64,000 nucleotides of DNA, from the NCBI RefSeq assembly GCF_900110425.1, contig NZ_FODS01000005.1:1-64000 (forward strand). The letters are read 5' to 3'. This document shows positions 1-64,000 of this stretch, in pieces; the stretch's first letter is position 1; every line of letters starts with the position of its first letter. This DNA comes from Salinihabitans flavidus. Lineage in GTDB: Bacteria; Pseudomonadota; Alphaproteobacteria; Rhodobacterales; Rhodobacteraceae. Under the pieces are notes generated by a model, which worked only from the letters and a program-made list of their open reading frames with translations, ran no database searches and was not told the origin of the DNA. A program made the position numbers and the translations under genes.

Positions 1-326
1 AATAGAGCGATGGCATCAGACCATGAAGAATCGTGTTCTGCTGGAGAATTACTACCTGCCCGGTCATCTCGAGCGACAGATCGGGGACTTCGTCGACTAC
101 TACAATAACCAGCGCTACCACGAGAGCCTGAAAAACGTCACACCCGCTGACGTCTACTTTGGCCGGGACAAGGCCATTCTGAGAGAAAGGGAGAAGATCA
201 AGAACCTGACGATCCGACAGCGCCGCTTGCAACATCAAAAACAAGCAGCATAATCAATCACACAACCGAACCAGAGCCTCCAATGTTCAAGCCGCTCTGA
301 TGTCCCATTTTATATGACGACGGACA
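1..326 (+). mobile_element. Right end of an IS3-type insertion sequence (cut by window edge)
   Basis: The segment holds the last codons of a DDE transposase and then non-coding DNA. Its outer end is probably near base 326: read outward from the element, the end begins TGTCCGTCGTCA, a plausible terminal inverted repeat. The same point is where the neighbouring AlkD-like reading frame loses family similarity, which supports a junction there. The left end lies outside the window, so the repeat pair and any target-site duplication cannot be checked. Confidence 0.7.
2..253 (+). CDS. IS3-family transposase, C-terminal fragment (5' end outside window)
   Basis: The frame is open from the first bases and reads I-E-R-W-H-Q-T-M-K-N, the region around the last catalytic glutamate of the DDE integrase core, with the lysine seven residues later that is usual in IS3 transposases. 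It continues with the typical end YYNNQRYHESL and PADVYFGR. An internal ATG at 23 would remove the catalytic glutamate, so the true start lies upstream of the window. In IS3 elements this is the orfB part of a frameshifted orfAB product that carries out copy-out paste-in transposition. The visible part is intact to its stop codon. Confidence 0.88.
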   Translation: MERWHQTMKNRVLLENYYLPGHLERQIGDFVDYYNNQRYHESLKNVTPADVYFGRDKAILREREKIKNLTIRQRRLQHQKQAA

Positions 327-834
327 CCCGCAGGGCATTGCCCACCGACTTCCTGAGATATCCGCTATCGTCGTTTTTGAACTGACTGAGCAGCGCGACC
401 GCAACCTCGGGATGATCTTTGAAATACGGCCGCCCCGTCCATATTCGGAGCCCCTCCGTCACGGCACGGCGGACGTTGGCGGAAGGATCTGCCAGCCACG
501 CCCTGATAACAGGAAGCGCAGCTTCATATCCCGTGTCCGAGCAATAGCGATCGAACGCCTTCGCAATGATTTCTTGGACGCGCCAGTCCCTGTCTTGGCT
601 GGCCCGCTCCCTCAGAGCTTGCAGGGCGTCCTCATCCAACGCCGCCATCATGCCGAGGATGAAAACACCGATGCAGCGCGCCTGCGGCAAATCCGTTTGC
701 AGCAGGGTCAAGGCCAGCTTTTTGGCTTCGACCGCAGAGACCTGATCGTGGACCTCGACGGCAGCCGCCTCCAGGTCCTTGAATCCATGCTCGGTTTTTT
801 TTGAACGCTCCACAAGCTGTTGAACAATCTGCAT
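310..834 (-). pseudogene. AlkD-like HEAT-repeat DNA alkylation repair protein, 3' end lost to IS insertion
   Basis: About 174 codons read as a HEAT-repeat protein similar to the AlkD group of DNA glycosylases, which remove alkylated bases. Recognisable stretches are VERSKKTEHGFKDLEAAAVE near the N-terminus, DWRVQEIIAKAFDRYC in the middle and YLRKSVGNALR at the end. In relatives the last motif is followed by further helices; here the frame passes into the IS end near base 326 and stops four codons later. The ATG at 834 fits the family start. The frame stays open upstream to a GTG at 900 and beyond, but that part is a methyltransferase remnant. Function is doubtful because the last HEAT repeats are missing. 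Confidence 0.62.
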
Positions 835-900
835 TGAGCTGAAACCCATTCCGAAGAACGCTACCAAAGCGGTCGTGAGAATCCCCGAACCTTCAACCAC

Positions 901-1090
901 TCTACACCATGGCGTCGGCAGCTGCCCAATGTCTTCGTTGATGAAGCGCGCTGCGTTAGTGGCTTCGAAAGGGGTGACGGCATGCTTCGTCGACGTCTAT
1001 GCCAGCGACGACCTTAGTGCCTTCCGAAATTAGGCCGTGGGTGAAGACTCCGGCCCCGCAGAACAGGTCGACGCATGCGACATCAGCCAT
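901..1090 (-). pseudogene. Remnant of a C5-cytosine DNA methyltransferase, frameshifted N-terminus only
   Basis: Reading leftward from the ATG at 1090, the frame gives MADVACVDLFCGAG, then THGLISEGTKVVAGIDVDEA and CRHPF. This is the SAM-binding motif I region of Dcm/Dnmt-type methyltransferases. The frame then breaks at a run of C residues near 970. Removing one C restores EATNAARFINEDIGQLP, which again matches the family. The remainder, including the PCQ catalytic motif, is absent, and the restored frame runs straight into the AlkD-like frame. It is a dead stub, probably the edge of an old deletion. Confidence 0.72.
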
Positions 1091-1140
1091 CCGCTTTTTT
1101 TATCCCCCCGCACGCTTAGCCTTTTGTGAAAGGGCGGCGA

Positions 1141-1905
1141 TCATGGCCCCAGCCAGAGCATCCGGACCGGCATCCAGATTGCCATTGCGATCATCATCAG
1201 GTTCTCGGTCAGGGAAACGAAGCCGAGCGGGACGTTGCTCGAACCGCCGACGCAAGCGCACTTGAGCTCGCGCTTGTCAATGTAGACTGCCTTGAAGACC
1301 GATACCGCGCCGACGGTTCCGATGAATAACGCGACGGGGGCCGCGATCCAGATCAGGGCGCCCGCGATCATCAGAATGCCGGCCAACGCCTCGCCGAAGG
1401 GGTAAACGTATCCGTACCGAACCCAACGGCGCGCCAGCAAGTCGTAGTTCAGGAACATGGTCGAGAAGCTCTCGATATCCTGAAGTTTCTGGATCGCGAG
1501 GAAGCACATGCTTATCGCGATGAACCACTCCACGGCCCTGATGCTGAACACGGTGCCGAACGCGAACCAGCTGACCGCCAGTGCCATGAGACAGGCCATT
1601 GAGAAGATCGCGATGACCGGCTGGTAGCTGGTCTCGTCCGCGCCCTTCACGTCCTTGCCGAAATGGGCTCGAAGTTCTTCATAGCCACCGATCCGCTCGC
1701 CCCCGATGAATGTCTGCGGGGTCGTCTCGACGCCGTGCTCTTTCTTGAATGTTTCTGTCTCGTCCCGCGTCTTGAGGTGGTGATCCTCGACCGTGTAGCC
1801 GTGCCGCTCGAGCAGATCCTTCGATTTCAGTCCGAATGGGCATAGATGATCGTGCATCACCATCCGGTATAGGGTCGCGGTCTTGCCGTCTTGGTCCAAA
1901 GCCAT
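1141..1905 (-). CDS. Glutaredoxin fused to a MauE-like four-helix membrane domain
   Basis: The 254-residue protein has a glutaredoxin domain at residues 8-85, with CPFG at 22-25 in place of the usual CPYC, and the cis-proline and GSH-binding part TPQTFIGGERIGGYEEL near 63-79. Residues about 95-250 hold four hydrophobic segments and a loop ELKCACVGGSSNVPLGF, typical of MauE/DoxX-like membrane proteins that handle thiol-disulfide exchange. The start at 1905 is chosen for AAGGAG six bases upstream; the longer frame to 1956 would overlap the preceding gene. It follows the DUF305 gene by 35 bases and is probably cotranscribed. Related pairs are common on metal-resistance or mobile patches, so a redox or metal-stress role is likely but inferred. 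Confidence 0.75.
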   Translation of the reverse strand: MALDQDGKTATLYRMVMHDHLCPFGLKSKDLLERHGYTVEDHHLKTRDETETFKKEHGVETTPQTFIGGERIGGYEELRAHFGKDVKGADETSYQPVIAIFSMACLMALAVSWFAFGTVFSIRAVEWFIAISMCFLAIQKLQDIESFSTMFLNYDLLARRWVRYGYVYPFGEALAGILMIAGALIWIAAPVALFIGTVGAVSVFKAVYIDKRELKCACVGGSSNVPLGFVSLTENLMMIAMAIWMPVRMLWLGP

Positions 1906-1940
1906 GTGGTTCTCCTTGCAAGGAACCCGGTGCTTGATTC

Positions 1941-2801
1941 TCAATCCGCTCCGCAACCATAGAAGCCGCGGTAGCCCACGCTCAACCCCGCATCGAGCTC
2001 GAACACGAGTTCCGCGTTCTGGCGCCGATCGGCCAGCTCGCCGAGCGGCCGCACGGTGACTGTCGTACCTGGCGCCCCGAAGGTTGCCGCGCCTTGCTGC
2101 GGGTTGCCGTCCGCCTCCAGAGCGACAAGGACGCCGTTCAGCTTCATCGCAGCCGCTCCGCCGTCGTTAGCCCACAGGACCGGGTCTGTTTCCGGGCTGC
2201 GGTTGAAGAAGCAGCGAGCGGTGGACTGGAGCACCTGGTCGGCCTCGGCCTCGGTCATCGGTGCGAGATCGAGCTTGCTGATGAGGGTGTTGGCCAGCGC
2301 GTCCTCGACACTGCCCGGTTCGGCTGGCGGGTCCTGGTAGGTGCTCTCCACCACGTTGCCTTCTGAGACGTCGGCGATCAGGTGGCGCATCTCCGCGATC
2401 TCGCGCCGCTGCGCGTCGATGATCTCGTCGGCGAGGTGGCGGGCGCGCGGGTCGCGGATCTGCGCTCGTTCGGAGGTCATGATCGCGATCGAGTGATGCG
2501 GGATCATCGCCCGCATGTAGCTCGGTCCCGAGACAGTGACCTGGCTTCGGACCAGCCAGAGCGACACGGCAAAGACGATGATCGCGCCGACGAAGATCGC
2601 GATGTTCAGCGCCTTGTTCGAATACATGCCGAGCATGTAGGCGAGCATGATCACGGCCATCGTTGCCCCCATCATGATCGCCATGTAAGCGCGCGTCTCG
2701 GAAAAGAAGACGTGCTCCCAAGCATAGGTGTTGAGGTACATCAGGATGAACATCACCAAGGTCGAGGTGAGGATCATCAAGCCGAAACGGATGTAGGACA
2801 T
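1941..2801 (-). CDS. Membrane-anchored DUF305 protein with extra C-terminal domain
   Basis: The 286-residue protein starts with three hydrophobic helices (residues about 5-30, 45-65 and 70-90) and then a DUF305 domain with its signature MIPHHSIAIMTSERA at about 109-123. DUF305 is a ferritin-like four-helix fold often found with copper or other metal stress genes; its chemistry is not settled. A second part, residues about 190-286 (RCFFNRSPETDPVLWAN to YRGFYGCG), is not part of the usual short DUF305 protein, and I do not recognise it. The ATG at 2801 has AGGA nine bases upstream. It leads a two-gene operon with the glutaredoxin-MauE gene. Confidence 0.7.
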   Translation of the reverse strand: MSYIRFGLMILTSTLVMFILMYLNTYAWEHVFFSETRAYMAIMMGATMAVIMLAYMLGMYSNKALNIAIFVGAIIVFAVSLWLVRSQVTVSGPSYMRAMIPHHSIAIMTSERAQIRDPRARHLADEIIDAQRREIAEMRHLIADVSEGNVVESTYQDPPAEPGSVEDALANTLISKLDLAPMTEAEADQVLQSTARCFFNRSPETDPVLWANDGGAAAMKLNGVLVALEADGNPQQGAATFGAPGTTVTVRPLGELADRRQNAELVFELDAGLSVGYRGFYGCGAD

Positions 2802-3270
2802 GTCACGAGTTCCTGCTCGTTCTGCAATCTGCATGGGGGCAATTGGGCAACCGTATCTGCCAGCGCAAATCTCGGTGAGCGTTTGGTGACGCCGCCCGAT
2901 ACCCCACGGAGTAACGATTCAACACGCTCAGGCGTCTGAGGTTCCGAGGAACGCTTCCAGTCCCGGGTTGGTTCCTTCGTATCGCAGGAAGAAATCCGCC
3001 CGTCATGAAAGATCACGCGGATGACTGCATGAACGACGCGAGCCGCCCCGATATGCAGCATCGCATGTTCAAGGCGTTGGTAGAGGTTTTCGAGAAAGTC
3101 GAATTTCGGATGGGGCGTCTGGCGCTGAACGGGACTTCTGGCGATTTTTGGGCTGACGCATGGCTTGTGGGACTATTAGCGTTGGTCCCCGCAAGCAGGA
3201 TTGGGCAGGCGCATGGCGTCTGGTTTCTCCGCATGCCCGGCAAAGAAAATGAGCGCCGCGCCGCGATTTC
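2802..3270. other. Gene-poor stretch with possible coding relic
   Basis: No intact gene is supported here. On the minus strand about 2870-3190 a frame reads FDFLENLYQRLEHAMLHIG and VVHAVIRVIFHDGRISS, with GC-biased third positions. The plus strand from 3005 also reads protein-like (DDCMNDASRPDMQHRMFKAL). The two frames overlap and at most one can be real. I recognise neither; a decayed accessory gene is the simplest reading. The stretch must also hold the promoter of the DUF305 operon and the 3' end of the CocE gene transcript. Confidence 0.4.
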
Positions 3271-5286
3271 TCAAAGGCCGTTGCGCGGGATGACCTCGTC
3301 CCAATTGTCCTCATGCACAAGGGTTCCGTCTTGCCATGCCAGAAGGTGCGCCGCGACGCGAAATTCCGATACCGTGCAGGTCAGCCGCGTTGTTGTCTCG
3401 GTCCGGATTTCCCAACCGTCCCGGCGCATCTCGTGAGTCCATGTTACCTCGCCCTCGGCAGAGGCGGGATCGTCCGGAAGGACCGAATAGCGCTCGATCC
3501 CTTCGGCGGAATGCGTGATCCCGTGCTCGGTGATATGCGCGGCGCCCTCATGGTCGCGCACCTCGACGACAAGGCGTCCGGTGTCGGCGTCTTCGGACAT
3601 GATCCATTCCGATTGCGGCGGTGTCACGAAGCTCTGGTCCAGCGGCATCCCGGCGCGCGGCGCAGCAAAGGTGGGTTCCGCCTCGGGCGTGTCGCTGCGT
3701 AGCGGCAGGGTCAGCGTGGTTTGGGCCGTGTCCACGTGCAGCGTGACAGGCGCCGGCGCGGGCCATGCCAGCGGGAAATAGCTGGTCGACAGGCTCAGCC
3801 GGATACGGTGCCCGGCGCGGAACGTCTGCGCGACATGTTTCATCGGCACATGGACGGTGTAGGTCTGCCCCGGTGTCAGCGGTTCGGGATGCTCGTGGCC
3901 ATCGCGGTGGGTGAGGTTCAGCAGGCCGTAGCTGACCCGTGTGGCGGCTCCGTCCGGGGCCACATCGACAAGCCGCACGGCCACCTGCGCGACCGGGCTA
4001 TCGGCGGTGAAGCTCAGGGTCAGAATCTGGTCACCCACCATGTGCAGCGGCTCGGGCAGGGGGGCGGTGTCGAATGTCAGGCTACCGGCATCGTCGCGCC
4101 GCTGATCGCCGGGCTGATCGCCGGGATGCGCATAGGAGCACCACTTGCCTCCATGCCGTCCAACCCAGAGTGGTGAGGCGATCGCAAGCTGCCCGTCGGG
4201 CAGATCGCAGTTGGCCGACAACCGCCCGTCCGAGCCGAGCGTAAAATCGGTGCGGATTATGTTGGGCGACGGCCAGGCGGGTTCGGTGATCCAGTGCCCG
4301 TCGCGTTGGGGGTAGTGCGTGGCCGGACGGGCATGATCCTGCAGGAACACGCGCAGCGGTGGTTCGTTCATGATGCCGGTGTCGATGCCCTTGAGCCATT
4401 GGTCCCACCAGCGGGTTTCCTCGCTCAGCCAATCGATCGCCGGGCCCGGTTCGCCGACATGCGGGTAGCGGTGCGCCCATGGTCCGACGAACCCTTTCAC
4501 CGGTCCTTTCAGATTTTCGACCAGACGGAACACGCTGCGGCAATAGCCATCCGCCCATCCGCTGACCGCGTAGACGGGGATCTTGATGTCGGAGTAATCC
4601 TCGCAGATCGAGCCGTGTTTCCAGAAATCATCCCGCGTCTGATGTTCCAGCCAATTCTTGAGCCACAGGCCCGACCCCTTGAGCCGCGCCTTCCACATGT
4701 CGCGCCAGCGCTCGCCCACATGCACAGGGTCGGGCGGCAAGGTGTTGATGCCGAACATCACCGACGCCCAGGACAGGTGATCGCACAGCAGCGTGCCGCC
4801 CATGTAGTGGACGTCATCGGCATAGCGGTCATCGGTGGAAGAGATCGAGACGACCGCCTTGAGCGCAGGCGGCTGAAGCGCCGCCAGTTGCAGGCCGTTA
4901 AACCCGCCCCAGGAAATGCCGACGATGCCGACACCGCCCTCGCACCACGCCTGATCGGCGATCCAGGCGATGACATCACAGCCGTCCTGCAATTCGGTTT
5001 CCGTGTACTCATCTGTCATCACGCCTTCGGATTCGCCAGTGCCGCGCAGATCGACGCGGACATAGGCATAGCCGCGCGCCGCCAGCCATGGCGCGCGGGC
5101 GTGGTCCCGCTCCAGCGTCTTGTCGTTTTTGCGGTAGGGGATGTATTCGAGGATCGCCGGAACCGGCTGCGTCTCCGCCCCCTCGGGCATCCAGATACGC
5201 GCGGCAAGCCTGGTGCCGTCCGGCATGGGAATCTCGAGGTGTTCGATCTCGCGGATCGCGGCGGGAAGCGGGTGGTCGATTTTCAT
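3271..5286 (-). CDS. CocE/NonD-family (S15-like) serine hydrolase
   Basis: The 671-residue protein is an alpha/beta hydrolase with a beta-sandwich C-terminal part, the layout of cocaine esterase, alpha-amino acid ester hydrolases and X-Pro dipeptidyl peptidases. Visible motifs are VDLRGTGESEG (oxyanion side, residues 78-88), GISWGGF with the nucleophile Ser125, SGWADGYCRS carrying the acid, and GPWAHRYPH carrying the histidine. There is no signal peptide, so it acts in the cytoplasm. The ATG at 5286 matches the family start. It lies last in the cphB-cphA-ATP-grasp series, 86 bases after the ATP-grasp gene, so cleavage of an amide or ester made by those enzymes is a reasonable guess. The true substrate is unknown. 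Confidence 0.8.
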   Translation of the reverse strand: MKIDHPLPAAIREIEHLEIPMPDGTRLAARIWMPEGAETQPVPAILEYIPYRKNDKTLERDHARAPWLAARGYAYVRVDLRGTGESEGVMTDEYTETELQDGCDVIAWIADQAWCEGGVGIVGISWGGFNGLQLAALQPPALKAVVSISSTDDRYADDVHYMGGTLLCDHLSWASVMFGINTLPPDPVHVGERWRDMWKARLKGSGLWLKNWLEHQTRDDFWKHGSICEDYSDIKIPVYAVSGWADGYCRSVFRLVENLKGPVKGFVGPWAHRYPHVGEPGPAIDWLSEETRWWDQWLKGIDTGIMNEPPLRVFLQDHARPATHYPQRDGHWITEPAWPSPNIIRTDFTLGSDGRLSANCDLPDGQLAIASPLWVGRHGGKWCSYAHPGDQPGDQRRDDAGSLTFDTAPLPEPLHMVGDQILTLSFTADSPVAQVAVRLVDVAPDGAATRVSYGLLNLTHRDGHEHPEPLTPGQTYTVHVPMKHVAQTFRAGHRIRLSLSTSYFPLAWPAPAPVTLHVDTAQTTLTLPLRSDTPEAEPTFAAPRAGMPLDQSFVTPPQSEWIMSEDADTGRLVVEVRDHEGAAHITEHGITHSAEGIERYSVLPDDPASAEGEVTWTHEMRRDGWEIRTETTTRLTCTVSEFRVAAHLLAWQDGTLVHEDNWDEVIPRNGL

Positions 5287-5372
5287 GGGGGCGTTCCGGA
5301 CTGATGCAGAGAAGGGGGAGCACGGGCAGGCTATCGCGCTTTGAGAGTGTGAAGTCCAGAGCGCCCCGTCTT

Positions 5373-6671
5373 CTATTCGACGATATCGGTGAATTCGTAG
5401 TTCAGCCGCTTCATCACCTGTTCGTAATTCCACAGGAGTTTGGACTGCTTGCCCGCCCCCATCCAGACAGAGGCGACGGCGTAACTGTAGGCGTCTTGTT
5501 CGGGCAGTTCCGACAGCTTCATGCCGCGTGCGACGTAAGAGGCGATGCGCGTTCCTTCGACCTGCTCGGCGGCTACCTCGATCTCTGCCTTGGAGGGCGC
5601 GCGCGCGATGGTCGCGTCGTTGAAGAACACCCGGTAGAAGAACTCTCCAGCGACATTCTCCGGCCCTTCGCCCTTGGGCATGTCAGGTCTGCGCCCAAGC
5701 CCCAGATCGACGGTCACCTGCTGATGGCTGACGCCATCGACCATCTCGAAGAGGTCGCAATGCGACTGCGCGATGCGGGTGTTGATCTCCAGCAGCCAGA
5801 TCTTGTTCTGCACCTCGTCCCAGTAATACTCGATATTGAAGCCGGCATTGTCATAACCGATGTGCGCCATGACCTTGCGGGTGATCTCGTTCATCTGGTC
5901 CTGCACAGGGCGCGGCAGGGTCGAAGGATAGAGGTAGTAGAAAAAGCTCAAAACCTGTGGGTAGCGGATCGAATCCACTGTGCCATAGGGGACAACCTCG
6001 CCCTCGTGCACATAGCCCTCGACCGTGCATTGCCGCCCGCCGATCACCCGCTCGGCCATGCAGTAGTGGCCTTCGATCGCCTTGATGTCATCGGGCAGGT
6101 CGGCCTGATCCAGCACGTAGTTGAACGGTTCGGAAATCTGGCCGATCTCGGCGCGAAAGGCGGCGATGGCGTAGTCGAAATCCTCGGGGCTGTCGATGCG
6201 GAAGCCAAGGCGAGAGCCAGACGACTTGATCGGCTTGACGAAGAACGGAAAGCGCAGATCGGCCTCACCGATTTTCGACAGCGCGTCATCGTCGAACGGA
6301 TCGAAAGCGGTGAAGGTCGGGGTGTGGTCGGGCACGATCTCGGCCATCACCTTGCGCGACCAGTATTTGTGCTCGCATTTCAGCAGGCTTTCCAGCGAGG
6401 CGTTGCGTGTGCCGTACTTCTTGCACAAGAGCGGCAGCATCGTGGAGACCGGAAAGTCGATATAACCGACGATCGCGTCGATAGAGCCGTCGAAGGCGTC
6501 GAGCGTCGCCTCGGCCTCGGCCAGCATTGCGGGGATGTCGAATTCCTGCGTGTCCGATACCGCCTCGGATGTCAGCAGCGGGTGAAAGACCACGTCCTCC
6601 ACGCCCCGCAGCCGCCTGAGCCGCTCGGCGTTGAGATCGTTCATTCCGACGACGAAAACATTTCTTGTCAT
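5373..6671 (-). CDS. Stand-alone ATP-grasp carboxylate-amine ligase-like protein
   Basis: The 432-residue protein has an ATP-grasp fold: a pre-ATP-grasp Rossmann part (1-100), FPFFVKPIKSSGSRLG at 141-156 with the ATP-binding lysine 147, AERVIGGRQCTVEGYV at 206-221, and GYDNAGFNIEYYW followed by LLEINTR at 293-299, the metal-binding end of the active site. Such enzymes activate a carboxylate as acyl phosphate and join it to an amine or thiol. It lies 75 bases downstream of cyanophycin synthetase in the same direction. It could modify or cap the polymer or its dipeptides, or make an unrelated peptide; the sequence alone does not decide. It is not a D-Ala-D-Ala ligase by its overall pattern. Confidence 0.75.
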   Translation of the reverse strand: MTRNVFVVGMNDLNAERLRRLRGVEDVVFHPLLTSEAVSDTQEFDIPAMLAEAEATLDAFDGSIDAIVGYIDFPVSTMLPLLCKKYGTRNASLESLLKCEHKYWSRKVMAEIVPDHTPTFTAFDPFDDDALSKIGEADLRFPFFVKPIKSSGSRLGFRIDSPEDFDYAIAAFRAEIGQISEPFNYVLDQADLPDDIKAIEGHYCMAERVIGGRQCTVEGYVHEGEVVPYGTVDSIRYPQVLSFFYYLYPSTLPRPVQDQMNEITRKVMAHIGYDNAGFNIEYYWDEVQNKIWLLEINTRIAQSHCDLFEMVDGVSHQQVTVDLGLGRRPDMPKGEGPENVAGEFFYRVFFNDATIARAPSKAEIEVAAEQVEGTRIASYVARGMKLSELPEQDAYSYAVASVWMGAGKQSKLLWNYEQVMKRLNYEFTDIVE

Positions 6672-6746
6672 TCCTGCGGTCCTCTCATCTCAGGTCAGGC
6701 GGGGCTCCACCGCTCGGGGATGTCGTTGCCGCGCGGCCCTCGCGGC

Positions 6747-9389
6747 TCATGTCTGGGCCAGATCGGCCTGAACCGGGAAGCTGCGACCCTTGAGCCGCTC
6801 GGCGGTGCCGACGATATCATCAACGAGCAAAAGCAGGAAATCGCCTGGCCTAGCCTCCTCGATTGCATGGCTCACGGCCTCCGGCTCGGTCATGATGACA
6901 TGAACCGCGCAGTCCGACCCGGCCCCGGTGGCTCCCTCCTGGATCAGGCGGGCCACTTCGCCCTCGGTGCGACCGCGCGCGTCGGATTCGTAGACGTAAA
7001 GAATGTCGCACATTCTGGCGAGCTGCGCGCCAAGCGCCGCCAGATCCTCGTCACGGCGGTTGCCCGGCGCGGTGGAGACCCCGATCCTGCGTTGCTGGGC
7101 CAAACCGTTGACCAGCGGCTCCAGCGCTTCGAGCGCGGGAACGTTGTGGCCATAGTCGATCAGGTATTTGACGCCATCGGCCTCGAAATAGTTGGTCCGT
7201 CCCGGCATCTGCGCCGGGGTCGGATGGAAGGTCAGCAACCCGGCGCGGATATCCTCGATGTCCAGACCATGCGCCAGCGCGATTGCTGTTGCGGCCATCG
7301 CGTTCTGCACGTTGAAGGGCGCGTGCCCCTCGAAGGCGATTGGCACGTCGTTGACATCGACCACTTCGACCATGACCTTGCCACGCAAGACGACAATACG
7401 CCCGTGTCGCACGGTGACGACCATGCGCATCTCGCTCAGGTGGTCCTGCAGCGCGGTGTTGTCGGGATCCATGGTGAAGTAGATGATTTCGCCGCGCGCC
7501 CAATAGGTGCCATGTTCCATTACCAGCGGATCGTCGGCGTTGAGCACGCAGTAGCCGCCATCCTTCTTGACCGCGTCCACGACCACGGTCTTGCAGCGCG
7601 CCAGTTCGTCCAGCGTGTGAATGTCACGCTCGCCCAGATGATCCGACGCGATGTTCAGGAGCACGCCGACATCGCATTCATCAAACCCCAGCCCCCGACG
7701 CATTATGCCGCCGCGCGCCACTTCCAGCACGGCATGTTCAACCGTGGGTTCGCGCAGCACGGCCTGTGCTGCGGCCGGGCCGGAATAATCTCCGCGCAGG
7801 ATCACGTGGTTGTCGATCTCGACCGTCCCGGTGCATCCCATGCCCACGGAATGCCCGGATTGCCGCAGGAGATGCGTGGTCAGGCGCGTCGTCGTGGTCT
7901 TGCCGTTGGTCCCGGTGATCGCTGTGATCGGGATGCGGCCATTGTCGGTGGGGTCGGGAAACAGCATGTCGACCACATGTTCGCCCACGGGCCGCGGGGT
8001 GCCGTGGGTGGGCGCCATGTGCATCCGGAACCCGGGCCCGGCATTCACCTCGACCACGCCCGCCGATTGCTGATCAAGCGGCTTGGTCAGGGTTTCCGCC
8101 AGAAGGTCGATGCCGATCACGTCGAGCCCGACAAGGCGGGCGATCCGTTCCATCGCGAACTTGATATCGGGATGCACCTCGTCGGTCAAGTCGGTCGCCG
8201 TCCCTCCGGTCGAGATATTGGCGGTGGACTTGAGAAACACCATCTCGCTCTCGGCGGGCACGCTTTCGAGTGTGAGCCCCGCCTGTTCGAGCATGCGGTG
8301 CGTCTGCTCGTCCACAAGAATCTGGGTGAGCAGGTTTTCATGGCCGACACCGCGCCGGGGATCCTCGTTGGCCTTGTCGATCAATGCCTTGATCGTCGAT
8401 CTGCCGTCCCCGGTGACATGAGCGGGGCGGCGGCGGGCCGCAGCGATCAGCTTGCCGCCGATCACCAGCATGCGGTGATCCTCGCCATTGATATAGCTTT
8501 CGACGATCACAGCGGGGGAGTCGTCGCGCAGCCGTGCAAGCGCCGCCTCATAGCCTGACTTCAAGTCTTCCATGCTGGCGATGTTCGTGGTCACACCGCG
8601 TCCGTGATTGCCCGCAAGCGGCTTTGTGACCACCGGCCAGCCGATCCACTCAGCGGCTTCTTTCACATCGTCCCAGGAGTGGCAGGTGTAGCCCTTGGGC
8701 ACGGCCACGCCCGCATCACCGAGGATCTGCTTGGTCCAGTCCTTGTCGTCGGCGATGGAGTGGCCGATGATCCCCGAGGCATCCGTTACCGTGGCCTGAA
8801 ATCGGCGCTGTTTCACGCCGTGGCCCAGCTGGGTGTAGCTGGTGCCCGCCGTCAGATTGTAATGCGGGATGTTGCGCGCCTTGGCGGCATCGACAATGGC
8901 CCCGGTCGAGGGGCCGAGCGCGTTGGCGTCGCGCACCTGCTTGAGGTGGTCGATAATCGGGGGCAGATCGACATAGCCGCCGTCATAAAGCTTGCGCACG
9001 ATATCGACAGCCGCCTCGCCCGCCGCGATGCCGGTGGTCTCGTCGCGGTAGCGGTAGATGACGTTGTAAATGCCGGGCTCATAGCTGTCGACGGTCTTGC
9101 CGTAGCCGACGGAGAATCCGACAAGGTTTTGCAATTCGATTGCCACATGCTCGACCATATGGCCGGCATAGGTGCCATTGCGCACCCGCTGCAAGAAGCC
9201 GCCGGGCTCACCAACCGAGCAGCGGTGACCGTAAATCGTTGGAAAGACGGCCTCCAGGCTTTCGGCGATACCGGGCACCTCGTCACTGGGTCGATCTTCG
9301 AGATCCTCGATATCAAGCCGCATGAATATCGCTTGATAGCGGCTGTAGTAATTTGGCCCGCGCAGCGCGCGATGCTCAATTATACGCAT
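6747..9389 (-). CDS. cphA: Cyanophycin synthetase
   Basis: The 880-residue enzyme has the three-part build of CphA1: an N-terminal domain (about 1-160), an ATP-grasp domain (about 200-480) with KPLAGNHGRGVTT near 255 and VVEVNAGPGFRMH near 455, and a Mur-ligase-like domain with the P-loop GTNGKTTTT near 491-499, LEVARGGIMRRGL, and a C-terminal GNRRDED. The ATP-grasp part adds Asp to the backbone and the Mur part adds the Arg side chain, giving multi-L-arginyl-poly-L-aspartate, a nitrogen and carbon store. The P-loop is intact, unlike in the degraded CphA2 type. Its start overlaps the end of cphB by 14 bases, which suggests translational coupling. Confidence 0.95.
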   Translation of the reverse strand: MRIIEHRALRGPNYYSRYQAIFMRLDIEDLEDRPSDEVPGIAESLEAVFPTIYGHRCSVGEPGGFLQRVRNGTYAGHMVEHVAIELQNLVGFSVGYGKTVDSYEPGIYNVIYRYRDETTGIAAGEAAVDIVRKLYDGGYVDLPPIIDHLKQVRDANALGPSTGAIVDAAKARNIPHYNLTAGTSYTQLGHGVKQRRFQATVTDASGIIGHSIADDKDWTKQILGDAGVAVPKGYTCHSWDDVKEAAEWIGWPVVTKPLAGNHGRGVTTNIASMEDLKSGYEAALARLRDDSPAVIVESYINGEDHRMLVIGGKLIAAARRRPAHVTGDGRSTIKALIDKANEDPRRGVGHENLLTQILVDEQTHRMLEQAGLTLESVPAESEMVFLKSTANISTGGTATDLTDEVHPDIKFAMERIARLVGLDVIGIDLLAETLTKPLDQQSAGVVEVNAGPGFRMHMAPTHGTPRPVGEHVVDMLFPDPTDNGRIPITAITGTNGKTTTTRLTTHLLRQSGHSVGMGCTGTVEIDNHVILRGDYSGPAAAQAVLREPTVEHAVLEVARGGIMRRGLGFDECDVGVLLNIASDHLGERDIHTLDELARCKTVVVDAVKKDGGYCVLNADDPLVMEHGTYWARGEIIYFTMDPDNTALQDHLSEMRMVVTVRHGRIVVLRGKVMVEVVDVNDVPIAFEGHAPFNVQNAMAATAIALAHGLDIEDIRAGLLTFHPTPAQMPGRTNYFEADGVKYLIDYGHNVPALEALEPLVNGLAQQRRIGVSTAPGNRRDEDLAALGAQLARMCDILYVYESDARGRTEGEVARLIQEGATGAGSDCAVHVIMTEPEAVSHAIEEARPGDFLLLLVDDIVGTAERLKGRSFPVQADLAQT

Positions 9390-10236
9390 TCATTTTCTCC
9401 AGTATCGTCGTCCCGCGCTCGTCCGCCTTCAGGACACGCCGGTCCGACAGGCTATAGGCGTCGCCGTCGACGAGCGCGTGCATTGTGACGTTGTGGACAC
9501 TCACCGCCTCACCTTCCGCCAAATCGAATACATTGGAACCGGTGATACCCGAGCTGTCAACGAGGATGACGTGACCGGGGCCGAAGGCGTGGATTATATC
9601 GTCATCAAAGAGAACCGCGGCATCTTCGCCCAGGCCCACCCCAAGATATTCGGGATTTGTCGCGCCCACTTCCATCAGGCGCGAAAAGCGTCCCCGTTCA
9701 AGAAAATGTGTATCGATGATCACCCCGTCGATCAGTCCAAACCCCGCAGTCATCCTGACCGCGCCCTTGCGCAGCGAATCGACCGCATCCCCACCATACA
9801 CCATCGTGGTCGACTGACAGGCCGCCCCGGCGCTTGTGCCGGCGATGACCCCTCCATCCTCATACCGCCTGCGAATGGCGGTCAAGGCGGTGGATCCGCC
9901 GAAAATGCTGGTCAGGCGCATCTGATCGCCGCCGGATATGAAAATCACGTCGCTTTGTTTGATCATGTCGATCATCGCCGCATTCGTGGCGTCTGCCCGT
10001 TCGCGAATCCGGATATCCATGATCTCACTGGCGCCAAGCCGTTCAAAAACCTTGCGATATACCGCGAACACCTCATCGGGGATGCTGCTGGCCGTGGTGA
10101 TCACGCCGACCCGGGGATCGGGCATTGGCGCGAATTTCAGCACTTGGCGCAGAATGTCGGTTTCCGAGTCCTTGTCCTCGGCGCCGCCAATGGCAACAAG
10201 CTTGCCGCGTGGCGCGGGGTGAATCGGCATGTTCAT
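9376..10236 (-). CDS. cphB: Cyanophycinase (peptidase family S51)
   Basis: The 286-residue enzyme cuts cyanophycin to beta-Asp-Arg dipeptides. It carries GKLVAIGGAEDK at the N-terminus, FISGGDQMRL, and the nucleophile elbow AGTSAGAACQS, as in S51 cyanophycinases. No signal peptide is seen, so it acts on intracellular granules. The ATG at 10236 is chosen because GGAG lies seven bases upstream; the frame is open to 10254, but that start lacks a site. It is the first gene of the minus-strand cph series and is divergent from the isoaspartyl peptidase gene, so storage and breakdown share one control region. Confidence 0.93.
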   Translation of the reverse strand: MNMPIHPAPRGKLVAIGGAEDKDSETDILRQVLKFAPMPDPRVGVITTASSIPDEVFAVYRKVFERLGASEIMDIRIRERADATNAAMIDMIKQSDVIFISGGDQMRLTSIFGGSTALTAIRRRYEDGGVIAGTSAGAACQSTTMVYGGDAVDSLRKGAVRMTAGFGLIDGVIIDTHFLERGRFSRLMEVGATNPEYLGVGLGEDAAVLFDDDIIHAFGPGHVILVDSSGITGSNVFDLAEGEAVSVHNVTMHALVDGDAYSLSDRRVLKADERGTTILEKMNAYN

Positions 10237-10254
10237 CAAGGTTCTCCAGTCCAC

Positions 10255-10271
10255 TGTAGACAGTATCTACA
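10255..10271. promoter_or_regulatory. Inverted repeat TGTAGA-N5-TCTACA, possible operator
   Basis: A perfect 6-base inverted repeat with a 5-base spacer lies 18 bases upstream of the cphB start, in the divergent cphB/iaaA region. The position suits a repressor or attenuator acting on cphB-cphA. No binding protein is known from the sequence; the nearby LysR regulator is one candidate, although LysR sites usually follow T-N11-A. Confidence 0.4.
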
Positions 10272-10357
10272 TATTGTGGAATTCATCACGACACAAACAA
10301 GATTGATTTTGGGCGGCTTCAGGCAATATGTGGCTGTCATGGCGTAACGTGACAAGA

Positions 10358-10378
10358 CCCGCCTAAAACTTAGGCGGG
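10358..10378. promoter_or_regulatory. Strong palindrome CCCGCCTAA-N3-TTAGGCGGG in iaaA leader
   Basis: Nine-base arms match perfectly around a three-base loop, 29 bases upstream of the iaaA start and about 120 bases from cphB. It could be an operator, or a hairpin in the iaaA leader RNA that works as an attenuator. No T run follows, so a simple intrinsic terminator is less likely. Confidence 0.5.
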
Positions 10379-10407
10379 CCGCAGGTGGCTGGCAGAGGGA
10401 CACAAAC

Positions 10408-11337
10408 ATGACAAAGGGTTTTGCCTTGGCCATTCACGGAGGCGCCGGAGTTGTGCCTCGGACGCAGATGACGGCCGAACGCGAAGCGGCGTGCCGCGCC
10501 GCGCTGTCTCGGGCATTGCGCGCCGGTGAGACTGTGCTGGCGGCGGGTGGCGCGGCGCTTGATGGCGTGACAGCTGCCGTTTCGGCGCTTGAGGACGAGC
10601 CATTGTTCAACGCCGGGCGCGGAGCCGTCTTCACGCGCGATGGCAGGCACGAAATGGACGCCGCCATCATGGACGGGAAAAGCCGCCGCGCGGGGGCGGT
10701 GGCGGGTATTGCCGGACTGCGCAACCCGGTGCAGCTTGCCCGGGCGGTGATGGAGCAGACGGACCACGTCATGATGATTGGCGAAGGCGCGTTGACCGTC
10801 GCGCGCGACGCCGGCCTTGCGTTTGAGGAGGACGCCTATTTCTTCACGCAGGAGCGGTGGGACAGCTTGCAGGACACCCTGCGTATGCAGGCGGAGGGCA
10901 CGCTTGACGATGATCTCTCCCGCCGCCACGGCACGGTCGGAGCGGTGGCGCGCGACCGTCAGGGCAACCTCGCCACTGCCACATCGACGGGCGGGATGAC
11001 GGCAAAGCGTGCGGGGCGTGTGGGCGACAGCCCGATCATCGGTGCGGGCACCTTTGCCGACAACGCCACCTGCGCCGTGTCGGCCACCGGCGACGGCGAA
11101 GCGTTTATCCGCCGCGTCGCGGCGCACGAGATCGACGCCCGAATGCGCCACATCGGTCAATCGCTGGCCGACGCCGCCAAACATGTCGTGCAGGTCGATC
11201 TGGCCACGCATGAAGGCTCTGGTGGACTGATAGCAATCGACAGTGAGGGCAACATTGTCATGCCCTTCAATTGCGAAGGCATGTATCGCGGTAGCGTTCG
11301 GGAGGGGGAGCCCGGCCAGACGGCGGTCTATGAGTGA
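10408..11337 (+). CDS. iaaA: Isoaspartyl peptidase / type 2 (plant-type) L-asparaginase
   Basis: The 309-residue protein is an N-terminal nucleophile hydrolase that is cleaved to alpha and beta chains. The self-cleavage site is RHGTVGAVARD with the nucleophile Thr176, followed by ATSTGGM and GDSPIIGAGTFAD, and AIHGGAGVV lies near the N-terminus. Enzymes of this family split beta-aspartyl dipeptides such as beta-Asp-Arg, the product of cyanophycinase, to Asp and Arg. Its divergent position next to cphB supports that role. The gene is full length and starts with ATG within GC-rich leader DNA that contains a strong palindrome. Confidence 0.92.
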   Translation: MTKGFALAIHGGAGVVPRTQMTAEREAACRAALSRALRAGETVLAAGGAALDGVTAAVSALEDEPLFNAGRGAVFTRDGRHEMDAAIMDGKSRRAGAVAGIAGLRNPVQLARAVMEQTDHVMMIGEGALTVARDAGLAFEEDAYFFTQERWDSLQDTLRMQAEGTLDDDLSRRHGTVGAVARDRQGNLATATSTGGMTAKRAGRVGDSPIIGAGTFADNATCAVSATGDGEAFIRRVAAHEIDARMRHIGQSLADAAKHVVQVDLATHEGSGGLIAIDSEGNIVMPFNCEGMYRGSVREGEPGQTAVYE

Positions 11338-11439
11338 CGCGGCGCGCCACGTTCCGCCGCACCTGTCATTCCCGTGAACAGCGATACAACGCTGCTGTAA
11401 GCCTCTGGCATCAGGTATATAAATGCGTTGTCGAGCACG

Positions 11440-11453
11440 GGGCGCGAGCGCCC
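11440..11453. terminator. Short GC hairpin between convergent genes
   Basis: GGGCGC-GA-GCGCCC lies between the end of iaaA and the end of the LysR gene, which face each other. It may stop transcription in both directions. The loop of two bases is tight and there is no clear T run, so the call is weak. Confidence 0.3.
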
Positions 11454-11459
11454 ATCAAG

Positions 11460-12365
11460 TCAGAGTTGTTCAATCCGTTTGCGGCAGGCGTCGACCATGA
11501 AATCGACGAACAGCCGGATTTTGGGATCCTGGAACTTGCGGTGCGGATAAAGGCAGGCAAAGCTGACCGGAACGGGGGGCGTGTCGGGCAGCACTTCAAC
11601 CAGCGCGCCCGAGGTCAGGTGACGCGCCACGTCGAAGCGCGGTTTCATCGCGATCCCGCGCCCGTCCAGTGCCCATTCGGTCAGCACATCACCGTCGTCG
11701 GCGTCATACTGGCCCGAGACCTCGTATTTCTTTGTGCCCTGCGGGGTTTGCAGCATCCAGAAGTACTCCGGCGAACGCGGGTAGCGCAGCAACAGGCAAT
11801 TGTGACCGCGAAGCAGATCGTCAGGTCCCTTCGGCGTGCCTGCGCGCTCAAGATAGGCGGGCGCGGCGCAGAGGACGCGGTCGCAGTCCATGATCTTGCG
11901 CAGTTTGAGGTTGGAATCGCTCAGTGTGCCAAGAACGAAGGCCACGTCGAGCCCGCCCTCCACCATGTCCACCTTGCGGTCCGACAGGCGCAGGCGAATC
12001 TGAACATCGGGATATAGCTCAGCCCAGAGAGGCACCAGCGGAGCCACGATCCGCCGCCCGATGCCCAGTGGTGCGGTGACGCGGATGATCCCGCGCGGAT
12101 GATCGGAAAAATTCGCCACCACCGCCTCTGCGTCTTCCAGTGTCTCGATCACCTTTCGGGCGTGGTCATAGAAGGTCTTGCCCACTTCGGTGGGCGTAAG
12201 CTGCCGGGTGGTGCGGTTGAACAACCGTACGCCGAGGCGCTGTTCAAGCTCTTTCACACGGTTGGAGGCAACCGCCGGGGTCAGCCGCAGATCGCGCCCG
12301 CCGGCGGTGATCGAGCCAAGCTCCACCACGCGGACGAATACGCGCAAACTGTCGAGATAGGGCAT
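11460..12365 (-). CDS. LysR-family transcriptional regulator
   Basis: The 301-residue protein has a winged helix-turn-helix at residues 1-60 (FVRVVELGSITAGGRDL, AVASNRVKELEQRLGVRLF) and a substrate-binding effector domain after residue 85. It resembles the DsdC/CrgA-like subgroup with RTTRQLTPTEVG. The ATG at 12365 has GGAG nine bases upstream. It faces the isoaspartyl peptidase gene tail to tail, so control of the cyanophycin genes is possible by location but not shown. LysR proteins commonly regulate neighbouring genes in response to a small ligand. Confidence 0.85.
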   Translation of the reverse strand: MPYLDSLRVFVRVVELGSITAGGRDLRLTPAVASNRVKELEQRLGVRLFNRTTRQLTPTEVGKTFYDHARKVIETLEDAEAVVANFSDHPRGIIRVTAPLGIGRRIVAPLVPLWAELYPDVQIRLRLSDRKVDMVEGGLDVAFVLGTLSDSNLKLRKIMDCDRVLCAAPAYLERAGTPKGPDDLLRGHNCLLLRYPRSPEYFWMLQTPQGTKKYEVSGQYDADDGDVLTEWALDGRGIAMKPRFDVARHLTSGALVEVLPDTPPVPVSFACLYPHRKFQDPKIRLFVDFMVDACRKRIEQL

Positions 12366-12473
12366 CGGGGGCTCCGTTTGTTCGCCGGGGCGGCGACCTT
12401 CAACGCAATCTTGAAACACGTTACCGATTCCTCCAAGGATTTTGAAGCAATCTTCGGAGAGGCACGCGCTTCG

Positions 12474-13508
12474 TTATTTGCCCGACGCGCTGTAGAGCCT
12501 TGACCAGAGCCCCTGCATCGCCGCGCACGCGCGCTGACCCAGAAGACGTGACAGCGCGGTGGGTACGAAGCCGGTCTGCCAAAAGGTCCGCCCATTCACC
12601 GCGCGATCAAGGCAGTCGTTGCCGTAGCGCGCGCGTAGCGCGGCCTTCGGGGCGGGCGGGGCCGGAAGGCGCAACCCCTCCCAGTCTACCCACAGGGGGG
12701 AAAGACCCTCGTCAAGTGTCTGGTCGACATGCAGGTCGAGCGCCGGAAAACGCCAAAGTCCGGGCCTGGCGATCCGCCAGTGACCGGAATGGCGATAGAG
12801 CACAAAGCCGGCTTGTGCCGCCTCGTCGCGGAAGATCTCGAAGGCGGCATCGAGCCGGGCCACATCGCCCTTGCGGTAGAGCGCGAAATCCACATCGGCG
12901 TCCCAGGGGATCAGCCCGCCATGGCGCAGCGCCCCGAGCAGGCTGCCCCGGGCGAGCACATGGCGGATGCCGTTGCGGTCGAGAAAGTCATGCGCGAAGG
13001 CGGCAAGCTCGATCAGATCGCGTGCCACTTCGCCCCGCAAAAGCCAGGGCGGAGGCCCGCCTATTAGCATGTCCGGGACGCGGTGATCGGTGCCGCCGAA
13101 GCGATAGGCTCGCCCGGGGCGCACCGGCACCGGTTGAAACGGTAGGTTGCATCGGATCAGCGCGAGGCCGATCGCCAGAGAGAGCCAGATCGCCGCAAGC
13201 GGCGCCACCACGAGCCAGATCGGTGCGCCCAGCCAAGGCAGCCCGAGTCCGAGCGCAGCCATGAGCTGAATCGCGGTGACGTAGAAGAGCCGCGCGCGCA
13301 CGCGGATCGCCGCCGCCATCAAAACGGTGGCCAGCGGCAGGGAGAGCGCGGCGTGCAGCGGCCGCGTCAGGGCCAGTTCCAGCACGGCGAAGGCCACCAG
13401 AAGCATGAGGGCGGAAGCCAGCCATGGGCGTTCGAACTGCAACCGCGTGACCACCAACGTGCTGGGAGCCACGCGCCCGGCTGTATCGCCTGCCGACAGA
13501 CTTCTCAT
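12474..13508 (-). CDS. Membrane protein with LicD-type nucleotidyltransferase domain
   Basis: The protein (344 residues from the ATG at 13508) has several hydrophobic segments at about 25-115 and a cytoplasmic LicD-like domain with the motif GSLLGALRHGGLIPWDADVD near 190-209. This is the metal- and nucleotide-binding core of LicD and fukutin-related phosphocholine or phosphosugar transferases. It ends with a short AdoMet-free tail with no further domain. Its task is probably decoration of a surface glycan or lipid. The start is uncertain: the frame is open to a TTG at 13577, but codons there (AGA, AGG, ACA) are rare for this genome and no ribosome site is clear. Confidence 0.68.
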   Translation of the reverse strand: MRSLSAGDTAGRVAPSTLVVTRLQFERPWLASALMLLVAFAVLELALTRPLHAALSLPLATVLMAAAIRVRARLFYVTAIQLMAALGLGLPWLGAPIWLVVAPLAAIWLSLAIGLALIRCNLPFQPVPVRPGRAYRFGGTDHRVPDMLIGGPPPWLLRGEVARDLIELAAFAHDFLDRNGIRHVLARGSLLGALRHGGLIPWDADVDFALYRKGDVARLDAAFEIFRDEAAQAGFVLYRHSGHWRIARPGLWRFPALDLHVDQTLDEGLSPLWVDWEGLRLPAPPAPKAALRARYGNDCLDRAVNGRTFWQTGFVPTALSRLLGQRACAAMQGLWSRLYSASGK

Positions 13509-13673
13509 GTTCGGAACAGGCGGGGGCTGCAACTGCCATGACGCGCGTGCTGTCCTTGGTTTGTCATCCTTTCTCAAGGGTAGCCAGACGGGACGGCCCG
13601 GACAAGGCGCTGTTCCGAAACGCTCTTTTTCCGGTGCGGGAACTCGGCGCCCCCGGCCCGCAATCGTGCGAGG

Positions 13674-15917
13674 TCACAGGAAGCTCACCGCCTTGGAGAA
13701 GGGCATCTCACGCAGTCGTGTGCCCGTGGCGGCGAAGATTGCACCGGCCAGCGCCGGGGCGGCGGGGGGGACGGGCGGCTCTCCGATGCCGCGGATGGCG
13801 TCGCCGTTTTCAAGGCCGCGCACCTCGATCCGCGGACTCTGGCGCAGGCGCATCCCCTCGAAGCTGTGGAAATTGTCCTGCTCGGCGCGGCCATCAGCAT
13901 AGGTGATCTCGCAATTCATGGCGTGGCCGAGGCCGAAGATCACGCCGCCCTTCACCAGATTGTCGAAATTCACCGGGTCGAGCACGCGGCCCACCTCCGC
14001 CGCGCACCAGACGGAGTCGAGGCGAATCCCGTTGGGGGTGTCGGTGATCTCCACGACCTCGGCGCAATGCACGCCGAAAGACTGGGTCAGCGCAACACCG
14101 CGCCCGCGCCCTGCGGCGGGGGCCGGACCGTCCCAGCCGGACATCTCGGCCACCGCCTCCAGCACCGCGCGGGCGAGCGGGTCGTTGCACAGGCGCAGAC
14201 GCTCGGCCATCGGATCGGCACCGGCGGCGTCGATCAACTCATCGAGCGCTGCGTTGTAGAAAAATCCGTTCGAGGATGCCCCGACAGAGCGCCATGAACT
14301 GATCGGGGCAAGGGGCGCCGCGCGGTATCCGGTGACGCGGTGATGGGGGATGCCGAAGGGCTGATCGAAGGCGCCGGCGACGATCTGGCTGTCGGGGCCG
14401 GGCACACTCTGCCCCTGCCGCCGCATTTGCGAGGTGATGACCGAGGGCATGGCGAGCGACAGGTCGAGCGCCTCAACGCGCCCGTCGCGGACCGCACCAC
14501 GCATCCGTGCCATGGCGATCTGGCGCGGGAAGTCGTGGGTCATGTCCTCTTCGCGGCTGTAGGTGAGCTTGACGGGCGTTCCCTTCATCTGCGCCGCGAT
14601 CTCGGTGGCGCGCTTGACAACCTCATCCTCCAGCCGGTGGCCGAAGCTGCCGCCGATCATGAGCGCGTGAACGGTGACCTGATCGGGGTCCAGCCCGGCG
14701 ATGCGGGCGACGTTCTGCTGCACGAAGCGGGGAATCTGCGTGCCGGTCCAGACCTCGGCGGCCTCCTCATCCACGCGCACGAGCGCGTTGACTGGCTCCA
14801 GCGGGGCGTGGGCGAGATAGGGCGCGCGATACTCCGCGCTGAGCGGCGCGGCGGCGGACAGCACTTCCTCCACGTCGCCATCATCGCGCTTGCGGCTGTC
14901 TTGCCGGTCCTCGGTAAAGGCGTCCGACAGGGCCTCCCAATGAGCGTCCATTTCGGCGGGGAAGGGGGAAGGGCCCCAGTCGGCGGTGATCGCACGGGCG
15001 GCGCGGAAGGCGCGCCATGTGTTGTCCGCCACGATGCCGAGCCCGCCGGTGATCGGCACGACCGCGCTTACCCCGCGCATGGCGAGCGCGGCGGAGGCAT
15101 CATGCCCGCGCAACTCCCCGCCCTGCGCGGGGTTGAGCAGGATGGCGGCGTGGACCATGCCCGGCACGGCGGCGTCGATGCCATAGTCTTGCGTGCCGGT
15201 GGATTTGGCCACGATGTCGATGCGCCGCATCGGTTTGCCCAGTATCTGCCATTGCGACGGATCGCGCAGCGGGACATCCTGCACGACCTCAAGATCGGCG
15301 GCGGTGGCGGCCAGATCGGTGTAGGCGATGCGCTCGCCCCCCGGAAGCAGCACGGCGCCGGCTTCGGTGGACAGCCGGTCCAGCGCGATGCCGGTCTGTT
15401 CGGAAGCGGCGCGTTTCAATGTCTCGCGCGCCGAGGCGCCCGCCTGCCGCAGTTTCACGAAGCCGTCGGGCACGGTGGTGGAGCCGCCGGTGATCTGCAT
15501 CCCAAGGAATTTCATCACGGCGTCGATGGTGCCATGAACGGCGGAGTTCATAAGCCCGTCTCCCGGCGCGGTGAAGGCGGCGGCCTCTTCGGACAGGGCG
15601 GTGTTCCAATAGGCTCTGTCTGGCGGGCCGGGATCGGTGTGGATCTGGTCGAGCGTCGCGTCAAGCTCTTCAGCAATGAGCGCGGCCTGCACCGAATCCG
15701 CGCCTTGCCCCATATCGGCGCGCGGGGTGATCAGGGTGATACCGCCGGCGTCGATCCTCACATAAGGGGTGAGCGCCGCCGCGCCCGGCTCCAGTTCGTC
15801 CAGAAGCGGGTTGGGGTAGGGGCTGCGGTAGCGATAGATCCCGAAGGCCACGCCCCCGGCGACGGCGACGGAGCCGACAAGGAATGAGCGGCGGGCGATT
15901 TTTGCGATACGTCCCAT
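13674..15917 (-). CDS. Molybdopterin-binding subunit, IorB-like aldehyde/isoquinoline oxidoreductase
   Basis: The 747-residue large subunit begins with a Tat signal, RRSFLVGSVAVAGGVAFG (residues 9-26), so the enzyme works in the periplasm. It belongs to the xanthine dehydrogenase family in its two-subunit IorAB form. Motifs seen are IGGSFGHRLEDEV, the arginine- and glycine-rich cofactor loops, and RGIGEPPVPP near the end with the conserved glutamate. The gene follows the 2Fe-2S subunit by four bases. Such enzymes hydroxylate N-heterocycles or oxidise aldehydes and usually pass electrons to a cytochrome; no cytochrome gene is adjacent. The substrate cannot be told from the sequence. Confidence 0.85.
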   Translation of the reverse strand: MGRIAKIARRSFLVGSVAVAGGVAFGIYRYRSPYPNPLLDELEPGAAALTPYVRIDAGGITLITPRADMGQGADSVQAALIAEELDATLDQIHTDPGPPDRAYWNTALSEEAAAFTAPGDGLMNSAVHGTIDAVMKFLGMQITGGSTTVPDGFVKLRQAGASARETLKRAASEQTGIALDRLSTEAGAVLLPGGERIAYTDLAATAADLEVVQDVPLRDPSQWQILGKPMRRIDIVAKSTGTQDYGIDAAVPGMVHAAILLNPAQGGELRGHDASAALAMRGVSAVVPITGGLGIVADNTWRAFRAARAITADWGPSPFPAEMDAHWEALSDAFTEDRQDSRKRDDGDVEEVLSAAAPLSAEYRAPYLAHAPLEPVNALVRVDEEAAEVWTGTQIPRFVQQNVARIAGLDPDQVTVHALMIGGSFGHRLEDEVVKRATEIAAQMKGTPVKLTYSREEDMTHDFPRQIAMARMRGAVRDGRVEALDLSLAMPSVITSQMRRQGQSVPGPDSQIVAGAFDQPFGIPHHRVTGYRAAPLAPISSWRSVGASSNGFFYNAALDELIDAAGADPMAERLRLCNDPLARAVLEAVAEMSGWDGPAPAAGRGRGVALTQSFGVHCAEVVEITDTPNGIRLDSVWCAAEVGRVLDPVNFDNLVKGGVIFGLGHAMNCEITYADGRAEQDNFHSFEGMRLRQSPRIEVRGLENGDAIRGIGEPPVPPAAPALAGAIFAATGTRLREMPFSKAVSFL

Positions 15918-15921
15918 GATC

Positions 15922-16380
15922 CTACCCCTCCTGAAGGCGGGTTGCGGCCGTTTTCACGGCGGCGCGGATGCGCGGATAGGTGCCGCAGCGGCACAGGTTG
16001 CCGGAGAGGGCGTCGTTGATGTCGTCATCGGTGGGGGCGGGGGTTTCGGCCAGAAGGGCGGCCGCCTGCATGATCTGGCCCGACTGGCAATAGCCGCATT
16101 GCGCCACCTGATGTTCGATCCATGCCGCCTGTACCGCGTGAAGTGCCTTCGGCGTGCCGAGCCCCTCGATCGTGGTGACGGGGCCCCAGACATCCGCCGC
16201 CAATACCTGGCAGGCGCGAGCGGCCTCGCCGTCGATGTGGACGGTGCAGGCGCCGCATTGCGCGATGCCGCAGCCGTATTTCACCCCGGTGATGCCAAGC
16301 TCGTCGCGCAGCACCCACAGCAGCGGCATGTCCTCTTCGACGTCGACCTCGTGGGTCGTTCCGTTCACGGTGATCTGCAT
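15922..16380 (-). CDS. 2Fe-2S subunit of the IorAB-like oxidoreductase
   Basis: The 152-residue protein carries both iron-sulfur clusters of the family: a plant-ferredoxin-type site in [15 protein letters not shown] and an alpha-helical site in CGYCQSGQ plus [11 protein letters not shown]. It has no signal peptide and presumably travels with the Tat-exported large subunit. It is the first gene of the pair and starts with ATG at 16380. Length and motif spacing are normal for IorA and CoxS-type subunits. Confidence 0.9.
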
Positions 16381-16495
16381 GGTCGGCTCCTGTGTTCCGG
16401 TTGCCAGATGCTTGTCCCGACTCTAGCCCATCGGGCGCCGCAGTCCAGGCATGGATTTCCCGCCCGAGGTCACGTCAGGGACAGGGCGGCGCGTA

Positions 16496-17893
16496 TCAGA
16501 ACGGCAGCGCGCCCTGCCGGTGGCGCACCATGAGCTGCGCCAGCGCGGCGGAGACCACGCGCGAGAGCGTGCCGTCGGCGCGGCTTGTGAGCATGATCGG
16601 CACCCGCGCGCCCAGCACCAGACCGGCGCTGTCGGCCCCGGCCAGATACATCAGTTGCTTGGCGATCATGTTGCCCGCCTCAAGGTCGGGGGCAATGAGG
16701 ATATCGGCATCGCCCGCCACCTCCGATTCGATTCCCTTGGCCTTGGCCGCCGCATGGGAAATCGCGTTGTCGAAGGCCAGCGGGCCATCAAGGGTGCCGC
16801 CCGTGATCTGCCCCCGGTCCGCCATCTTGCACAGGGCGGCGGCCTCGACCGTCGAGGGAATCTTGGGGTAGACGGTTTCGACCGCCGACAGGATCGCCAC
16901 TTTCGGGTTCGGCAGGCCGAGCGCATGGGCCAGATCAATGGCGTTGCGCACGATGTCGGCCTTGGTTTCGAGATCGGGAAAGATGTTGATCGCGGCATCG
17001 GTGATCATCAGCGGCTTGGGATAGCTGGGCACATCGAGCACGAACACATGGGTCATTCTGCGTTCGGTGCGCAGGCCGAGGGTTTTGTCGAGCACCTCGC
17101 CCATGATCTCGTCGGTGTGCAGCGCGCCCTTCATCAGCGCTTCGGCGCGGGCCTCCTGCACCAGCGCGACGGCGGCGCGGGCGGCGGCGTGGCTGTGTTC
17201 CGTGTTCACGATCTCGATGCCGGAAATATCGCGCCCGGCCTCTTCGGCGGCGGCGCGGATTCGGGCCTCTGGGCCGACGAGGATTGGCTCGATCAGCCCT
17301 TTGTCGCGCGCCTCCATCGCCCCCTCCAGTGAGGCGGCATCGCAAGGATGCACCACGGCGGTGCGGATCGGATCGAGCGAAGCGGCCGCGTCAAGCATCG
17401 CGTCGAAGCTCGCCCCCTGACGGTGAAGATGCACCTCGGGCAGGGGTTTGCGGGGCCGGCGGATGCGGCTGGTGGGGGCGATGACCACCGCCTCTCCCTC
17501 GATCGCGGTGGCGCCGGTCTGCGTGGTGATCAGGCAGGCGAGCGTGATCTGATGCGTTTCGGTGGCCTTGTCGGTGACGGTCAGGCGCACCGTGACGGTA
17601 TCGCCAAGGCCCACTGGCTCGCCAAAGCGCAGGGTCTGCGTGACGTAGATCGTGCCGGGGCCGGGCAGTTCGGTGCCCAGCACCGCCGAGATCAGCGCCC
17701 CGCCCCACATGCCATGCGCGATCACCTTGTGAAACCCTTCGCCACGGGCCCATTCGGCATCGACGTGAGAGGGGTTCACATCGCCCGAAACGGCGGCGAA
17801 AATCTCGATGTCGCCGGGCTCCAGCGTGCGGGTGAGCTCTGCGCTGTCGCCGATGGCGATCTCGTCGAAGGTGCGGTTTTCGATGTATTGCAT
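16496..17893 (-). CDS. MaoC hydratase fused to phosphate acetyl/butyryltransferase
   Basis: The 465-residue protein joins an N-terminal MaoC hot-dog domain (residues about 8-140, with SGDVNPSHVD, the hydratase active-site pattern) to a C-terminal Pta/Ptb domain (about 165-460, with SYPKPLMITDAAINIFPDLE and DGPLAFDNAIS). This bifunctional enoyl-CoA hydratase/phosphate acetyltransferase form is widespread in alphaproteobacteria. It may hydrate short enoyl-CoA esters and exchange CoA for phosphate. It lies alone, upstream of the IorAB-like pair in the same direction with about 115 bases between, so cotranscription is uncertain. Confidence 0.85.
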   Translation of the reverse strand: MQYIENRTFDEIAIGDSAELTRTLEPGDIEIFAAVSGDVNPSHVDAEWARGEGFHKVIAHGMWGGALISAVLGTELPGPGTIYVTQTLRFGEPVGLGDTVTVRLTVTDKATETHQITLACLITTQTGATAIEGEAVVIAPTSRIRRPRKPLPEVHLHRQGASFDAMLDAAASLDPIRTAVVHPCDAASLEGAMEARDKGLIEPILVGPEARIRAAAEEAGRDISGIEIVNTEHSHAAARAAVALVQEARAEALMKGALHTDEIMGEVLDKTLGLRTERRMTHVFVLDVPSYPKPLMITDAAINIFPDLETKADIVRNAIDLAHALGLPNPKVAILSAVETVYPKIPSTVEAAALCKMADRGQITGGTLDGPLAFDNAISHAAAKAKGIESEVAGDADILIAPDLEAGNMIAKQLMYLAGADSAGLVLGARVPIMLTSRADGTLSRVVSAALAQLMVRHRQGALPF

Positions 17894-18024
17894 GGGGAGA
17901 TCCGGTCCGGGGGCAGGCCGCGCCGGGCGCGGGAATGTGCCCCTATCAGGACATGACCGGCGGGTGTGTTGTCAAGTAACGGTTTGATTAAACGCGGTTT
18001 TGAGCGCGAACCGGCGCGAGCGGA

Positions 18025-18516
18025 TCAACCCGAGAACCCGCCGAACGCCCCCTGGGAAAAGATCAGGGGCCGGCCGTCGCGGTGGATCGCGGTGTCCACG
18101 TGGCCCACCACGATGACATGATCGCCGCCGTCGTGAACGGCATGCTGGCGGCAGGTGAAGCTCGATACGCAGTCGGTCAGAAGCGGCAGGCCGCCGTCGC
18201 CGATCTCATGCGCGACGCGGTCGAAGGCATCGGCGCGGCGGGCGAAATCCAGCGCGAGATCCTTCTGCCAGTCGCCCAGAACATGGATGTTGAACACGCG
18301 CGCCGCGGCGAAAAAAGGAAAGCGCTGCGAGGACTTGGAGGGCGACCAGGCGATCAGTGGCGGGGTGAGCGAGATTGAGGTGAAGGAATTGGCCGTCATA
18401 CCGATGGGCCCGGTCGCGGTGGCGGCGGTGATCACGGTCACGCCGGTGGCAAAGCAGCCGAGGGCATCGCGGTAGGCCCGTTCGGTCTCGGGGCCGGGGG
18501 AGAAGATGCGGGCCAT
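18025..18516 (-). CDS. Flavin reductase family protein (FMN-binding split barrel)
   Basis: The 163-residue protein shows the family pattern CFATGVTVITAA, GMTANSFTSISLTPPLIAW and FNIHVLGDWQ. Proteins of this type reduce FMN or FAD with NAD(P)H and supply it to a two-component monooxygenase. No monooxygenase component is adjacent, so the partner must lie elsewhere. Residues in the last third (HVIVVGHVDTAIHRDGRPLIF) complete the barrel. The gene stands alone, with about 290 bases of non-coding DNA upstream that hold a short tandem repeat. Confidence 0.85.
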   Translation of the reverse strand: MARIFSPGPETERAYRDALGCFATGVTVITAATATGPIGMTANSFTSISLTPPLIAWSPSKSSQRFPFFAAARVFNIHVLGDWQKDLALDFARRADAFDRVAHEIGDGGLPLLTDCVSSFTCRQHAVHDGGDHVIVVGHVDTAIHRDGRPLIFSQGAFGGFSG

Positions 18517-18715
18517 GTTGGCGTCCTGTTTTCCTGCTCGCTGCTTTGGCCCGGGGGCCGGGGGTTAGATCGCGCGCCGCGCGCGTCTTTGCAACCTTAA
18601 ACCCGACAAAAGCGGTTTGAGTGTGCTCCGTTCGGGGTCGAAGCGTGACGTGGCCCGGAGTTTCCCCCGGTCAAGAGAGAATCGGGTTAAGGGGCTGAAA
18701 TCATGGAAAATCGGC

Positions 18716-18759
18716 TGTCGGTAAAACGTCGGTATAACGTCGGTATCGCGTCGGTGGCG
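18716..18759. repeat. Four tandem 11-base repeats (YGTCGGTANNN)
   Basis: Units TGTCGGTAAAA, CGTCGGTATAA, CGTCGGTATCG and CGTCGGTGGCG follow one another without gaps. The 11-base period is close to one DNA helical turn, so the conserved CGTCGGT blocks sit on the same face. The array is about 200 bases upstream of the flavin reductase gene and just past the 3' end of the exonuclease gene. A cooperative regulator site is possible; replication slippage is the plain alternative. Confidence 0.6.
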
Positions 18760-18805
18760 GGGGCGCGATCCGCCCCGCGTTAAGACGGCGGGCGTTGCCT
18801 GTCGT

Positions 18806-20218
18806 TCAGTTCAGGTCTTCGAGCAGGCGGCGATGACGGCGGGTCTGAGCGATCACCTCGCCCAGCGTCGTCAGCCCGCGCGCGCGCAGCATCGGCAGCA
18901 TCCGGCACAGCGCCTCGGCCGTGGCCAGCGCGTCGCCCGGAGCGGTGTGGCGCAGGGGGGCGGGGATCTCCACCCCCAGCCGCGCACAGAGCGCGTCGAG
19001 CGTGTGCGTCTCGCTCGCTCCGAACAGCACCGCCGAGAGCAGCACGGTATCAAGCACCGGATGATCCCACACCAGCCCGTCGCGCCCCGCCTGCCGGTGC
19101 AGAAAGGCCATGTCGAAGGGCGCGTTATGGGCCACGATCACCGCGCCACGGGCAAAATCGTGCAACTGCCGCGCCGCCGCGCCAATGTCCGGCGCGCCCG
19201 CCACCATCGCGTCCGTGATCCCATGCACGCGCGTGGCGGCGCGCGGGATCGGGCGGCCGGGATCGACCAGCATCTCCAGCCGTTCGCCCGGAACGATCCG
19301 TCCGCCGACCACGCGCAGCGCGCCGATCTGCACGATCTCGTCGCGGTGCGGCAGAAGGCCGGTGGTCTCGGTGTCGAACACCACAAGGCGCAGCGCCTCG
19401 AGCGAGGCGGCGTCGAGCGTGCCGCCCGTGGCCCGCTCCAGCAGGGCGAAATCATAGACCAGCGGGCGCGCGGCACCGGGGGCGATGCGCGCCTCGGCGG
19501 CGTCGATGAGCAGCACCGCCCCCGGCGCGCCGCCCAGCGGGCGCAGCCGCGCCTGAAAGGCCAGCCGGCCGGCCACACCGCGGGCGGTAAAGCGCACCTC
19601 GCGCGCCTCGCGGCGCATCCTGTCATGGGCGGCGGCGAGGTCCGCCTCCTCAAGATAGTCCGCGATCGGCGCGTCAAGGCGCGGCGGGCCGATCTGCGCC
19701 AGAACTTCGGCGGCCTGCCCGTCATAAAGCACGATCCGCCGCGCGTCGGAGAGCAGGATCGTGGCGACCGGGATCTCCGACAGCAGCGCGGTGAGCAGAT
19801 CCTTCTCCGCCGCAAGCTGGGCGGTCTGTTCGGCCACGGCGTCGGCGCGCGCGGCGGCCACTTCGGCCGCCCGCGCGGAGATGGCCGCCGCCGCCGGGGC
19901 GAGATCGCCGAGATGGCGCGCGGTATGCAGGTCCATCTCGCCTGTCGCCCCGGCATGGGCGCGGCTGCGCAGCCCGGCGGCGAGCCGCTCTATCGGGCGG
20001 GCGAGGTTCTCGTCGAACAGCAGCCAGACCCCGACGCAAAGCCCCGCCCAGCCAAAGACCAGAAGCAGCCCGGCCATGACAAAGCCCGACGCCGCGCCCG
20101 CCCCCGCCGCCCGCTGGAACCCCAGCCAGAGCGCCAGCGCCGCCAGCACGGCCCCGCCCGCCGCCAGAAAGGCGAAGAAAAGCCCGATCCGCAGGCGCAG
20201 GCCGAACCGCTCCGTCAT
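18806..20218 (-). CDS. Membrane-anchored DnaQ-type 3'-5' exonuclease
   Basis: The 470-residue protein has two N-terminal membrane helices (about 8-30 and 42-66), a HAMP-like linker, a PAS-like region (about 140-225) and a C-terminal DEDDh exonuclease domain. Exo motifs are VFDTETTGLLPHRDEIVQIG, AHNAPFDMAFL and RHTAPGDALATAEAL. A nuclease tethered to the membrane and joined to a sensor-like module is unusual outside this family, which is known next to DUF294 and symporter genes. It follows the small 172-residue membrane protein by three bases, so they are probably translated together. The role may be in signalling or nucleotide turnover and not in replication proofreading. Confidence 0.8.
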   Translation of the reverse strand: MTERFGLRLRIGLFFAFLAAGGAVLAALALWLGFQRAAGAGAASGFVMAGLLLVFGWAGLCVGVWLLFDENLARPIERLAAGLRSRAHAGATGEMDLHTARHLGDLAPAAAAISARAAEVAAARADAVAEQTAQLAAEKDLLTALLSEIPVATILLSDARRIVLYDGQAAEVLAQIGPPRLDAPIADYLEEADLAAAHDRMRREAREVRFTARGVAGRLAFQARLRPLGGAPGAVLLIDAAEARIAPGAARPLVYDFALLERATGGTLDAASLEALRLVVFDTETTGLLPHRDEIVQIGALRVVGGRIVPGERLEMLVDPGRPIPRAATRVHGITDAMVAGAPDIGAAARQLHDFARGAVIVAHNAPFDMAFLHRQAGRDGLVWDHPVLDTVLLSAVLFGASETHTLDALCARLGVEIPAPLRHTAPGDALATAEALCRMLPMLRARGLTTLGEVIAQTRRHRRLLEDLN

Positions 20219-20221
20219 CGC

Positions 20222-20740
20222 CTAGCCCCCGCAGACCGCAGCGATCACCGCATCGCCGGGCGGCGCGTCGATCCAATGCGCGCCGGGCACATCGCCGTCC
20301 TCGGCAAACTCGGCGTCCGGCGGCAGGGCGGCGCGGCGCCGCTCGCCGCAGTCGATCAGCACGGTCATGCCGCGCACCGGCGACCAGCGGGCGAAGAACA
20401 CCAGATTGGCCATATGCCGCCCCGGCTTGTCGGGATGCTGGCGCAGGCTGCCGGTGTCGAGCGCGGCAAAGCGGTCCACATAGGGAAAGACATAGCTCCA
20501 CGGTCGGTAGAAAGCGCGGCTTTCCACCGTCTCGACGATCTCGATCCCGTCGGGCAGCGCCCCGGCGGTGCGCCCATACCAGCCGTATTCATTGGCCACC
20601 GTGACGCCGATCATCGACAGGCCCGCCGCCACCGGCATCAGCCACAGGGGCAGGCGGCCGCCCAGAGCGCGGTTCACGATCAGCACCAGCCCCGCCGCCG
20701 CGAGTCCCGCCACGATGGTGGCAATCAGTTCCAGAAACAT
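20222..20740 (-). CDS. Small membrane protein of unknown function
   Basis: The 172-residue protein has two hydrophobic segments (about 3-25 and 32-50), then a globular part with YGRTAGALPDGIEIVET, SYVFPYVDRFAALD and VLIDCGERRRA. I do not recognise a named domain. The single cysteine near IDCGERR and the tail that ends VCGG do not form an obvious motif. It sits between the DUF294 gene and the exonuclease gene, spaced by 79 and 3 bases, and is probably a member of the same operon and signalling unit. Confidence 0.65.
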   Translation of the reverse strand: MFLELIATIVAGLAAAGLVLIVNRALGGRLPLWLMPVAAGLSMIGVTVANEYGWYGRTAGALPDGIEIVETVESRAFYRPWSYVFPYVDRFAALDTGSLRQHPDKPGRHMANLVFFARWSPVRGMTVLIDCGERRRAALPPDAEFAEDGDVPGAHWIDAPPGDAVIAAVCGG

Positions 20741-20819
20741 GGCGCGCCCGTCCCTTCATCCTTGTCCGAATTCTCCCGCCGGAGGCGTCCGGCGGGGGCC
20801 GTCTGTCCCGCCGCGGCGG

Positions 20820-22649
20820 TCAAAGCGGCATCCCCCGCCCGTGTCCCAGCGCCGATTGCATCGTCTTGACCACGACGAAGGCGTCGCGCAGGTGGCTGCG
20901 CTCGAAATCCGACAACTCGGAGGGGGCAAGGAAGTTGTCGGGCGGTGCCCCATGGTTCACCCGCGCGGCCTGATGCGTCAGGCGGGTTTCGGCGATCAGG
21001 TCGTAGGCGTCCAGAAGATCGCGCGCGCCGGCCTCGCTCAGCACGCCGGCGTCGGCGGCGGCCTCCAGCCGGGCGCGGGTGTTGACCGGCCCGATCCGGC
21101 CCTGAAGCGCGTAGATGCGGGCCAGGTCGGTGACCGGCACCACGCCGTTCAGTTTCATGTCGAGATGGTTGCGGTGCTCGCCCGAGCGCAGCGTGGCAAA
21201 GCCGCGCAGCAGGCCCAGGGGCGGCGTGTGCTTGAGCGCGTTGCCGATCATGTGGGCCACGAAGATCGAATTGGCCGAGGCGGCGCGCAGCGTCTGCGCG
21301 TGCAGCCCGTCGAAGAGCGCCCGCGCGCCGCCGATGGGGCGCAGGTCGAACATGACGGAGGCGAGCATCTGCGCCTCGGGGCTGGGGGTGCGGATCCAGC
21401 CGTCGAAATAGCCGCGCCAGACCGACAGCGGCTGCCGCCAGCGCGGATTGCTGGCCATCATGTCGCCGGGGCAGTGGACATAGCCGCAGGCATTCAGCCC
21501 GTCGCAGACGATGCCCGCGAGATCGGCGAAATAGCCCGTGCGCTGCGCCTCGCTCACGCTGTCGTCGAGGATCAGGCAATTGTCCTGATCGGAAATGCCG
21601 GTCTGTTCCTGCCGTCCCTGACTGCCGCAGGCGAGCCAGAGATAGGGCACCGGCGCGGGGCCGAGCCTCTCCTCGGCCAGGCCCAGAAGGCGGCGGGTCA
21701 CGGTGTCGGTGATGTCGGTGATCAGGCGGGTCGTCACCTCGTGCCGGTTGCCGCCGGCGACAAGCTGCACCAGAAGGCGCGGGATGCGGGCGGTGGTGCG
21801 GGCGAGATCGTCCACGCTGGCGGCGCGCGCGGCCTCGGCCACCAGCTCGCCGCTGCTGACGGCCTGAAACCGGGTCAGATCGGTTTGCGTGACCATCCCC
21901 ACAAGCCGGCCGCCGGAGGTGATCGGCAGGTGGCCGATGCGGCGTTCCATCATCGCATGGAGCACGTCCGAGCCGATGGCGGAGGGCGGCAGGGTGAGCG
22001 GATCGGGGGTCATGATGTCCTGCACGGCCGTGCCGGGCGCGCGCCCTTCGGCCAGCACGCGCGAGGCGAGATCGCGTGTCGTGACGATCCCGATGAGCCG
22101 GCCATCCTCGGTCACGCAGATCGAGGAGGTGCCCGCGTCCCGCATCATCTGCGCGGCATCCCTCGCGGGCGTGTTGGGCGGGCAGGTCAGCGGCGCGCGG
22201 CTCATCAGCGTTTCGACCCGGCTGGTGGCCAGATCGGAGCCGCGCGGACGGGCGGCGCGGCGGCCCCGCTCGAAAAACCGGCGCATGACGTCATGGGTGC
22301 CCATCAGCCGGTGAAACTCGGCCGCGGGGAGCAGAAGCAGGACCGCGTCGGTGAGCGCCGCGGCGCCGGTGGCGGCCCGGCCGCCCTGCATCAGACCGCG
22401 CTCGCCAAACGAATTGCGCGGCCCAAGCTCGGAGAAGGGCGCGCCGCGCGCGTCGCTAATGCCGATGCGGCCCTGCTGCACGATGTAGAGGCCGGGCAGC
22501 GTATCGCCCGGCGCGTGGAGCGCCTCTCCCTCTGCCACGGCTTCGGCCCGCAGACGCGGGGCAAGCGCGCGCAGTTCCTCCGGCGGCAACGCGTCATAGG
22601 GGTGGACCGAGTGCAGGAACTGCACGATCTGGTCGGGTGAAAGCGGCAT
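20820..22649 (-). CDS. cNMP-binding, CBS-pair, DUF294 nucleotidyltransferase-like protein
   Basis: The 609-residue protein has, in order, a cyclic-nucleotide-binding-like domain (about 10-125), two CBS motifs (about 150-270), a GlnD-like nucleotidyltransferase DUF294 domain with LACGSQGRQEQTGISDQDN near 340-360, and a DUF294 C-terminal helical domain. The GS and DxD pattern needed for metal and nucleotide binding is present. Such proteins are thought to sense nucleotides and act on partner proteins. The ATG at 22649 has GGAG five bases ahead. It comes next after the symporter gene, about 105 bases on, so a regulatory link to the transporter is likely. Confidence 0.85.
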   Translation of the reverse strand: MPLSPDQIVQFLHSVHPYDALPPEELRALAPRLRAEAVAEGEALHAPGDTLPGLYIVQQGRIGISDARGAPFSELGPRNSFGERGLMQGGRAATGAAALTDAVLLLLPAAEFHRLMGTHDVMRRFFERGRRAARPRGSDLATSRVETLMSRAPLTCPPNTPARDAAQMMRDAGTSSICVTEDGRLIGIVTTRDLASRVLAEGRAPGTAVQDIMTPDPLTLPPSAIGSDVLHAMMERRIGHLPITSGGRLVGMVTQTDLTRFQAVSSGELVAEAARAASVDDLARTTARIPRLLVQLVAGGNRHEVTTRLITDITDTVTRRLLGLAEERLGPAPVPYLWLACGSQGRQEQTGISDQDNCLILDDSVSEAQRTGYFADLAGIVCDGLNACGYVHCPGDMMASNPRWRQPLSVWRGYFDGWIRTPSPEAQMLASVMFDLRPIGGARALFDGLHAQTLRAASANSIFVAHMIGNALKHTPPLGLLRGFATLRSGEHRNHLDMKLNGVVPVTDLARIYALQGRIGPVNTRARLEAAADAGVLSEAGARDLLDAYDLIAETRLTHQAARVNHGAPPDNFLAPSELSDFERSHLRDAFVVVKTMQSALGHGRGMPL

Positions 22650-22753
22650 GTCGGCTCCATGTCCCGTCAGGGGAGGCGTCCCGCCCGGAGCATGCACCGG
22701 GCGGGACGGGGAAGGAAGGGCCGCCGTCGCGGGCGGCCCTGTCCGTTGGCCGA

Positions 22754-24541
22754 TCAGTGATCCTGCGCCGCGCTGGCCCCGCGCGGGATGCGCACGGATT
22801 CCACAAGCTCCTTGATCTCCTCTGGAGTCGCTTTCGTCATCCCGGCCACCAGATAGGCCACCGTGAAGTTGATCGCCGCGCCGACCGCCCCGAAGGAGGT
22901 GGACTGCACCGTGCCCAGAAGCGGGTTGGCGTCGGTGAAGCTGTTGGTGTCGGGGATGAAGAACCAGCCCTTGTGCAGGAAGATATAGACCAGCGTCACC
23001 ACGAGCCCCGCCAGCATCCCGGCCACGGCGCCGGTGTTGTTGATGCGGGTCGAGAAGATCCCCATCATCAGCGCCGGGAAGATCGACGCCGCCGCGAGCC
23101 CGAAGGCCAGCGCCACCGTCTGCGCGGCAAAGCCCGGCGGGTTGAGCCCGAGGTAGGTCGCCACGACGATCGCCACGGCCATCGCGACGCGCGCCGACAG
23201 AAGCTCCCCGCGTTCGGAGATCCTCGGGTTGACCGCGCCCTTGATCAGATCGTGGCTCACCGCCGAGGAGATCGCCAGAAGCAGACCGGCGGCGGTGGAG
23301 AGCGCGGCGGCAAGACCGCCGGCGGCCACCAGACCGATCACCCAGCCGGGCAGGTTGGCGATCTCGGGGTTGGCCAGAACGAGGATGTCGCGGTTGAAGT
23401 TGGTCAGCTCATTGCCCTGCCAGCCCTTTTCGGCCGCCAGCGTCTGCATATCGGGATTGGCGTCGTTGTAATACTGGATGCGCCCGTCGCCGTTCTTGTC
23501 CTCCCAGCCGAGAAGGCCGGTCTTCTGCCAGGTGGCCATCCAGTCGTAACGCTCTTCCTCCTCGATCTGCTGAACGGTCACGGCGCCGCCGTCGATACCG
23601 CCGTTGGGCCACATCATCTCGGAGATATTGAGCCGCGCCATCGCGCCCACGGCCGGGGCCGTGAGGTAAAGCAGAGCGATGAACACCAGCGCCCAGCCCG
23701 CCGACCAGCGCGCGTCGGACACTTTCGGCACCGTGAAAAAGCGCATGATGACATGTGGCAGCCCGGCGGTGCCGATCATCAGCGATAGGGTGAAGAGCAC
23801 CATGTTGAACGTGTCGCCGTGGTGCATTGTATATTCGCGGAAACCCAGTTCGGTGACGATGGCGTCGAGCTTGGCCAGAAGCGGCTCTCCGCTGGCGGTA
23901 TGCTCGCCGAACAATCCCAGTGCCGGGATCGGGTTGCCGGTCAGTTGCAGCGAAATGAAGATGGCCGGGATCGTGTAGGCCATGATCAGAACGACATATT
24001 GCGCCACCTGCGTATAGGTCACGCCCTTCATGCCGCCGAAGACCGCATAGGCGAAGACCACGCAGGCCCCGATCAGAAGGCCGGTGGTGTTGTTCACCTC
24101 CAGAAAGCGGCCGAAGGCGACGCCCACGCCGGTCATCTGGCCGATCACATACGTCAGCGAGGCCACGATCAGGCAGAGCACCGCCACCATGCGCGCGGTT
24201 TGAGAATAGAAGCGGTCGCCGATGAACTCGGACACGGTGAACTTGCCGAACTTGCGCAGGTAGGGCGCCAGAAGCAGCGCCAGAAGCACGTAACCGCCGG
24301 TCCAGCCCATCAGGAAGGTGGAATTGTCATAGCCGGTGAAGGCGATGAGCCCGGCCATCGAGATGAAGGAGGCCGCCGACATCCAGTCGGCCGCCGTGGC
24401 CATGCCGTTGGTGACGGGATGCACGCCGCGCCCGGCGGCGTAGAATTCCGAGGTGGAGCCCGCGCGGGCCCAGATGGCGATGCCGATGTAGATCGCGAAA
24501 CTCGCGCCGACAAACAGCAGGTTGATTGTGAACTGGTCCAT
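22754..24541 (-). CDS. Sodium:solute symporter, VC_2705 subfamily
   Basis: The 595-residue permease has the 13-14 helices of the SSS family, with the sodium-site helix GMATAADWMSAASFISMAG near 45-63 and FGGMKGVTYTQVAQY near 167. Between helices, at residues about 305-395, lies a soluble insertion that includes DKNGDGRIQYYND, an EF-hand-like loop, and its length marks the VC_2705 subfamily. Members resemble acetate permease ActP, so a monocarboxylate is the likely substrate. It starts five bases after the DUF4212 gene, which encodes its small partner subunit. Confidence 0.88.
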   Translation of the reverse strand: MDQFTINLLFVGASFAIYIGIAIWARAGSTSEFYAAGRGVHPVTNGMATAADWMSAASFISMAGLIAFTGYDNSTFLMGWTGGYVLLALLLAPYLRKFGKFTVSEFIGDRFYSQTARMVAVLCLIVASLTYVIGQMTGVGVAFGRFLEVNNTTGLLIGACVVFAYAVFGGMKGVTYTQVAQYVVLIMAYTIPAIFISLQLTGNPIPALGLFGEHTASGEPLLAKLDAIVTELGFREYTMHHGDTFNMVLFTLSLMIGTAGLPHVIMRFFTVPKVSDARWSAGWALVFIALLYLTAPAVGAMARLNISEMMWPNGGIDGGAVTVQQIEEEERYDWMATWQKTGLLGWEDKNGDGRIQYYNDANPDMQTLAAEKGWQGNELTNFNRDILVLANPEIANLPGWVIGLVAAGGLAAALSTAAGLLLAISSAVSHDLIKGAVNPRISERGELLSARVAMAVAIVVATYLGLNPPGFAAQTVALAFGLAAASIFPALMMGIFSTRINNTGAVAGMLAGLVVTLVYIFLHKGWFFIPDTNSFTDANPLLGTVQSTSFGAVGAAINFTVAYLVAGMTKATPEEIKELVESVRIPRGASAAQDH

Positions 24542-24546
24542 GTCGC

Positions 24547-24807
24547 TTACTCCTCGTCCACGCCGTGTTCACGGTCGAGCCGGTTCATCCGCCAGGCGTA
24601 GAAGAAGATGATCCCGAGAAAGACGAGGATCGAGCCTTGCTGGGCGAACCAGAAGCCGAGATCCGTGCCGCCGACGGGGATGCCCGCCAACAGCGGGCGC
24701 AGCAGGATGCCGAACCCGAAGGAGACCAGCGCCCAGATCACCAGAGAAATCAGGATGATGCGGATATTGGTCGCCCAGTAGGTGGAATTGGATGAGTTGT
24801 CGGCCAT
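24547..24807 (-). CDS. DUF4212 small subunit of the sodium:solute symporter
   Basis: The 86-residue protein has two membrane helices and the family pattern YWATNIRIILISLVIWALVSFG, LGFWFAQQGSI and FYAWRMNRLDRE. It is the usual companion of VC_2705-type symporters and ends five bases before that gene. It presumably assembles with or stabilises the permease in the inner membrane. Confidence 0.88.
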   Translation of the reverse strand: MADNSSNSTYWATNIRIILISLVIWALVSFGFGILLRPLLAGIPVGGTDLGFWFAQQGSILVFLGIIFFYAWRMNRLDREHGVDEE

Positions 24808-24873
24808 GACGCCGTCCTCCCGTTGATGTTGAATACCGGGGCAGGGCAGAGTGCCGGTGCCCCCCTCTCTCCC

Positions 24874-25602
24874 TCAGGCGAGCGCCCGTTCGGCAATCGC
24901 GGTCAGTTCGTTCGCGACGGTGTCGATTTCGGCCATCGCATCCACCCGCCGCAGCACGCCCCGGCCCGCGTAATGCGCGATGAGCGGCGCGGTCTGCGCG
25001 TGATAGGCCGCAAGGCGGCTTGTGACGGTCTCGGCGGTGTCGTCGGCGCGGCGGGTCATGTCGGTGCCGCCGCAGGTGTCGCAGATGCCGCTTTGCAGCG
25101 GTTTCTTGTAGCGCTCGTGATAACCTTCGCCGCAGGTGGCACACGCAAAGCGGCCGGTGATCCGCTCGACCATCGAGGCGTCGTCCACGTCGAGGCTGAT
25201 GGCGGCGGCGACGGGTTGGCCGGCCCGCGCCAGAAGCGCATCGAGCGCCTCGGCCTGCGCGCCGGTGCGCGGAAAGCCGTCGAGGATGACGCCTGCGCGG
25301 CAATCGGGCTCCGCCAGACGCTCGCGCAGGATGGCGGTCACGATGGCGTCGGAGACAAGATCGCCCGCCTCCATCACCGCGCGGGCCTTCTGCCCGGCCT
25401 CGGTGCCGGCGGCGACGGCGGCGCGCAGCATGTCGCCGGTGGAGAGCTGCACAAGTTCGAAGTGGTTGGCCAACATCCGCGCCTGCGTGCCCTTGCCCGC
25501 ACCGGGCGGGCCAAGAAGGATCAGCACCGGCGGCGCGGAAAGGCACGATGGGTCTCGAAGGGCGCCATTCACATCTGTCGTGCTCTTGGTGTGGTCTGTC
25601 AT
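24874..25602 (-). CDS. adk: Adenylate kinase, zinc-type lid
   Basis: The 242-residue enzyme balances ATP, ADP and AMP. It has the P-loop GPPGAGKGTQ, the AMP-site pattern LSTGDMLRAAVAAGTE, LDGFPRT, and a long lid with CATCGEGYHERY and CDTCGG, four cysteines that suit zinc. An N-terminal extension of about 25 residues precedes the core. The ATG at 25602 is chosen for GGAGG upstream; a longer frame to 25686 has no such site. It leads the symporter operon, 66 bases before DUF4212. It may be an accessory copy, since adk in this group is usually also found in the ribosomal protein cluster; that is inference. Confidence 0.85.
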   Translation of the reverse strand: MTDHTKSTTDVNGALRDPSCLSAPPVLILLGPPGAGKGTQARMLANHFELVQLSTGDMLRAAVAAGTEAGQKARAVMEAGDLVSDAIVTAILRERLAEPDCRAGVILDGFPRTGAQAEALDALLARAGQPVAAAISLDVDDASMVERITGRFACATCGEGYHERYKKPLQSGICDTCGGTDMTRRADDTAETVTSRLAAYHAQTAPLIAHYAGRGVLRRVDAMAEIDTVANELTAIAERALA

Positions 25603-25971
25603 CCTGAGGCTCCTCCCTCTTGACGATCGGATGGACCGGCGCGGGACAGGGTCGCCGCGCCCGGTAACTGGATTTGTGGTGATCATAGGGGGTTATGAAA
25701 AAATATATATAAGTCACGGATAGTGAGGGAAAAAATTGTAAATCCGTTTCCAGATTTACTTGCGGCGCTGTAAATGATTTTCAGACTCCGCGGTTTTCGC
25801 TGATATTCCAGAGACTTGACGCAAAGGCACAATCACCTTCGGTGACGCAACGGCAGACGGGACGGGGCCCTGCCGCGTCCCGGTTGCACCGGATGCGACA
25901 AAACGCTCCGATCTGGCGGGGGCCCCATGCCCCCCCGGCACAGGAGAATCGCCGCGCCGGACGAGCGGGGC
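25603..25971. promoter_or_regulatory. Control region of the adk-symporter operon with TGTAAAT sites
   Basis: This non-coding stretch is AT-rich at 25690-25745, unlike its surroundings. TGTAAAT occurs at 25737 and 25769, 32 bases (about three helical turns) apart, and GTAAATC at 25738-25744 pairs with GATTTAC at 25753-25759 as an inverted repeat with an 8-base spacer. On the minus strand a TATATA block follows and could be the -10 element. The layout fits a regulator upstream of the adk promoter. The protein is unknown. Confidence 0.45.
25858..25882 (-). terminator. Possible terminator hairpin of the SbcCD-like pair
   Basis: CGGGACG and CGTCCCG form a 7-base stem with an 11-base loop about 90 bases past the stop codon of the SbcC-like gene. 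No T run follows on the minus strand, so this may depend on other factors or be chance in GC-rich DNA. Confidence 0.3.
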
Positions 25972-28572
25972 CTAGTCGTGCGCGGGCCGGATCGACAGGA
26001 GGCGGCCGCCAAGATCGCGAAAGGCGCGCTGGCGGCAGGAGAAGACAATGATCTGAAGGTCGCTCGCCTGCCGGGTGAGGGCATCGAACATCTTTTCGAT
26101 ACGGTCGTCATCGGTGTAGACGATGGCATCGTCGAGGATCACCGGCGCGGGGGTGCCGGCACGGGCCAGAAGGCGGGCGAAGGCCAGACGGACCAGAAGC
26201 GCGATCTGTTCCTGCGTGCCACCCGAAAGCTGATCGAACGTATCCTCGGCGCCGGGACGCACAAGGCGGCTTGGCAGAACGCTGTCGGCATCCATATGCA
26301 GTTCGGCGTCGGGCCAGACCATGCGCACCAGCGGCTCCAACTCGCGGAAAATCGGGCCGATATAGTGATCGCGCGCCGATTGCTGCGCCGTGTCGAGCGT
26401 CTGATCGAGGGTGCGCAGCACATCCACCTCGAAGCGCAGGCTGTCGAGCCGGGCCTGCGCGGTGGCAAGCCGGCCCTCGGCCTCGGCCAGTTCCTCTTCG
26501 ATGGCTTGCCCGGCCTGCACGTCGATCCGCGCGTCCAATCCGGCCAGATCGCGGGTAATCTCCTGTTCGCGGGTCTGTACGGCCTCGGCGGCGGAGGTGG
26601 CCCGTTGCAGGGCGGCCTGTGTCTGTTCGGGGTCCGGGGCGCTGTCGGCAAGCGCGGCCTTCTCGCGGCGTGCCTTGTCCAGAGCGGCGCGAAGCTCTGC
26701 CGCCTCGGTGCGCAGGGCGGTCAGGCGCGCCTCGGCCCCGTCCCGGTCGCGCAGGGCTGCGGCGGCGCGTTCCAGCCGCGCGGTGGCCCCGTCGTGGGCG
26801 GCCCCGGCGCCCTGCGCCGTGGCCTGCGCACTGGCGTGCTCGGCGCGCGCCTTCTCCAGACCGGCAAGGGTTTCGGCGTGGCGCGCCTTCGCCTCTTGCA
26901 GTTCGGCCTCAGCCTGATCGCGGGTGGGCAGATCGCCGGTGTCGGGCTCTTGTCGCGGCAAGTCGGAGATCCGCGCGCGCAGGGCGTCAATTCCGTCGGG
27001 GGCCGCGATTCGCAGGGCGTTAACCGCGTCGTCCAGCCGTGCCTTGGCCTCTGCCCGCTCGCGGTGCGCGGCGCGTGCGTTGTCGAGTGTGGAAAACCCC
27101 GCTTCCTCCAACGCACGGCGGAGGGTCGTGTCGGCCTGTTGCAAATCCTCGTCGCCGGCCACCGTACCGGGATGAATGCGCAGTTCGCCCAGCCCGCGCA
27201 GATGCAGCGCGCCGCCGTCGGGCAGGGGCAGACGCGCCCCATCTTGCAAAGGCGTGCCCTCCAGCGTCACGCCGCCCTCGCCGCCGGGCGAGTAACTCAT
27301 GCTGACAGAGGCACTAGCGGCCTCACGGGCACGGCGGGCGAACGAGAGATCGGCGGCTGCGGTCTCGATCTTGTCCATCACCGCCGCGTCGGGGCCGCGG
27401 GCCACAAGGGCGCGGGTCTTTTCGGCCTCCGCGTGATGGGCTTCGGCTTCTGACAGCCGCGCGGTGAGTTCGGCGCGCCGGGTTTCGGCGATGCGGGCAG
27501 CCTCGGCCCGGATCACGCGATCAAGCTGCATGTGCGCGGTATCGAGGGTCTTGCGGGCCGTGGTCTCGGCCTGCCTGGCCGCTGCCAGAGCGGTGTCTGC
27601 CCGGGTCAGCCGGTCCGCGGCGTCGCGGTGATCGTCCCCGGTGCCGGTCAGCGCCTTTTCCGCGTCCATCACTTCACGAAGTTGCGCTGTCAGCGTTTCG
27701 AGCGATTGCTGGTTGCGCTGCACGCGGGCCTCGGCGGTGTCCACGGCGCTGGTGGCCCGGTCCAGCCTTTCGAGATGGCTTTCCGCGTGTTGATGCGCCT
27801 TGCGCGCCTCGTCGAGGCGGGCCGTGCGGTGGGCGGCCTCCTGCGCGTCGCGCAGCCCGTCCAACTCCGAGACAAGCACGCGGCGCGAATCGAGCAGGCC
27901 GCGCAGGTCGGCGGCCTTGTCCGCGAGAGAGCCATGCAGCTCTTGCAGCTCTTCGACCTGCGTTTCGGCCTCGGCCAGCGGGCCGTTCTTGGCGGTGCGG
28001 CCGGTTCTAGTGACATAGCGGTCAAGCTCTGTGCGAACCTGTGCGCGGATCGCTTCCATCTGCCGGCCGCCGGTGACGGCCTCCACCTCTCCGGCGACGG
28101 AGGAGAGCAGATCGCGGCGCGCGTCGAGCGTGGCGCCGGCGTCCTGAAAGGCGGTCAGCCCTTGCCGCACCCACAAAAGCCCCGCCGGACCGCCGTCCCT
28201 GGGCGCTGTGAGCAGGGTGTCGAGCCATGCTTCCGCCTCTCCGGCCTGCTTGTAGAGATGGCCGTCGCGCAGGATGCGGGTGCCTGCCCGGGTTCCTTTG
28301 GAAAAGATTTTCTCGATCCGGTAGCGGGCGCCGTCCTGCGCGATCTCGGCGGTGATCTCGGGATCGCCCCCGGCATGGGGGATCAGGGCGCGAATCTCCT
28401 TGTCACGCGATGAGGCGCTTTTGAAGAAAAGCGCGTGGAGCGCGTCGAATATGGTTGATTTGCCCTGCTCGTTCGGGGCCGACAACACGTTCAGCCCCGG
28501 CCCCAGCCCGGTGATTTCCACCGGCGCGGTGAAGCGGCGCACGTTATTGAGCCGGACGGACAGAAGGTTCAT
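25972..28572 (-). CDS. SbcC/YhaN-like SMC-type ATPase of a nuclease complex
   Basis: The 866-residue protein has an N-terminal Walker A site, SAPNEQGKSTIFDALHALFF (about 31-50), a long central coiled coil (about 190-780), and a C-terminal ABC signature LSGGTQEQIALLVRLAFA with the Walker B PVILDDAIVYTDDDR. It pairs with the phosphoesterase encoded by the overlapping upstream gene. No CxxC zinc hook is seen in the coiled coil, which separates it from Rad50/SbcC and fits the YhaN group. The complex probably processes DNA ends or hairpins. The start overlaps the nuclease gene by four bases (ATGA). Confidence 0.85.
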   Translation of the reverse strand: MNLLSVRLNNVRRFTAPVEITGLGPGLNVLSAPNEQGKSTIFDALHALFFKSASSRDKEIRALIPHAGGDPEITAEIAQDGARYRIEKIFSKGTRAGTRILRDGHLYKQAGEAEAWLDTLLTAPRDGGPAGLLWVRQGLTAFQDAGATLDARRDLLSSVAGEVEAVTGGRQMEAIRAQVRTELDRYVTRTGRTAKNGPLAEAETQVEELQELHGSLADKAADLRGLLDSRRVLVSELDGLRDAQEAAHRTARLDEARKAHQHAESHLERLDRATSAVDTAEARVQRNQQSLETLTAQLREVMDAEKALTGTGDDHRDAADRLTRADTALAAARQAETTARKTLDTAHMQLDRVIRAEAARIAETRRAELTARLSEAEAHHAEAEKTRALVARGPDAAVMDKIETAAADLSFARRAREAASASVSMSYSPGGEGGVTLEGTPLQDGARLPLPDGGALHLRGLGELRIHPGTVAGDEDLQQADTTLRRALEEAGFSTLDNARAAHRERAEAKARLDDAVNALRIAAPDGIDALRARISDLPRQEPDTGDLPTRDQAEAELQEAKARHAETLAGLEKARAEHASAQATAQGAGAAHDGATARLERAAAALRDRDGAEARLTALRTEAAELRAALDKARREKAALADSAPDPEQTQAALQRATSAAEAVQTREQEITRDLAGLDARIDVQAGQAIEEELAEAEGRLATAQARLDSLRFEVDVLRTLDQTLDTAQQSARDHYIGPIFRELEPLVRMVWPDAELHMDADSVLPSRLVRPGAEDTFDQLSGGTQEQIALLVRLAFARLLARAGTPAPVILDDAIVYTDDDRIEKMFDALTRQASDLQIIVFSCRQRAFRDLGGRLLSIRPAHD

Positions 28573-29702
28573 TCCGCCGCCTCCTGCACTAGGCCGTAGA
28601 GCCGGTTGAGCGCGGCGGCGGACACGTCCCGGTCGCGCCGTGCCAGATCGGTGTTTTCGGCGTCGTTGCGAAGCGTCTCGGCGGCCATGCGCAGCGCACC
28701 GCCCTGTGCAATGTCGTCCAGATCATCGGCGCTGTATTCGGTCTGAAGAGGTCCATCGTTCAAGTCGAAATGGCAGAACTCCGGCGCGATTTCGGCGGCG
28801 GCGCGCGACAGCCGGAGCCGCTCGGGCAGGTGGCACCAGCCCTCGGCGGTGATCTTCAGCAGCGTATGACGCCAGTCGGTGCGATCGTGTGGCAGAAGGC
28901 GGATCAGCGCCTCGGCCGCATCGTCACCGGGCGTGAGGCGCAGGGTGCGCTCCTGCCAGTTGTATTTGCCGGTTTCCACCTCCGTGACCAGCGGCGGGGC
29001 GCCGGGGCCGGGCAGATCCACCAGAAGGCAGCCCCCCCGGCCCGCATGTTTGAACCTGTCCCGCTCGGGCGTGCCACTGTAGCGGGTGCGCTCATCGAAG
29101 GTAAAGATGCCATGCCAGTCCCCCAGCGCGAGGTAATCGAGCCGCGCGGTTTCGGCCCGGCGCGGCGAGATGATGTCACCGCCCGGCTCATCGCTGCCGA
29201 AGTCGATCACGCCGCCATGCGCCAGCCCGATGCGCAGGTGCTCCTGTGGTGTCTCGCATCCGTCCATCCATGCGGTCAGATCGGTGCCGGGAAAGCGGCG
29301 CGGGCAGGGTGCGGGCAGGAGCGTCACCCCCGGCGCGATCTGCGTCGGCGCGGGGTCGGTCAGCAGATGCACATTGTCGGGCGCATGGGCCTGCATCACG
29401 GTCCAGATCAGCTCTGCGCCAAGGCTGTCGTGGTTGCCGGGAATGATCCACCAGTGCAGCGCGGATGTCTCACCCATCGTGGCGAGAGTCTGCCGGATCA
29501 GGCGCTGCGAGGGAGTTTCGGTGTCGAAGCTGTCCCCGGCGATCAGGACATGACCGGCGCCGTGATCGGCGGCCGTGCGTGCCAGCGTGGCGACGATCCC
29601 CAGCCGGGCCTGTTGCAGATCGGCGCGAATCTCTTCTTCGAAGGTACCGAAACGTTTTCCGAGGTGAAGGTCTGAGGTGTGCAGAAAGCGGAAGGCGGGC
29701 AT
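28569..29702 (-). CDS. SbcD/YhaO-like metallophosphoesterase (DNA nuclease subunit)
   Basis: The 377-residue protein has the phosphoesterase motifs HTSDLHLGKRFG (residues 8-19), IAGDSFDTETP (GD motif), PGNHDSLG (GNHD motif), and GLAHGG and ALGDWHG further on. These bind two metals, usually manganese, as in Mre11 and SbcD. It is the nuclease partner of the SMC-like ATPase that overlaps its 3' end. The start at 29702 lies about 245 bases from the divergent IclR gene, so their promoters share this region. Confidence 0.88.
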   Translation of the reverse strand: MPAFRFLHTSDLHLGKRFGTFEEEIRADLQQARLGIVATLARTAADHGAGHVLIAGDSFDTETPSQRLIRQTLATMGETSALHWWIIPGNHDSLGAELIWTVMQAHAPDNVHLLTDPAPTQIAPGVTLLPAPCPRRFPGTDLTAWMDGCETPQEHLRIGLAHGGVIDFGSDEPGGDIISPRRAETARLDYLALGDWHGIFTFDERTRYSGTPERDRFKHAGRGGCLLVDLPGPGAPPLVTEVETGKYNWQERTLRLTPGDDAAEALIRLLPHDRTDWRHTLLKITAEGWCHLPERLRLSRAAAEIAPEFCHFDLNDGPLQTEYSADDLDDIAQGGALRMAAETLRNDAENTDLARRDRDVSAAALNRLYGLVQEAAE

Positions 29703-29858
29703 TGTCGGACCTTTGCAGCAGGGCGGGCACCGTCACTGTTGCACCGGCGGAGTCCGGCTTCAAGCTGTGTTGCGCCCTGAGGCGACCGGGCCTTGCGGCT
29801 GTGGGACCGGCACTCCGCGCGCCCGCGTCGATCATGCTTGCGGACTGCTCAAGATGGC

Positions 29859-29888
29859 TTGACAGATTCGTTTGTTCCAAAATAGGCT
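29859..29888 (+). promoter_or_regulatory. Sigma-70-like promoter of the IclR operon
   Basis: TTGACA at 29859-29864 is a perfect -35 element, and TAGGCT at 29883-29888 is a fair -10 element with an 18-base spacer. Transcription would begin near 29895, about 50 bases ahead of the GTG start of the IclR gene. Confidence 0.6.
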
Positions 29889-29895
29889 ATCAAAT

Positions 29896-29912
29896 GTTCC
29901 ATCAAGTGGAAC
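29896..29912. promoter_or_regulatory. Operator-like inverted repeat GTTCCA-N5-TGGAAC
   Basis: The perfect 6-base inverted repeat sits at the expected transcription start just after the -10 element. IclR-family proteins often bind palindromes with TGGAAC/GTTCCA-like halves, so autoregulation by the following gene is likely. Another GTTCCA half-site occurs at 29874-29879, inside the promoter spacer. Confidence 0.6.
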
Positions 29913-29947
29913 GAAATGAGTCTGATCGCGATCGTGGGGAGGCGAGA

Positions 29948-30769
29948 GTGGCAGAGGCGCAGATTTCTTCGGTCAAGACGATAGGCCGCGCCGCCCTTGT
30001 GCTGCGCGCGCTGTCGGCCGGCCCGGCGGGGGGCATGCGCCTTGCGGATGTCACTGCGGCGGTCGATCTGGGCAAGGCCACGGTTCACCGGCTTCTGGGC
30101 GCGCTCACCGACGTGGGATTTGTCGAGTTCGACGAGGGATCGAAACTCTATCGGCTGGGCTATGGGCTGTTTTCCCTTGCGGCGGCGGCGCAGCGGTTCA
30201 GCATCGTGGAGCAGGCGCGTCCGTCGCTGGTGCGGCTGGCGGCGGCGACGGAGGATACCGTCTATCTGTCGGTGCGTGAGGGCGATCAGGCGCTATGCGT
30301 GGATCGTTGCACCGGCAAGTTTCCCATCCGCACCCTGACACTCGATGTCGGAGATCGCCGCCCGCTTGGCGTGGGGGCGGGATCGCTGGCGTTGCTGGCG
30401 TTCCAGCCCGAGGACGATATTGACCGCATCCTGCGCGATGATCATGCGGCGCGGCAGGGATTTGACGGGTTTGGCGAGGACAGCCTGCGCGAGATGGTGC
30501 GCGCCACGCAGCGCGACGGATACGCCTTTAACGGCGGCCGGATCGTGAGCGCGATGGCGGCTGTGGGCGTGCCGGTGAAGGACCGCGACGGGCGGGCGCT
30601 GGCGGCGCTGTCTCTCGCGGCAATCCGGGAGAGAATGGACCCGCCGCGCGTTTCGGACCTGGTCGGCATGTTGCGGCACGAAGCCGAGGAGCTGGGCCGG
30701 ACGCTTCATCAGCGGGGACAGGCGCCGGCAGGAGCCGGTCAGGGCAAGGTCAGGGAGGAACAGGTTTGA
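29948..30769 (+). CDS. IclR-family transcriptional regulator
   Basis: The 273-residue protein has an N-terminal winged helix (AALVLRALSAGPAGGMRLAD, KATVHRLLGALTDVGFVEF) and a C-terminal GAF-like effector domain with RRPLGVGAGSLALLAF and VGVPVKDRDGRALAALSLAA. The GTG at 29948 is chosen because a perfect GGGGAGG lies five bases upstream and the product then has normal family length; an ATG at 29894 would lie at the transcription start. It heads the dehydrogenase-TRAP operon; its last codons overlap the TTG start of the next gene. It probably responds to the imported or oxidised acid. Confidence 0.85.
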   Translation: MAEAQISSVKTIGRAALVLRALSAGPAGGMRLADVTAAVDLGKATVHRLLGALTDVGFVEFDEGSKLYRLGYGLFSLAAAAQRFSIVEQARPSLVRLAAATEDTVYLSVREGDQALCVDRCTGKFPIRTLTLDVGDRRPLGVGAGSLALLAFQPEDDIDRILRDDHAARQGFDGFGEDSLREMVRATQRDGYAFNGGRIVSAMAAVGVPVKDRDGRALAALSLAAIRERMDPPRVSDLVGMLRHEAEELGRTLHQRGQAPAGAGQGKVREEQV

Positions 30770-31785
30770 CACAGCATACCGCCGAGCACGCAGGGGCATC
30801 CGGCAATCTGGAGACCGGGCGGTTTCTTCCGATCCTGTCGCTGATGTGGAGGATACGCGCCTTCGAGGAGCTGGCCATCGAGGCGCAGCGCGAGGGGCTG
30901 GTTCTGGGGGCGATCCATCCGTCCATCGGACAGGAGGCGGTGGCGGCGGGGATCTGCCCCAACCTGTCGAAGACCGATCTTCTTTTGTCCACCCATCGCG
31001 GCCATGGGCATACGCTGGCCAAGGGGGCCGATCCGCTGGCGATGATGCGCGAGCTTTTCGGGCGCGAGGGTGGCACCTGCGGCGGCAAGGGCGGCTCCAT
31101 GCATATCGCCGATTTCGGGGTGGGCATGCTGGGCGCGAATGGTGTCGTGGGGGCGAATATTCCCATCGCGACGGGGGCGGCCCATGCGCTCAAGCTGCGG
31201 CGCGCGGGCGAGGTGGTGGTTTGCATCTTCGGCGATGGGGCGATCAATCGCGGCCCGTTCCTTGAGGGGCTGAACTGGGCGCGGGTGTTCGATCTTCCGG
31301 TGCTGTTTGTCTGCGAGGACAACGGGTTTTCCGCCACGACGCGGACCCGGTCGATGACCGGGGGCGCGGGGGCCACGGCTCGGGCGGAAAGCCTTGGGCT
31401 GCCGGCCGCGGAGGTGGATGGCAACGATGTGCTGGCGGTGGATGCGGCGGCGCGCACGGCGATTGCCGCCCTGCGCGCGGGCGAGGGGCCGCGCCTGATG
31501 CATTGTCACACCTACCGGATCACCGGGCACACGGCGGTGGACCCGGCCTCCTATCGCCCCGAAGCGGAAGTGGATCAATGGCGCCGGCGATGCCCGATCG
31601 CGCGGCTGGAGGCGGGCTTGCGTCTGGCGGGCGTGAGCGACGAAGAGCTGAGCCGGACGCGGCAGGAGGCATGGGACGAGATGCGCGCGATCAGCGCAGA
31701 GGCCAGCGCCACGTCCTGGCCCGACGCGCGCGGCGCCTTCGCGGACGTGCAGGATATGGGCAATCCGGCGGAAAGGGCGTTTTGA
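30766..31785 (+). CDS. 2-oxo acid/acetoin-type dehydrogenase E1 alpha subunit
   Basis: The 339-residue protein is a thiamin diphosphate enzyme subunit with THRGHGHTLAKGADP, GGKGGSMHI and the TPP motif GDGAINRGPFLEGLNWA ending at CEDNGFS. It resembles the AcoA and PdhA type. The TTG start at 30766 overlaps the stop of the IclR gene (TTGA) and has AGGGAGG seven bases upstream. With E1 beta it would decarboxylate a 2-oxo acid or cleave acetoin and hand the acyl group to a lipoyl E2. No E2 or E3 gene follows, which is unusual for such operons. Confidence 0.87.
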   Translation: MTQHTAEHAGASGNLETGRFLPILSLMWRIRAFEELAIEAQREGLVLGAIHPSIGQEAVAAGICPNLSKTDLLLSTHRGHGHTLAKGADPLAMMRELFGREGGTCGGKGGSMHIADFGVGMLGANGVVGANIPIATGAAHALKLRRAGEVVVCIFGDGAINRGPFLEGLNWARVFDLPVLFVCEDNGFSATTRTRSMTGGAGATARAESLGLPAAEVDGNDVLAVDAAARTAIAALRAGEGPRLMHCHTYRITGHTAVDPASYRPEAEVDQWRRRCPIARLEAGLRLAGVSDEELSRTRQEAWDEMRAISAEASATSWPDARGAFADVQDMGNPAERAF

Positions 31786-32771
31786 TGAGCATGACAAGCT
31801 ATCTTGAGGCCGGGCGCCGCGCCGTAATGGAAGAGATGCAGCGCGATGAGCGTGTCTGGGCGCTTGGCGAGGATCTTGGGCGCGGCGGTGTGTTCGGCCA
31901 ATACAAGGGGCTTCAGGAGATGTTCGGGGACGAGCGGATCGCCGACACCCCGATTTCCGAAGCCTGCATCATGGGCGCCGCCGTGGGCGCCGCGATGACC
32001 GGCACGCGTCCCGTGGTGGAGATGCGGTTTTCCGATTTCGCGCTTTGCGCGGTGGATGAGCTGGTCAATCAGGCGGCCAAGGCGCGCTTCATGTTCGGCG
32101 GGCAGATGCGGGTGCCGATGGTGGTGCGCGAGCCGATCGGCATGTGGCGATCGTCGGCCGCGCAGCATTCGCAATCGCTTGAGGCGTGGTATGCGCATAT
32201 TCCGGGGCTTGTGGTGGTCGCGCCCGCGACGCCGGCCGATAACCTCGGGCTGCTGAAAACGGCCATCCGCAACGAGGATCCGGTCGTTTACATGGAACAC
32301 AAGAACCTCTGGGCGCTGGAAGGCGAGGTGCCCGAGGGCGAGCATCTGGTGCCGCTGGGCAAGGCGGAGGTGGCGCGCGAGGGGGTGGATCTGACCATCG
32401 TGACCTGGTCGGCCATGCGCCATCCGTGTCTGAAGGCTGCCGAAGACCTGTCGGCGGAAGGGATCGGGGTGGAGGTGATCGACCTGCGCACGCTCTGGCC
32501 ATGGGACCGGGAGGCGGTCCTTGCCTCGGTCGGGAAGACCGGCCGCCTTCTGGTGGTGCAGGAGGCGGTGTCGGTCGCGGGCTTCGGGGCCGAGATCGCC
32601 GCCAGTGTCGCAGAGGCGCTGCATTACCGTTTGCGCGCGCCGGTGCGCCGCCTTGGCGCGCCGCGCATCCCGGTGGCCTATGCGCCGCCGCTGGAGGATC
32701 AGGCGCGGGTGACGGACAAAGCCATCACTGATGCGGTCCGGGGCATGGTTGTGCCCCAGACCGTAGCGTGA
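31785..32771 (+). CDS. 2-oxo acid/acetoin-type dehydrogenase E1 beta subunit
   Basis: The 328-residue subunit has GEDLGRGGVFGQYKGL, FGDERIADTPISEACIMG, the RFSDFALCAVDELVNQAAK region and a C-terminal transketolase domain ending in PRIPVAYAPPLED. It completes the E1 heterotetramer with the preceding gene. The ATG at 31785 overlaps the E1 alpha stop (TGATG), so translation is coupled; the second ATG two codons later is an alternative. It is followed by the TRAP receptor gene after about 50 bases, as if the imported compound feeds the enzyme. Confidence 0.87.
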   Translation: MSMTSYLEAGRRAVMEEMQRDERVWALGEDLGRGGVFGQYKGLQEMFGDERIADTPISEACIMGAAVGAAMTGTRPVVEMRFSDFALCAVDELVNQAAKARFMFGGQMRVPMVVREPIGMWRSSAAQHSQSLEAWYAHIPGLVVVAPATPADNLGLLKTAIRNEDPVVYMEHKNLWALEGEVPEGEHLVPLGKAEVAREGVDLTIVTWSAMRHPCLKAAEDLSAEGIGVEVIDLRTLWPWDREAVLASVGKTGRLLVVQEAVSVAGFGAEIAASVAEALHYRLRAPVRRLGAPRIPVAYAPPLEDQARVTDKAITDAVRGMVVPQTVA

Positions 32772-32821
32772 ACCGGCAGCGCGGGGAGGCGCTGTCAAAA
32801 TTCAACGGGAGGAAAGACAAC

Positions 32822-33844
32822 ATGACACTCTTCAGAACTATGATGGCGGCCGGAGCCGCCGTGGCCACGCTGGGGCTGTCCCCGGCACTGGCGCAGGACT
32901 ACAAGGACGAATATCGAGTCTCGACCGTGGTGCCCGAGCCGTTCCCATGGGGGATCGCGGCGAACCGCTGGGCCGACCTGGTGGCCGAGCGGACCGAGGG
33001 CCGGATCAACATGAAGATCTACCCGGGCGTGCAGCTCGTGCAGGGTGACCAGACCCGCGAGTTTACCGCGATGCGGCGCGGCGTGATCGACATGGCTGTC
33101 GGCTCCACCATCAACTGGTCGCCGCAGGTCAAGGAACTCAACCTGTTTTCCCTGCCGTTCCTGATGCCCGATTACGCGGCGCTGGATGCGTTGACGCAAG
33201 GGCCCGTCGGCGAGCGGATCTTCGAGATCCTCGAGGACAACGGCGTGGTGCCGCTGGCGTGGGCGGAGAACGGATTCCGCGAGGTGACCAACTCCAAGGT
33301 CGAAATCCGCCGCCCCGAAGACATGGAAGGGCTGAAGATGCGGGTTGTCGGTTCTCCGATCTACAACGACATGTTCTCGGCCATGGGGGCCAACCCGACG
33401 CAGATGAGCTGGGCCGACGCGCAGCCGGCGCTGACCACCGGCGCGGTGGACGGGCAGGAAAACCCGCTCACCATCTACTCGGTTCTCAACATGCACGAAC
33501 TGGGTCAGACCAATGTGACGCTTTGGCATTACGTGGCCGACCCGCTGATCTTCGCCGTCAACCAGGAGGTCTGGGACAGCTTCACGGCGGAGGATCAGGA
33601 GATCCTGCGCAGTGCCGCGGTCGATGCCGGGGCGCATGGGATCGAGGTGGCGCGAGAGGGCCTGACCGAGGACGACCCGAGCCTGATCGAGGAGATCAGG
33701 GGCTATGGCGTCAACGTGGTCTCTCTGACCGAGGAGGAACGCCAGGCGTTCGTCGATATCACGCGTCCGGTCTACGAGGAATGGACCGACGTGATCGGCG
33801 CCGATCTGGTGGAGATGGCCGAGGAGTCCATCGCCAACCGCTAA
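32822..33844 (+). CDS. TRAP transporter solute-binding protein (DctP type)
   Basis: The 340-residue periplasmic protein starts with a Sec signal peptide cut after SPALA-Q (about residue 23). It shows the DctP pattern GVQLVQGDQTREFTAMRRG and GLKMRVVGSPIYNDMFSAMG, where the arginine of KMRV is the residue that grips a carboxylate, and TTGAVDGQENP. It delivers an organic acid to the DctQM membrane pair encoded next. GGGAGG lies nine bases before the ATG at 32822. The ligand is probably a 2-oxo or hydroxy acid handled by the dehydrogenase; this is inferred from context. Confidence 0.9.
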   Translation: MTLFRTMMAAGAAVATLGLSPALAQDYKDEYRVSTVVPEPFPWGIAANRWADLVAERTEGRINMKIYPGVQLVQGDQTREFTAMRRGVIDMAVGSTINWSPQVKELNLFSLPFLMPDYAALDALTQGPVGERIFEILEDNGVVPLAWAENGFREVTNSKVEIRRPEDMEGLKMRVVGSPIYNDMFSAMGANPTQMSWADAQPALTTGAVDGQENPLTIYSVLNMHELGQTNVTLWHYVADPLIFAVNQEVWDSFTAEDQEILRSAAVDAGAHGIEVAREGLTEDDPSLIEEIRGYGVNVVSLTEEERQAFVDITRPVYEEWTDVIGADLVEMAEESIANR

Positions 33845-33969
33845 GGCAAGGCTGAGGCAAGCCGCCGGGCCCGCTTCGGGCGTGGCGGCCCCCGTGCCGC
33901 CATGTGCGGCGCGGGGCCGATCCCCCGACCCTGACAGATCCACGACCCCCCGACCCCAAGGAGGCGGAG

Positions 33970-34512
33970 ATGACCGCGCCAAACCCCGATGATCCCAGCC
34001 CCGATGCCGTGCCTGACGGGACCGAAAGCGGCGCCAACCATGTGCGCGTGCCGGTTCGGATCGAGGAAGCCCTCGGGGCGGCGGCGATGGCGGCGATCTG
34101 CCTGATCTCCATTGCCAATGTGGTCGTGCGTTACGCCACCAACATCTCTTTCGCCTTCACAGAGGAATTCTCGGTCTTTCTGCTGGTGTTCATGACCTTC
34201 GTGGGCGCCTCGCTGGCCTTTGCCAGCAATGAGCATATCCGCATCACCTTCTTCCTCGAACGGATGCCGCCCGCCCTGCGCTGGATCTGCGAGGTGGTGA
34301 CCGTCGTGGCCACGACGCTGATGTTCTCGCTCGTGGTCTATTACAGTGCGAGTATCACCTACGACGAATGGTACTGGGGCGAGACCTCGCCCGGTCTGGG
34401 CAATCCGGTGTGGATTTACACCATCTGGCTGCCGCTGTTGTCGGTGGCGATCCTTTTGCGGGTGCTGGGGCGGGCCTGGGCCACCCTGCGCCCCGCGCGC
34501 CGCCGCACATAG
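33970..34512 (+). CDS. TRAP transporter small membrane subunit (DctQ type)
   Basis: The 180-residue protein has four membrane helices and the DctQ features VVRYATNISFAFTEEFSVFL and SLAFASNEHIRI. It forms the small subunit of the sodium-driven importer with DctM. The ATG at 33970 has GGAGG five bases upstream; the 125-base gap after DctP is GC-rich and may hold an RNA structure that lowers expression of the membrane parts relative to the receptor. Confidence 0.88.
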   Translation: MTAPNPDDPSPDAVPDGTESGANHVRVPVRIEEALGAAAMAAICLISIANVVVRYATNISFAFTEEFSVFLLVFMTFVGASLAFASNEHIRITFFLERMPPALRWICEVVTVVATTLMFSLVVYYSASITYDEWYWGETSPGLGNPVWIYTIWLPLLSVAILLRVLGRAWATLRPARRRT

Positions 34513-34526
34513 GGCAGGAGACCGTC

Positions 34527-35825
34527 ATGGATGCCAATATCCTCATGCTTCTGAGTTTCGTCGTGCTGATGGTGATCGGCACGCCGATTGCCGTTGCGCT
34601 CGGCCTTTCGGGAGCGATCGGTATCGTTGCCGGGCTCGATATGACCGCGCTTGGCATGATCGGGCCGAACACCTATGCGTCGGTGGCCAAATACCCGCTG
34701 ATCGCGATTCCGCTGTTCATCCTGACGGGGATGGTCTTCGAGCGATCAGGGGTGGCGGCGCGACTGGTGGAGTTCGCGCAATCGATGATCGGGCCGCGCC
34801 GGGGCGGACTGGCGCTGGTGGCGATCATCGTCTGCCTGATCATGGGGGGCATGTCCGGGTCCGGCCCGGCCGATGCGGCGGCGGTGGCCACGGTCATGCT
34901 GCCGTCGATGATCAAGGCGGGATACCCCAAGCCCTTTACCGCCAGCGTCATCGCGGCCTCGGCGTCCACCGCGATCCTGATTCCGCCTTCGGTGGCGATG
35001 ATCATCTATTCGGTGATCGTGCCCGGCCTTGACCTGCGCGCGCTGTTCGCCGCCGGTCTGGTGCCCGGCCTTCTGGTGGGATCGGCCATCGCGATCCCGA
35101 CGCTGCTGCTCAGCCGCAGACACGGGTTTGGCGACGGCGAAGACCCGGACCGGCCCCGTTTCTGGCCCAGTTTCCGCCGCGCGATGCCGGGGCTGATGGC
35201 GCCGGTGATCATTCTTGGCGGTCTGCGTTCGGGCTTGTTCACGCCGACGGAAACCGCCGTGGTGGCGGTCTTTTATGGGCTCTTTGTCGGCACGGTCCTG
35301 TATCGCACCATGGGCTGGCGCGAGATCTACGCCGTTCTGGCCGACAGCGCCAAGGTGTCGGGCGTTGTGATGCTGATCATCTCTCTGGCGGGCCTCTTCG
35401 CGTGGGCAGGGTCCACCATGGGCGCCTTCACGGCCACAACAGAGGCGCTTTTGTCTGTCACCGAGAACCAGTGGATCATTCTGCTTCTTCTGATGACGTT
35501 GCTGCTGCTGGCGGGGATGGTTCTGGACGGGGTGTCGATCTATCTCATTGCCGTGCCGCTCCTCATCCCCATCGTGCAGGCGTTCGAGTGGTCCTTCGTC
35601 TGGTTCGGTGTCGTCATGGCGATCAACGTGGCGATGGGGCAGTTTACCCCGCCCGTCGCGGTCAACCTGATGGTGACGGCGAAAATTGCCGGAATCCCGC
35701 TTGAATCGACCTTTCGCTGGGTCGGCTGGCTGCTGCTGGCGATGGTCGGCGCACTGGCCTTGATCATATTGTTTCCCGAACTTGCGCTCTGGCTGCCGCG
35801 GGTTCTGGGCTATCGCATAACCTGA
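34527..35825 (+). CDS. TRAP transporter large membrane subunit (DctM type)
   Basis: The 432-residue permease carries 12-13 helices with TRAP signatures: IAIPLFILTGMVFERSGVA, MGGMSGSGPADAAAVATVM, FTASVIAASASTAILIPPS and AINVAMGQFTPPVAVNL. It moves the organic acid together with sodium ions. The ATG at 34527 has GCAGGAG six bases upstream and lies 14 bases after DctQ. Confidence 0.9.
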   Translation: MDANILMLLSFVVLMVIGTPIAVALGLSGAIGIVAGLDMTALGMIGPNTYASVAKYPLIAIPLFILTGMVFERSGVAARLVEFAQSMIGPRRGGLALVAIIVCLIMGGMSGSGPADAAAVATVMLPSMIKAGYPKPFTASVIAASASTAILIPPSVAMIIYSVIVPGLDLRALFAAGLVPGLLVGSAIAIPTLLLSRRHGFGDGEDPDRPRFWPSFRRAMPGLMAPVIILGGLRSGLFTPTETAVVAVFYGLFVGTVLYRTMGWREIYAVLADSAKVSGVVMLIISLAGLFAWAGSTMGAFTATTEALLSVTENQWIILLLLMTLLLLAGMVLDGVSIYLIAVPLLIPIVQAFEWSFVWFGVVMAINVAMGQFTPPVAVNLMVTAKIAGIPLESTFRWVGWLLLAMVGALALIILFPELALWLPRVLGYRIT

Positions 35826-35842
35826 ACCGGAATGAGGCGCAG

Positions 35843-37576
35843 ATGACAGAGCAACGCAGGAATGAAATGAATGGCGGCGAGGCGCTGGCCCGGATGTTGC
35901 AGGCGCATGGGGCCGGGCCGATGTTCGGCATGGGCGGGTTTCAGCTCCTGCCGTTCTATGACGCCGCGCGGCGGCTTGGCCTGCGCCACAACCTGATCAA
36001 CGACGAACGCTGCGGGGTGTTCGCCGCCGACGCCTATGCCAAGGTGTCGGGGCGCGTGGGCCTCGTGGATGCCACGCTGGGGCCGGGGGCGACCAACCTC
36101 GTGACCGGGCTGGTGGAGGCGCTCAATGCCGGATCGCCGCTGGTGGCGATCGTGGGCGACACGCACCGCGACCATTCGTGGAAGAACATGACGCAGGAAT
36201 CGCGGCAGGCCGAGATCCTGCGCCCGGCGGTGAAGGAATTGATCCGCGTGGAGAGCATCGGGCGCATTCCCGAACTGGTGCGCCGCGCCTTCAGCGTGGC
36301 CACGACCGGGCGCCCCGGTCCCGTGGCGCTGATCGTGCCGGAGGATATATCGCACGGCACCTATCCCTTCGACGAGGCGGACTTCTCCGCCGATCCGCGC
36401 TATCAGGCCGCGCCCGCGCTGCGCAGCCGCCCCGATGCGGAGGGTCTCGCGCAGGCGGTGGCCCTGCTTGCGGCGGCGGAGCGTCCCTTGATCCTTGCGG
36501 GAGGCGGCGTTCACCTGTCGCAGGCCGCCGATGACCTTCAGGCGCTGGCGGAGGCCGCGCAAATTCCCGTGGCCCACACCATGAGCGGCAAGGGCGCCAT
36601 CGCCTGCATCAGCCCGCTTTCGGCAGGGCTGTTCGGGCGGTATGACCGGATTGCCAACGACATGATTGACGAGAGCGATTGCCTGCTGGTGATCGGCTGC
36701 AAGCTCGGCGAGATCGCGACCAAGCGGTATACGGTTCCCGCGCCCGGCAAGACCCTTATTCATCTTGATTGCGTGGCCGAGGAGATCGGCCGCACCTATC
36801 GGCCCACCTTGCCGCTTTGGGGCGATGCGCGAGAGGGGATACGCGACCTGCGCGCCGGGCTGAAGGACGGGCCAGCGCCCGAAGGACGGCAGGATTGGTG
36901 CGCCGGTGTGGTCCGCCGCATGGACAAATGGCGCGAGACAGCGCGCGCGCGTCTGGAAAGCGACGAGGTGCCGGTGTCGATGGGGCGGCTGATGGGCACG
37001 CTGAACGCGGGCCTGCCCGAGGATGCGGTGCTGATCGCCGACGGCGGGTTTGCCGCGCATTGGGGCGGGCTGCTTTACGACCAGCCGCGCGCGGGGCGGG
37101 GGTTCGTTCCCGATCGCGGCTTTGCCTCCATCGGGTATGGCCTGCCGGGGGCGATCGGGGCGAAACTGGCCGCGCCGGATCGGGCGGTTGTCGCGCTGAC
37201 CGGGGACGGCGGGTTCAACATGGTGTTGGGCGAGATCGAGACCGCGCGCCGCATGGGGCTGGCGGTGGTCATCATCGTCGTCAACAACGCGGCCTCGGGC
37301 TATGTGAAGGCGCTGCAACATCTGATGTACGGCGAAGGGGCCTATCAGTCGAGCGATCTGGCCGAGACGGACTACGCCCGCGCCGCCGAGGCGCTGGGAT
37401 GTCGTGGAATCCGGGTGGAGCATCCCGATGCGCTCTCGGAGGCGCTCGCGCAGGCGCTGGCGGAGGAAGGGCGGCCCACGGTGCTCGACGTGGTGGTCAC
37501 GCGCGATCCGGGCAAGATGCTGCCCGCCGCCGACAGCCGGGCGGTGAAGGTGAAAAAGGGGGATCGCGTTGCCTGA
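35843..37576 (+). CDS. Acetolactate synthase-like thiamin diphosphate enzyme
   Basis: The 577-residue protein has the three-domain build of the POX/ALS family. The catalytic glutamate lies in LINDERCGVFAADAYAK, the cofactor motif is TGDGGFNMVLGEIETARR to VVNNAASGY, and GATNLVTGLVEALNAGSPLV follows family pattern. It could be a 2-oxo acid decarboxylase, a lyase or an acyltransferase such as sulfoacetaldehyde acetyltransferase; the sequence does not settle this. It starts 17 bases after DctM and overlaps the next gene by eight bases, so it belongs to the same operon and probably acts on the imported acid. Confidence 0.8.
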   Translation: MTEQRRNEMNGGEALARMLQAHGAGPMFGMGGFQLLPFYDAARRLGLRHNLINDERCGVFAADAYAKVSGRVGLVDATLGPGATNLVTGLVEALNAGSPLVAIVGDTHRDHSWKNMTQESRQAEILRPAVKELIRVESIGRIPELVRRAFSVATTGRPGPVALIVPEDISHGTYPFDEADFSADPRYQAAPALRSRPDAEGLAQAVALLAAAERPLILAGGGVHLSQAADDLQALAEAAQIPVAHTMSGKGAIACISPLSAGLFGRYDRIANDMIDESDCLLVIGCKLGEIATKRYTVPAPGKTLIHLDCVAEEIGRTYRPTLPLWGDAREGIRDLRAGLKDGPAPEGRQDWCAGVVRRMDKWRETARARLESDEVPVSMGRLMGTLNAGLPEDAVLIADGGFAAHWGGLLYDQPRAGRGFVPDRGFASIGYGLPGAIGAKLAAPDRAVVALTGDGGFNMVLGEIETARRMGLAVVIIVVNNAASGYVKALQHLMYGEGAYQSSDLAETDYARAAEALGCRGIRVEHPDALSEALAQALAEEGRPTVLDVVVTRDPGKMLPAADSRAVKVKKGDRVA

Positions 37577-38414
37577 CCGGGCGCCTGTCCTGCTGGCCGA
37601 CAGTGTCACGAAGCTTGGCCCGGAGGCGGCAGGGCGTGTCGTCGTATCGGGCTCTCACGGAGGGCGCTATGCGGCCTATCTTGCCTTTCGGGCCGGGTGC
37701 CGCGCGGTGATCCTCAACGATGCCGGTATCGGGCTGGACGCGGCCGGGATCGGCGGGCTGGAGTGGTTGGAGGCGCAGGGCATGGCGGCGGCGAGTGTCG
37801 ATCATCGCAGCGCCGATATTGGGGATGCCCGCGCCATGCTGGAGCGGGGATGGATTTCTTATGTCAACGCCGGGGCGGCGCGCCTTGGGGTGCGGCCCGG
37901 CATGGCCTGCGCCGAGGCGGTGGGACGCCTTGAACAGGCCAACCCCCCCGGCGGTGCGTGCGACAAGGTGACGGAGGCGCGGCAAGTCCTGACGCCGGCT
38001 GGCGCGACATGCCGCCTCGTTCTGGTGGATTCGGCGGGGCTGGTGCAACCCGAGGACGCGGGACAGGTGGTGGTGACAGGATCGCACGGCGCGGTGTTTG
38101 GCGGAGACCCGGCCAATGCCCTGAAGGTTGCGGCGCGTCTGGCGCTTTTCAACGATGCGGGGGGCGGTGTCGGGCAGGGGCGCCTGCCGGTGCTGGAGTC
38201 GCGGGGTATCGCCGCCGCGACCGTCGCGGCGCACAGTGCCCGGATCGGCGATGCCCGCTCGACATGGGAGGATGGCGTGATCTCGGCTTGCAATTCCCGG
38301 GCGGAAGCTTTTGGCGCTCGCGCGGGCATGGCGGCGCGCGATCTGGTGCAGGCGGCGCTTGAGGCCGAGAACACAGACAGCGCCGACAAAGCCCCGCGTC
38401 AGGGACGCATCTGA
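37569..38414 (+). CDS. Unknown protein built from two copies of one ~110-residue domain
   Basis: The 281-residue protein contains two alignable halves. Copy 1 reads GRVVVSGSHGG, AVILNDAGIG, AASVDHRSADIGDAR and SYVNAGAARLGVRPGM; copy 2 reads GQVVVTGSHGA, LALFNDAGGG, AATVAAHSARIGDAR and SACNSRAEAFGARAGM. The shared serine-histidine, NDAG and IGDAR positions suggest an active or ligand site in each copy. I do not recognise the family. There is no signal peptide or membrane segment. The TTG start at 37569 overlaps the TPP enzyme gene by eight bases, so the proteins are probably made together. The 3' end overlaps the convergent nitronate monooxygenase gene by 16 bases. Confidence 0.78.
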   Translation: MPDRAPVLLADSVTKLGPEAAGRVVVSGSHGGRYAAYLAFRAGCRAVILNDAGIGLDAAGIGGLEWLEAQGMAAASVDHRSADIGDARAMLERGWISYVNAGAARLGVRPGMACAEAVGRLEQANPPGGACDKVTEARQVLTPAGATCRLVLVDSAGLVQPEDAGQVVVTGSHGAVFGGDPANALKVAARLALFNDAGGGVGQGRLPVLESRGIAAATVAAHSARIGDARSTWEDGVISACNSRAEAFGARAGMAARDLVQAALEAENTDSADKAPRQGRI

Positions 38415-39352
38415 TCCAGAAGCCTTGACCCGCCGTTCAGAGCCTCGCGGTATTCGGCGGTGAGCCGGTTGCAAAGATCGGCCGCGCCGGGGATGTCGTC
38501 AATCGCGCCGATGCCATGTCCCGCGGCCCAGAGGTCGCGCCACGGCTTGATGTTGTCGGTGGTCCCGAAGTTGAGCGTCTCGGGCGGCTCCAGATCGTCG
38601 GGATCGAGACCGGCGGCGGCCAGACTGGGGCGCAGGAAATTTCCGGGCAGGCCACTGACTTTCGGGGTCAGGACAATATCCTCGGCCCGGCCCTCGACGA
38701 TCATGCGCTTGTGGTCGGGGTGGGCACCGCTTTCGCGCGTGGCGATGAAACGACTGCCGACGTAGGCCAGATCGGCGCCCATCATCTGCGCGGCGGCGAC
38801 CTGATTGCCTGTCGAGATGGCCCCGCCGAGAATAAGCGGGCCGTTAAACAGGCCGCGAAGCTCTTGCACGAAGGCAAAGGGATTGATCCGCCCGGCGTGC
38901 CCCCCGGCGCCATGGGGCACCGCGATCAGACCGTCCACCCCCGCCTCCAGCGCCTTGTCGGCAAAGCGCCGGTTGGTGACATCGTGAAAGACCAGCCCGC
39001 CATAGCCATGCGCCGCGTCGATCAGATCGCGCCGGAGCCCCAGAGAGGTGATGATCAGCGGCACCTTGTGGCGCACGGCAACCTCAAGATCGGCCTCGAG
39101 CCGCTCATTGGAACGGTGGACGACAAGGTTGACGCCGAAGGGGGTGGTGCAGGCGGCGGTATCAAGCCGCGCGCGGATGTCCGAGAGCCAGTCGTCGAAG
39201 CCTTCCGTTGAGCGCTGATTGAGGGCGGGAAAGGTGCCGACCACGCCGCAGGTGCAGCAGGCAACCACAAGATCCGGGTTCGAGATGAGGAACAGGGGGG
39301 CGGCGATCACCGGGACAGAGAGCTGCCCGCGCCATTGGCTCGGTATGGCCAT
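38399..39352 (-). CDS. Nitronate monooxygenase-like FMN enzyme
   Basis: The 317-residue TIM-barrel protein has VIAAPLFLISNPDLVVACC near the N-terminus, VPHGAGGHAG with the histidine seen in nitronate monooxygenases, and PLILGGAISTGNQVAAA plus AYVGSRFIATRES for FMN phosphate. Family members oxidise alkyl nitronates; many with this label act on other compounds, including enoyl-type substrates. The ATG at 39352 has AAGGA seven bases upstream. It is the last gene of the LIV operon, separated from the receptor gene by a strong hairpin. Confidence 0.82.
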   Translation of the reverse strand: MAIPSQWRGQLSVPVIAAPLFLISNPDLVVACCTCGVVGTFPALNQRSTEGFDDWLSDIRARLDTAACTTPFGVNLVVHRSNERLEADLEVAVRHKVPLIITSLGLRRDLIDAAHGYGGLVFHDVTNRRFADKALEAGVDGLIAVPHGAGGHAGRINPFAFVQELRGLFNGPLILGGAISTGNQVAAAQMMGADLAYVGSRFIATRESGAHPDHKRMIVEGRAEDIVLTPKVSGLPGNFLRPSLAAAGLDPDDLEPPETLNFGTTDNIKPWRDLWAAGHGIGAIDDIPGAADLCNRLTAEYREALNGGSRLLDQMRP

Positions 39353-39396
39353 GCGGCGGTCCTTTGGGTTGATGCAGGTGAGAGGGGGCGAAAAGG

Positions 39397-39427
39397 CGGG
39401 GGCGGGGCGATTGCCGCCGCCCCCGCA
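39397..39427 (-). terminator. Strong hairpin after the receptor gene, partial terminator
   Basis: GCGGGGGCGG at 39397-39406 pairs perfectly with CCGCCCCCGC at 39418-39427, and an inner GGC/GCC pair can extend the stem. On the minus strand CCTTTTCG follows. The hairpin begins 13 bases past the stop of the receptor gene. It may end part of the transcripts and protect the receptor mRNA, lowering nitronate monooxygenase output. Confidence 0.65.
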
Positions 39428-39440
39428 GTTGGGGGAGTGA

Positions 39441-40607
39441 TCAGTAGTCGACAAACTCGGTCAGACGGGTGAAGGTCTGCGTGTCGGCATCAAGCTGATA
39501 GACAGACACTGCCGTGCCCGAGAGCTGATTTTCGTTGTTGAAGCTGATCGGGGCCATGATCCCGCCGACCGGGAAATCCTCGAGCTGGCGCAGGTTCTCG
39601 ATCGTGCAATCGCGCGTCAGTTCTTCGCCGCAGCGGCTCATCGCCTCTGCCATTGCATGCAGCGCGGCATAGGTCACATAGGTGTAACGGTTGATCGCTT
39701 CGATTTCATCTTCGCTCACGTATTCCCGTGCGGTTTCGAGAAAGGCGTCGTTCGCCTCGCCGGTAAGGGCGACATAATCGGCCACGTAGTAGTCATAGCC
39801 TGCCTGTGCAGCCAGATTGACCGACGGGGGCATGTCCTCGCTCCAGACCTGGGCGGATTGAATGTCCATGCCAAGCTTGCGGGCCTCCGACAGGATGTTG
39901 GCCGCGCCGGAGATGATGCCGCCGTTCGCCAGAACGTTCACGCCGGCCCGATCGAGCTGCGCAACTTCAGCGGAGAAGTTTGACGTGCCCTTCTTGAAGC
40001 GGATGCGCGCGGCATCTTCCACGCCGAACTCCTCGACCGCGCGGTTGTAGCCGTGTTCCACCGCAACGCCGAAATCGTCGTCCTGACGGATCAGGCCGTA
40101 GACCGGGTTTTCGATGTCCACGTTGTCGTTGATATACTTCAGCTGTGCGTAAAAGGCGTCGGAATAGCTTGCCCCGAGCGTAAAGACCGACGGGCGCACC
40201 GGATCGTAGACCAATTCGTTGGGCGCCGTCGACACGATGGTGGGCAGGTTGTTCTCCTCGATCAGCGGCATCATGGCCAGCACGTTCGCGGTGCCGGAGG
40301 TGCCGTTGAGCGCGAAAATCTCATCGACTTCGATCAGCTTCGAGAGCGCCTGGAAAGAGCGCGACGGCACGTAGCCGTCATCCTCGGTGATGATCTTGAT
40401 CATACGCCCGTTGACACCGCCGGCGTCGTTGATCTCGGCGGCCGCGATCTTGGAGCCGACGGAAACCGCGCGCCCGATGAAGGAGGCGGCACCTGTCATG
40501 ATGTTGACATCGCCGATCCTGATCTCGGTATCGGTGACGCCGGGGTCGGCGGCGAAGGCCGGTCCCGTCGCCAGGGCGGCGATGGCCACTATTGCAATCC
40601 GTTTCAT
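39441..40607 (-). CDS. LIV-type ABC transporter substrate-binding protein
   Basis: The 388-residue periplasmic receptor starts with a signal peptide (MKRIAIVAIAALATGPAFA, cut near residue 19). It has the type I fold of LivK-like proteins: TEIRIGDVNIMTGAASFIGR, EIFALNGTSGTANVLAM and GLIRQDDDFGVAVEHGYNRA. The ATG at 40607 has AGGAG six bases upstream. Although labelled as a branched-chain amino acid receptor by family, many members bind aromatic or fatty acids, which would suit the acyl-CoA synthetase in the same operon. Confidence 0.88.
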   Translation of the reverse strand: MKRIAIVAIAALATGPAFAADPGVTDTEIRIGDVNIMTGAASFIGRAVSVGSKIAAAEINDAGGVNGRMIKIITEDDGYVPSRSFQALSKLIEVDEIFALNGTSGTANVLAMMPLIEENNLPTIVSTAPNELVYDPVRPSVFTLGASYSDAFYAQLKYINDNVDIENPVYGLIRQDDDFGVAVEHGYNRAVEEFGVEDAARIRFKKGTSNFSAEVAQLDRAGVNVLANGGIISGAANILSEARKLGMDIQSAQVWSEDMPPSVNLAAQAGYDYYVADYVALTGEANDAFLETAREYVSEDEIEAINRYTYVTYAALHAMAEAMSRCGEELTRDCTIENLRQLEDFPVGGIMAPISFNNENQLSGTAVSVYQLDADTQTFTRLTEFVDY

Positions 40608-40645
40608 GGTATTCTCCTCTGTTGGTTCTTGAAAAGCCGCGCGCC

Positions 40646-41692
40646 CTAGTAGGCGAGGGGCCAGTTGCTCCAGAATTTCTTGCTGTCGCGCCACAGCCCG
40701 ATCAGCCCGTCTGGCTTGAAGCGGAGGAAGGCAACGATCACGAAGCCGTAGACAACCCCCCGAATTTCGTAGACATAAGTTGAATAGAAGGACGATCCCG
40801 GCTCCAGCACGAGGTTGAAGGCGATGCGGATCACCTCCGGCAGAAGCGTCAGGAATATGGCCCCGAGGATCGCGCCCGCGATGGAACCGAGCCCGCCAAG
40901 AATGATGATGGCCAGCGCCTCGATCGACAGGATCAGCCCGAACACGTCAATGTTGATGAACCGGATCTGAAGCGAAATCAGACCCCCGGCCAGCCCGACG
41001 ATGAACGACGAGATCATGAAGGCCAGAAGTTTGTAGCGCGTCAGATCGATCCCCATCGCCCGCGCGGCGATGTCATGGTCGCGGATGGCCAGCCACGCCC
41101 GGCCGAGGCGGCTGCGTTGCAGGTTGAGAGCGAGCAGCACAACCGCGACGCTCACGAAGAGCGTGAGAAAATAGAGTGGTGGCCCCTTTTGCACATTGAA
41201 GCCGAAGATCTCGGCGCCGGAGACGAAGATCCCGTTGGGCCCGCGTGTGATCGGCTCTGCATAGAGGATGATGTGGCTGACGATGAAGGAAAAGGCCAGT
41301 GTCGTGATGGCGAGATACAGCCCCTTGAGCCTGAGCGAGGGAATCCCCACCAGCAGGCTGATCAGCGCGGAAATCACGCCCCCCGCCGGCAGCGACAGCC
41401 AGACGGGCCAGCCATAATCGACCATCAGCACCGCGTTGCCATAAGCCCCGACCGCGAGAAAACCCGCCTGACCAAGCGAGATCAGGCCCGTCGTTCCCGT
41501 CAGAAGGTTCAGTCCGACCCCACCGACAACGGCGATCAGCACCGTGACCAGCAGGCCGAGTTCATAGGCGCCCAGAAGCAGCGGGGCGGCCAGCAGCGCC
41601 ACGACAAGTGCCGCCACCCATGCCTTTGTCGTTGGGTTGTCGGTCAGGGCTATAAGCTGCCCGGTGGATTCCTTGAAATGTCCGGTACGCAT
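40646..41692 (-). CDS. LIV-type ABC transporter permease, LivM-like
   Basis: The 348-residue permease has about nine to ten helices and the LivM pattern GLNLLTGTTGLISLGQAGFLAVGAYG, with the EAA-like loop RAWLAIRDHDIAARAMGIDL that contacts the ATPases. The start ATG shares a base with the stop of the preceding livH-like gene (TAATG). It forms the transmembrane pore together with that subunit. Confidence 0.9.
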   Translation of the reverse strand: MRTGHFKESTGQLIALTDNPTTKAWVAALVVALLAAPLLLGAYELGLLVTVLIAVVGGVGLNLLTGTTGLISLGQAGFLAVGAYGNAVLMVDYGWPVWLSLPAGGVISALISLLVGIPSLRLKGLYLAITTLAFSFIVSHIILYAEPITRGPNGIFVSGAEIFGFNVQKGPPLYFLTLFVSVAVVLLALNLQRSRLGRAWLAIRDHDIAARAMGIDLTRYKLLAFMISSFIVGLAGGLISLQIRFINIDVFGLILSIEALAIIILGGLGSIAGAILGAIFLTLLPEVIRIAFNLVLEPGSSFYSTYVYEIRGVVYGFVIVAFLRFKPDGLIGLWRDSKKFWSNWPLAY

Positions 41693-42564
41693 TATACCCT
41701 CTCGATGTCGCGGTCGCCAAAGAGCCCGTAGGGACGGACCATCAGAACGATGATGATGACAATGAAGCCGGAGATTTCACGCAGCCCCTGGCCGATGTAG
41801 CCTTGTGACAGATTCTCGATCAGCCCGATGATGACCCCGGCAAAGGCGGCCCCGAGGATTGAATCGAGTCCCCCGAGAATGACGGCCGGGAAAGACTTGA
41901 GCCCCTGAAACCACAGATCGGGGGCGAGCTTGAAATTCATGGCAAAAAGCACCCCGGCCACCGCGGCGAGCCCCGAGGACAGCGCCCAGGCCATCGCGTG
42001 CGTGCGGCTCACGCTGATCCCGACCAGAAGGGCCGCGGTTTCATGCGACGCCACGGCGCGCATGGAAATCCCGATCCGCGAGAACCGCAGGAAGGCCCAC
42101 CCAAGTGTCGTGCAGATCGCCAGCGCGGCAATCGACATGAGCTGTGCGGCATAGAACGGAATACCGAACACGCGGATCACGTCCCTCGTGACCCCGGCAG
42201 TGAGGTTATGCGGGTCCGGCCCCCAGATCATGATCGTCACCCCGCGCAGGATCACCGCGAGGCCGATCGTGACCATGACTATGGAAAACACCGGTTCCCC
42301 GAGCATGGGACGGATGAAGATCCGTTCCAGCGTGAGGCCGAGCACCATCGAGATCGGAATCGTCACGAGCATCAGCGGAATGAACGACAAACCAAAGATC
42401 TGCGTCAGGCTGAAGGCGATATAGGCCGTGAGCATGACAAGTTCGCCATGCGCGAAGTTGACGACGCCCGTCGCCTTGTAGACAAGGGCAAAGCCCATCG
42501 CGATAAGGCCATAGGACGCCCCGATCACAAGGCCGGTCGATATGAGCAGCAGGAAGAAATCCAT
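41692..42564 (-). CDS. LIV-type ABC transporter permease, LivH-like
   Basis: The 290-residue permease shows ALVYKATGVVNFAHGELVML and the cytoplasmic coupling loop FSRIGISMRAVASHETAALLVG, both typical of LivH. It has eight or so helices. Its start overlaps the stop of the acyl-CoA synthetase gene by one base (TAATG), so the synthetase and permease are translated in step. Confidence 0.9.
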   Translation of the reverse strand: MDFFLLLISTGLVIGASYGLIAMGFALVYKATGVVNFAHGELVMLTAYIAFSLTQIFGLSFIPLMLVTIPISMVLGLTLERIFIRPMLGEPVFSIVMVTIGLAVILRGVTIMIWGPDPHNLTAGVTRDVIRVFGIPFYAAQLMSIAALAICTTLGWAFLRFSRIGISMRAVASHETAALLVGISVSRTHAMAWALSSGLAAVAGVLFAMNFKLAPDLWFQGLKSFPAVILGGLDSILGAAFAGVIIGLIENLSQGYIGQGLREISGFIVIIIVLMVRPYGLFGDRDIERV

Positions 42565-44411
42565 TATGCGGCGCTCCCGTAGATCGTTTCGATTTCGGCG
42601 CTGAACTTTTTCTCGATCGCCTTGCGCCGCACTTTCATTGTTGCGGTCAGTTCACCGTCGTCGTGATCGAGTTCCTTCTTGAGGATCTCGAATTTGCGAA
42701 TGTTCTCGACCCGCGCGAACCGCTCGTTGACGCGCGCCACCTCTTGTTCGATCAGCTTGCGCACCGCGTCGTTCTCGGCCAACGTGCGGTAGGTGGTGTA
42801 CTGGATGTTTTGCGCCTGCGCCCATTTGCCCGTTGTCTCAAGGTCGATCTGAATGAGCGCGGACAGGAACTTGCGCCCGTCGCCCAGCAGGATCGCCTCG
42901 CGGATATAGGGCGAATCCTTCAGCGCGTTCTCGATCAGCGAGGGCGTGATGTTCTTGCCGCCCGAGGTGATGAGGATGTCCTTCTTGCGATCGAGCACGC
43001 GAGCCTCGCCGGTGTCGGTGATCTCGACGATATCGCCGGTATGCAACCAGCCGCCGGCATAAGTTTCCTGCGTCGCCTCCTCGTTGAAGAGATACCCCTT
43101 GAAGCAACTTGCGCCGCGCAACAGAAGCTCTCCGTCCTCGGCGATCTTCTGTTCGATGCAGTCGATGGGCGGGCCGGAGCAGCCGGGCGCCGTCGCGCCG
43201 GGGCGCTGCGAATGGGACACCCCCGCGCATTCGGTCATGCCGTAGATCTGATAGACCGGAACCCCGAGCGTCCAGAAAAAGAGCAGCACCTCTTCGGAGA
43301 TCGACGCCCCGCCGCAAAAGCTGGCACGGACGCGGTTGAGACCAAGAAACCGTTGCAGGCTGCGCAGGCAGATCAGCCACAGGGCCATGAACACCAGACG
43401 GTCGCGCAAGCTGGCGAACTGACCGCCATTGTCGAGCCGCCGTGCCGCGATCGGTTTGCCAAGCCGCATGGTCGTCTCGAACACGCGCCGTTGCAGCGGG
43501 GTGGTGTCGCGCACGCGGTAGTCGATGCTTTGCTGCATCTTCTCCCAGATCCGGGGCACACCAAGGAAGCCGAGCGGCGCGATCTCGCGCAGGTTGACCA
43601 CAACGGTATCGACCGATTCCGCGAAGGACACGACGCAGCCGGTCACCAGTTGCATGACAAGCGAGAAGCTGCGCTCGGCGACATGGCACAGCGGCAGGTA
43701 GCACAATACCGAATAGCTGCGGTCGTCCAGGCGATGTATCCGCGCCACCTCGCTTGCCGAGGAAAGCATGTTGCCGTGGCTGAGCATGGCGCCCTTCGGC
43801 ATGCCGGTGGTGCCGGATGTGTAGACGATGATCGCCACGTCATCGGGTGTGCCGGCGTCAATGAGGCGGTCCACTTCCGCGCCGAACTCCACCTCGGACC
43901 TGCGGCCGAGATCGAGCAGGTCGGCGAAGGACATCAGCCCGTCATGCGCATAGGTGCGCATGCCCTTCATATCCACGCAGAGGATCTGTTCGAGATCGGG
44001 CAGCCCGCCATCCTGCGCCTGCGCGTCAAGCACCTTGTCGGTCTGTTCCTGATCCCCACACACCACGAAGCGGGATTTGGAGTGCCGCACGATATACTGA
44101 AGCTCTGGCCAGGGGTTGGTGGGGTAGATCCCGAGCCCGGTGCCGCCGAGCATCTGGGCGCCGAGATCGGCGTAGTACCATTCCGGCGAGTCGTCACTCG
44201 CGATGGCAAGACGGTCGCCGGGACGAAAGCCGAGCGCGTAAAGGCCAATGGCCGTCAGCCGCGCCTTGTCGAAATACTCCTGCCACGTCGTGCGTTGCCA
44301 GAGACCGAGCGCCTTTTCACGCAAGGCCAGTCGCGCACCGTGATCGCGCGCCCGCGCGCGCAGGATTTGCGGCATTGTCATTTTATGGATGTCATCGCGC
44401 TTCAGCGTCAT
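42564..44411 (-). CDS. Long-chain-type acyl-CoA synthetase (AMP-forming)
   Basis: The 615-residue enzyme activates a carboxylic acid to its CoA thioester by way of an acyl-adenylate. It has the P-loop YTSGTTGMPKGAMLSH near 196-211, YGMTECAG near 398, GWLHTGDI and the C-domain hinge LDRKKDILITSGGKNI. It resembles the FadD15 group of long-chain synthetases. The gene lies inside the transporter operon, between the LivG-like ATPase (4-base overlap ATGA) and LivH (1-base overlap), a placement that implies uptake coupled to CoA activation. Confidence 0.9.
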   Translation of the reverse strand: MTLKRDDIHKMTMPQILRARARDHGARLALREKALGLWQRTTWQEYFDKARLTAIGLYALGFRPGDRLAIASDDSPEWYYADLGAQMLGGTGLGIYPTNPWPELQYIVRHSKSRFVVCGDQEQTDKVLDAQAQDGGLPDLEQILCVDMKGMRTYAHDGLMSFADLLDLGRRSEVEFGAEVDRLIDAGTPDDVAIIVYTSGTTGMPKGAMLSHGNMLSSASEVARIHRLDDRSYSVLCYLPLCHVAERSFSLVMQLVTGCVVSFAESVDTVVVNLREIAPLGFLGVPRIWEKMQQSIDYRVRDTTPLQRRVFETTMRLGKPIAARRLDNGGQFASLRDRLVFMALWLICLRSLQRFLGLNRVRASFCGGASISEEVLLFFWTLGVPVYQIYGMTECAGVSHSQRPGATAPGCSGPPIDCIEQKIAEDGELLLRGASCFKGYLFNEEATQETYAGGWLHTGDIVEITDTGEARVLDRKKDILITSGGKNITPSLIENALKDSPYIREAILLGDGRKFLSALIQIDLETTGKWAQAQNIQYTTYRTLAENDAVRKLIEQEVARVNERFARVENIRKFEILKKELDHDDGELTATMKVRRKAIEKKFSAEIETIYGSAA

Positions 44412-45181
44412 GCCGACTTCCTCCGGCTTCCGAGATAGGCGTCGATCACATCGGAATTGTTCGAGACCTCATCGGGCGTGCCTTCCGCGATCTTCGCACC
44501 ATGATTCATCACGCAGACATGGTCGGAGATGTCCATCACGATCCCCATGTCGTGCTCGACCATGAAAACGGTCATTCCCAGTTCCTCCTTCAGATCGAGG
44601 ACGAAGCGTCCGATTTCCTCGCGCTCCTCCTGGTTCATGCCCGAGACCATCTCATCGAGCAGAAGCAGCTTGGGACGCACCGCCAGGGCACGGCCCAGCT
44701 CGACGCGTTTCTGCTGGCCATAGGACAGCGTGCCGACAGGCAGATCGCGTAACTCTTCGATTTCGAGAAACTCGATAATCTCCTCGGCCCGTTCACGCGC
44801 GCGAATTTCTTCATTGCGCGCGCGCCCCCAGAAGACGGCGGCAGAAAACGGGTCGGCCTTCAGGTGAGAATGCAGCCCCACGAGGATATTGTTGACCACC
44901 GTTTCATGCTTGAACACCGCGAGGTTCTGAAAGGTGCGGGCAATGCCAAGAGACGCCAGCGCATGGGTCGGCACCTCGGTGATGTCCTTTTCATCGAAGA
45001 AGATCCGCCCCGAGGTGACGGGAAAGATGGAACTGACCAGGTTGAAAAGTGTCGTCTTTCCCGCGCCGTTCGGCCCGATCAGGCTATAGATCTGGCCCTG
45101 TTCCACGGTCAGGCCGATGTCGGACACGGCGGTCAGCCCGCCGAATTTCTTGGTCACGTTTTCCAGTTTCAGAAGACTCAC
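44408..45181 (-). CDS. LIV-type ABC transporter ATPase, LivG-like
   Basis: The 257-residue ATPase has Walker A GPNGAGKTTLFNL, signature LSYGQQKRVELGRAL, and Walker B LLLLDEMVSGMN. The tyrosine in LSYGQ is common in this group. The GTG at 45181 is preferred: it overlaps the stop of the LivF-like gene as GTGA and has AGAGG upstream, while the GTG at 45190 is too close to that site. Confidence 0.9.
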   Translation of the reverse strand: MSLLKLENVTKKFGGLTAVSDIGLTVEQGQIYSLIGPNGAGKTTLFNLVSSIFPVTSGRIFFDEKDITEVPTHALASLGIARTFQNLAVFKHETVVNNILVGLHSHLKADPFSAAVFWGRARNEEIRARERAEEIIEFLEIEELRDLPVGTLSYGQQKRVELGRALAVRPKLLLLDEMVSGMNQEEREEIGRFVLDLKEELGMTVFMVEHDMGIVMDISDHVCVMNHGAKIAEGTPDEVSNNSDVIDAYLGSRRKSA

Positions 45182-45966
45182 GACAACCACCTCTTGCGCC
45201 GTTTGTAGTGCTTGACATCGCGCATGGATTTGCGTTCGCCGCCGGACATGCCGAGATAGAACTCCTGCACGTCGTCGTTCTTGCGCAGCGTCTCGACCGT
45301 TCCGTCGAGCACGATGCGACCGTTCTCGATGATGTAGCCATAGGAGGCGACATCGAGCGCAAGCTGCGCGTTCTGTTCAACCAGAAGGACCGTGACACCC
45401 GAACTTTGATTAAGATTGAGAATGGCGTCGAAAATCGTATCGACGACTTGCGGCGCCAGCCCCAGAGACGGCTCGTCCAGCATCAGCAGGCTGGGATTGG
45501 CCATCAGGGCCCGGCCGATCGCAACCATCTGCTGCTCGCCGCCCGACAGGTAGCCGGCGGTCTGATGGCGGCGTTCCTTGACCCTTGGAAACAGGTCGTA
45601 CACCATATCCATCGCCGCGCGGCTGTCGGCGCGGCTGCGGGTGATCCCGCCCATCAGGAGGTTTTCCTCGGCGGTGAGCTGGGCAAACAGGGCGCGGCCT
45701 TCGGGCACCTGAATGATGCCTTTGCGCACGATATCGCCCGGCTGCAATCCCGATATCGGCTTGCCGTCAAGAGCGACGGAGCCGCTCATGATCTCACCGT
45801 TCTCCTGATAGAGCACTCCCGAGATGGCCTTGAGAATTGTCGACTTCCCGGCGCCGTTCGATCCCAGAAGCGCGATCATCTGCCCCTCTGGCACGGCAAG
45901 CGAGACATCTCGGACCGCTTCGATCGCGCGATCGTAGAGGACTTGAACGTTGCGCAGTTCAAGCAT
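45178..45966 (-). CDS. LIV-type ABC transporter ATPase, LivF-like
   Basis: The 262-residue ATPase has Walker A GSNGAGKSTILKA, signature YLSGGEQQMVAIGRAL and Walker B LLMLDEPSLGL. It is the first gene of the seven-gene transporter operon. Two starts are possible. The family normally begins MLELRNVQV, the ATG at 45966; a frame open to 46011 adds 15 unmatched residues, and its ATG lies inside a copy of the operator motif. Neither has a clear ribosome site. Confidence 0.85.
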   Translation of the reverse strand: MLELRNVQVLYDRAIEAVRDVSLAVPEGQMIALLGSNGAGKSTILKAISGVLYQENGEIMSGSVALDGKPISGLQPGDIVRKGIIQVPEGRALFAQLTAEENLLMGGITRSRADSRAAMDMVYDLFPRVKERRHQTAGYLSGGEQQMVAIGRALMANPSLLMLDEPSLGLAPQVVDTIFDAILNLNQSSGVTVLLVEQNAQLALDVASYGYIIENGRIVLDGTVETLRKNDDVQEFYLGMSGGERKSMRDVKHYKRRKRWLS

Positions 45967-45999
45967 GGGCGGCGCGCCCGGAAACCGCGTGTCCAGTAT

Positions 46000-46014
46000 G
46001 ATGAGTATCATTTA
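46000..46014. promoter_or_regulatory. Degenerate copy of the shared operator at the LIV operon head
   Basis: The sequence ATGAGTATCATT at 46001-46012 is the exact reverse complement of AATGATACTCAT found in the palindrome at 46162-46186. Only one arm and the spacer are kept. Its place just ahead of the livF-like gene suggests that the same regulator also touches the divergent operon. Confidence 0.5.
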
Positions 46015-46161
46015 TCTGCCCGCGTCCGCAGAAAGCGCAACCGCTTCGCGCATTCCTTCGAAAGCGACGAATCGCTGAGTGGTTCCGTGCGATATTCAAG
46101 TCTTCCTCCCGTTTTTCATCGTGTGCCGCCCCTGTTCACATTGGTCTTGCGTCAGAAGAGC

Positions 46162-46186
46162 ATTTAATGAATGATACTCATTAAAT
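46162..46186. promoter_or_regulatory. Perfect palindromic operator ATTTAATGA-N7-TCATTAAAT
   Basis: Nine-base arms match exactly around ATGATAC, in the 236-base region between the divergent LIV operon and the hydratase-TetR-ligase operon. Symmetry, length and place fit a TetR-family dimer site. The TetR encoded one gene downstream is the natural candidate. A related site lies at 52012-52034. Confidence 0.75.
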
Positions 46187-46247
46187 TGGCTGTTACCTTC
46201 TCTGTCAATGATTTTGTCGGCCTGCCGAAAAGAATGAGGAACCCCGC

Positions 46248-47075
46248 ATGACCCACGGATCGCAAAACACGGTTGTCGTTGAATGGCCCACGCCGGAAAT
46301 CTGTCTTCTGCGACTGGCGCGCGGCGCGCAGATGAACACGATCACAGGGGAGTTTCTCGACGATCTGGGGGCGGTGCTGACCGACCTTGCAAAATCGCCG
46401 CCGCGCGCCTTGTTGCTCACTGGAAGCGATGGCGCGTTCTGTGGCGGTGCGAATATCAAGCTGTTCTCGGAAAAGGAGTCGCCGCTCTACCAGAATGCCC
46501 GTGCGATCCGCGATGTCTATGTGCGGCAAATCCTCGATGTCTTTGGCAAGATCACCGCGCTGCCCTGTCCGACGATTGCCCTGATCAACGGCCATGCCCT
46601 TGGCGGGGGAACCGAACTGGCGCTGTCGTTTGACTTCCGGCTGATGTCGTCAGATGCGCGCATGGGGTTGCCCGAGGTTCGTCTGGGCGCCGTGGCGGCC
46701 GGCAACGGGGTGCAACGGCTGCACCGGATCGTTGGCCGCGCCAAGGCGCTGGAGATCGTGCTGTTGGGCGAAAAGATCACCGCACCGGAGGCTCTTTCGA
46801 CAGGGCTGGTGATGTCGGTGCACGACCCCGACGCGCTGGAGGCCGCGGGGCTGGATCTCGCGCGGCGGTTCCTCAAATGCAGCCCCATCGCCGTGGCTGA
46901 GAGCAAGCGCGCGATCTACCGCACCGAGGCGCTTGAAGGGAACGCGGCGGATGAGGCGGCGCTTGATGCGGTGCTTGGCGCCGCGGCCGGCCCCGAATGG
47001 ACCGAAGGCATGTCGGCCTTCGCGCAGAAGCGCCGCCCCACCTATGCCACGGATGACACGAACGGGGTGGGCTGA
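46248..47075 (+). CDS. Enoyl-CoA hydratase/isomerase (crotonase fold)
   Basis: The 275-residue protein has the oxyanion-hole pattern GSDGAFCGGANIK, NGHALGGGTELALSFDFRL, and the catalytic-glutamate region MGLPEVRLGAVAAGNG. It adds water to a 2-enoyl-CoA or carries out a related crotonase reaction. GAGGA lies about eight bases before the ATG. It is the first gene after the palindromic operator and its stop overlaps the TetR start. Related in role to AtuE, although specificity cannot be read from sequence. Confidence 0.87.
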   Translation: MTHGSQNTVVVEWPTPEICLLRLARGAQMNTITGEFLDDLGAVLTDLAKSPPRALLLTGSDGAFCGGANIKLFSEKESPLYQNARAIRDVYVRQILDVFGKITALPCPTIALINGHALGGGTELALSFDFRLMSSDARMGLPEVRLGAVAAGNGVQRLHRIVGRAKALEIVLLGEKITAPEALSTGLVMSVHDPDALEAAGLDLARRFLKCSPIAVAESKRAIYRTEALEGNAADEAALDAVLGAAAGPEWTEGMSAFAQKRRPTYATDDTNGVG

Positions 47076-47785
47076 TGCCGCGCATTCAGGGCAAGAGTAA
47101 ACCCGCAAGTCAGCGCCGTCCCCGCGAAGAGCGAATCGCTTCGATCATGGCCGCCGCGGAAGAGGAGTTCCGCGGCAACGGGTTCGAGAAGGTCTCCATG
47201 GCCCGGATCGCGGCCCGCGCGCAGGTGGTGGAGGGCACGATCTACCGCTTTTTCGACAACAAGCACGATTTGCTCACCAAGGTGATCGAGGCCTGGTACG
47301 AACGCATGCTGGCCGACTACGCGCGCGAGTTGGAAGGGTTCAGCGGAACCCGCGCCCGGCTTCATTTCATGATCTGGCGTCACCTTCAGACGGTCTGGGA
47401 CAGCCCGCAGATGTGTCGTCTGATGTTCGATCAGATCCGGTCGAGCCCCGGCTATCGTGACACATCGGTTTTCAGTCTCAACCGGATGTATACGCGCCGA
47501 ACGCTTGACATTGTGGCCGAGGGCGTTGCCCGGGGGGAACTGCGCGAAGGGCTCGACATGGGGTTGGTGCGCGATCTGATCTATGGCTGCGTCGAGCACC
47601 GGACCTGGGCCTATCTGCGCGGCGAGGGGGAGTTCGATCCGAAACAATCCGCCGATGCCATCGTGTCGCTCGTGCTTTGCGGTGCCGCCGCAGAGGTGCC
47701 CGGGGGGGATCTGGGGAGTTTGACGGATCGGCTTGCATCGGCCACGGACCAGATCGAACGCCTGTCCAGGGAAAAGGCCGGATAA
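47075..47785 (+). CDS. TetR-family regulator, probable repressor of this regulon
   Basis: The 236-residue protein has the helix-turn-helix FEKVSMARIAARAQVVEGTIYRFF near 38-61, preceded by basic residues, and a C-terminal ligand domain with GCVEHRTWAYLRGEG. The start overlaps the stop of the hydratase gene (TGATG). FadR- and AtuR-like TetR proteins bind palindromes and release them when an acyl-CoA binds. The perfect palindrome one gene upstream makes it the likely controller of both divergent operons. A related TetR gene lies at 58980. Confidence 0.87.
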   Translation: MPRIQGKSKPASQRRPREERIASIMAAAEEEFRGNGFEKVSMARIAARAQVVEGTIYRFFDNKHDLLTKVIEAWYERMLADYARELEGFSGTRARLHFMIWRHLQTVWDSPQMCRLMFDQIRSSPGYRDTSVFSLNRMYTRRTLDIVAEGVARGELREGLDMGLVRDLIYGCVEHRTWAYLRGEGEFDPKQSADAIVSLVLCGAAAEVPGGDLGSLTDRLASATDQIERLSREKAG

Positions 47786-47804
47786 TCCGAAGGGGAGGAA
47801 CACC

Positions 47805-49352
47805 ATGACTGCGGAGGAAACGATTGGGATAGGAGATGTTGCGGCCGCCGGTCAGGCCACGGTGTATGACCTGTTTCACGCCCGTGCGCGCCATTGGCCC
47901 GAAGCGGTCGCGCTGAGCACCGGCGGTGTGACGCGCACCTACGGCGAGATGGATCGCAGGGTGCAGTGCCTCGCCAGTGCGTTTCAGGCGCAGGGGCTGT
48001 CGCGGGGCGACCGGATCGCGCTCTTGTCGGAGAACCGCTTTGAATATGCCGAAGTGCAGATGGCGGCCGCCCTTCTGGGGGTGATCGTGGCCTGTCAGAA
48101 CTGGCGCCTGTCGGGGGCAGAGCTCGGCCATTGCATCGAACTGGTCTCCCCCCGGTTGGTGATCGTGTCCAGCCTGTTTCGGGATGCGTTCCACGCCATC
48201 GGGGTCGATGTCGAGTCATGGGTGCTCGAAGATGACTACGAGTCCCTTGTCGCATCGGCGTCTCCGATTGCAAAACGCCCCGCCGCGACGCCGGAGGACG
48301 GGCTCGTGATCCTCTACACAAGCGGAACGACCGGGTTGCCGAAGGGCGCGCTGATCAGCCACCGCGCAGAGATTGCCCGCATGACGGTCTACCGCATGGA
48401 TTTCGGGGCCGGCACCGGCGACGGTTTCGTCGCGTGGGCGCCGATGTTTCACATGGGGTCAACCGATCAGGTGCTTTGCACGCTGATGTCGGGTGGGATC
48501 GTGCATATCATCGACGGTCTGGCCCCGAGAGAGATTGTCGCCGTGATGCAGCAGCACACGCTTGGCTGGATGCTGCTGATGCCCGGCTCCATCGAGCCGA
48601 TTGTGGATATTCTGGAGGCCGAGAAGGTCCGGGTGCGCGGCATCCGCGCCGTGGGCGCGATGGTCGATCTTGTGCCCCGCGCGCTGGCGATGGAGCTGTC
48701 GCGCCTGACCGGGGCGCCCTATCTCAACAGTTTCGGATCGACCGAGACGGGCCTGCCGCCGCTGTCCGGGCGCCTGATGGCAGAGGGGGAGCTGACCGGC
48801 AGCCTGTCGAAATGGCCAAGCGCGCTGGCCGATATCCGGCTGGTGGACGAAGAGGGCAGGGACGTGCCCGACGGAACGCCCGGCGAAATGGCTCTACGCG
48901 GCCCGACGGTGTTCAGCGGCTACTGGAACGCGCCGGAGGCCAACGCCAGCGATTTCCGCGACGGGCGTTTCCTGATGGGGGACATGTTCACGCGCAATGC
49001 CGATGGCAGCTATGATTTCGTCGATCGGGCGAAATACATGATCAAGTCGGGCGGGGAGAATATCTATCCCGCTGAGATAGAGCGCGTCCTGCTCGCCGAT
49101 CCCCGCGTGCGCGACGCCGTGGTGGTGCGCAAGCCCGATGCACGCTGGGGCGAAGTGCCGGTCGCCTTTGTCGCGCGCAATGGCGGTGATCTGGATGCGG
49201 CCGGGATCGAGGCGATGTGCCGGGCTTCTCTGGCGGGCTACAAGCGCCCGAAAGAGGTGCGGTTCGTGGAGTATGACGATCTTCCGCGCAGCACGACGGG
49301 CAAGATCGTGCGCCACGAGATCGAGCGCCAGCTGAAGGATGAGGGGGCCTGA
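47805..49352 (+). CDS. Acyl-CoA synthetase (class I adenylate-forming)
   Basis: The 515-residue ligase has VILYTSGTTGLPKGALISH near 165-183, FGSTETGLPP, FLMGDMFTRN and the hinge FVDRAKYMIKSGGENIYPAEIE, with the catalytic lysine in RSTTGKIVRHE. It belongs to the short-to-medium or aryl acid type, distinct from the long-chain synthetase in the LIV operon. The ATG at 47805 has GGGGAGG eight bases upstream; an upstream frame to 47733 overlaps TetR and lacks similarity. The stop codon lies within a terminator stem. Confidence 0.88.
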   Translation: MTAEETIGIGDVAAAGQATVYDLFHARARHWPEAVALSTGGVTRTYGEMDRRVQCLASAFQAQGLSRGDRIALLSENRFEYAEVQMAAALLGVIVACQNWRLSGAELGHCIELVSPRLVIVSSLFRDAFHAIGVDVESWVLEDDYESLVASASPIAKRPAATPEDGLVILYTSGTTGLPKGALISHRAEIARMTVYRMDFGAGTGDGFVAWAPMFHMGSTDQVLCTLMSGGIVHIIDGLAPREIVAVMQQHTLGWMLLMPGSIEPIVDILEAEKVRVRGIRAVGAMVDLVPRALAMELSRLTGAPYLNSFGSTETGLPPLSGRLMAEGELTGSLSKWPSALADIRLVDEEGRDVPDGTPGEMALRGPTVFSGYWNAPEANASDFRDGRFLMGDMFTRNADGSYDFVDRAKYMIKSGGENIYPAEIERVLLADPRVRDAVVVRKPDARWGEVPVAFVARNGGDLDAAGIEAMCRASLAGYKRPKEVRFVEYDDLPRSTTGKIVRHEIERQLKDEGA

Positions 49353-49370
49353 CCCGAAGGTCAGGCGCCC
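49344..49370. terminator. Bidirectional terminator between convergent operons
   Basis: GCCTGACC-CGAA-GGTCAGGC is a perfect 8-base stem with a stable CGAA tetraloop, extended by GGG and CCC outside. The stop codon of the ligase gene lies in the left arm. The MaoC gene ends at 49375 from the other side, so the hairpin can serve both strands. Confidence 0.7.
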
Positions 49371-49374
49371 CGCT

Positions 49375-49800
49375 TCATTCCGCGCGGATCACCACGACCA
49401 TCCGGCCTGTCTGAACCACCGTGTCATTCTGATTGATAACCTTCAGGACATAGGTGGCGACGGCGCGCCCCGGCTTGGACGAGGGCCGCACCTCCTCCAC
49501 GGTCACCTCCGCGTGGATCGTGTCGCCGAGCTTGACCGCCCCCGGAAAATCCCAGTTGAGGTTCACCAGCCCGATGACACGCTCCCCGAAGAGGCCGGAG
49601 AGGGTCGACATGCCGATCGCCATGGACATCGCCAGAGGCCCGTGGGCAATGCGCGTTCCGTGCGGCGTGGTGGCGGCGAATGTCTCGTCCACATGAATCG
49701 GGGTGAAATCCCCCACCAGCCCGGCAAAGAGGTTCACATCCCCCTCGCCCACGGTCCGGCCCTGCGAGCGGGTGGTCTGTCCAACGATCAATGGTGTCAT
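49375..49800 (-). CDS. MaoC-family enoyl-CoA hydratase
   Basis: The 141-residue hot-dog protein carries FAGLVGDFTPIHVDETFA, the (R)-specific hydratase pattern with D and H in the active site, and TRIAHGPLAMSMAIG. It hydrates trans-2-enoyl-CoA esters. The ATG at 49800 is chosen over a longer frame, since AGGA lies upstream and the family starts near this point. It follows the SDR gene by ten bases as the last member of a three-gene operon. Confidence 0.88.
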   Translation of the reverse strand: MTPLIVGQTTRSQGRTVGEGDVNLFAGLVGDFTPIHVDETFAATTPHGTRIAHGPLAMSMAIGMSTLSGLFGERVIGLVNLNWDFPGAVKLGDTIHAEVTVEEVRPSSKPGRAVATYVLKVINQNDTVVQTGRMVVVIRAE

Positions 49801-49810
49801 GGTGTGATCC

Positions 49811-50665
49811 TCATACGTCGAAATAATCCGGTTTGCCGGTGGTCCACGTCTCGCCCCAATGCTGACCGCCGCCGTCAACGGTCAGAACCTCGCCGGTGAT
49901 GAAGTTGCCGGAGGCGGCGCTGAGAAAGGCGCTGGCCTCTGCGATGTCCCACGCGGTGCCGACGCGCATCATGGGATTGGTCTTCGGATAGGCGGCGCGG
50001 GCGGCGGGCGAGTAGACATTCCAGCCTTCGGTTTCGATGGCGCCGGGCGCGATGCAGTTTGTGCGGATGTTGTAGGGCGCCCATTCGACCGCGACTGACT
50101 GGCTGAGCGAGATCACGCCCGCGCGCGCCGCCATCGAATGGGCCACACCGTAAAGGCCGTGCGTGGTGACGACGACGATATTGACGATGCTGCCGGGGTG
50201 TTCGAATTCACGCCATTTGAGCGCGGCGGCCTGCATCATGTTCCATGTGCCGTTGAGGTTGGTGTCGATGACCGCGTTCCAGCCCTTGGGGCTGAAGTCG
50301 ATCGCGGCTTGGGGAAACTGCCCTCCGGCGCTGTTGACAAGGATATCGGCACCGCCCTTGTCGGCCCATTGCCGCGCCCAGAAGCCGTCAACCTGCGCCC
50401 GGTCCCGAATGTCGAGCGTTTCGCCCGATGCGGTGTGACCGGCCGCGCGCAGGGCCTCGATCAGCGGGTCAATCTTCTCGGGCTTGCGCCCGGTGACCAC
50501 GACCGAGGCGCCGAGCCTTGCGTAGAGCCAGGCGATGGCCCGGCCGATCCCGCCCCCGCCGCCAGAGATCACCGCGACCCGGCCTTTCAGGGCATCGGAC
50601 GCGAAAACCGTGTTGTGGGCGGCCAGATCCGTATCCGAGAGGCCGAATGCCGGGGCGTCAGTCAC
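49811..50665 (-). CDS. SDR-family oxidoreductase, PECR-like
   Basis: The 284-residue protein has the nucleotide-binding loop VISGGGGGIGRAIAW and NSAGGQFPQ, then AHSMAARAGVISLSQSVAVEW in place of the usual YxxxK site. That HSxAARAG pattern is shared by the group of peroxisomal trans-2-enoyl-CoA reductase. It probably reduces or oxidises a CoA ester with NADP(H). The GTG at 50665 is preferred: AAGGA lies eight bases upstream and it overlaps the dehydrogenase gene end by eight bases; an ATG at 50689 is the alternative. Its position parallels AtuB/AtuG in terpene clusters. Confidence 0.82.
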   Translation of the reverse strand: MTDAPAFGLSDTDLAAHNTVFASDALKGRVAVISGGGGGIGRAIAWLYARLGASVVVTGRKPEKIDPLIEALRAAGHTASGETLDIRDRAQVDGFWARQWADKGGADILVNSAGGQFPQAAIDFSPKGWNAVIDTNLNGTWNMMQAAALKWREFEHPGSIVNIVVVTTHGLYGVAHSMAARAGVISLSQSVAVEWAPYNIRTNCIAPGAIETEGWNVYSPAARAAYPKTNPMMRVGTAWDIAEASAFLSAASGNFITGEVLTVDGGGQHWGETWTTGKPDYFDV

Positions 50666-51854
50666 GGGGCATATCCTTGAGCAGTTCACCGGCGATGATC
50701 ATCTTGCGCACTTCTGTGGTGCCGGCCCCGATCTCCAGAAGCTTGGTGGACCGGAACAGGCGGTTGATTTCAGACTCCCAAATATAACCGGTGCCGCCGT
50801 GAACCTGAACCGCGAGATCGAGCACCTTGTGAACCGTATCGGCGGCGTACATCACAGAGGCGGCGGTCAGCTTGTGAATGTCGCCGCGCCCGCCGCTTCC
50901 GACCTCCAGATCGGCGGCGGCGGCCAGCACCCGATAGGTGAAGGTGCGCATGGTTTCGACCAGCACATACATCTCCGCCAGCATGGATTGCACCATCTGG
51001 AAAGAGCCGATGGGCTTGCCGAACTGCCGGCGCGTCTGGGCATAATCCACCGTCAGGTCAAAAGCGCGTTCCGCCACGCCAAGGCAGATGGGGGAAATCA
51101 TCGCGCGTTCGAGATCAAGGCCGCTCATGACGATTCCGACGCCCTGATTTTCGCCGCCCAGGAGGTTCTCCGCCGGCACGCGGCAATCGTCAAAGACAAG
51201 TTCCGCCGTCTGGCTGCCGCGATACCCCATTTTCTCGAGTTTCTGGGCAACCTTGAAGCCGGGAGTGTCGGTTTCGACGATGAAGGCCGATATTCCCTTG
51301 GGGCCCTTGGCCGGGTCTGTCTTGGCGTAAACCAGAACGACATCGGCCACCGGCCCATTAGTGATATAGATCTTGGAGCCGTTCAGCACATAGTCGTCCC
51401 CGTCGCGCTTGGCGACCGTGCGCATAGAGCCGAGCGCATCGGATCCCGCCCCCGGCTCCGTCAGGCCGAGCGCGCCAATGGATTGCCCGGAGCACATCGC
51501 AGGCAGGTACTTGCGGCGCTGAGCCTCGTTGCCATTGCGGTAGATGTTGTTGGCGCACAGGTTGTCATGCGCCACGACCGACAGCCCCATGGCGTGATTC
51601 CACCGTGAAAACCCCTGCAACACCAGCCCCGCGGACAGCAGATCCATTCCCGCGCCGCCGTATTCGTCCGGGATGGTGGCCCCGAAAAAGCCGGTCTCGC
51701 CGATCTTGGGAAAGGCGTCCTCGGGCCACCATTCCTCCCGGTCCATCCGTTCGGCCAGCGGGTAAAGCTCATTGCGGGCAAAGCGATCCGCATGGTCAAG
51801 GATGGCCGCCTGTTCGGGGTCAAGCTCGAAGGTCTCTGGGTAATTCTGGGTCAT
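50658..51854 (-). CDS. Acyl-CoA dehydrogenase, isovaleryl/citronellyl-CoA type
   Basis: The 398-residue flavoenzyme has LTEPGAGSDALGSM, KIYITNGPVADVVLVYAK, RRQFGKPIGSFQMVQSMLA and QVHGGTGYIWE. The catalytic glutamate is probably in GLDLERAMIS, the position used by isovaleryl-CoA dehydrogenase, since the C-terminal motif is GAGTTEVRK in place of YEGT. That placement suits 3-methyl-branched substrates, as in AtuD. It leads the ACAD-SDR-MaoC operon and starts with ATG and AAGGA nine bases ahead. Confidence 0.88.
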   Translation of the reverse strand: MTQNYPETFELDPEQAAILDHADRFARNELYPLAERMDREEWWPEDAFPKIGETGFFGATIPDEYGGAGMDLLSAGLVLQGFSRWNHAMGLSVVAHDNLCANNIYRNGNEAQRRKYLPAMCSGQSIGALGLTEPGAGSDALGSMRTVAKRDGDDYVLNGSKIYITNGPVADVVLVYAKTDPAKGPKGISAFIVETDTPGFKVAQKLEKMGYRGSQTAELVFDDCRVPAENLLGGENQGVGIVMSGLDLERAMISPICLGVAERAFDLTVDYAQTRRQFGKPIGSFQMVQSMLAEMYVLVETMRTFTYRVLAAAADLEVGSGGRGDIHKLTAASVMYAADTVHKVLDLAVQVHGGTGYIWESEINRLFRSTKLLEIGAGTTEVRKMIIAGELLKDMPRD

Positions 51855-52003
51855 CAGGGTTTCCTTGTTCGGATGTCACTCATTAGCCTGCTGTTGAGTT
51901 GATTTCATCATAAGAATTTTATCCGGGTCAATTGAATTTGTCCGTTAAATAGTGGATTTCGAGAATTTCGCCACGTCACTTGGTATAGAGTTGGAACGCC
52001 GTG

Positions 52004-52034
52004 TTGACAACATTGATGAGTATGGATCATTAAT
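52004..52034 (+). promoter_or_regulatory. Promoter with operator ATTGATGA-N7-TCATTAAT
   Basis: TTGACA at 52004-52009 is a perfect -35 box. The inverted repeat at 52012-52034 has 8-base arms with one mismatch and a 7-base spacer GTATGGA, the same design as the palindrome at 46162-46186; both share TTRATGA-N7-TCATTAA. It covers the spacer and the -10 region, so a bound TetR dimer would block the hydratase-AtuA-carboxylase operon, and perhaps the divergent dehydrogenase operon. Confidence 0.65.
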
Positions 52035-52087
52035 AGGGGAAGGCGACGCCGAAGGTCGTGGAATTGCGCTGAGCGGAGGTATTCAGA

Positions 52088-52870
52088 ATGAGCGACGTTG
52101 TTTCCACCGGACGCGATGGGGCTGTTCTGACTGTCACCATAGCGCGAGAGGCGCGCAGGAATGCGCTGAACGAGGCGGTGGCGTCCGGCATATGCGAGGC
52201 GCTGGACCGTGCCGAAGCGGACGACGCGATTCGTGCGGTCGTGCTGACCGGCGCCGGGGACAAGGCGTTCTGTGCCGGCGGGGATCTTCAACCCTCGGCC
52301 GATGGCGCGCCATTCAGCATCGATGCCGCCGATCCCCGGCACTATGTCGCCAACCTGTTCCGGCGGATGAATGCCTGCCGTCTGCCACTGATCGCGCGGG
52401 TCAATGGCCATGCGCTGGCGGGCGGGTTCGGCCTTGTCTGTGGCTGCGATCTTGTCGTCGCGCGCGACGATGCGCTTCTCGGCGTGACAGAGGTGAAGGT
52501 CGGGCTGTTCCCGATGATGATCCTGCCGTTCCTGCTTCGAAACACACCCAATCGCGTTCTGATGGAAATGTGCCTGACCGGAGAGCCGCTGACGGCCCGT
52601 GACGCGCTGGCACATGACATCGTGAACTACGCCGTGCCCGCCGGGGAGCTTGACGCGAAACTCGACTGGCTGGTGGAGCGGGTGGTGTCCAAAACGCCCA
52701 CCGGAATACGGCTCGGCAAGCAGGCGCTGGTGAAAATCCGCGAGATGTCGTTCGATGCCGCGCTGGAATACGCGCCGTTCATGCTCGCCAACATGGCCCG
52801 CACGGAAGACGCTCGGGAGGGGTTCGCCGCTTTCGCCGAAAAACGTTCCCCCAACTGGACGGGCAGGTAA
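52088..52870 (+). CDS. Enoyl-CoA hydratase/isomerase, AtuE-like role
   Basis: The 260-residue crotonase-fold protein has TGAGDKAFCAGGDLQ, NGHALAGGFGLVCGCDLVV and GVTEVKVGLFPMMILPFLLR with a glutamate at the usual catalytic place. It would hydrate a glutaconyl-type or other enoyl-CoA. GGAGG lies eight bases before the ATG. It leads the six-gene plus operon, three bases ahead of AtuA. In Pseudomonas Atu clusters such an enzyme acts after geranyl-CoA carboxylation; transfer of that role to this gene is inference. Confidence 0.87.
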   Translation: MSDVVSTGRDGAVLTVTIAREARRNALNEAVASGICEALDRAEADDAIRAVVLTGAGDKAFCAGGDLQPSADGAPFSIDAADPRHYVANLFRRMNACRLPLIARVNGHALAGGFGLVCGCDLVVARDDALLGVTEVKVGLFPMMILPFLLRNTPNRVLMEMCLTGEPLTARDALAHDIVNYAVPAGELDAKLDWLVERVVSKTPTGIRLGKQALVKIREMSFDAALEYAPFMLANMARTEDAREGFAAFAEKRSPNWTGR

Positions 52871-52873
52871 CCC

Positions 52874-54694
52874 ATGACGCAGGAGGTGAGAATCGGCGGC
52901 GGCGGCGGCTTCTGGGGCGACAGCCCCGACGGGGCGGCCCAGATTGTGCGCAAGGGAAACGTGCGGTATCTCGTGCTCGACTATCTGGCCGAGGTCACGA
53001 TGTCGATCCTGTCGCGGCTGAAGGCCAAATCGCCCGATGCCGGATATGCCCCCGATTTCGTCACGCAGGTCATGCGCCCGCTGGCCCCCGAGATCGCGGA
53101 GCAGGGTATCCGGGTTGTCACGAACGCCGGAGGCGTTAATCTTCAGGCCTGTCGCGCGGCGCTTGAGGCGCTCTTTGAAGAGCTTGGCGTGGCGCTCAAG
53201 GTGGCCGTGGTCGAGGGGGACGATATTTCCGCCCTCGCCGACGATCTGCGATCCGGTGGGGTCCGCGAGATGTTCACCGGGGCGCCCATGCCCGATACGC
53301 TCAACAGCGTGAACGCCTATCTGGGCGCGCAGGGAATCGCCCGCGCGCTGGAAGACAGTGCGGACATAGTGCTGACCGGGCGTGTGGTCGATTCCGCTCT
53401 CGTTCTGGGCCCGCTCATTCACGAATTCGGCTGGTCGGAGACGGACTACGATCGTCTGTCCGCAGGAAGCCTTGCCGGGCATCTGATCGAATGCGGCCCG
53501 CAGGTGACGGGCGGTATCTTCACCGACTGGCGCAAGGTGCCGGGCTGGGACGACATGGGCTTTCCCATCGCGGTCTGTCGCCCGGACGGCAGTTTCGACA
53601 TTGCCAAACCGGGCGGCACCGGCGGCCTGATCACCCCGCAAACGGTCGCCGAGCAGCTCTGCTACGAGGTGGGAGACCCCGCCGCCTATATCCTGCCCGA
53701 TGTTATCTGCGACTGGAGCGATGTCCGGCTTGAACAATCGGGAGAGAACCGGGTGCGCGTGTCCGGCGCGCGGGGCAGGGCGCCGACCGGAACGCTCAAG
53801 GTGAGCGCAACCTATGCCGACGGCTACCGTTCGGCCGTGACGATGATGATCGCCGGGCGCGAGGCGGCGGCCAAGGCCCGCGCCACCGGCGAGGCGATCC
53901 TCAAACGTGTGGCACGGATGATTGAAACCGCCGGGCTCAGCCCGCTCAGCGAGACGATGATCGAGGTGCTGGGCGCGGAAAGCAACTACGGGGCGCAGGC
54001 CCGGACGGATCACACGCGCGAGGTCGTACTCAAGCTGGCGGTGCGGCACCCCGAGCGCAAGGCGCTGGAGTTTTTCGCGCGGGAGATCTATCCCTCCGCC
54101 TGTTCGATGGCGCAGGGGCTGACCGGCTTTGCCGGGGGGCGACCCGCGCCGCAGCCCGTGATCCGGCTTTTCTCTTTCCTTGTCGAAAAGGACCGCGTGC
54201 CGATGACGGTCAGGTCCGGGGACAAGGAGGCGCGTGTACCGCATGGCCCGTCCGGCGATCAGCCCGATGTGCCCCCGAATGTCGCCGAGGGCGGTTTGCC
54301 GGACGCCGATGGCCCGCTTTGCACCGTGCCGCTCATCGCGCTGGCGCATGGGCGCAGCGGCGACAAGGGCGATACCGCCAATGTCGGTGTGCTGGCCCGC
54401 GATCCCGCCTTCCTGCCCTGGATACGGCAATCGGTCACGCCGCAGGCTGTGGCCGGTTGGTTCGCGCATTTCGTGAAAGGCGAGGTCCGGCGCCATGAAT
54501 GGCCGGGGCTGCAGGGATTCAATTTCGTCATGGATCAGGCGCTTGGCGGCGGCGGCGTCGCTTCCCTGCGCCACGATCCGCAGGGCAAGGCGCTCGCCCA
54601 GATCCTGCTCGACCTGCCGGTGTCCGTTCCGGCCGATTGGGTGGCCGAGGGCGGCGTGCTTTCCGATTACTCACAAGAGGCGCGTTCCGCATGA
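52874..54694 (+). CDS. AtuA-family protein (DUF1446 type)
   Basis: The 606-residue protein matches the acyclic terpene utilisation AtuA family: RIGGGGGFWGDSPDGA at the N-terminus, VTNAGGVNLQACRAALEAL, IVLTGRVVDSALVLGPLIHE and, in the C-terminal part (about 490-600), LAHGRSGDKGDTANVGVLA. Its biochemical function is unknown even where it has been studied, but it is constantly linked to acyl-CoA carboxylases. Its stop overlaps the biotin carboxylase start (ATGA). Confidence 0.88.
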   Translation: MTQEVRIGGGGGFWGDSPDGAAQIVRKGNVRYLVLDYLAEVTMSILSRLKAKSPDAGYAPDFVTQVMRPLAPEIAEQGIRVVTNAGGVNLQACRAALEALFEELGVALKVAVVEGDDISALADDLRSGGVREMFTGAPMPDTLNSVNAYLGAQGIARALEDSADIVLTGRVVDSALVLGPLIHEFGWSETDYDRLSAGSLAGHLIECGPQVTGGIFTDWRKVPGWDDMGFPIAVCRPDGSFDIAKPGGTGGLITPQTVAEQLCYEVGDPAAYILPDVICDWSDVRLEQSGENRVRVSGARGRAPTGTLKVSATYADGYRSAVTMMIAGREAAAKARATGEAILKRVARMIETAGLSPLSETMIEVLGAESNYGAQARTDHTREVVLKLAVRHPERKALEFFAREIYPSACSMAQGLTGFAGGRPAPQPVIRLFSFLVEKDRVPMTVRSGDKEARVPHGPSGDQPDVPPNVAEGGLPDADGPLCTVPLIALAHGRSGDKGDTANVGVLARDPAFLPWIRQSVTPQAVAGWFAHFVKGEVRRHEWPGLQGFNFVMDQALGGGGVASLRHDPQGKALAQILLDLPVSVPADWVAEGGVLSDYSQEARSA

Positions 54695-56184
54695 CCGACA
54701 CGGCAGATTTTCCCATTCGCAAGATACTCGTCGCCAACCGGGGCGAGATTGCCTGCCGCGTGATCCGCTCTGTCCGGGCGATGGGGCTGGCGTCGGTCGC
54801 GGTCTGTCACGGGGTTGAGGTCGGCGCGCGCCACGTGCGGGACGCCGATGAGGTTGTCGAACTGACCGGGGATACCCCTGTCGCGGCCCATCTCGACGCC
54901 GCGCAGATCATCGATGCGGCGCGTGCCACCGGCGCGGACGCGATCCACCCCGGCTATGGCTTTCTGTCCGAGAACGCCAGTTTCGCCCGCGCGGTGCAAG
55001 AGGCTGGCCTGACCTTCATCGGCCCGTCCGCCGAAACCATCGCGCTGATGGGCGACAAGATCTCGTCGCGCAATTTCGCCGAATCCCACGGCGTTCCGGT
55101 GGCGCCCTCGGTCCTGCCGACCGACGATCTCGACGCCTTTCTCGAACAGGCCGCGACCATCGGCTTTCCCCTGCTGATCAAGGCGTCGGCGGGTGGCGGC
55201 GGCAAGGGCATGAGCATCGTGCGCGCCCCCGAAGAGTTGAAAGAGGCCGCCCGTATCGCCGCCAGCGAGGCGGAGCGGTATTTCGGCGATGGCCGGGTCT
55301 ATGCGGAACTTTACGTCGAGAACCCCCGCCATATCGAGGTTCAGGTGCTCGGTGATGGCACGGGCAACGTCATCCACCTGCATGAACGCGAATGCTCGGT
55401 GCAGCGCCGGTTCCAGAAGATCGTTGAGGAAGCGCCCTCCGCCGATCTGCCGGGCGATCTCGCGCAGGAAATCTGCGACGCCGGGGCGCGGCTGGCAAAG
55501 GCCGCCAACTATCTCAACGCGGGCACCGTGGAGTTCATTGTCGGACAGGACGGCAGGTTCTTCTTTCTGGAGATGAACACCCGCCTTCAAGTGGAGCACC
55601 CGGTCACGGAAATGATCACCGGGCTGGACCTTGTGCAGGCGCAGATCGAGATTGCGGCGGGCTGCGGTCTTCCCGTGGCGCAAGAGGATGTTGGCCGGCA
55701 TGGCCATTCCATCGAATGCCGCATCTGTGCAGAGAATGCAGAGCGCGATTTCATGCCCGAGACCGGGATGATCCGGTTCCTGAATATCCCCGAGGCGCCA
55801 TGGCTGCGGTTCGAACATGCGCTCGATGCCGGCCGGCGCGTCACGTCCGATTTCGATCCGATGCTGGCCAAGCTGGTGGTGCACGGTGCAACCCGCACCG
55901 AGGCGATTGACCGGGCCGTGACCGCCCTTGGCGATCTGGCCATTCTCGGCGTCACCACCAATACCGATTACCTGCGACGCATTCTTGAAACCCCGGCGTT
56001 TCGCGCCGGGCAGTTGCACACCGGGTTCCTGACCGAACATGCCGAGAGCCTCAAGCCACGCCCTCTGGGACAGCTTGAAAAGGATCGGCTTCTGATCGCG
56101 GCTGCGCTGGGGTTCCGGGAGTTCCGCCAACTGGCCTTCGACGTGCCGGATCTGCACGCGGCCATCGGACCATGGAGAAACTGA
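54691..56184 (+). CDS. Biotin carboxylase subunit of acyl-CoA carboxylase
   Basis: The 497-residue protein is the ATP-grasp biotin carboxylase part: KILVANRGEIACRVIRS, IHPGYGFLSENASFA, IKASAGGGGKGMSIV, HERECSVQRRFQKIVEEAPS, FLEMNTRLQVEHPVTEM and SIECRICAEN. It carboxylates biotin held by the carrier protein encoded next. In most methylcrotonyl- and geranyl-CoA carboxylases this domain and the carrier are one chain of about 660 residues; here the two proteins add up to a similar total. The start at 54691 overlaps AtuA by four bases. Confidence 0.9.
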   Translation: MTDTADFPIRKILVANRGEIACRVIRSVRAMGLASVAVCHGVEVGARHVRDADEVVELTGDTPVAAHLDAAQIIDAARATGADAIHPGYGFLSENASFARAVQEAGLTFIGPSAETIALMGDKISSRNFAESHGVPVAPSVLPTDDLDAFLEQAATIGFPLLIKASAGGGGKGMSIVRAPEELKEAARIAASEAERYFGDGRVYAELYVENPRHIEVQVLGDGTGNVIHLHERECSVQRRFQKIVEEAPSADLPGDLAQEICDAGARLAKAANYLNAGTVEFIVGQDGRFFFLEMNTRLQVEHPVTEMITGLDLVQAQIEIAAGCGLPVAQEDVGRHGHSIECRICAENAERDFMPETGMIRFLNIPEAPWLRFEHALDAGRRVTSDFDPMLAKLVVHGATRTEAIDRAVTALGDLAILGVTTNTDYLRRILETPAFRAGQLHTGFLTEHAESLKPRPLGQLEKDRLLIAAALGFREFRQLAFDVPDLHAAIGPWRN

Positions 56185-56188
56185 AGCG

Positions 56189-56698
56189 ATGTCCTTTCAA
56201 ATCATTCTCGATGGCGAGGCGCATGAGATCGAGATCATCCATCGCCGCCCGCATCTGAAACTTCTGATCGACGGGCGCGAACATGTCGTCGAAGACCCCG
56301 GCCACCCCGGGGACGGGCTGGCCCATGCCGTTATCGCCGGCCAGCGGCTGAGCCTTGCGCGCGCGCAGGCCGAAGGCGGGCAGGTGGTGCGCTGCGACGG
56401 GCGCACCCATATGGTGACGCTTCTGGTCGAGGGCGAAGAGGCCGATGAGGGTGCGGCGCTATCGGACCTGCGCGCGCCGATGCCCGGCACGGTGGTCAGC
56501 CTGCATGCTCAGCCGGGACAGGACGTGACCGCCGGCATGGCGCTGATCACGATAGAGAGCATGAAACTGCAAACGATGCTGGCCGCCCCCCGCGACGGGG
56601 TGGTGGCGGAGATCTGCGTCGCCGAGGGGGATCTGTTCGAAAAGGATCAGCTTCTCGTCAGTCTGCAAAAGGAAGAAGGGGACGCCGGGGATGCGTAA
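56189..56698 (+). CDS. Separate biotin carboxyl carrier protein
   Basis: The 169-residue protein has a short linker domain (about 1-85) and a biotinyl domain with IESMKLQTMLAAPRDG near 130, where the lysine is biotinylated (EAMKM variant). The ATG lies four bases after the stop of the biotin carboxylase gene, in another frame, with GGAG 11 bases upstream. It overlaps the carboxyltransferase start by eight bases. The split from the carboxylase may be natural or may mark a frameshift near 56180; both halves are complete in motifs. Confidence 0.85.
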   Translation: MSFQIILDGEAHEIEIIHRRPHLKLLIDGREHVVEDPGHPGDGLAHAVIAGQRLSLARAQAEGGQVVRCDGRTHMVTLLVEGEEADEGAALSDLRAPMPGTVVSLHAQPGQDVTAGMALITIESMKLQTMLAAPRDGVVAEICVAEGDLFEKDQLLVSLQKEEGDAGDA

Positions 56699-58298
56699 GA
56701 TCCAGTCGACCATCAGCACCAACAGCCCCGAATTCCGCCAGTATGCCGAACACAACCGCAAGCTGGTCGGAGAGTTCAGGCAAAAGCAGGAGGCCGCGCG
56801 CCATGACAGAGGGCAACGCGCCCTCGACCGGCTTGAGAAACAGGGAAAGCTGCGCCCCCGGGATCGCATCGACAAACTGCTCGATCCCGGCACACCGTTT
56901 CTGGAACTGTCATCCTTGGCCGCGAACCGCGCCTATGACGGCGATTCCCCGTCGGCCAGCTCGATTGTCGGGATTGGCACCGTCTCCGGGCGCGAGGTTC
57001 TGATCCGCGCCGACGATCCGACGGTCAAGGGTGGGGCATGGTATCCGCTGTCGGCCAAGAAGATCGTGCGCGCGCTCGACATCGCCATCGAGAACCGGCT
57101 GCCGGTGATCCACTTGTGCGATTCCGCGGGCGGGTTTCTTCAGCTTCAGTCCGAGGTGTTTCCCGACAAACATATGGCCGGCCGGATTTTCCGCAATCAG
57201 TCGATCCTGTCGAAAATGGGGGTCAAGCAGCTTGCGCTCGTGTTCGGGCACTGCACGGCGGGCGGCGCCTATATCCCGGCACTGTCGGATTATTCGGTGA
57301 TCGTGCGCGGCACCGGCGCGGTGTTTCTGGGCGGCCCGCCGCTGGTCAAGGCCGCCACCGGCGAGGATGTCTCGGTCGAGGATCTCGGCGGGGCCGACAT
57401 GCACACATCGGTGTCCGGCACCTGCGATTACCCCGCGCGCGACGAAGTGGATGCTATTCGCATCGGGCGCGAAATCGTATCGCAGTGGGAGCGGCCCCCG
57501 AAATGGTCCTGTCAGCAGGATACGCCCGAAGACCCCGCCTACGATCCGGCGGAACTTTACGGAATCATCCCCGACGACATCAAGAAGCACTTCGACATGC
57601 GCGAGGTGATCGCGCGGATCGTGGACGGCAGCCGTTTTCATGAGTATCAGCCCAACTACGGCCAGACGCTGATCTGCGGTTATGCCAATATCTGGGGCTA
57701 CAAGGTCGGAATCCTTGCCAATAATGGCGTGCTGTTCAACGAAAGCTCTCTCAAGGGGGGCCATTTCATCGAGCTGTGCAATCAGAACAACACCCCGCTT
57801 GTGTTCTTGCAGAATATCACCGGCTACATGATCGGGCGTGACTACGAGCGCAACGGGATCACCAAGGACGGCGCCAAGATGATCATGGCGCAGTCCTGTT
57901 CGCACGTTCCCAAGTTCACCGTCATGTGCAACGGCTCTTTCGGGGCGGGCAATTACGGCATGTGCGGGCGGGCCTTTGACGGGCGCTTCCTTTTCGCGTG
58001 GCCCAACCACCAGATCGGCGTCATGGGCGGGGATCAGGCGGCCAACACGCTGGCCGAAGTCAAGGCGAACCAGATCCGGCGCAATGGCGGCACCGTGGAC
58101 GAGGCGGAGATTCAGCAGTTGTGGCAGGAAACCCGCCGCGCCTATGAGGATCAGCTTTCAGCCTATCATTCCACCTCCGAGCTTTGGGACGATGGTATCC
58201 TGGACCCCGTGGACACGCGCAACGCGCTTGGCATGGCGATCTCCGCCTCGCTCAATGCGCCGTTGCAGGATCAGGGCTTCGGGGTGTTCCGCTTCTGA
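56691..58298 (+). CDS. Carboxyltransferase subunit, methylcrotonyl/geranyl-CoA carboxylase type
   Basis: The 535-residue subunit moves CO2 from biotin to an enoyl-CoA. It matches the MCC/GCC beta group: NSPEFRQYAEHNRKLVGEFR, GHCTAGGAYIPALSDYSVIV, FLGGPPLVKAATGE, NITGYMIGRDYERNGITKDG and GSFGAGNYGMCGRAF. Together with AtuA, hydratase and branched-chain type dehydrogenase the set points to gamma-carboxylation of a 3-methyl-2-enoyl-CoA. Whether the pocket is that of a short (MCC) or long (GCC) substrate needs structural comparison. Confidence 0.88.
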   Translation: MRKIQSTISTNSPEFRQYAEHNRKLVGEFRQKQEAARHDRGQRALDRLEKQGKLRPRDRIDKLLDPGTPFLELSSLAANRAYDGDSPSASSIVGIGTVSGREVLIRADDPTVKGGAWYPLSAKKIVRALDIAIENRLPVIHLCDSAGGFLQLQSEVFPDKHMAGRIFRNQSILSKMGVKQLALVFGHCTAGGAYIPALSDYSVIVRGTGAVFLGGPPLVKAATGEDVSVEDLGGADMHTSVSGTCDYPARDEVDAIRIGREIVSQWERPPKWSCQQDTPEDPAYDPAELYGIIPDDIKKHFDMREVIARIVDGSRFHEYQPNYGQTLICGYANIWGYKVGILANNGVLFNESSLKGGHFIELCNQNNTPLVFLQNITGYMIGRDYERNGITKDGAKMIMAQSCSHVPKFTVMCNGSFGAGNYGMCGRAFDGRFLFAWPNHQIGVMGGDQAANTLAEVKANQIRRNGGTVDEAEIQQLWQETRRAYEDQLSAYHSTSELWDDGILDPVDTRNALGMAISASLNAPLQDQGFGVFRF

Positions 58299-58903
58299 TG
58301 CCGGCACCTGTCGTCTTCTACTTCGACTTCGCGTCGCCCTACGCCTACCTGGCCTTTGACCGGGTCGGGCGCTATGCCCGGTCCGCAGGGCGCGAAGTGG
58401 ATTTGCGCCCGGTTCTTGTCTGGGCCCTGCTCAAGGAACGCGGGATCGCGCCGCCGATGGAGGATGCGGCGAAACGGGCGTATCTCGAACACGACATGGA
58501 GCGCTCCGCGGCCTTCTACGGGGTGGCCTACCGACAGCCCGATCCGCTGGTCATCTCGGCCCATCTCGCCGCGCGGTTCTGGCTGGGGATGACAGCAGAT
58601 CACGGGGCGCCTGCATTCGATCTCGCGCGCAGAGTGTTTGCCGCCCGGTTTGTCGAGGGGCGCGACATCAAAACGCCAGAGGTGCTATGCGATATCGCCG
58701 CCGAGGCCGGTCTGGACCGCGATAGCGCCGAAGAGGCGATGTACTCCGACGGTGCCCGCACCGCGCTTGCCGCGTTGATCTCCTTGGCGGTTGAAAACGG
58801 TGTCATCGGTGTGCCGTATTTCGATCTGGACGGCGAGGGGTTCTTCGGGGCGGACCGACTGCCGCACCTGCGCTGGAGGCTGGGGCTTGACGGCCCGGAC
58901 TGA
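58298..58903 (+). CDS. GST-kappa/DsbA-type isomerase (HCCA isomerase family)
   Basis: The 201-residue thioredoxin-fold protein begins PVVFYFDFASPYAYLAFDR, where the serine is the usual glutathione-activating residue, and contains ENGVIGVPYFDLDGEGFFGADRL. Members include 2-hydroxychromene-2-carboxylate isomerase and kappa GSTs. The ATG at 58298 overlaps the carboxyltransferase stop (TGATG). It may isomerise a double bond in an intermediate of the pathway, but glutathione conjugation is as possible. Confidence 0.83.
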   Translation: MPAPVVFYFDFASPYAYLAFDRVGRYARSAGREVDLRPVLVWALLKERGIAPPMEDAAKRAYLEHDMERSAAFYGVAYRQPDPLVISAHLAARFWLGMTADHGAPAFDLARRVFAARFVEGRDIKTPEVLCDIAAEAGLDRDSAEEAMYSDGARTALAALISLAVENGVIGVPYFDLDGEGFFGADRLPHLRWRLGLDGPD

Positions 58904-58979
58904 TCATTCGCCTGCATGATCTTGCATCTTCGTGCCAGAATTGGTCTCATGGGTTGGCCGATAACGATGGGATCAATGA

Positions 58980-59669
58980 ATGGCTACCAAACGGCGTGTC
59001 AGCCGCCTTTCCCCCGAGCGCCGCAGGGCCGATATCATGACGGCGGCGCGCGAGGTTTTCTCTGAAAAAGGATTCAACGAGGCGGTCATGTCCGAGATCG
59101 CGGAGCGTGCGGGCGTGGTCGAAGGCAGTATTTACCGCTACTTCAAGAACAAGCGCGATCTTCTTTTCTGTGTCTCGGAATCCTGGTTCGAAGAGATGAT
59201 CTCGACCGATGAGCCGACGCTCGCGGCGGTGACCGGCACCTGGAACAGATTGCGCTTCATCATCCACCGTCACCTGATGGCCATCAAGACCCATCCGGAC
59301 CTGAGCCGGCTGGTCTTTCAGCATCTGCGCCCCGATCCCGAATACCGCAAGACAAAGCTGTTCGCCCTGAACAAGGCCTACACCAACCGCGTTGTCGAAC
59401 TGGTCCGCGAGGGCGTGGAGAACGGCGAGATCCGTCCGGATGTCTCTCCCAGTCTCGTGCGTGACATGATCTTCGGCGCGATCGAGCACCGGACCTGGGC
59501 CTATCTGCGCAATGAAGGCGGATATGACCCCGACACTCTGGCCGATCAACTGACCGATCTTGTATCCTTCGGTTTAAGGAAAAAGGACCAGACAGATGAG
59601 ATCGCAAGGGCTGTCGAGATGCTCGAAGGGGCGATCGCAAGACTTCAGCCCGCTGCGGGGGCATCCTGA
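58980..59669 (+). CDS. Second TetR-family regulator, related to the first
   Basis: The 229-residue protein has the helix-turn-helix AVMSEIAERAGVVEGSIYRYF near 36-56 and shares GAIEHRTWAYLRNEGGYDP and many positions with the TetR at 47075, so the two are paralogues. It stands after the carboxylase operon with its own 76-base leader. It could bind the same TTRATGA palindromes or set a second level of control. The ribosome site is weak (GGGAT). Confidence 0.85.
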   Translation: MATKRRVSRLSPERRRADIMTAAREVFSEKGFNEAVMSEIAERAGVVEGSIYRYFKNKRDLLFCVSESWFEEMISTDEPTLAAVTGTWNRLRFIIHRHLMAIKTHPDLSRLVFQHLRPDPEYRKTKLFALNKAYTNRVVELVREGVENGEIRPDVSPSLVRDMIFGAIEHRTWAYLRNEGGYDPDTLADQLTDLVSFGLRKKDQTDEIARAVEMLEGAIARLQPAAGAS

Positions 59670-59921
59670 ATCGGCACACCGCGCGGTTGTCGTGCGGGCA
59701 TTGACCCTGTCCCAGCCATCGCCGGGACCGTCGACATAAGGCTCCGGGGCGGGTTTATGTGCCTGATTTAAACGGCTGTTAATTCTTTGCCCCCAAGACT
59801 CCGGCCACCAGAAACACGCACCGCGAACAGCTTGGGCAAGTTGCGCCCATTTTTATGAATGTACCGATTACATGGCCAACGGTCGGGGCAGGGCCCTTGC
59901 CGCCACTGTGGCAGGAGATCA
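59670..59921. other. Leader region of the diguanylate cyclase gene
   Basis: About 250 bases without a gene. An AT-rich part at 59755-59780 and 59840-59875 may hold the promoter of the downstream cyclase gene. No clear riboswitch or repeat is seen. Confidence 0.35.
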
Positions 59922-60878
59922 ATGTCAGTCGAGCAAATGTCCCAAACAAAACCCCGAAATCTCCTGATCAGCGGATCGGCGGAACCTTTCCGGGAAATTG
60001 TCGCCGCCTCCGCCGATGCCATCGTCGGCATTGACGAAACGCGCGCCATCGTCCTGTTCAATCGCGCCGCCGAAGAGCTTTTTCAGTATCCGGTGGACAG
60101 TATTCTGGGACGGAAGATCGAGTGTCTTCTTCCGCCCGAAGCGCGCGCCGCACACGCCCGCCACGTGGAGGCGTTTCGCGCCGGCGGCGATGCTTCGCGC
60201 TACATGGGCGACAGGTCCGGCATCCTCAAGGGGCTGCGCGCCGATGGCACGGTGCTGCCTGTCGCGGTGTCGATCCAGCTCGTGGCGACGGACGACCGAA
60301 AGCTCATGATCGCGCAACTGCGGGAGATTTCCCATCATGTCAGGCTCAAGGAGAAGCTGGTCAAACTGGCCTCCGTCGATCACCTCACGCAGACGTTCAA
60401 CCGGCGCGCCTTCGTCGAGTTTTCGACCGAGATCCACAATGCGTGTATCAACGAAGGCACGGGATACACCGTCCTGCTCATGGACCTTGATCACTTCAAG
60501 CAACTTAACGACACCCATGGACATCCCGCCGGGGATTTCGTGCTTCGTGAATTTGCCCGGATCTGCCAGTCCGGCCTGCGCGGCGACGATATTCTGGCCC
60601 GCTGGGGCGGGGAGGAGTTCATCGTTCTTCTGCCCCGGACCGACCGGATCACCGGCCGGGCCATCGCAGAGCGCCTTCAGACGACCGTGGCGGGGTTTGC
60701 CTTCCGGTTCACGGAGGAGACGGTGTTGCGGCAGACTGTCAGTATCGGACTGGCCAACTGGCACGGCGCGGCGGACCGGCTCGACGATATCATCAACCGG
60801 GCGGACGCGGCGCTTTATGCGGGCAAGCTCGCGGGGCGCAACAGGGTGATGTGCGAACCGGACCCGGCCGGTCCCTGA
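59922..60878 (+). CDS. PAS-GGDEF diguanylate cyclase
   Basis: The 318-residue protein has a PAS domain (about 20-140: FREIVAASADAIVGIDETRA, LFNRAAEELFQYPVDSILGR) and a GGDEF domain (about 160-310) with ARWGGEEFIVLLP as the active loop. RGDD lies five residues ahead of GGEEF, the usual inhibitory site for c-di-GMP. No membrane segment is seen, so it senses a cytoplasmic signal. The ATG at 59922 has AGGAG four bases upstream. It faces the P-type ATPase gene with an 11-base gap. Confidence 0.92.
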   Translation: MSVEQMSQTKPRNLLISGSAEPFREIVAASADAIVGIDETRAIVLFNRAAEELFQYPVDSILGRKIECLLPPEARAAHARHVEAFRAGGDASRYMGDRSGILKGLRADGTVLPVAVSIQLVATDDRKLMIAQLREISHHVRLKEKLVKLASVDHLTQTFNRRAFVEFSTEIHNACINEGTGYTVLLMDLDHFKQLNDTHGHPAGDFVLREFARICQSGLRGDDILARWGGEEFIVLLPRTDRITGRAIAERLQTTVAGFAFRFTEETVLRQTVSIGLANWHGAADRLDDIINRADAALYAGKLAGRNRVMCEPDPAGP

Positions 60879-60889
60879 TGCGCAGGCCG

Positions 60890-63610
60890 CTATGGCGCGC
60901 GCCGCTCCCGTTGTGATGCGCGAACGGCAAGGCGCATCTGCTTTTCCGTTTCGATCAGCGCAAAGAACACCACGCCGACTGCCAGGATCAGAAGGCCATC
61001 GCGCAACGGCACCGGCGCGGTGCCGAACACCGCCTGCATCCATGGCAGATAGGTGATGGCAAACTGCGCCGCCGTCACCGAAGCCACGCAGATCCAGACA
61101 ATCGGCGTGCCGCGCACCGCCGCCCATGTGAGCGAGGTGCCGTGCATGTTGCGCACAAAGAAAAGCTGAAAGATCTCGAGCACCACGAGCGTGTTCATCG
61201 CCATGGTCTGCGCCAGTGCGGGCGAATAGCCCCGGTCCGTGGCATAGAAGTAGATGCCGAAAACCCCGACAAGAAACAGGCCGGAGACCAGCAGGATATG
61301 CCAGATCAGCGTGCCGGTCAGAAGCGGCTCATGGCGCGGTCGGGGCGGGCGGTGCATGGTGCCGGTCTCCGGCGGCTCAAACGCCAGCGCAAGGCCCAGC
61401 GTCGTCGCCGTCACGAGGTTGATCCACAGGATCTGAACCGCCGTGATCGGCAGGGCCATCCCCGCGAAAAGCGCCACGATGATCGTCAGCGCCTCGCCCG
61501 CATTTGTGGGCAGGGTCCAGCCGATCACCTTCCTGATATTGTCGTAGACAGTGCGCCCCTCGCGCACCGCCGCCGCGATGGAGGCGAAATTGTCATCCGC
61601 CAGCACCAGTTCGGCGGCCTCCTTGGCCGCCTCGCTACCCTTGCGGCCCATCGCGATCCCGGCGTCGGCGCGTTTGAGGGCAGGGGCATCGTTCACCCCG
61701 TCACCGGTCATCGCCACGGTCAGCCCGCGTGACTGCAATGCCGTCACAAGCCGGAGCTTGTGCTGCGGCGAAGTGCGGGCAAAGATATCTGTATTAAGCG
61801 CGGCCTCTGCCAGATCGGCATCGTCCATCGCTTCCAGATCGGCCCCCGTCAGCACCCGCTCGGTATTTCTCAGCCCGATCTGCGCGGCGATGGCGCGGGC
61901 TGTCGCGGCATGGTCTCCGGTGATCATCTTCACCCTAATGCCCGCGCTGTGGCAGTCCGCCACCGCCGTGATCGCCTCTTGGCGCGGCGGGTCGATCAGC
62001 CCGATCAACCCGATCAGTGTCAGGTGCCCCTCAAGATCACCCTTCGCAAGGCTTGCCTGCTCGGCCGCCACGGTTCGGACGGCGACGGCGATGACCCGCT
62101 GACCTTCGGCGGCAAGCTCTTCAAGCTTGTCGTCCCAGTCCCCGCGCTCAAGAGGGGCGGTGCCCCCACCGGATCCGCGCTGGTCGGCGCACATGTCCAT
62201 CACCGCCTCGGGCGCGCCCTTCACATGTATGCAAGCTCCGCCCTCGGGGTCATGGTGCAGCACCGCCATGTAGCGGTGGGCCGCATCGAAGGGGATCGCG
62301 TCCACCCGTGTCCAGCCCTCGAAAGGGGTCGCCCCGTCGCCGCTGATCTTGCCCGCCAGAGCGATCAGTGCGCCTTCCATCGGATCGCCTTCCACGCGCC
62401 AGCCGTCTTCGGCCTCATGCAGCACGGCATCGTTGCAAAGCCCCGCCGCGCGGGCGAACTCCCACAGCACATCGTGCTGCGCCGGGTCCGCCTCCGCATC
62501 GCGCCAGCGCACCACCCCCTCGGGTGCATATCCGGTCCCGTCCACCGAAAAGACATCGCCGGATGCCGCCAGAGTGGCCGCCATCATCTCGTTGCGGGTC
62601 AGCGTGCCGGTCTTGTCGGTGCAGATGACAGAGACGGATCCAAGCGTTTCGATCGCGGGCAGGCGCCGCACGATGGCGTTGCGCCGCGCCATCGTCCGCA
62701 CGCCCACCGCAAGCGTGATGGTCAGCACCGCCGGAAGCCCCTCGGGGATCGCCGCGACTGAAAGCCCGACAACCGCCATGAACAGTTCGGCGAAACTCAT
62801 ATGCCCGACGAAAAAGCCATAGGTCAGCAGGCTTGCCGCCACCAGCAGGATGAACACGGTCAGCCAGCGGGCGAACAGGTCCATCTGATACACAAGCGGC
62901 GTGGTCAGGACCTCCACCCGAGAGATCATGCCGCTGATCTGCCCGATCTCGGTCTCGCCTCCAGTCGCTGTCACCACCCCGCGCCCGGTCCCGGCCGCAA
63001 TCAGCGTGCCGCTGAACAGCATCGGGCTGCGGTCGCCAAGCGCCGCCCCGGCCTCGACCGGGGCGGTGCCCTTGTCCACCGGCACCGATTCTCCGGTCAG
63101 GATCGCCTCTTCCACCTTCAGCCCGCGCGCCTCGATCAGGCGCAGATCGGCGGGCACCCGGTCTCCGGCCTCCAACACGACGACATCGCCAGGCACCAGA
63201 TCGGTGGCCTCGATCTGCCTGCGCTGCCCGTCGCGCAGCACCGCGGAACGCGGGGCCAGCATGCCGCGGATCGCCTCCATCGCCTGTTCGGCGCGGCCCT
63301 CCTGAATGAACCCGATGACCGCGTTGACGAAGACCACCGCAAGGATCACGCCGGTATCGACCCAGTGCTGCAACACCGCCGTCACCATCGCGGCCCCGAT
63401 CAGCACGTAGATCAGCACATTGTGAAACTGCACCAGAAACCGCAGGAACGCACTGCGCCGCGCCGGTTCGGGAAGGCGGTTGGGTCCGTGCCGCTCAAGC
63501 CGCCGCGCGGCCTCTGCCGCACTGAGCCCGCGCTTTGTGCTCTCCAGGGTCCGAAGCGTCTCCTCGCCGGAAATCGCATGGAAGGGGGGATGCTGGCGGG
63601 TGGCGGTCAT
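60890..63610 (-). CDS. P-type cation-transporting ATPase
   Basis: The 906-residue pump has the N-terminal cation ATPase domain (GLSAAEAARRLERHGPNRLP), EAILTGESVPVDKG, helix 4 VAAIPEGLPAVLTITLAVGV, the phosphorylation site CTDKTGTLT, and GDGVNDAPALKRADAGIAMG. The PEGLP motif is that of Ca2+ and Na+ type pumps (SERCA/PMR1/ENA). Helix 6 reads INLVTATTLGLALAFEPPE, lacking the aspartate of Ca2+ pumps, so the ion may differ. The ATG at 63610 fits the family; the frame is open to 63724. Confidence 0.9.
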   Translation of the reverse strand: MTATRQHPPFHAISGEETLRTLESTKRGLSAAEAARRLERHGPNRLPEPARRSAFLRFLVQFHNVLIYVLIGAAMVTAVLQHWVDTGVILAVVFVNAVIGFIQEGRAEQAMEAIRGMLAPRSAVLRDGQRRQIEATDLVPGDVVVLEAGDRVPADLRLIEARGLKVEEAILTGESVPVDKGTAPVEAGAALGDRSPMLFSGTLIAAGTGRGVVTATGGETEIGQISGMISRVEVLTTPLVYQMDLFARWLTVFILLVAASLLTYGFFVGHMSFAELFMAVVGLSVAAIPEGLPAVLTITLAVGVRTMARRNAIVRRLPAIETLGSVSVICTDKTGTLTRNEMMAATLAASGDVFSVDGTGYAPEGVVRWRDAEADPAQHDVLWEFARAAGLCNDAVLHEAEDGWRVEGDPMEGALIALAGKISGDGATPFEGWTRVDAIPFDAAHRYMAVLHHDPEGGACIHVKGAPEAVMDMCADQRGSGGGTAPLERGDWDDKLEELAAEGQRVIAVAVRTVAAEQASLAKGDLEGHLTLIGLIGLIDPPRQEAITAVADCHSAGIRVKMITGDHAATARAIAAQIGLRNTERVLTGADLEAMDDADLAEAALNTDIFARTSPQHKLRLVTALQSRGLTVAMTGDGVNDAPALKRADAGIAMGRKGSEAAKEAAELVLADDNFASIAAAVREGRTVYDNIRKVIGWTLPTNAGEALTIIVALFAGMALPITAVQILWINLVTATTLGLALAFEPPETGTMHRPPRPRHEPLLTGTLIWHILLVSGLFLVGVFGIYFYATDRGYSPALAQTMAMNTLVVLEIFQLFFVRNMHGTSLTWAAVRGTPIVWICVASVTAAQFAITYLPWMQAVFGTAPVPLRDGLLILAVGVVFFALIETEKQMRLAVRASQRERRAP

Positions 63611-63847
63611 TCTGCGGTCTTCTCTCGGGGGATATGGCGCGCAGCATGGCGCAGCCGTGAGGCGCTCGGAAGTGATATCCCAGAAATTGTGCGGGTCTGC
63701 CGGGTCTTTCAATGCCATGCTCACGAAAACAGCGCATGTGTGACCCGATTGCGCGTGAATCGCCTGCCCAACTATGGCAGTTTGATACCATCGAACGCGG
63801 CGGCAATGCTGCGTTTGGGGAACGGCCTGCCATGAAAGGGAAGCGGC

Positions 63848-63907
63848 ATGAGTGCCAGTGATGATTTTGCACGGGAAGTTCGGCAGATCGTCGGGCCGTG
63901 CGCATGA
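63848..63907 (+). CDS. Possible 19-codon leader peptide
   Basis: A short frame with AAGGGAAG just upstream reads MSASDDFAREVRQIVGPCA and its TGA overlaps the ATG of the next gene (ATGA). It could couple translation to the permease gene, which has no ribosome site of its own. A chance frame is possible. Confidence 0.35.
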   Translation: MSASDDFAREVRQIVGPCA

Positions 63908-64000
63908 CTATTCGCAGTATCACCTACTGGACCGCGCTCGTCAGCATGGCGGGCTGGCTTTTGTGGGTCGGCAAGCCGGTCCTGCTTCCGGTGATCGCGG
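63904..64000 (+). CDS. AI-2E family transporter, N-terminal part (cut by window edge)
   Basis: The frame begins MTIRSITYWTALVSMAGWLL and continues VGKPVLLPVIA, the first membrane helix and the conserved KPVLLP turn of AI-2E/PerM-family permeases. Only 32 codons are in the window. The family includes exporters of autoinducer-2 and Na+/H+ antiporters, so function is open. Confidence 0.65.
   Translation, partial: MTIRSITYWTALVSMAGWLLWVGKPVLLPVIA

Follow-up and report, generated by a model that had tools for sequence, protein, structure and literature searches.

Of 121 Halomonadaceae genomes, 39 encode a cyanophycin synthetase (cphA) above the model cut-off, and all 39 also encode an ATP-grasp protein of the kind that lies beside cphA in a 64,000-nucleotide stretch of the Salinihabitans flavidus genome (the window). 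This kind, which we call type I, is present in 53 of the 121 genomes, and no genome has cphA alone (Fisher test, 2.9e-20). The link between type I and cyanophycin is supported statistically, and more strongly than a single locus could show. One branch of cyanophycin metabolism in salt-loving bacteria travels with an extra enzyme that probably forms amide bonds. The usual picture of cyanophycin metabolism is a closed one, with a synthetase, a cyanophycinase, and a dipeptidase. Because every cphA genome sampled in this family carries type I, often away from cphA, the companionship hints at a step that is missing from the closed picture or at an altered version of the polymer.

The locus and its ATP-grasp/CocE pair

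The five genes that the preliminary description had read from the window are real and correctly placed, as judged from open reading frames and family scans (Table 1). The gene order that it gave is right for cphB, cphA, the ATP-grasp gene, and the gene for a CocE-type hydrolase, which are all on the minus strand, but iaaA is divergent from these four. cphB and cphA overlap, cphA is separated from the ATP-grasp gene by 75 nt, and the ATP-grasp gene is separated from the CocE gene by 86 nt. cphB may actually begin at an ATG at 10236, and the list of open reading frames includes a longer GTG start for the CocE gene at 5433, which would overlap the ATP-grasp gene. We found no consensus sigma-70-type site in the region between cphB and iaaA. 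The iaaA-like protein scores 328.8 bits against the NCBIfam beta-aspartyl-peptidase model, below that model's cut-off of 567, and the ATP-grasp protein has no NCBIfam match at or above cut-off among the matches listed.

Table 1. Features of the cyanophycin locus in the window, with the supporting family matches.
Feature	Position	Strand	Support
iaaA-like isoaspartyl aminopeptidase	10408..11337	+	PF01112, 352 bits
Divergent intergenic region, cphB/iaaA	10255..10407		presumed promoters
cphB, cyanophycinase (S51)	9376..10254	-	TIGR02069, 225.8 bits (cut-off 126.6)
cphA, cyanophycin synthetase	6747..9389	-	TIGR02068, 1111.5 bits (cut-off 850)
Type I ATP-grasp protein, 432 aa	5373..6671	-	PF13535, 39.7 bits (cut-off 27)
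CocE/NonD (S15-like) serine hydrolase, ~671 aa	3271..5286	-	TIGR00976, 259.3 bits (cut-off 66.3); PF02129, 236.6 bits

We compared the window with the best 80 of 457 stretches that match the ATP-grasp protein. Because these are the best of the 457, the set leans to close kin; some of the contigs are short, and genes at the relatives' loci were called with our own codon-usage caller, which may miss genes with ill-fitting ends. In 74 of these 81 loci, a CocE gene lies 3' of the ATP-grasp gene, on the same strand and within 1.5 kb (another gene lies between them in two of the 74). All seven loci that lack a nearby CocE gene have cphA in the locus or elsewhere in the genome. cphA itself is found within 54 of the 81 loci, on the same strand as the ATP-grasp gene in 48 of the 54, and iaaA is present in 42 of the 81. 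The preliminary description had put forward conservation of gene order as a check; the order is conserved, beyond what chance would give. In Fodinicurvata, iaaA, the ATP-grasp gene, and the CocE gene are in line and cphBA is on a separate contig.

The ATP-grasp homologues divide into two types, which are 37–42% identical. Type I (over 700 bits with profile A1) is found in the window, other Rhodobacterales, Halomonadaceae, Rhodovibrionaceae, and some MAGs of Thermodesulfobacteriota. The next match below type I scores 467 bits in the Halomonadaceae sample (lower matches, 244–467) and 442 bits in the class sample (lower matches, 254–442), and “type II” refers to all matches below the type I threshold in both samples. 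A plasmid collection yielded seven records, all of them distant (25–35% identity). CocE is the usual partner of both types: the CocE gene follows the type II gene in six of seven loci, and the two genes overlap by 1–4 nt in four of those six. ATP-grasp and CocE are a two-gene module that is also found without cphA. The scanned neighbours of the type II pairs and of stand-alone pairs in Halomonadaceae are unrelated and give no clue to the substrate (TelA, MFS, flavin reductase, ThiI, luciferase-like, aldose epimerase, CoA-transferase, amine oxidase, erythromycin esterase, GGDEF, and others).

The type I protein is probably an amino-acid ligase. We infer this class from PF13535 and from weak profile matches: the L-amino acid ligase BL00235 (3VOT) matches residues 129–321 with an E value of 0.0013, and biotin carboxylases outscore it over the C-terminal half of the protein (2VPQ, 1.1e-5). 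In the hydrolase, S125, D246, H272, and Y51 are conserved in all 85 aligned sequences. We take these to correspond to the catalytic positions of cocaine esterase, and they are intact in the window's protein. The window's hydrolase is 51–55% identical to the hydrolases of type I pairs in Halomonas versus 49–53% identical to those of type II pairs. Because these are about equally distant, there is no sign that the hydrolase has adapted to a polymer substrate.

Co-occurrence with one clade of cyanophycin synthetases

Among 279 alphaproteobacteria, type I is present in two genomes, and the same two encode a CphA that is at least 60% identical to the window's; another six genomes have a CphA (37–45% identity) and lack type I. 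Four of 149 Rhodobacterales have type I, all four with cphA. Type I is absent from 11 of the 15 Rhodobacterales genomes with cphA and from 20 of the 22 such genomes in the phylum sample, so cyanophycin in general does not require it. Rather, type I tracks one clade of CphA, because it is present with window-like CphAs and absent with distant ones. Members of this clade are at least 63% identical to each other and at most 45% identical to all other CphAs, as measured for 12 of the 15 Rhodobacterales genomes and 20 of the 22 phylum-sample genomes with CphA (a minority of the 39 from Halomonadaceae were measured individually). The one-way rule that this CphA implies type I holds in the samples we examined.

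For the 111 Halomonadaceae genomes of known genus, permutation within genera, which controls for genus only and does not make related genomes independent, gave an expectation of 32.8 genomes with both genes versus the 39 observed, and none of 20,000 permutations was as high. (The 10 genomes of unspecified genus were left out; none of them has type I, type II, cphA, cphB, or urease listed.) Two controls had no link comparable to that of type I. Type II is present in 9 of the 39 cphA genomes versus 10 of the 82 others (p = 0.18; within genus, 0.36), and urease is present in 32 of the 39 versus 48 of the 82 (p = 0.013; within genus, 0.09). Urease is itself mildly associated with cphA. We did not count as cphA a match of 627 bits, below the cut-off, in a genome without type I (G449). 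In the Halomonadaceae sample, which is where we searched for cphB, it was found in the same 39 genomes as cphA.

The preliminary description had put the pair next to cphA, and this arrangement is only partly general: in Halomonadaceae, type I is within 5 kb of cphA in 17 of the 39 genomes and not within 5 kb in the other 22. In five of the 22, the genes are at least 340 kb apart on one contig; in the other 17, they are on different contigs of draft genomes, which alone does not prove distance. No type I gene was found within the 16 kb around cphA in six of the 22. Furthermore, 14 of the 53 Halomonadaceae genomes with type I have neither cphA nor cphB, so the module is useful even in the polymer's absence. 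In 11 Halomonadaceae that we reached through their loci and scored for adjacency (these may overlap the 14), type I is present without cphA and CocE still follows; CocE also follows the ATP-grasp gene in genome G392, where cphA and cphB are both absent. CocE is not confined to genomes with cyanophycin genes. In the phylum sample, all six type II pairs are in genomes without cphA. What stands of the proposed tie to cyanophycin is that type I is present in 39 of 39 cphA genomes of Halomonadaceae and in both alphaproteobacteria with a window-like CphA; the idea of an add-on that serves cyanophycin exclusively does not fit the type II pairs or the 14 genomes. The preliminary description had named a pair that lies mostly away from cphA as grounds against its reading, and with these pairs, the 14 genomes, and only 17 of 39 within 5 kb, this holds in part.

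The CphAs of this clade retain the known functional positions. According to PMC9262961, the N-domain motif Cx19HxxEH confers primer independence; it is intact in all 54 CphAs of the window clade, and in a wider set of 64, none of the four motif residues is missing. H267, R309, N394, S396, D585, and H586, which PMC9427784 and PMC9262961 name as G- and M-site residues, are present in 64 of 64 (positions mapped by motif). Residues that are private to the clade are found in the M domain (G521, E524, V750, and N777). The M domain is the arginine-adding domain, and with these changes the side chain may or may not be arginine. We considered whether N777 is in an acceptor motif like DNPR of MurE, but alignment to MurE from E. 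coli K-12 led to the GDRD motif (388–391), with DNPR further downstream; by this alignment, N777 falls within a conserved Mur-ligase motif. At the position of Glu215 in TeCphA1, the window clade has S, G, or A; since Glu is likewise missing from 14 of 25 other CphAs, this change does not set the clade apart. The corresponding CphBs have a private change of their own, T or S for Q; the window's CphB has T where 3EN0 and 7UQV have Q.

Possible roles of the pair

On balance, we lean towards a role in which the ligase forms, and the hydrolase cleaves, a small amide that this CphA/CphB clade requires and that shares a metabolic line with its polymer; the chemistry of the ligase, the substrates, and the direction of the link to cyanophycin are what we infer. 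The ATP-grasp enzyme would spend ATP to form a small, peptide-like amide, which the CocE-type hydrolase would split again; the pair would thus be a make-and-break module that is complete in itself. The type I ligase would have come to accompany one clade of cyanophycin synthetase and cyanophycinase regularly, most likely because the amide, or a pool that it feeds, is on the same line as the polymer. CphA would build the polymer, CphB would cut it to beta-Asp-X, and IaaA or another isoaspartyl dipeptidase would free Asp and X; the ATP-grasp/CocE pair would make or break X or a soluble partner of X. The amide might be the side-chain unit of the polymer.

This last possibility can be taken further, although we consider the result tentative and rather doubtful: the polymer could be an analogue of cyanophycin that carries, instead of plain arginine, a side-chain unit built by type I. 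The altered M domain would attach this unit to poly-aspartate, the matching CphB would release beta-Asp-X, a promiscuous IaaA or another isoaspartyl dipeptidase would free X, and CocE would split X to amino acids, which would amount to a nested storage polymer supplied by a monomer factory of its own. Such an analogue would explain why the CphA is not seen without the ligase while the ligase is sometimes alone (making a free solute), and it would explain the arrangement in Fodinicurvata together with the private residues of CphA and CphB. As background, CphAs accept Lys, Orn, or Cit when overexpressed (PMC8050183). An altered side chain, if true, would be relevant to polymer engineering.

The pair might instead make and degrade a free compatible solute or a soluble store of nitrogen, a dipeptide-like amide unrelated to the polymer, with the co-occurrence arising because both suit nitrogen-limited halophiles. 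Many of the named hosts belong to genera that are known as halophiles. The cases without cphA would also fit, namely the six type II pairs of the phylum sample, the 14 Halomonadaceae with type I but neither cphA nor cphB, and the 11 in which CocE still follows, as would the type I tree, on which the presence of cphA changes at least eight times (five of these required by starred branches) with type I retained. But a shared habitat poorly explains 39 of 39, the lack of any cphA without type I, the excess within genera, or the exact match to one CphA clade in alphaproteobacteria, and type II, which is present in Halomonadaceae too, has no such link. We regard the free solute as unlikely but deserving of serious consideration.

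Other roles would tie the pair more directly to cyanophycin. The preliminary description suggested that the two enzymes add a group to the finished polymer and remove it, which would suit an ATP-grasp gene that comes immediately after cphA in the same orientation (48 of the 54 loci with both, from the window and the best 80 of 457) and that tracks the CphA clade. This seems improbable given that the same kind of pair is found without cphA, that the type I and type II hydrolases are similarly far from the window's, and that cphA is present in the locus or the genome in all seven cases without CocE nearby. If the ATP-grasp enzyme made primers for CphA, then the lack of Halomonadaceae with cphA but without type I would be explained; this is disfavoured because the primer-independence motif is intact in 54 of 54, and with 14 genomes that have type I but no cphA, we consider it very improbable. 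Finally, CocE could be the missing isoaspartyl dipeptidase of cyanophycin breakdown. Besides the adjacency of CocE, the discussion in PMC10206079 (Sharon et al. 2023) suggests a CocE-like (cocaine-esterase-like) gene in NZ_SJEY01000003 as a candidate dipeptidase, and our locus L030 is from that record. However, 42 of the 81 loci (the window and the best 80 of 457) already contain iaaA, an amidohydrolase, perhaps IadA, adjoins cphA in three scanned cph loci of Halomonadaceae, and CocE follows the ATP-grasp gene in the 11 Halomonadaceae without cphA and in G392, so this role, too, seems improbable.

Comparison with known systems

A locus from Roseivivax halodurans JCM 10272 (L024) has the same gene order as the window, and we take JCM 10272 and DSM 15395 to be one strain. 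DSM 15395 is the strain of PMC10206079, whose cph cluster (cphA1-cphB with iaaA) has the same three genes as the window; RhIaaA from this cluster was assayed there and hydrolyses beta-Asp-X without preference for X. The main text of that paper contains no occurrence of “ATP-grasp,” and the CocE-like gene appears there only as a candidate dipeptidase. Our searches of the literature on cyanophycin, ATP-grasp, CocE, and halophiles found, in the accessible text, no description of the link between ATP-grasp and cyanophycin, of the clade split, or of the co-occurrence rule, and the accessible part of PMC7824335 yielded nothing on the ATP-grasp/CocE module.

Among characterized enzymes, L-amino acid ligases (BL00235, 3VOT) have the PF13535 domain in common with type I, although the profile match is weak. 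The synthesis of N-acetylglutaminylglutamine amide is a small-amide pathway with an ATP-grasp ligase, but we saw no such gene set next to the pair in the window. NCBIfam TIGR03103 gave a below-cut-off match to CphA and no match to the ATP-grasp protein. The hydrolase is in the same CocE/NonD (S15-like) family as cocaine esterase (1JU3) and has the same S/D/H/Y positions. It exceeds the listed cocaine esterase chains by about 85–100 residues and, unlike cocaine esterase, its gene is a regular neighbour of an ATP-grasp gene.

The window locus and its ligase/hydrolase pair

ORF calls and family scans of the window (see table) confirm the gene identities given in the preliminary description, which had read it as a cyanophycin locus extended by an ATP-grasp ligase and a CocE-type hydrolase that might modify the polymer. 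Because cphB and cphA overlap, and the gaps from cphA to the ATP-grasp gene and from that gene to the CocE gene are only 75 and 86 nt, a single transcript for these four genes is plausible. A same-strand scan placed a terminator-like site about 240 nt past the end of the CocE gene and none within the four genes themselves; this is weak evidence because the scan yielded fewer sites than in shuffled sequence.

Features of the window and of related loci, with coordinates where available
Feature	Sequence	Coordinates	Strand	Basis or remark
iaaA	window		+	ORF and family scans
cphB	window		-	ORF and family scans; divergent from iaaA
cphA	window		-	ORF and family scans; divergent from iaaA
ATP-grasp gene	window		-	ORF and family scans; divergent from iaaA
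CocE/S15 gene	window		-	ORF and family scans; divergent from iaaA
Two ORFs like molybdenum hydroxylase large subunit and 2Fe-2S small subunit	window	13674-16380		by eye; past a LysR-like ORF
Gene matching only the M part of CphA	L130	9196-10935		family scan (the one such gene scanned): only Mur-ligase middle and C-terminal domains
C26 peptidase/GATase, amidoligase (PF12224) and ATP-grasp genes	L144 (Rhodovibrio MAG, G571)	9408-14681		adjoin cphB-cphA
Carbamoyltransferase gene (OTCace domains)	L050 (Desulfobacteraceae MAG)	7079-8014		adjoins the ATP-grasp gene

A scan of genome contigs gave 457 stretches matching the ATP-grasp protein, and we compared the best 80 of these together with the window (81 loci). 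In 74 of the 81, the ATP-grasp gene is followed by a co-oriented CocE gene (median gap 68.5 nt); the locus includes cphA in 54 and iaaA in 42. Among the best 80, most Rhodobacterales loci have the window's gene order, most Halomonadaceae loci have the pair flanked by unrelated genes, and five have an adjoining, divergent cphB-cphA pair. The pair also occurs with a second form of the ATP-grasp protein (type II; 37–42% identical to the window's form, which we call type I): a CocE gene follows in six of seven cases, with an overlap of 1–4 nt in four of those six, and cphA is absent from all six type II genomes of our phylum sample. The L144 protein, at 47% identity, is intermediate between the two types. 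The ATP-grasp/CocE pair is an independent module. All 85 aligned proteins retain the Ser, Asp, His, and Tyr positions that a CocE enzyme should have, by the roles of these residues in cocaine esterase.

Type I ATP-grasp genes follow one clade of CphA

Among 121 Halomonadaceae genomes, 39 had cphA above its cut-off, the same 39 had cphB, and 53 had type I. All 39 cphA genomes had type I, none had cphA without it, and 14 had type I without cphA (Fisher's exact test, 2.9e-20). (One genome outside the 39, G449, has a CphA-like match under the cut-off and no type I.) When we permuted within genera, using the 111 genomes with a known genus, 32.8 co-occurrences were expected versus 39 observed, and 0 of 20,000 permutations were as high. 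As controls in the same Halomonadaceae, type II was present in 9 of 39 cphA genomes versus 10 of 82 others (p = 0.18), and urease in 32 of 39 versus 48 of 82 (p = 0.013; 0.09 within genus). The link of type I to cyanophycin is real, but it runs one way. Nor is it just linkage, because in 22 of the 39 genomes the two genes are not within 5 kb: they are at least 340 kb apart on one contig in five and on separate contigs in 17, versus 5 kb or less in the other 17. In six of these 22 genomes that we examined, no type I gene lies in the 16 kb around cphA.

The rule follows one clade of CphA. The CphAs that we measured fall into two sets, with at least 63% or at most 45% identity to the window's. 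Type I was found in two of 279 alphaproteobacterial genomes (the window's and G589), the same two that have a CphA of at least 60% identity, and in none of six further genomes with a CphA at 37–45%. In 149 Rhodobacterales, the four genomes with type I are all within the 15 having cphA; of the 11 others, eight were measured, and all eight have a distant CphA. In the phylum sample (299 genomes), both genomes with type I are within the 22 having cphA, and 18 of 18 measured among the other 20 have a distant CphA. (The samples partly overlap.)

Among 37 genomes reached via type I loci, cphA is present in 25 and absent from 12, of which 11 are Halomonadaceae and one is a 2.4 Mb MAG. Because the "no cphA" label switches at least eight times on the type I tree, with five switches forced by starred branches, the pattern fits repeated loss of cphA with type I retained, with gains as the alternative. 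In Thermodesulfobacteriota, type I is known from three MAG contigs, which are possibly misbinned; cphBA is also on two of them, and the third genome has cphA on another contig.

By sequence, the clade CphAs appear to be working CphA1 enzymes, because the checked residues of both synthetic sites and four primer-site residues of the N domain are intact in 64 of 64. Fourteen positions set the clade apart from 25 other CphAs (thresholds of at least 95% within the clade and at least 90% outside). Four of these are pronounced substitutions in the arginine-adding M domain: G521 for D, E524 for Y, V750 for P, and N777 for D. The characterised Synechocystis CphA (7LG5) has the common residues at all four. 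N777 falls within the motif that alignment pairs with GDRD of E. coli MurE. In CphB, 3EN0 and 7UQV share a Q at one position where all 62 clade members compared have T or S.

Other arrangements were seen beside cph genes. In seven loci (L129–L131 and L133–L136), the gene after the distant-clade cphA encodes a separate protein of about 576–613 amino acids that matches only the M part and is perhaps an accessory ligase specific to that clade. A second CphA-like gene (model positions about 1–721) adjoins cphA in many of the phylum-sample genomes with CphA (e.g., L116, L122, and L126). The L144 genes are a second ligase/hydrolase set beside cph, and the same genome carries type I on a separate contig (L080).

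A proposed role for the pair

The ATP-grasp protein belongs to PF13535 and weakly matches the L-amino acid ligase BL00235 (E = 0.0013), with biotin carboxylases scoring somewhat better. Because the hydrolase adjoins it even where cphA is absent, the two are most simply read as making and breaking a small amide: the ligase would form the amide and the hydrolase would split it again. In the window-like CphA clade, the polymer would need this amide, or the amide would flow from the polymer. In the boldest form, which we consider unlikely, the amide is a side-chain unit of the polymer itself.

Of the two enzymes, it is the ATP-grasp protein, not the hydrolase, that looks cyanophycin-specific. From Halomonadaceae type I to type II, identity to the window falls from 63–67% to 37–42% for the ligase and only from 51–55% to 49–53% for the hydrolase; also, all seven of the 81 loci without a nearby CocE have cphA in the locus or genome.

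In Fodinicurvata, iaaA, ATP-grasp, and CocE genes are in line, with cphBA on another contig, an arrangement consistent with passage from beta-Asp-X to X. Known enzymology permits an unusual X: RhIaaA from Roseivivax halodurans cleaves the tested beta-Asp-X dipeptides with no preference for Arg or Lys (PMC10206079). In the same orientation, iaaA directly precedes the ATP-grasp gene in loci L053 (beside convergent cphA and cphB) and L049 (cphBA on another contig, L143). The carbamoyltransferase gene in L050 is perhaps a pointer to arginine metabolism.

Comparison with described cyanophycin gene clusters

Sharon et al. (2023) counted cph gene clusters and noted in NZ_SJEY01000003, the record of our locus L030, a gene with weak similarity to cocaine esterase and possible isoaspartyl dipeptidase activity; the term "ATP-grasp" does not occur in the main text (PMC10206079). 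In the open-licence literature, judged mostly by titles, we found no description of a link between ATP-grasp and cyanophycin, which does not prove its absence. Overall, the window holds a genuine and conserved cyanophycin-locus variant. The strong co-occurrence rule that goes with it is, as far as we could find, undescribed, and the mechanism is offered as a proposal.
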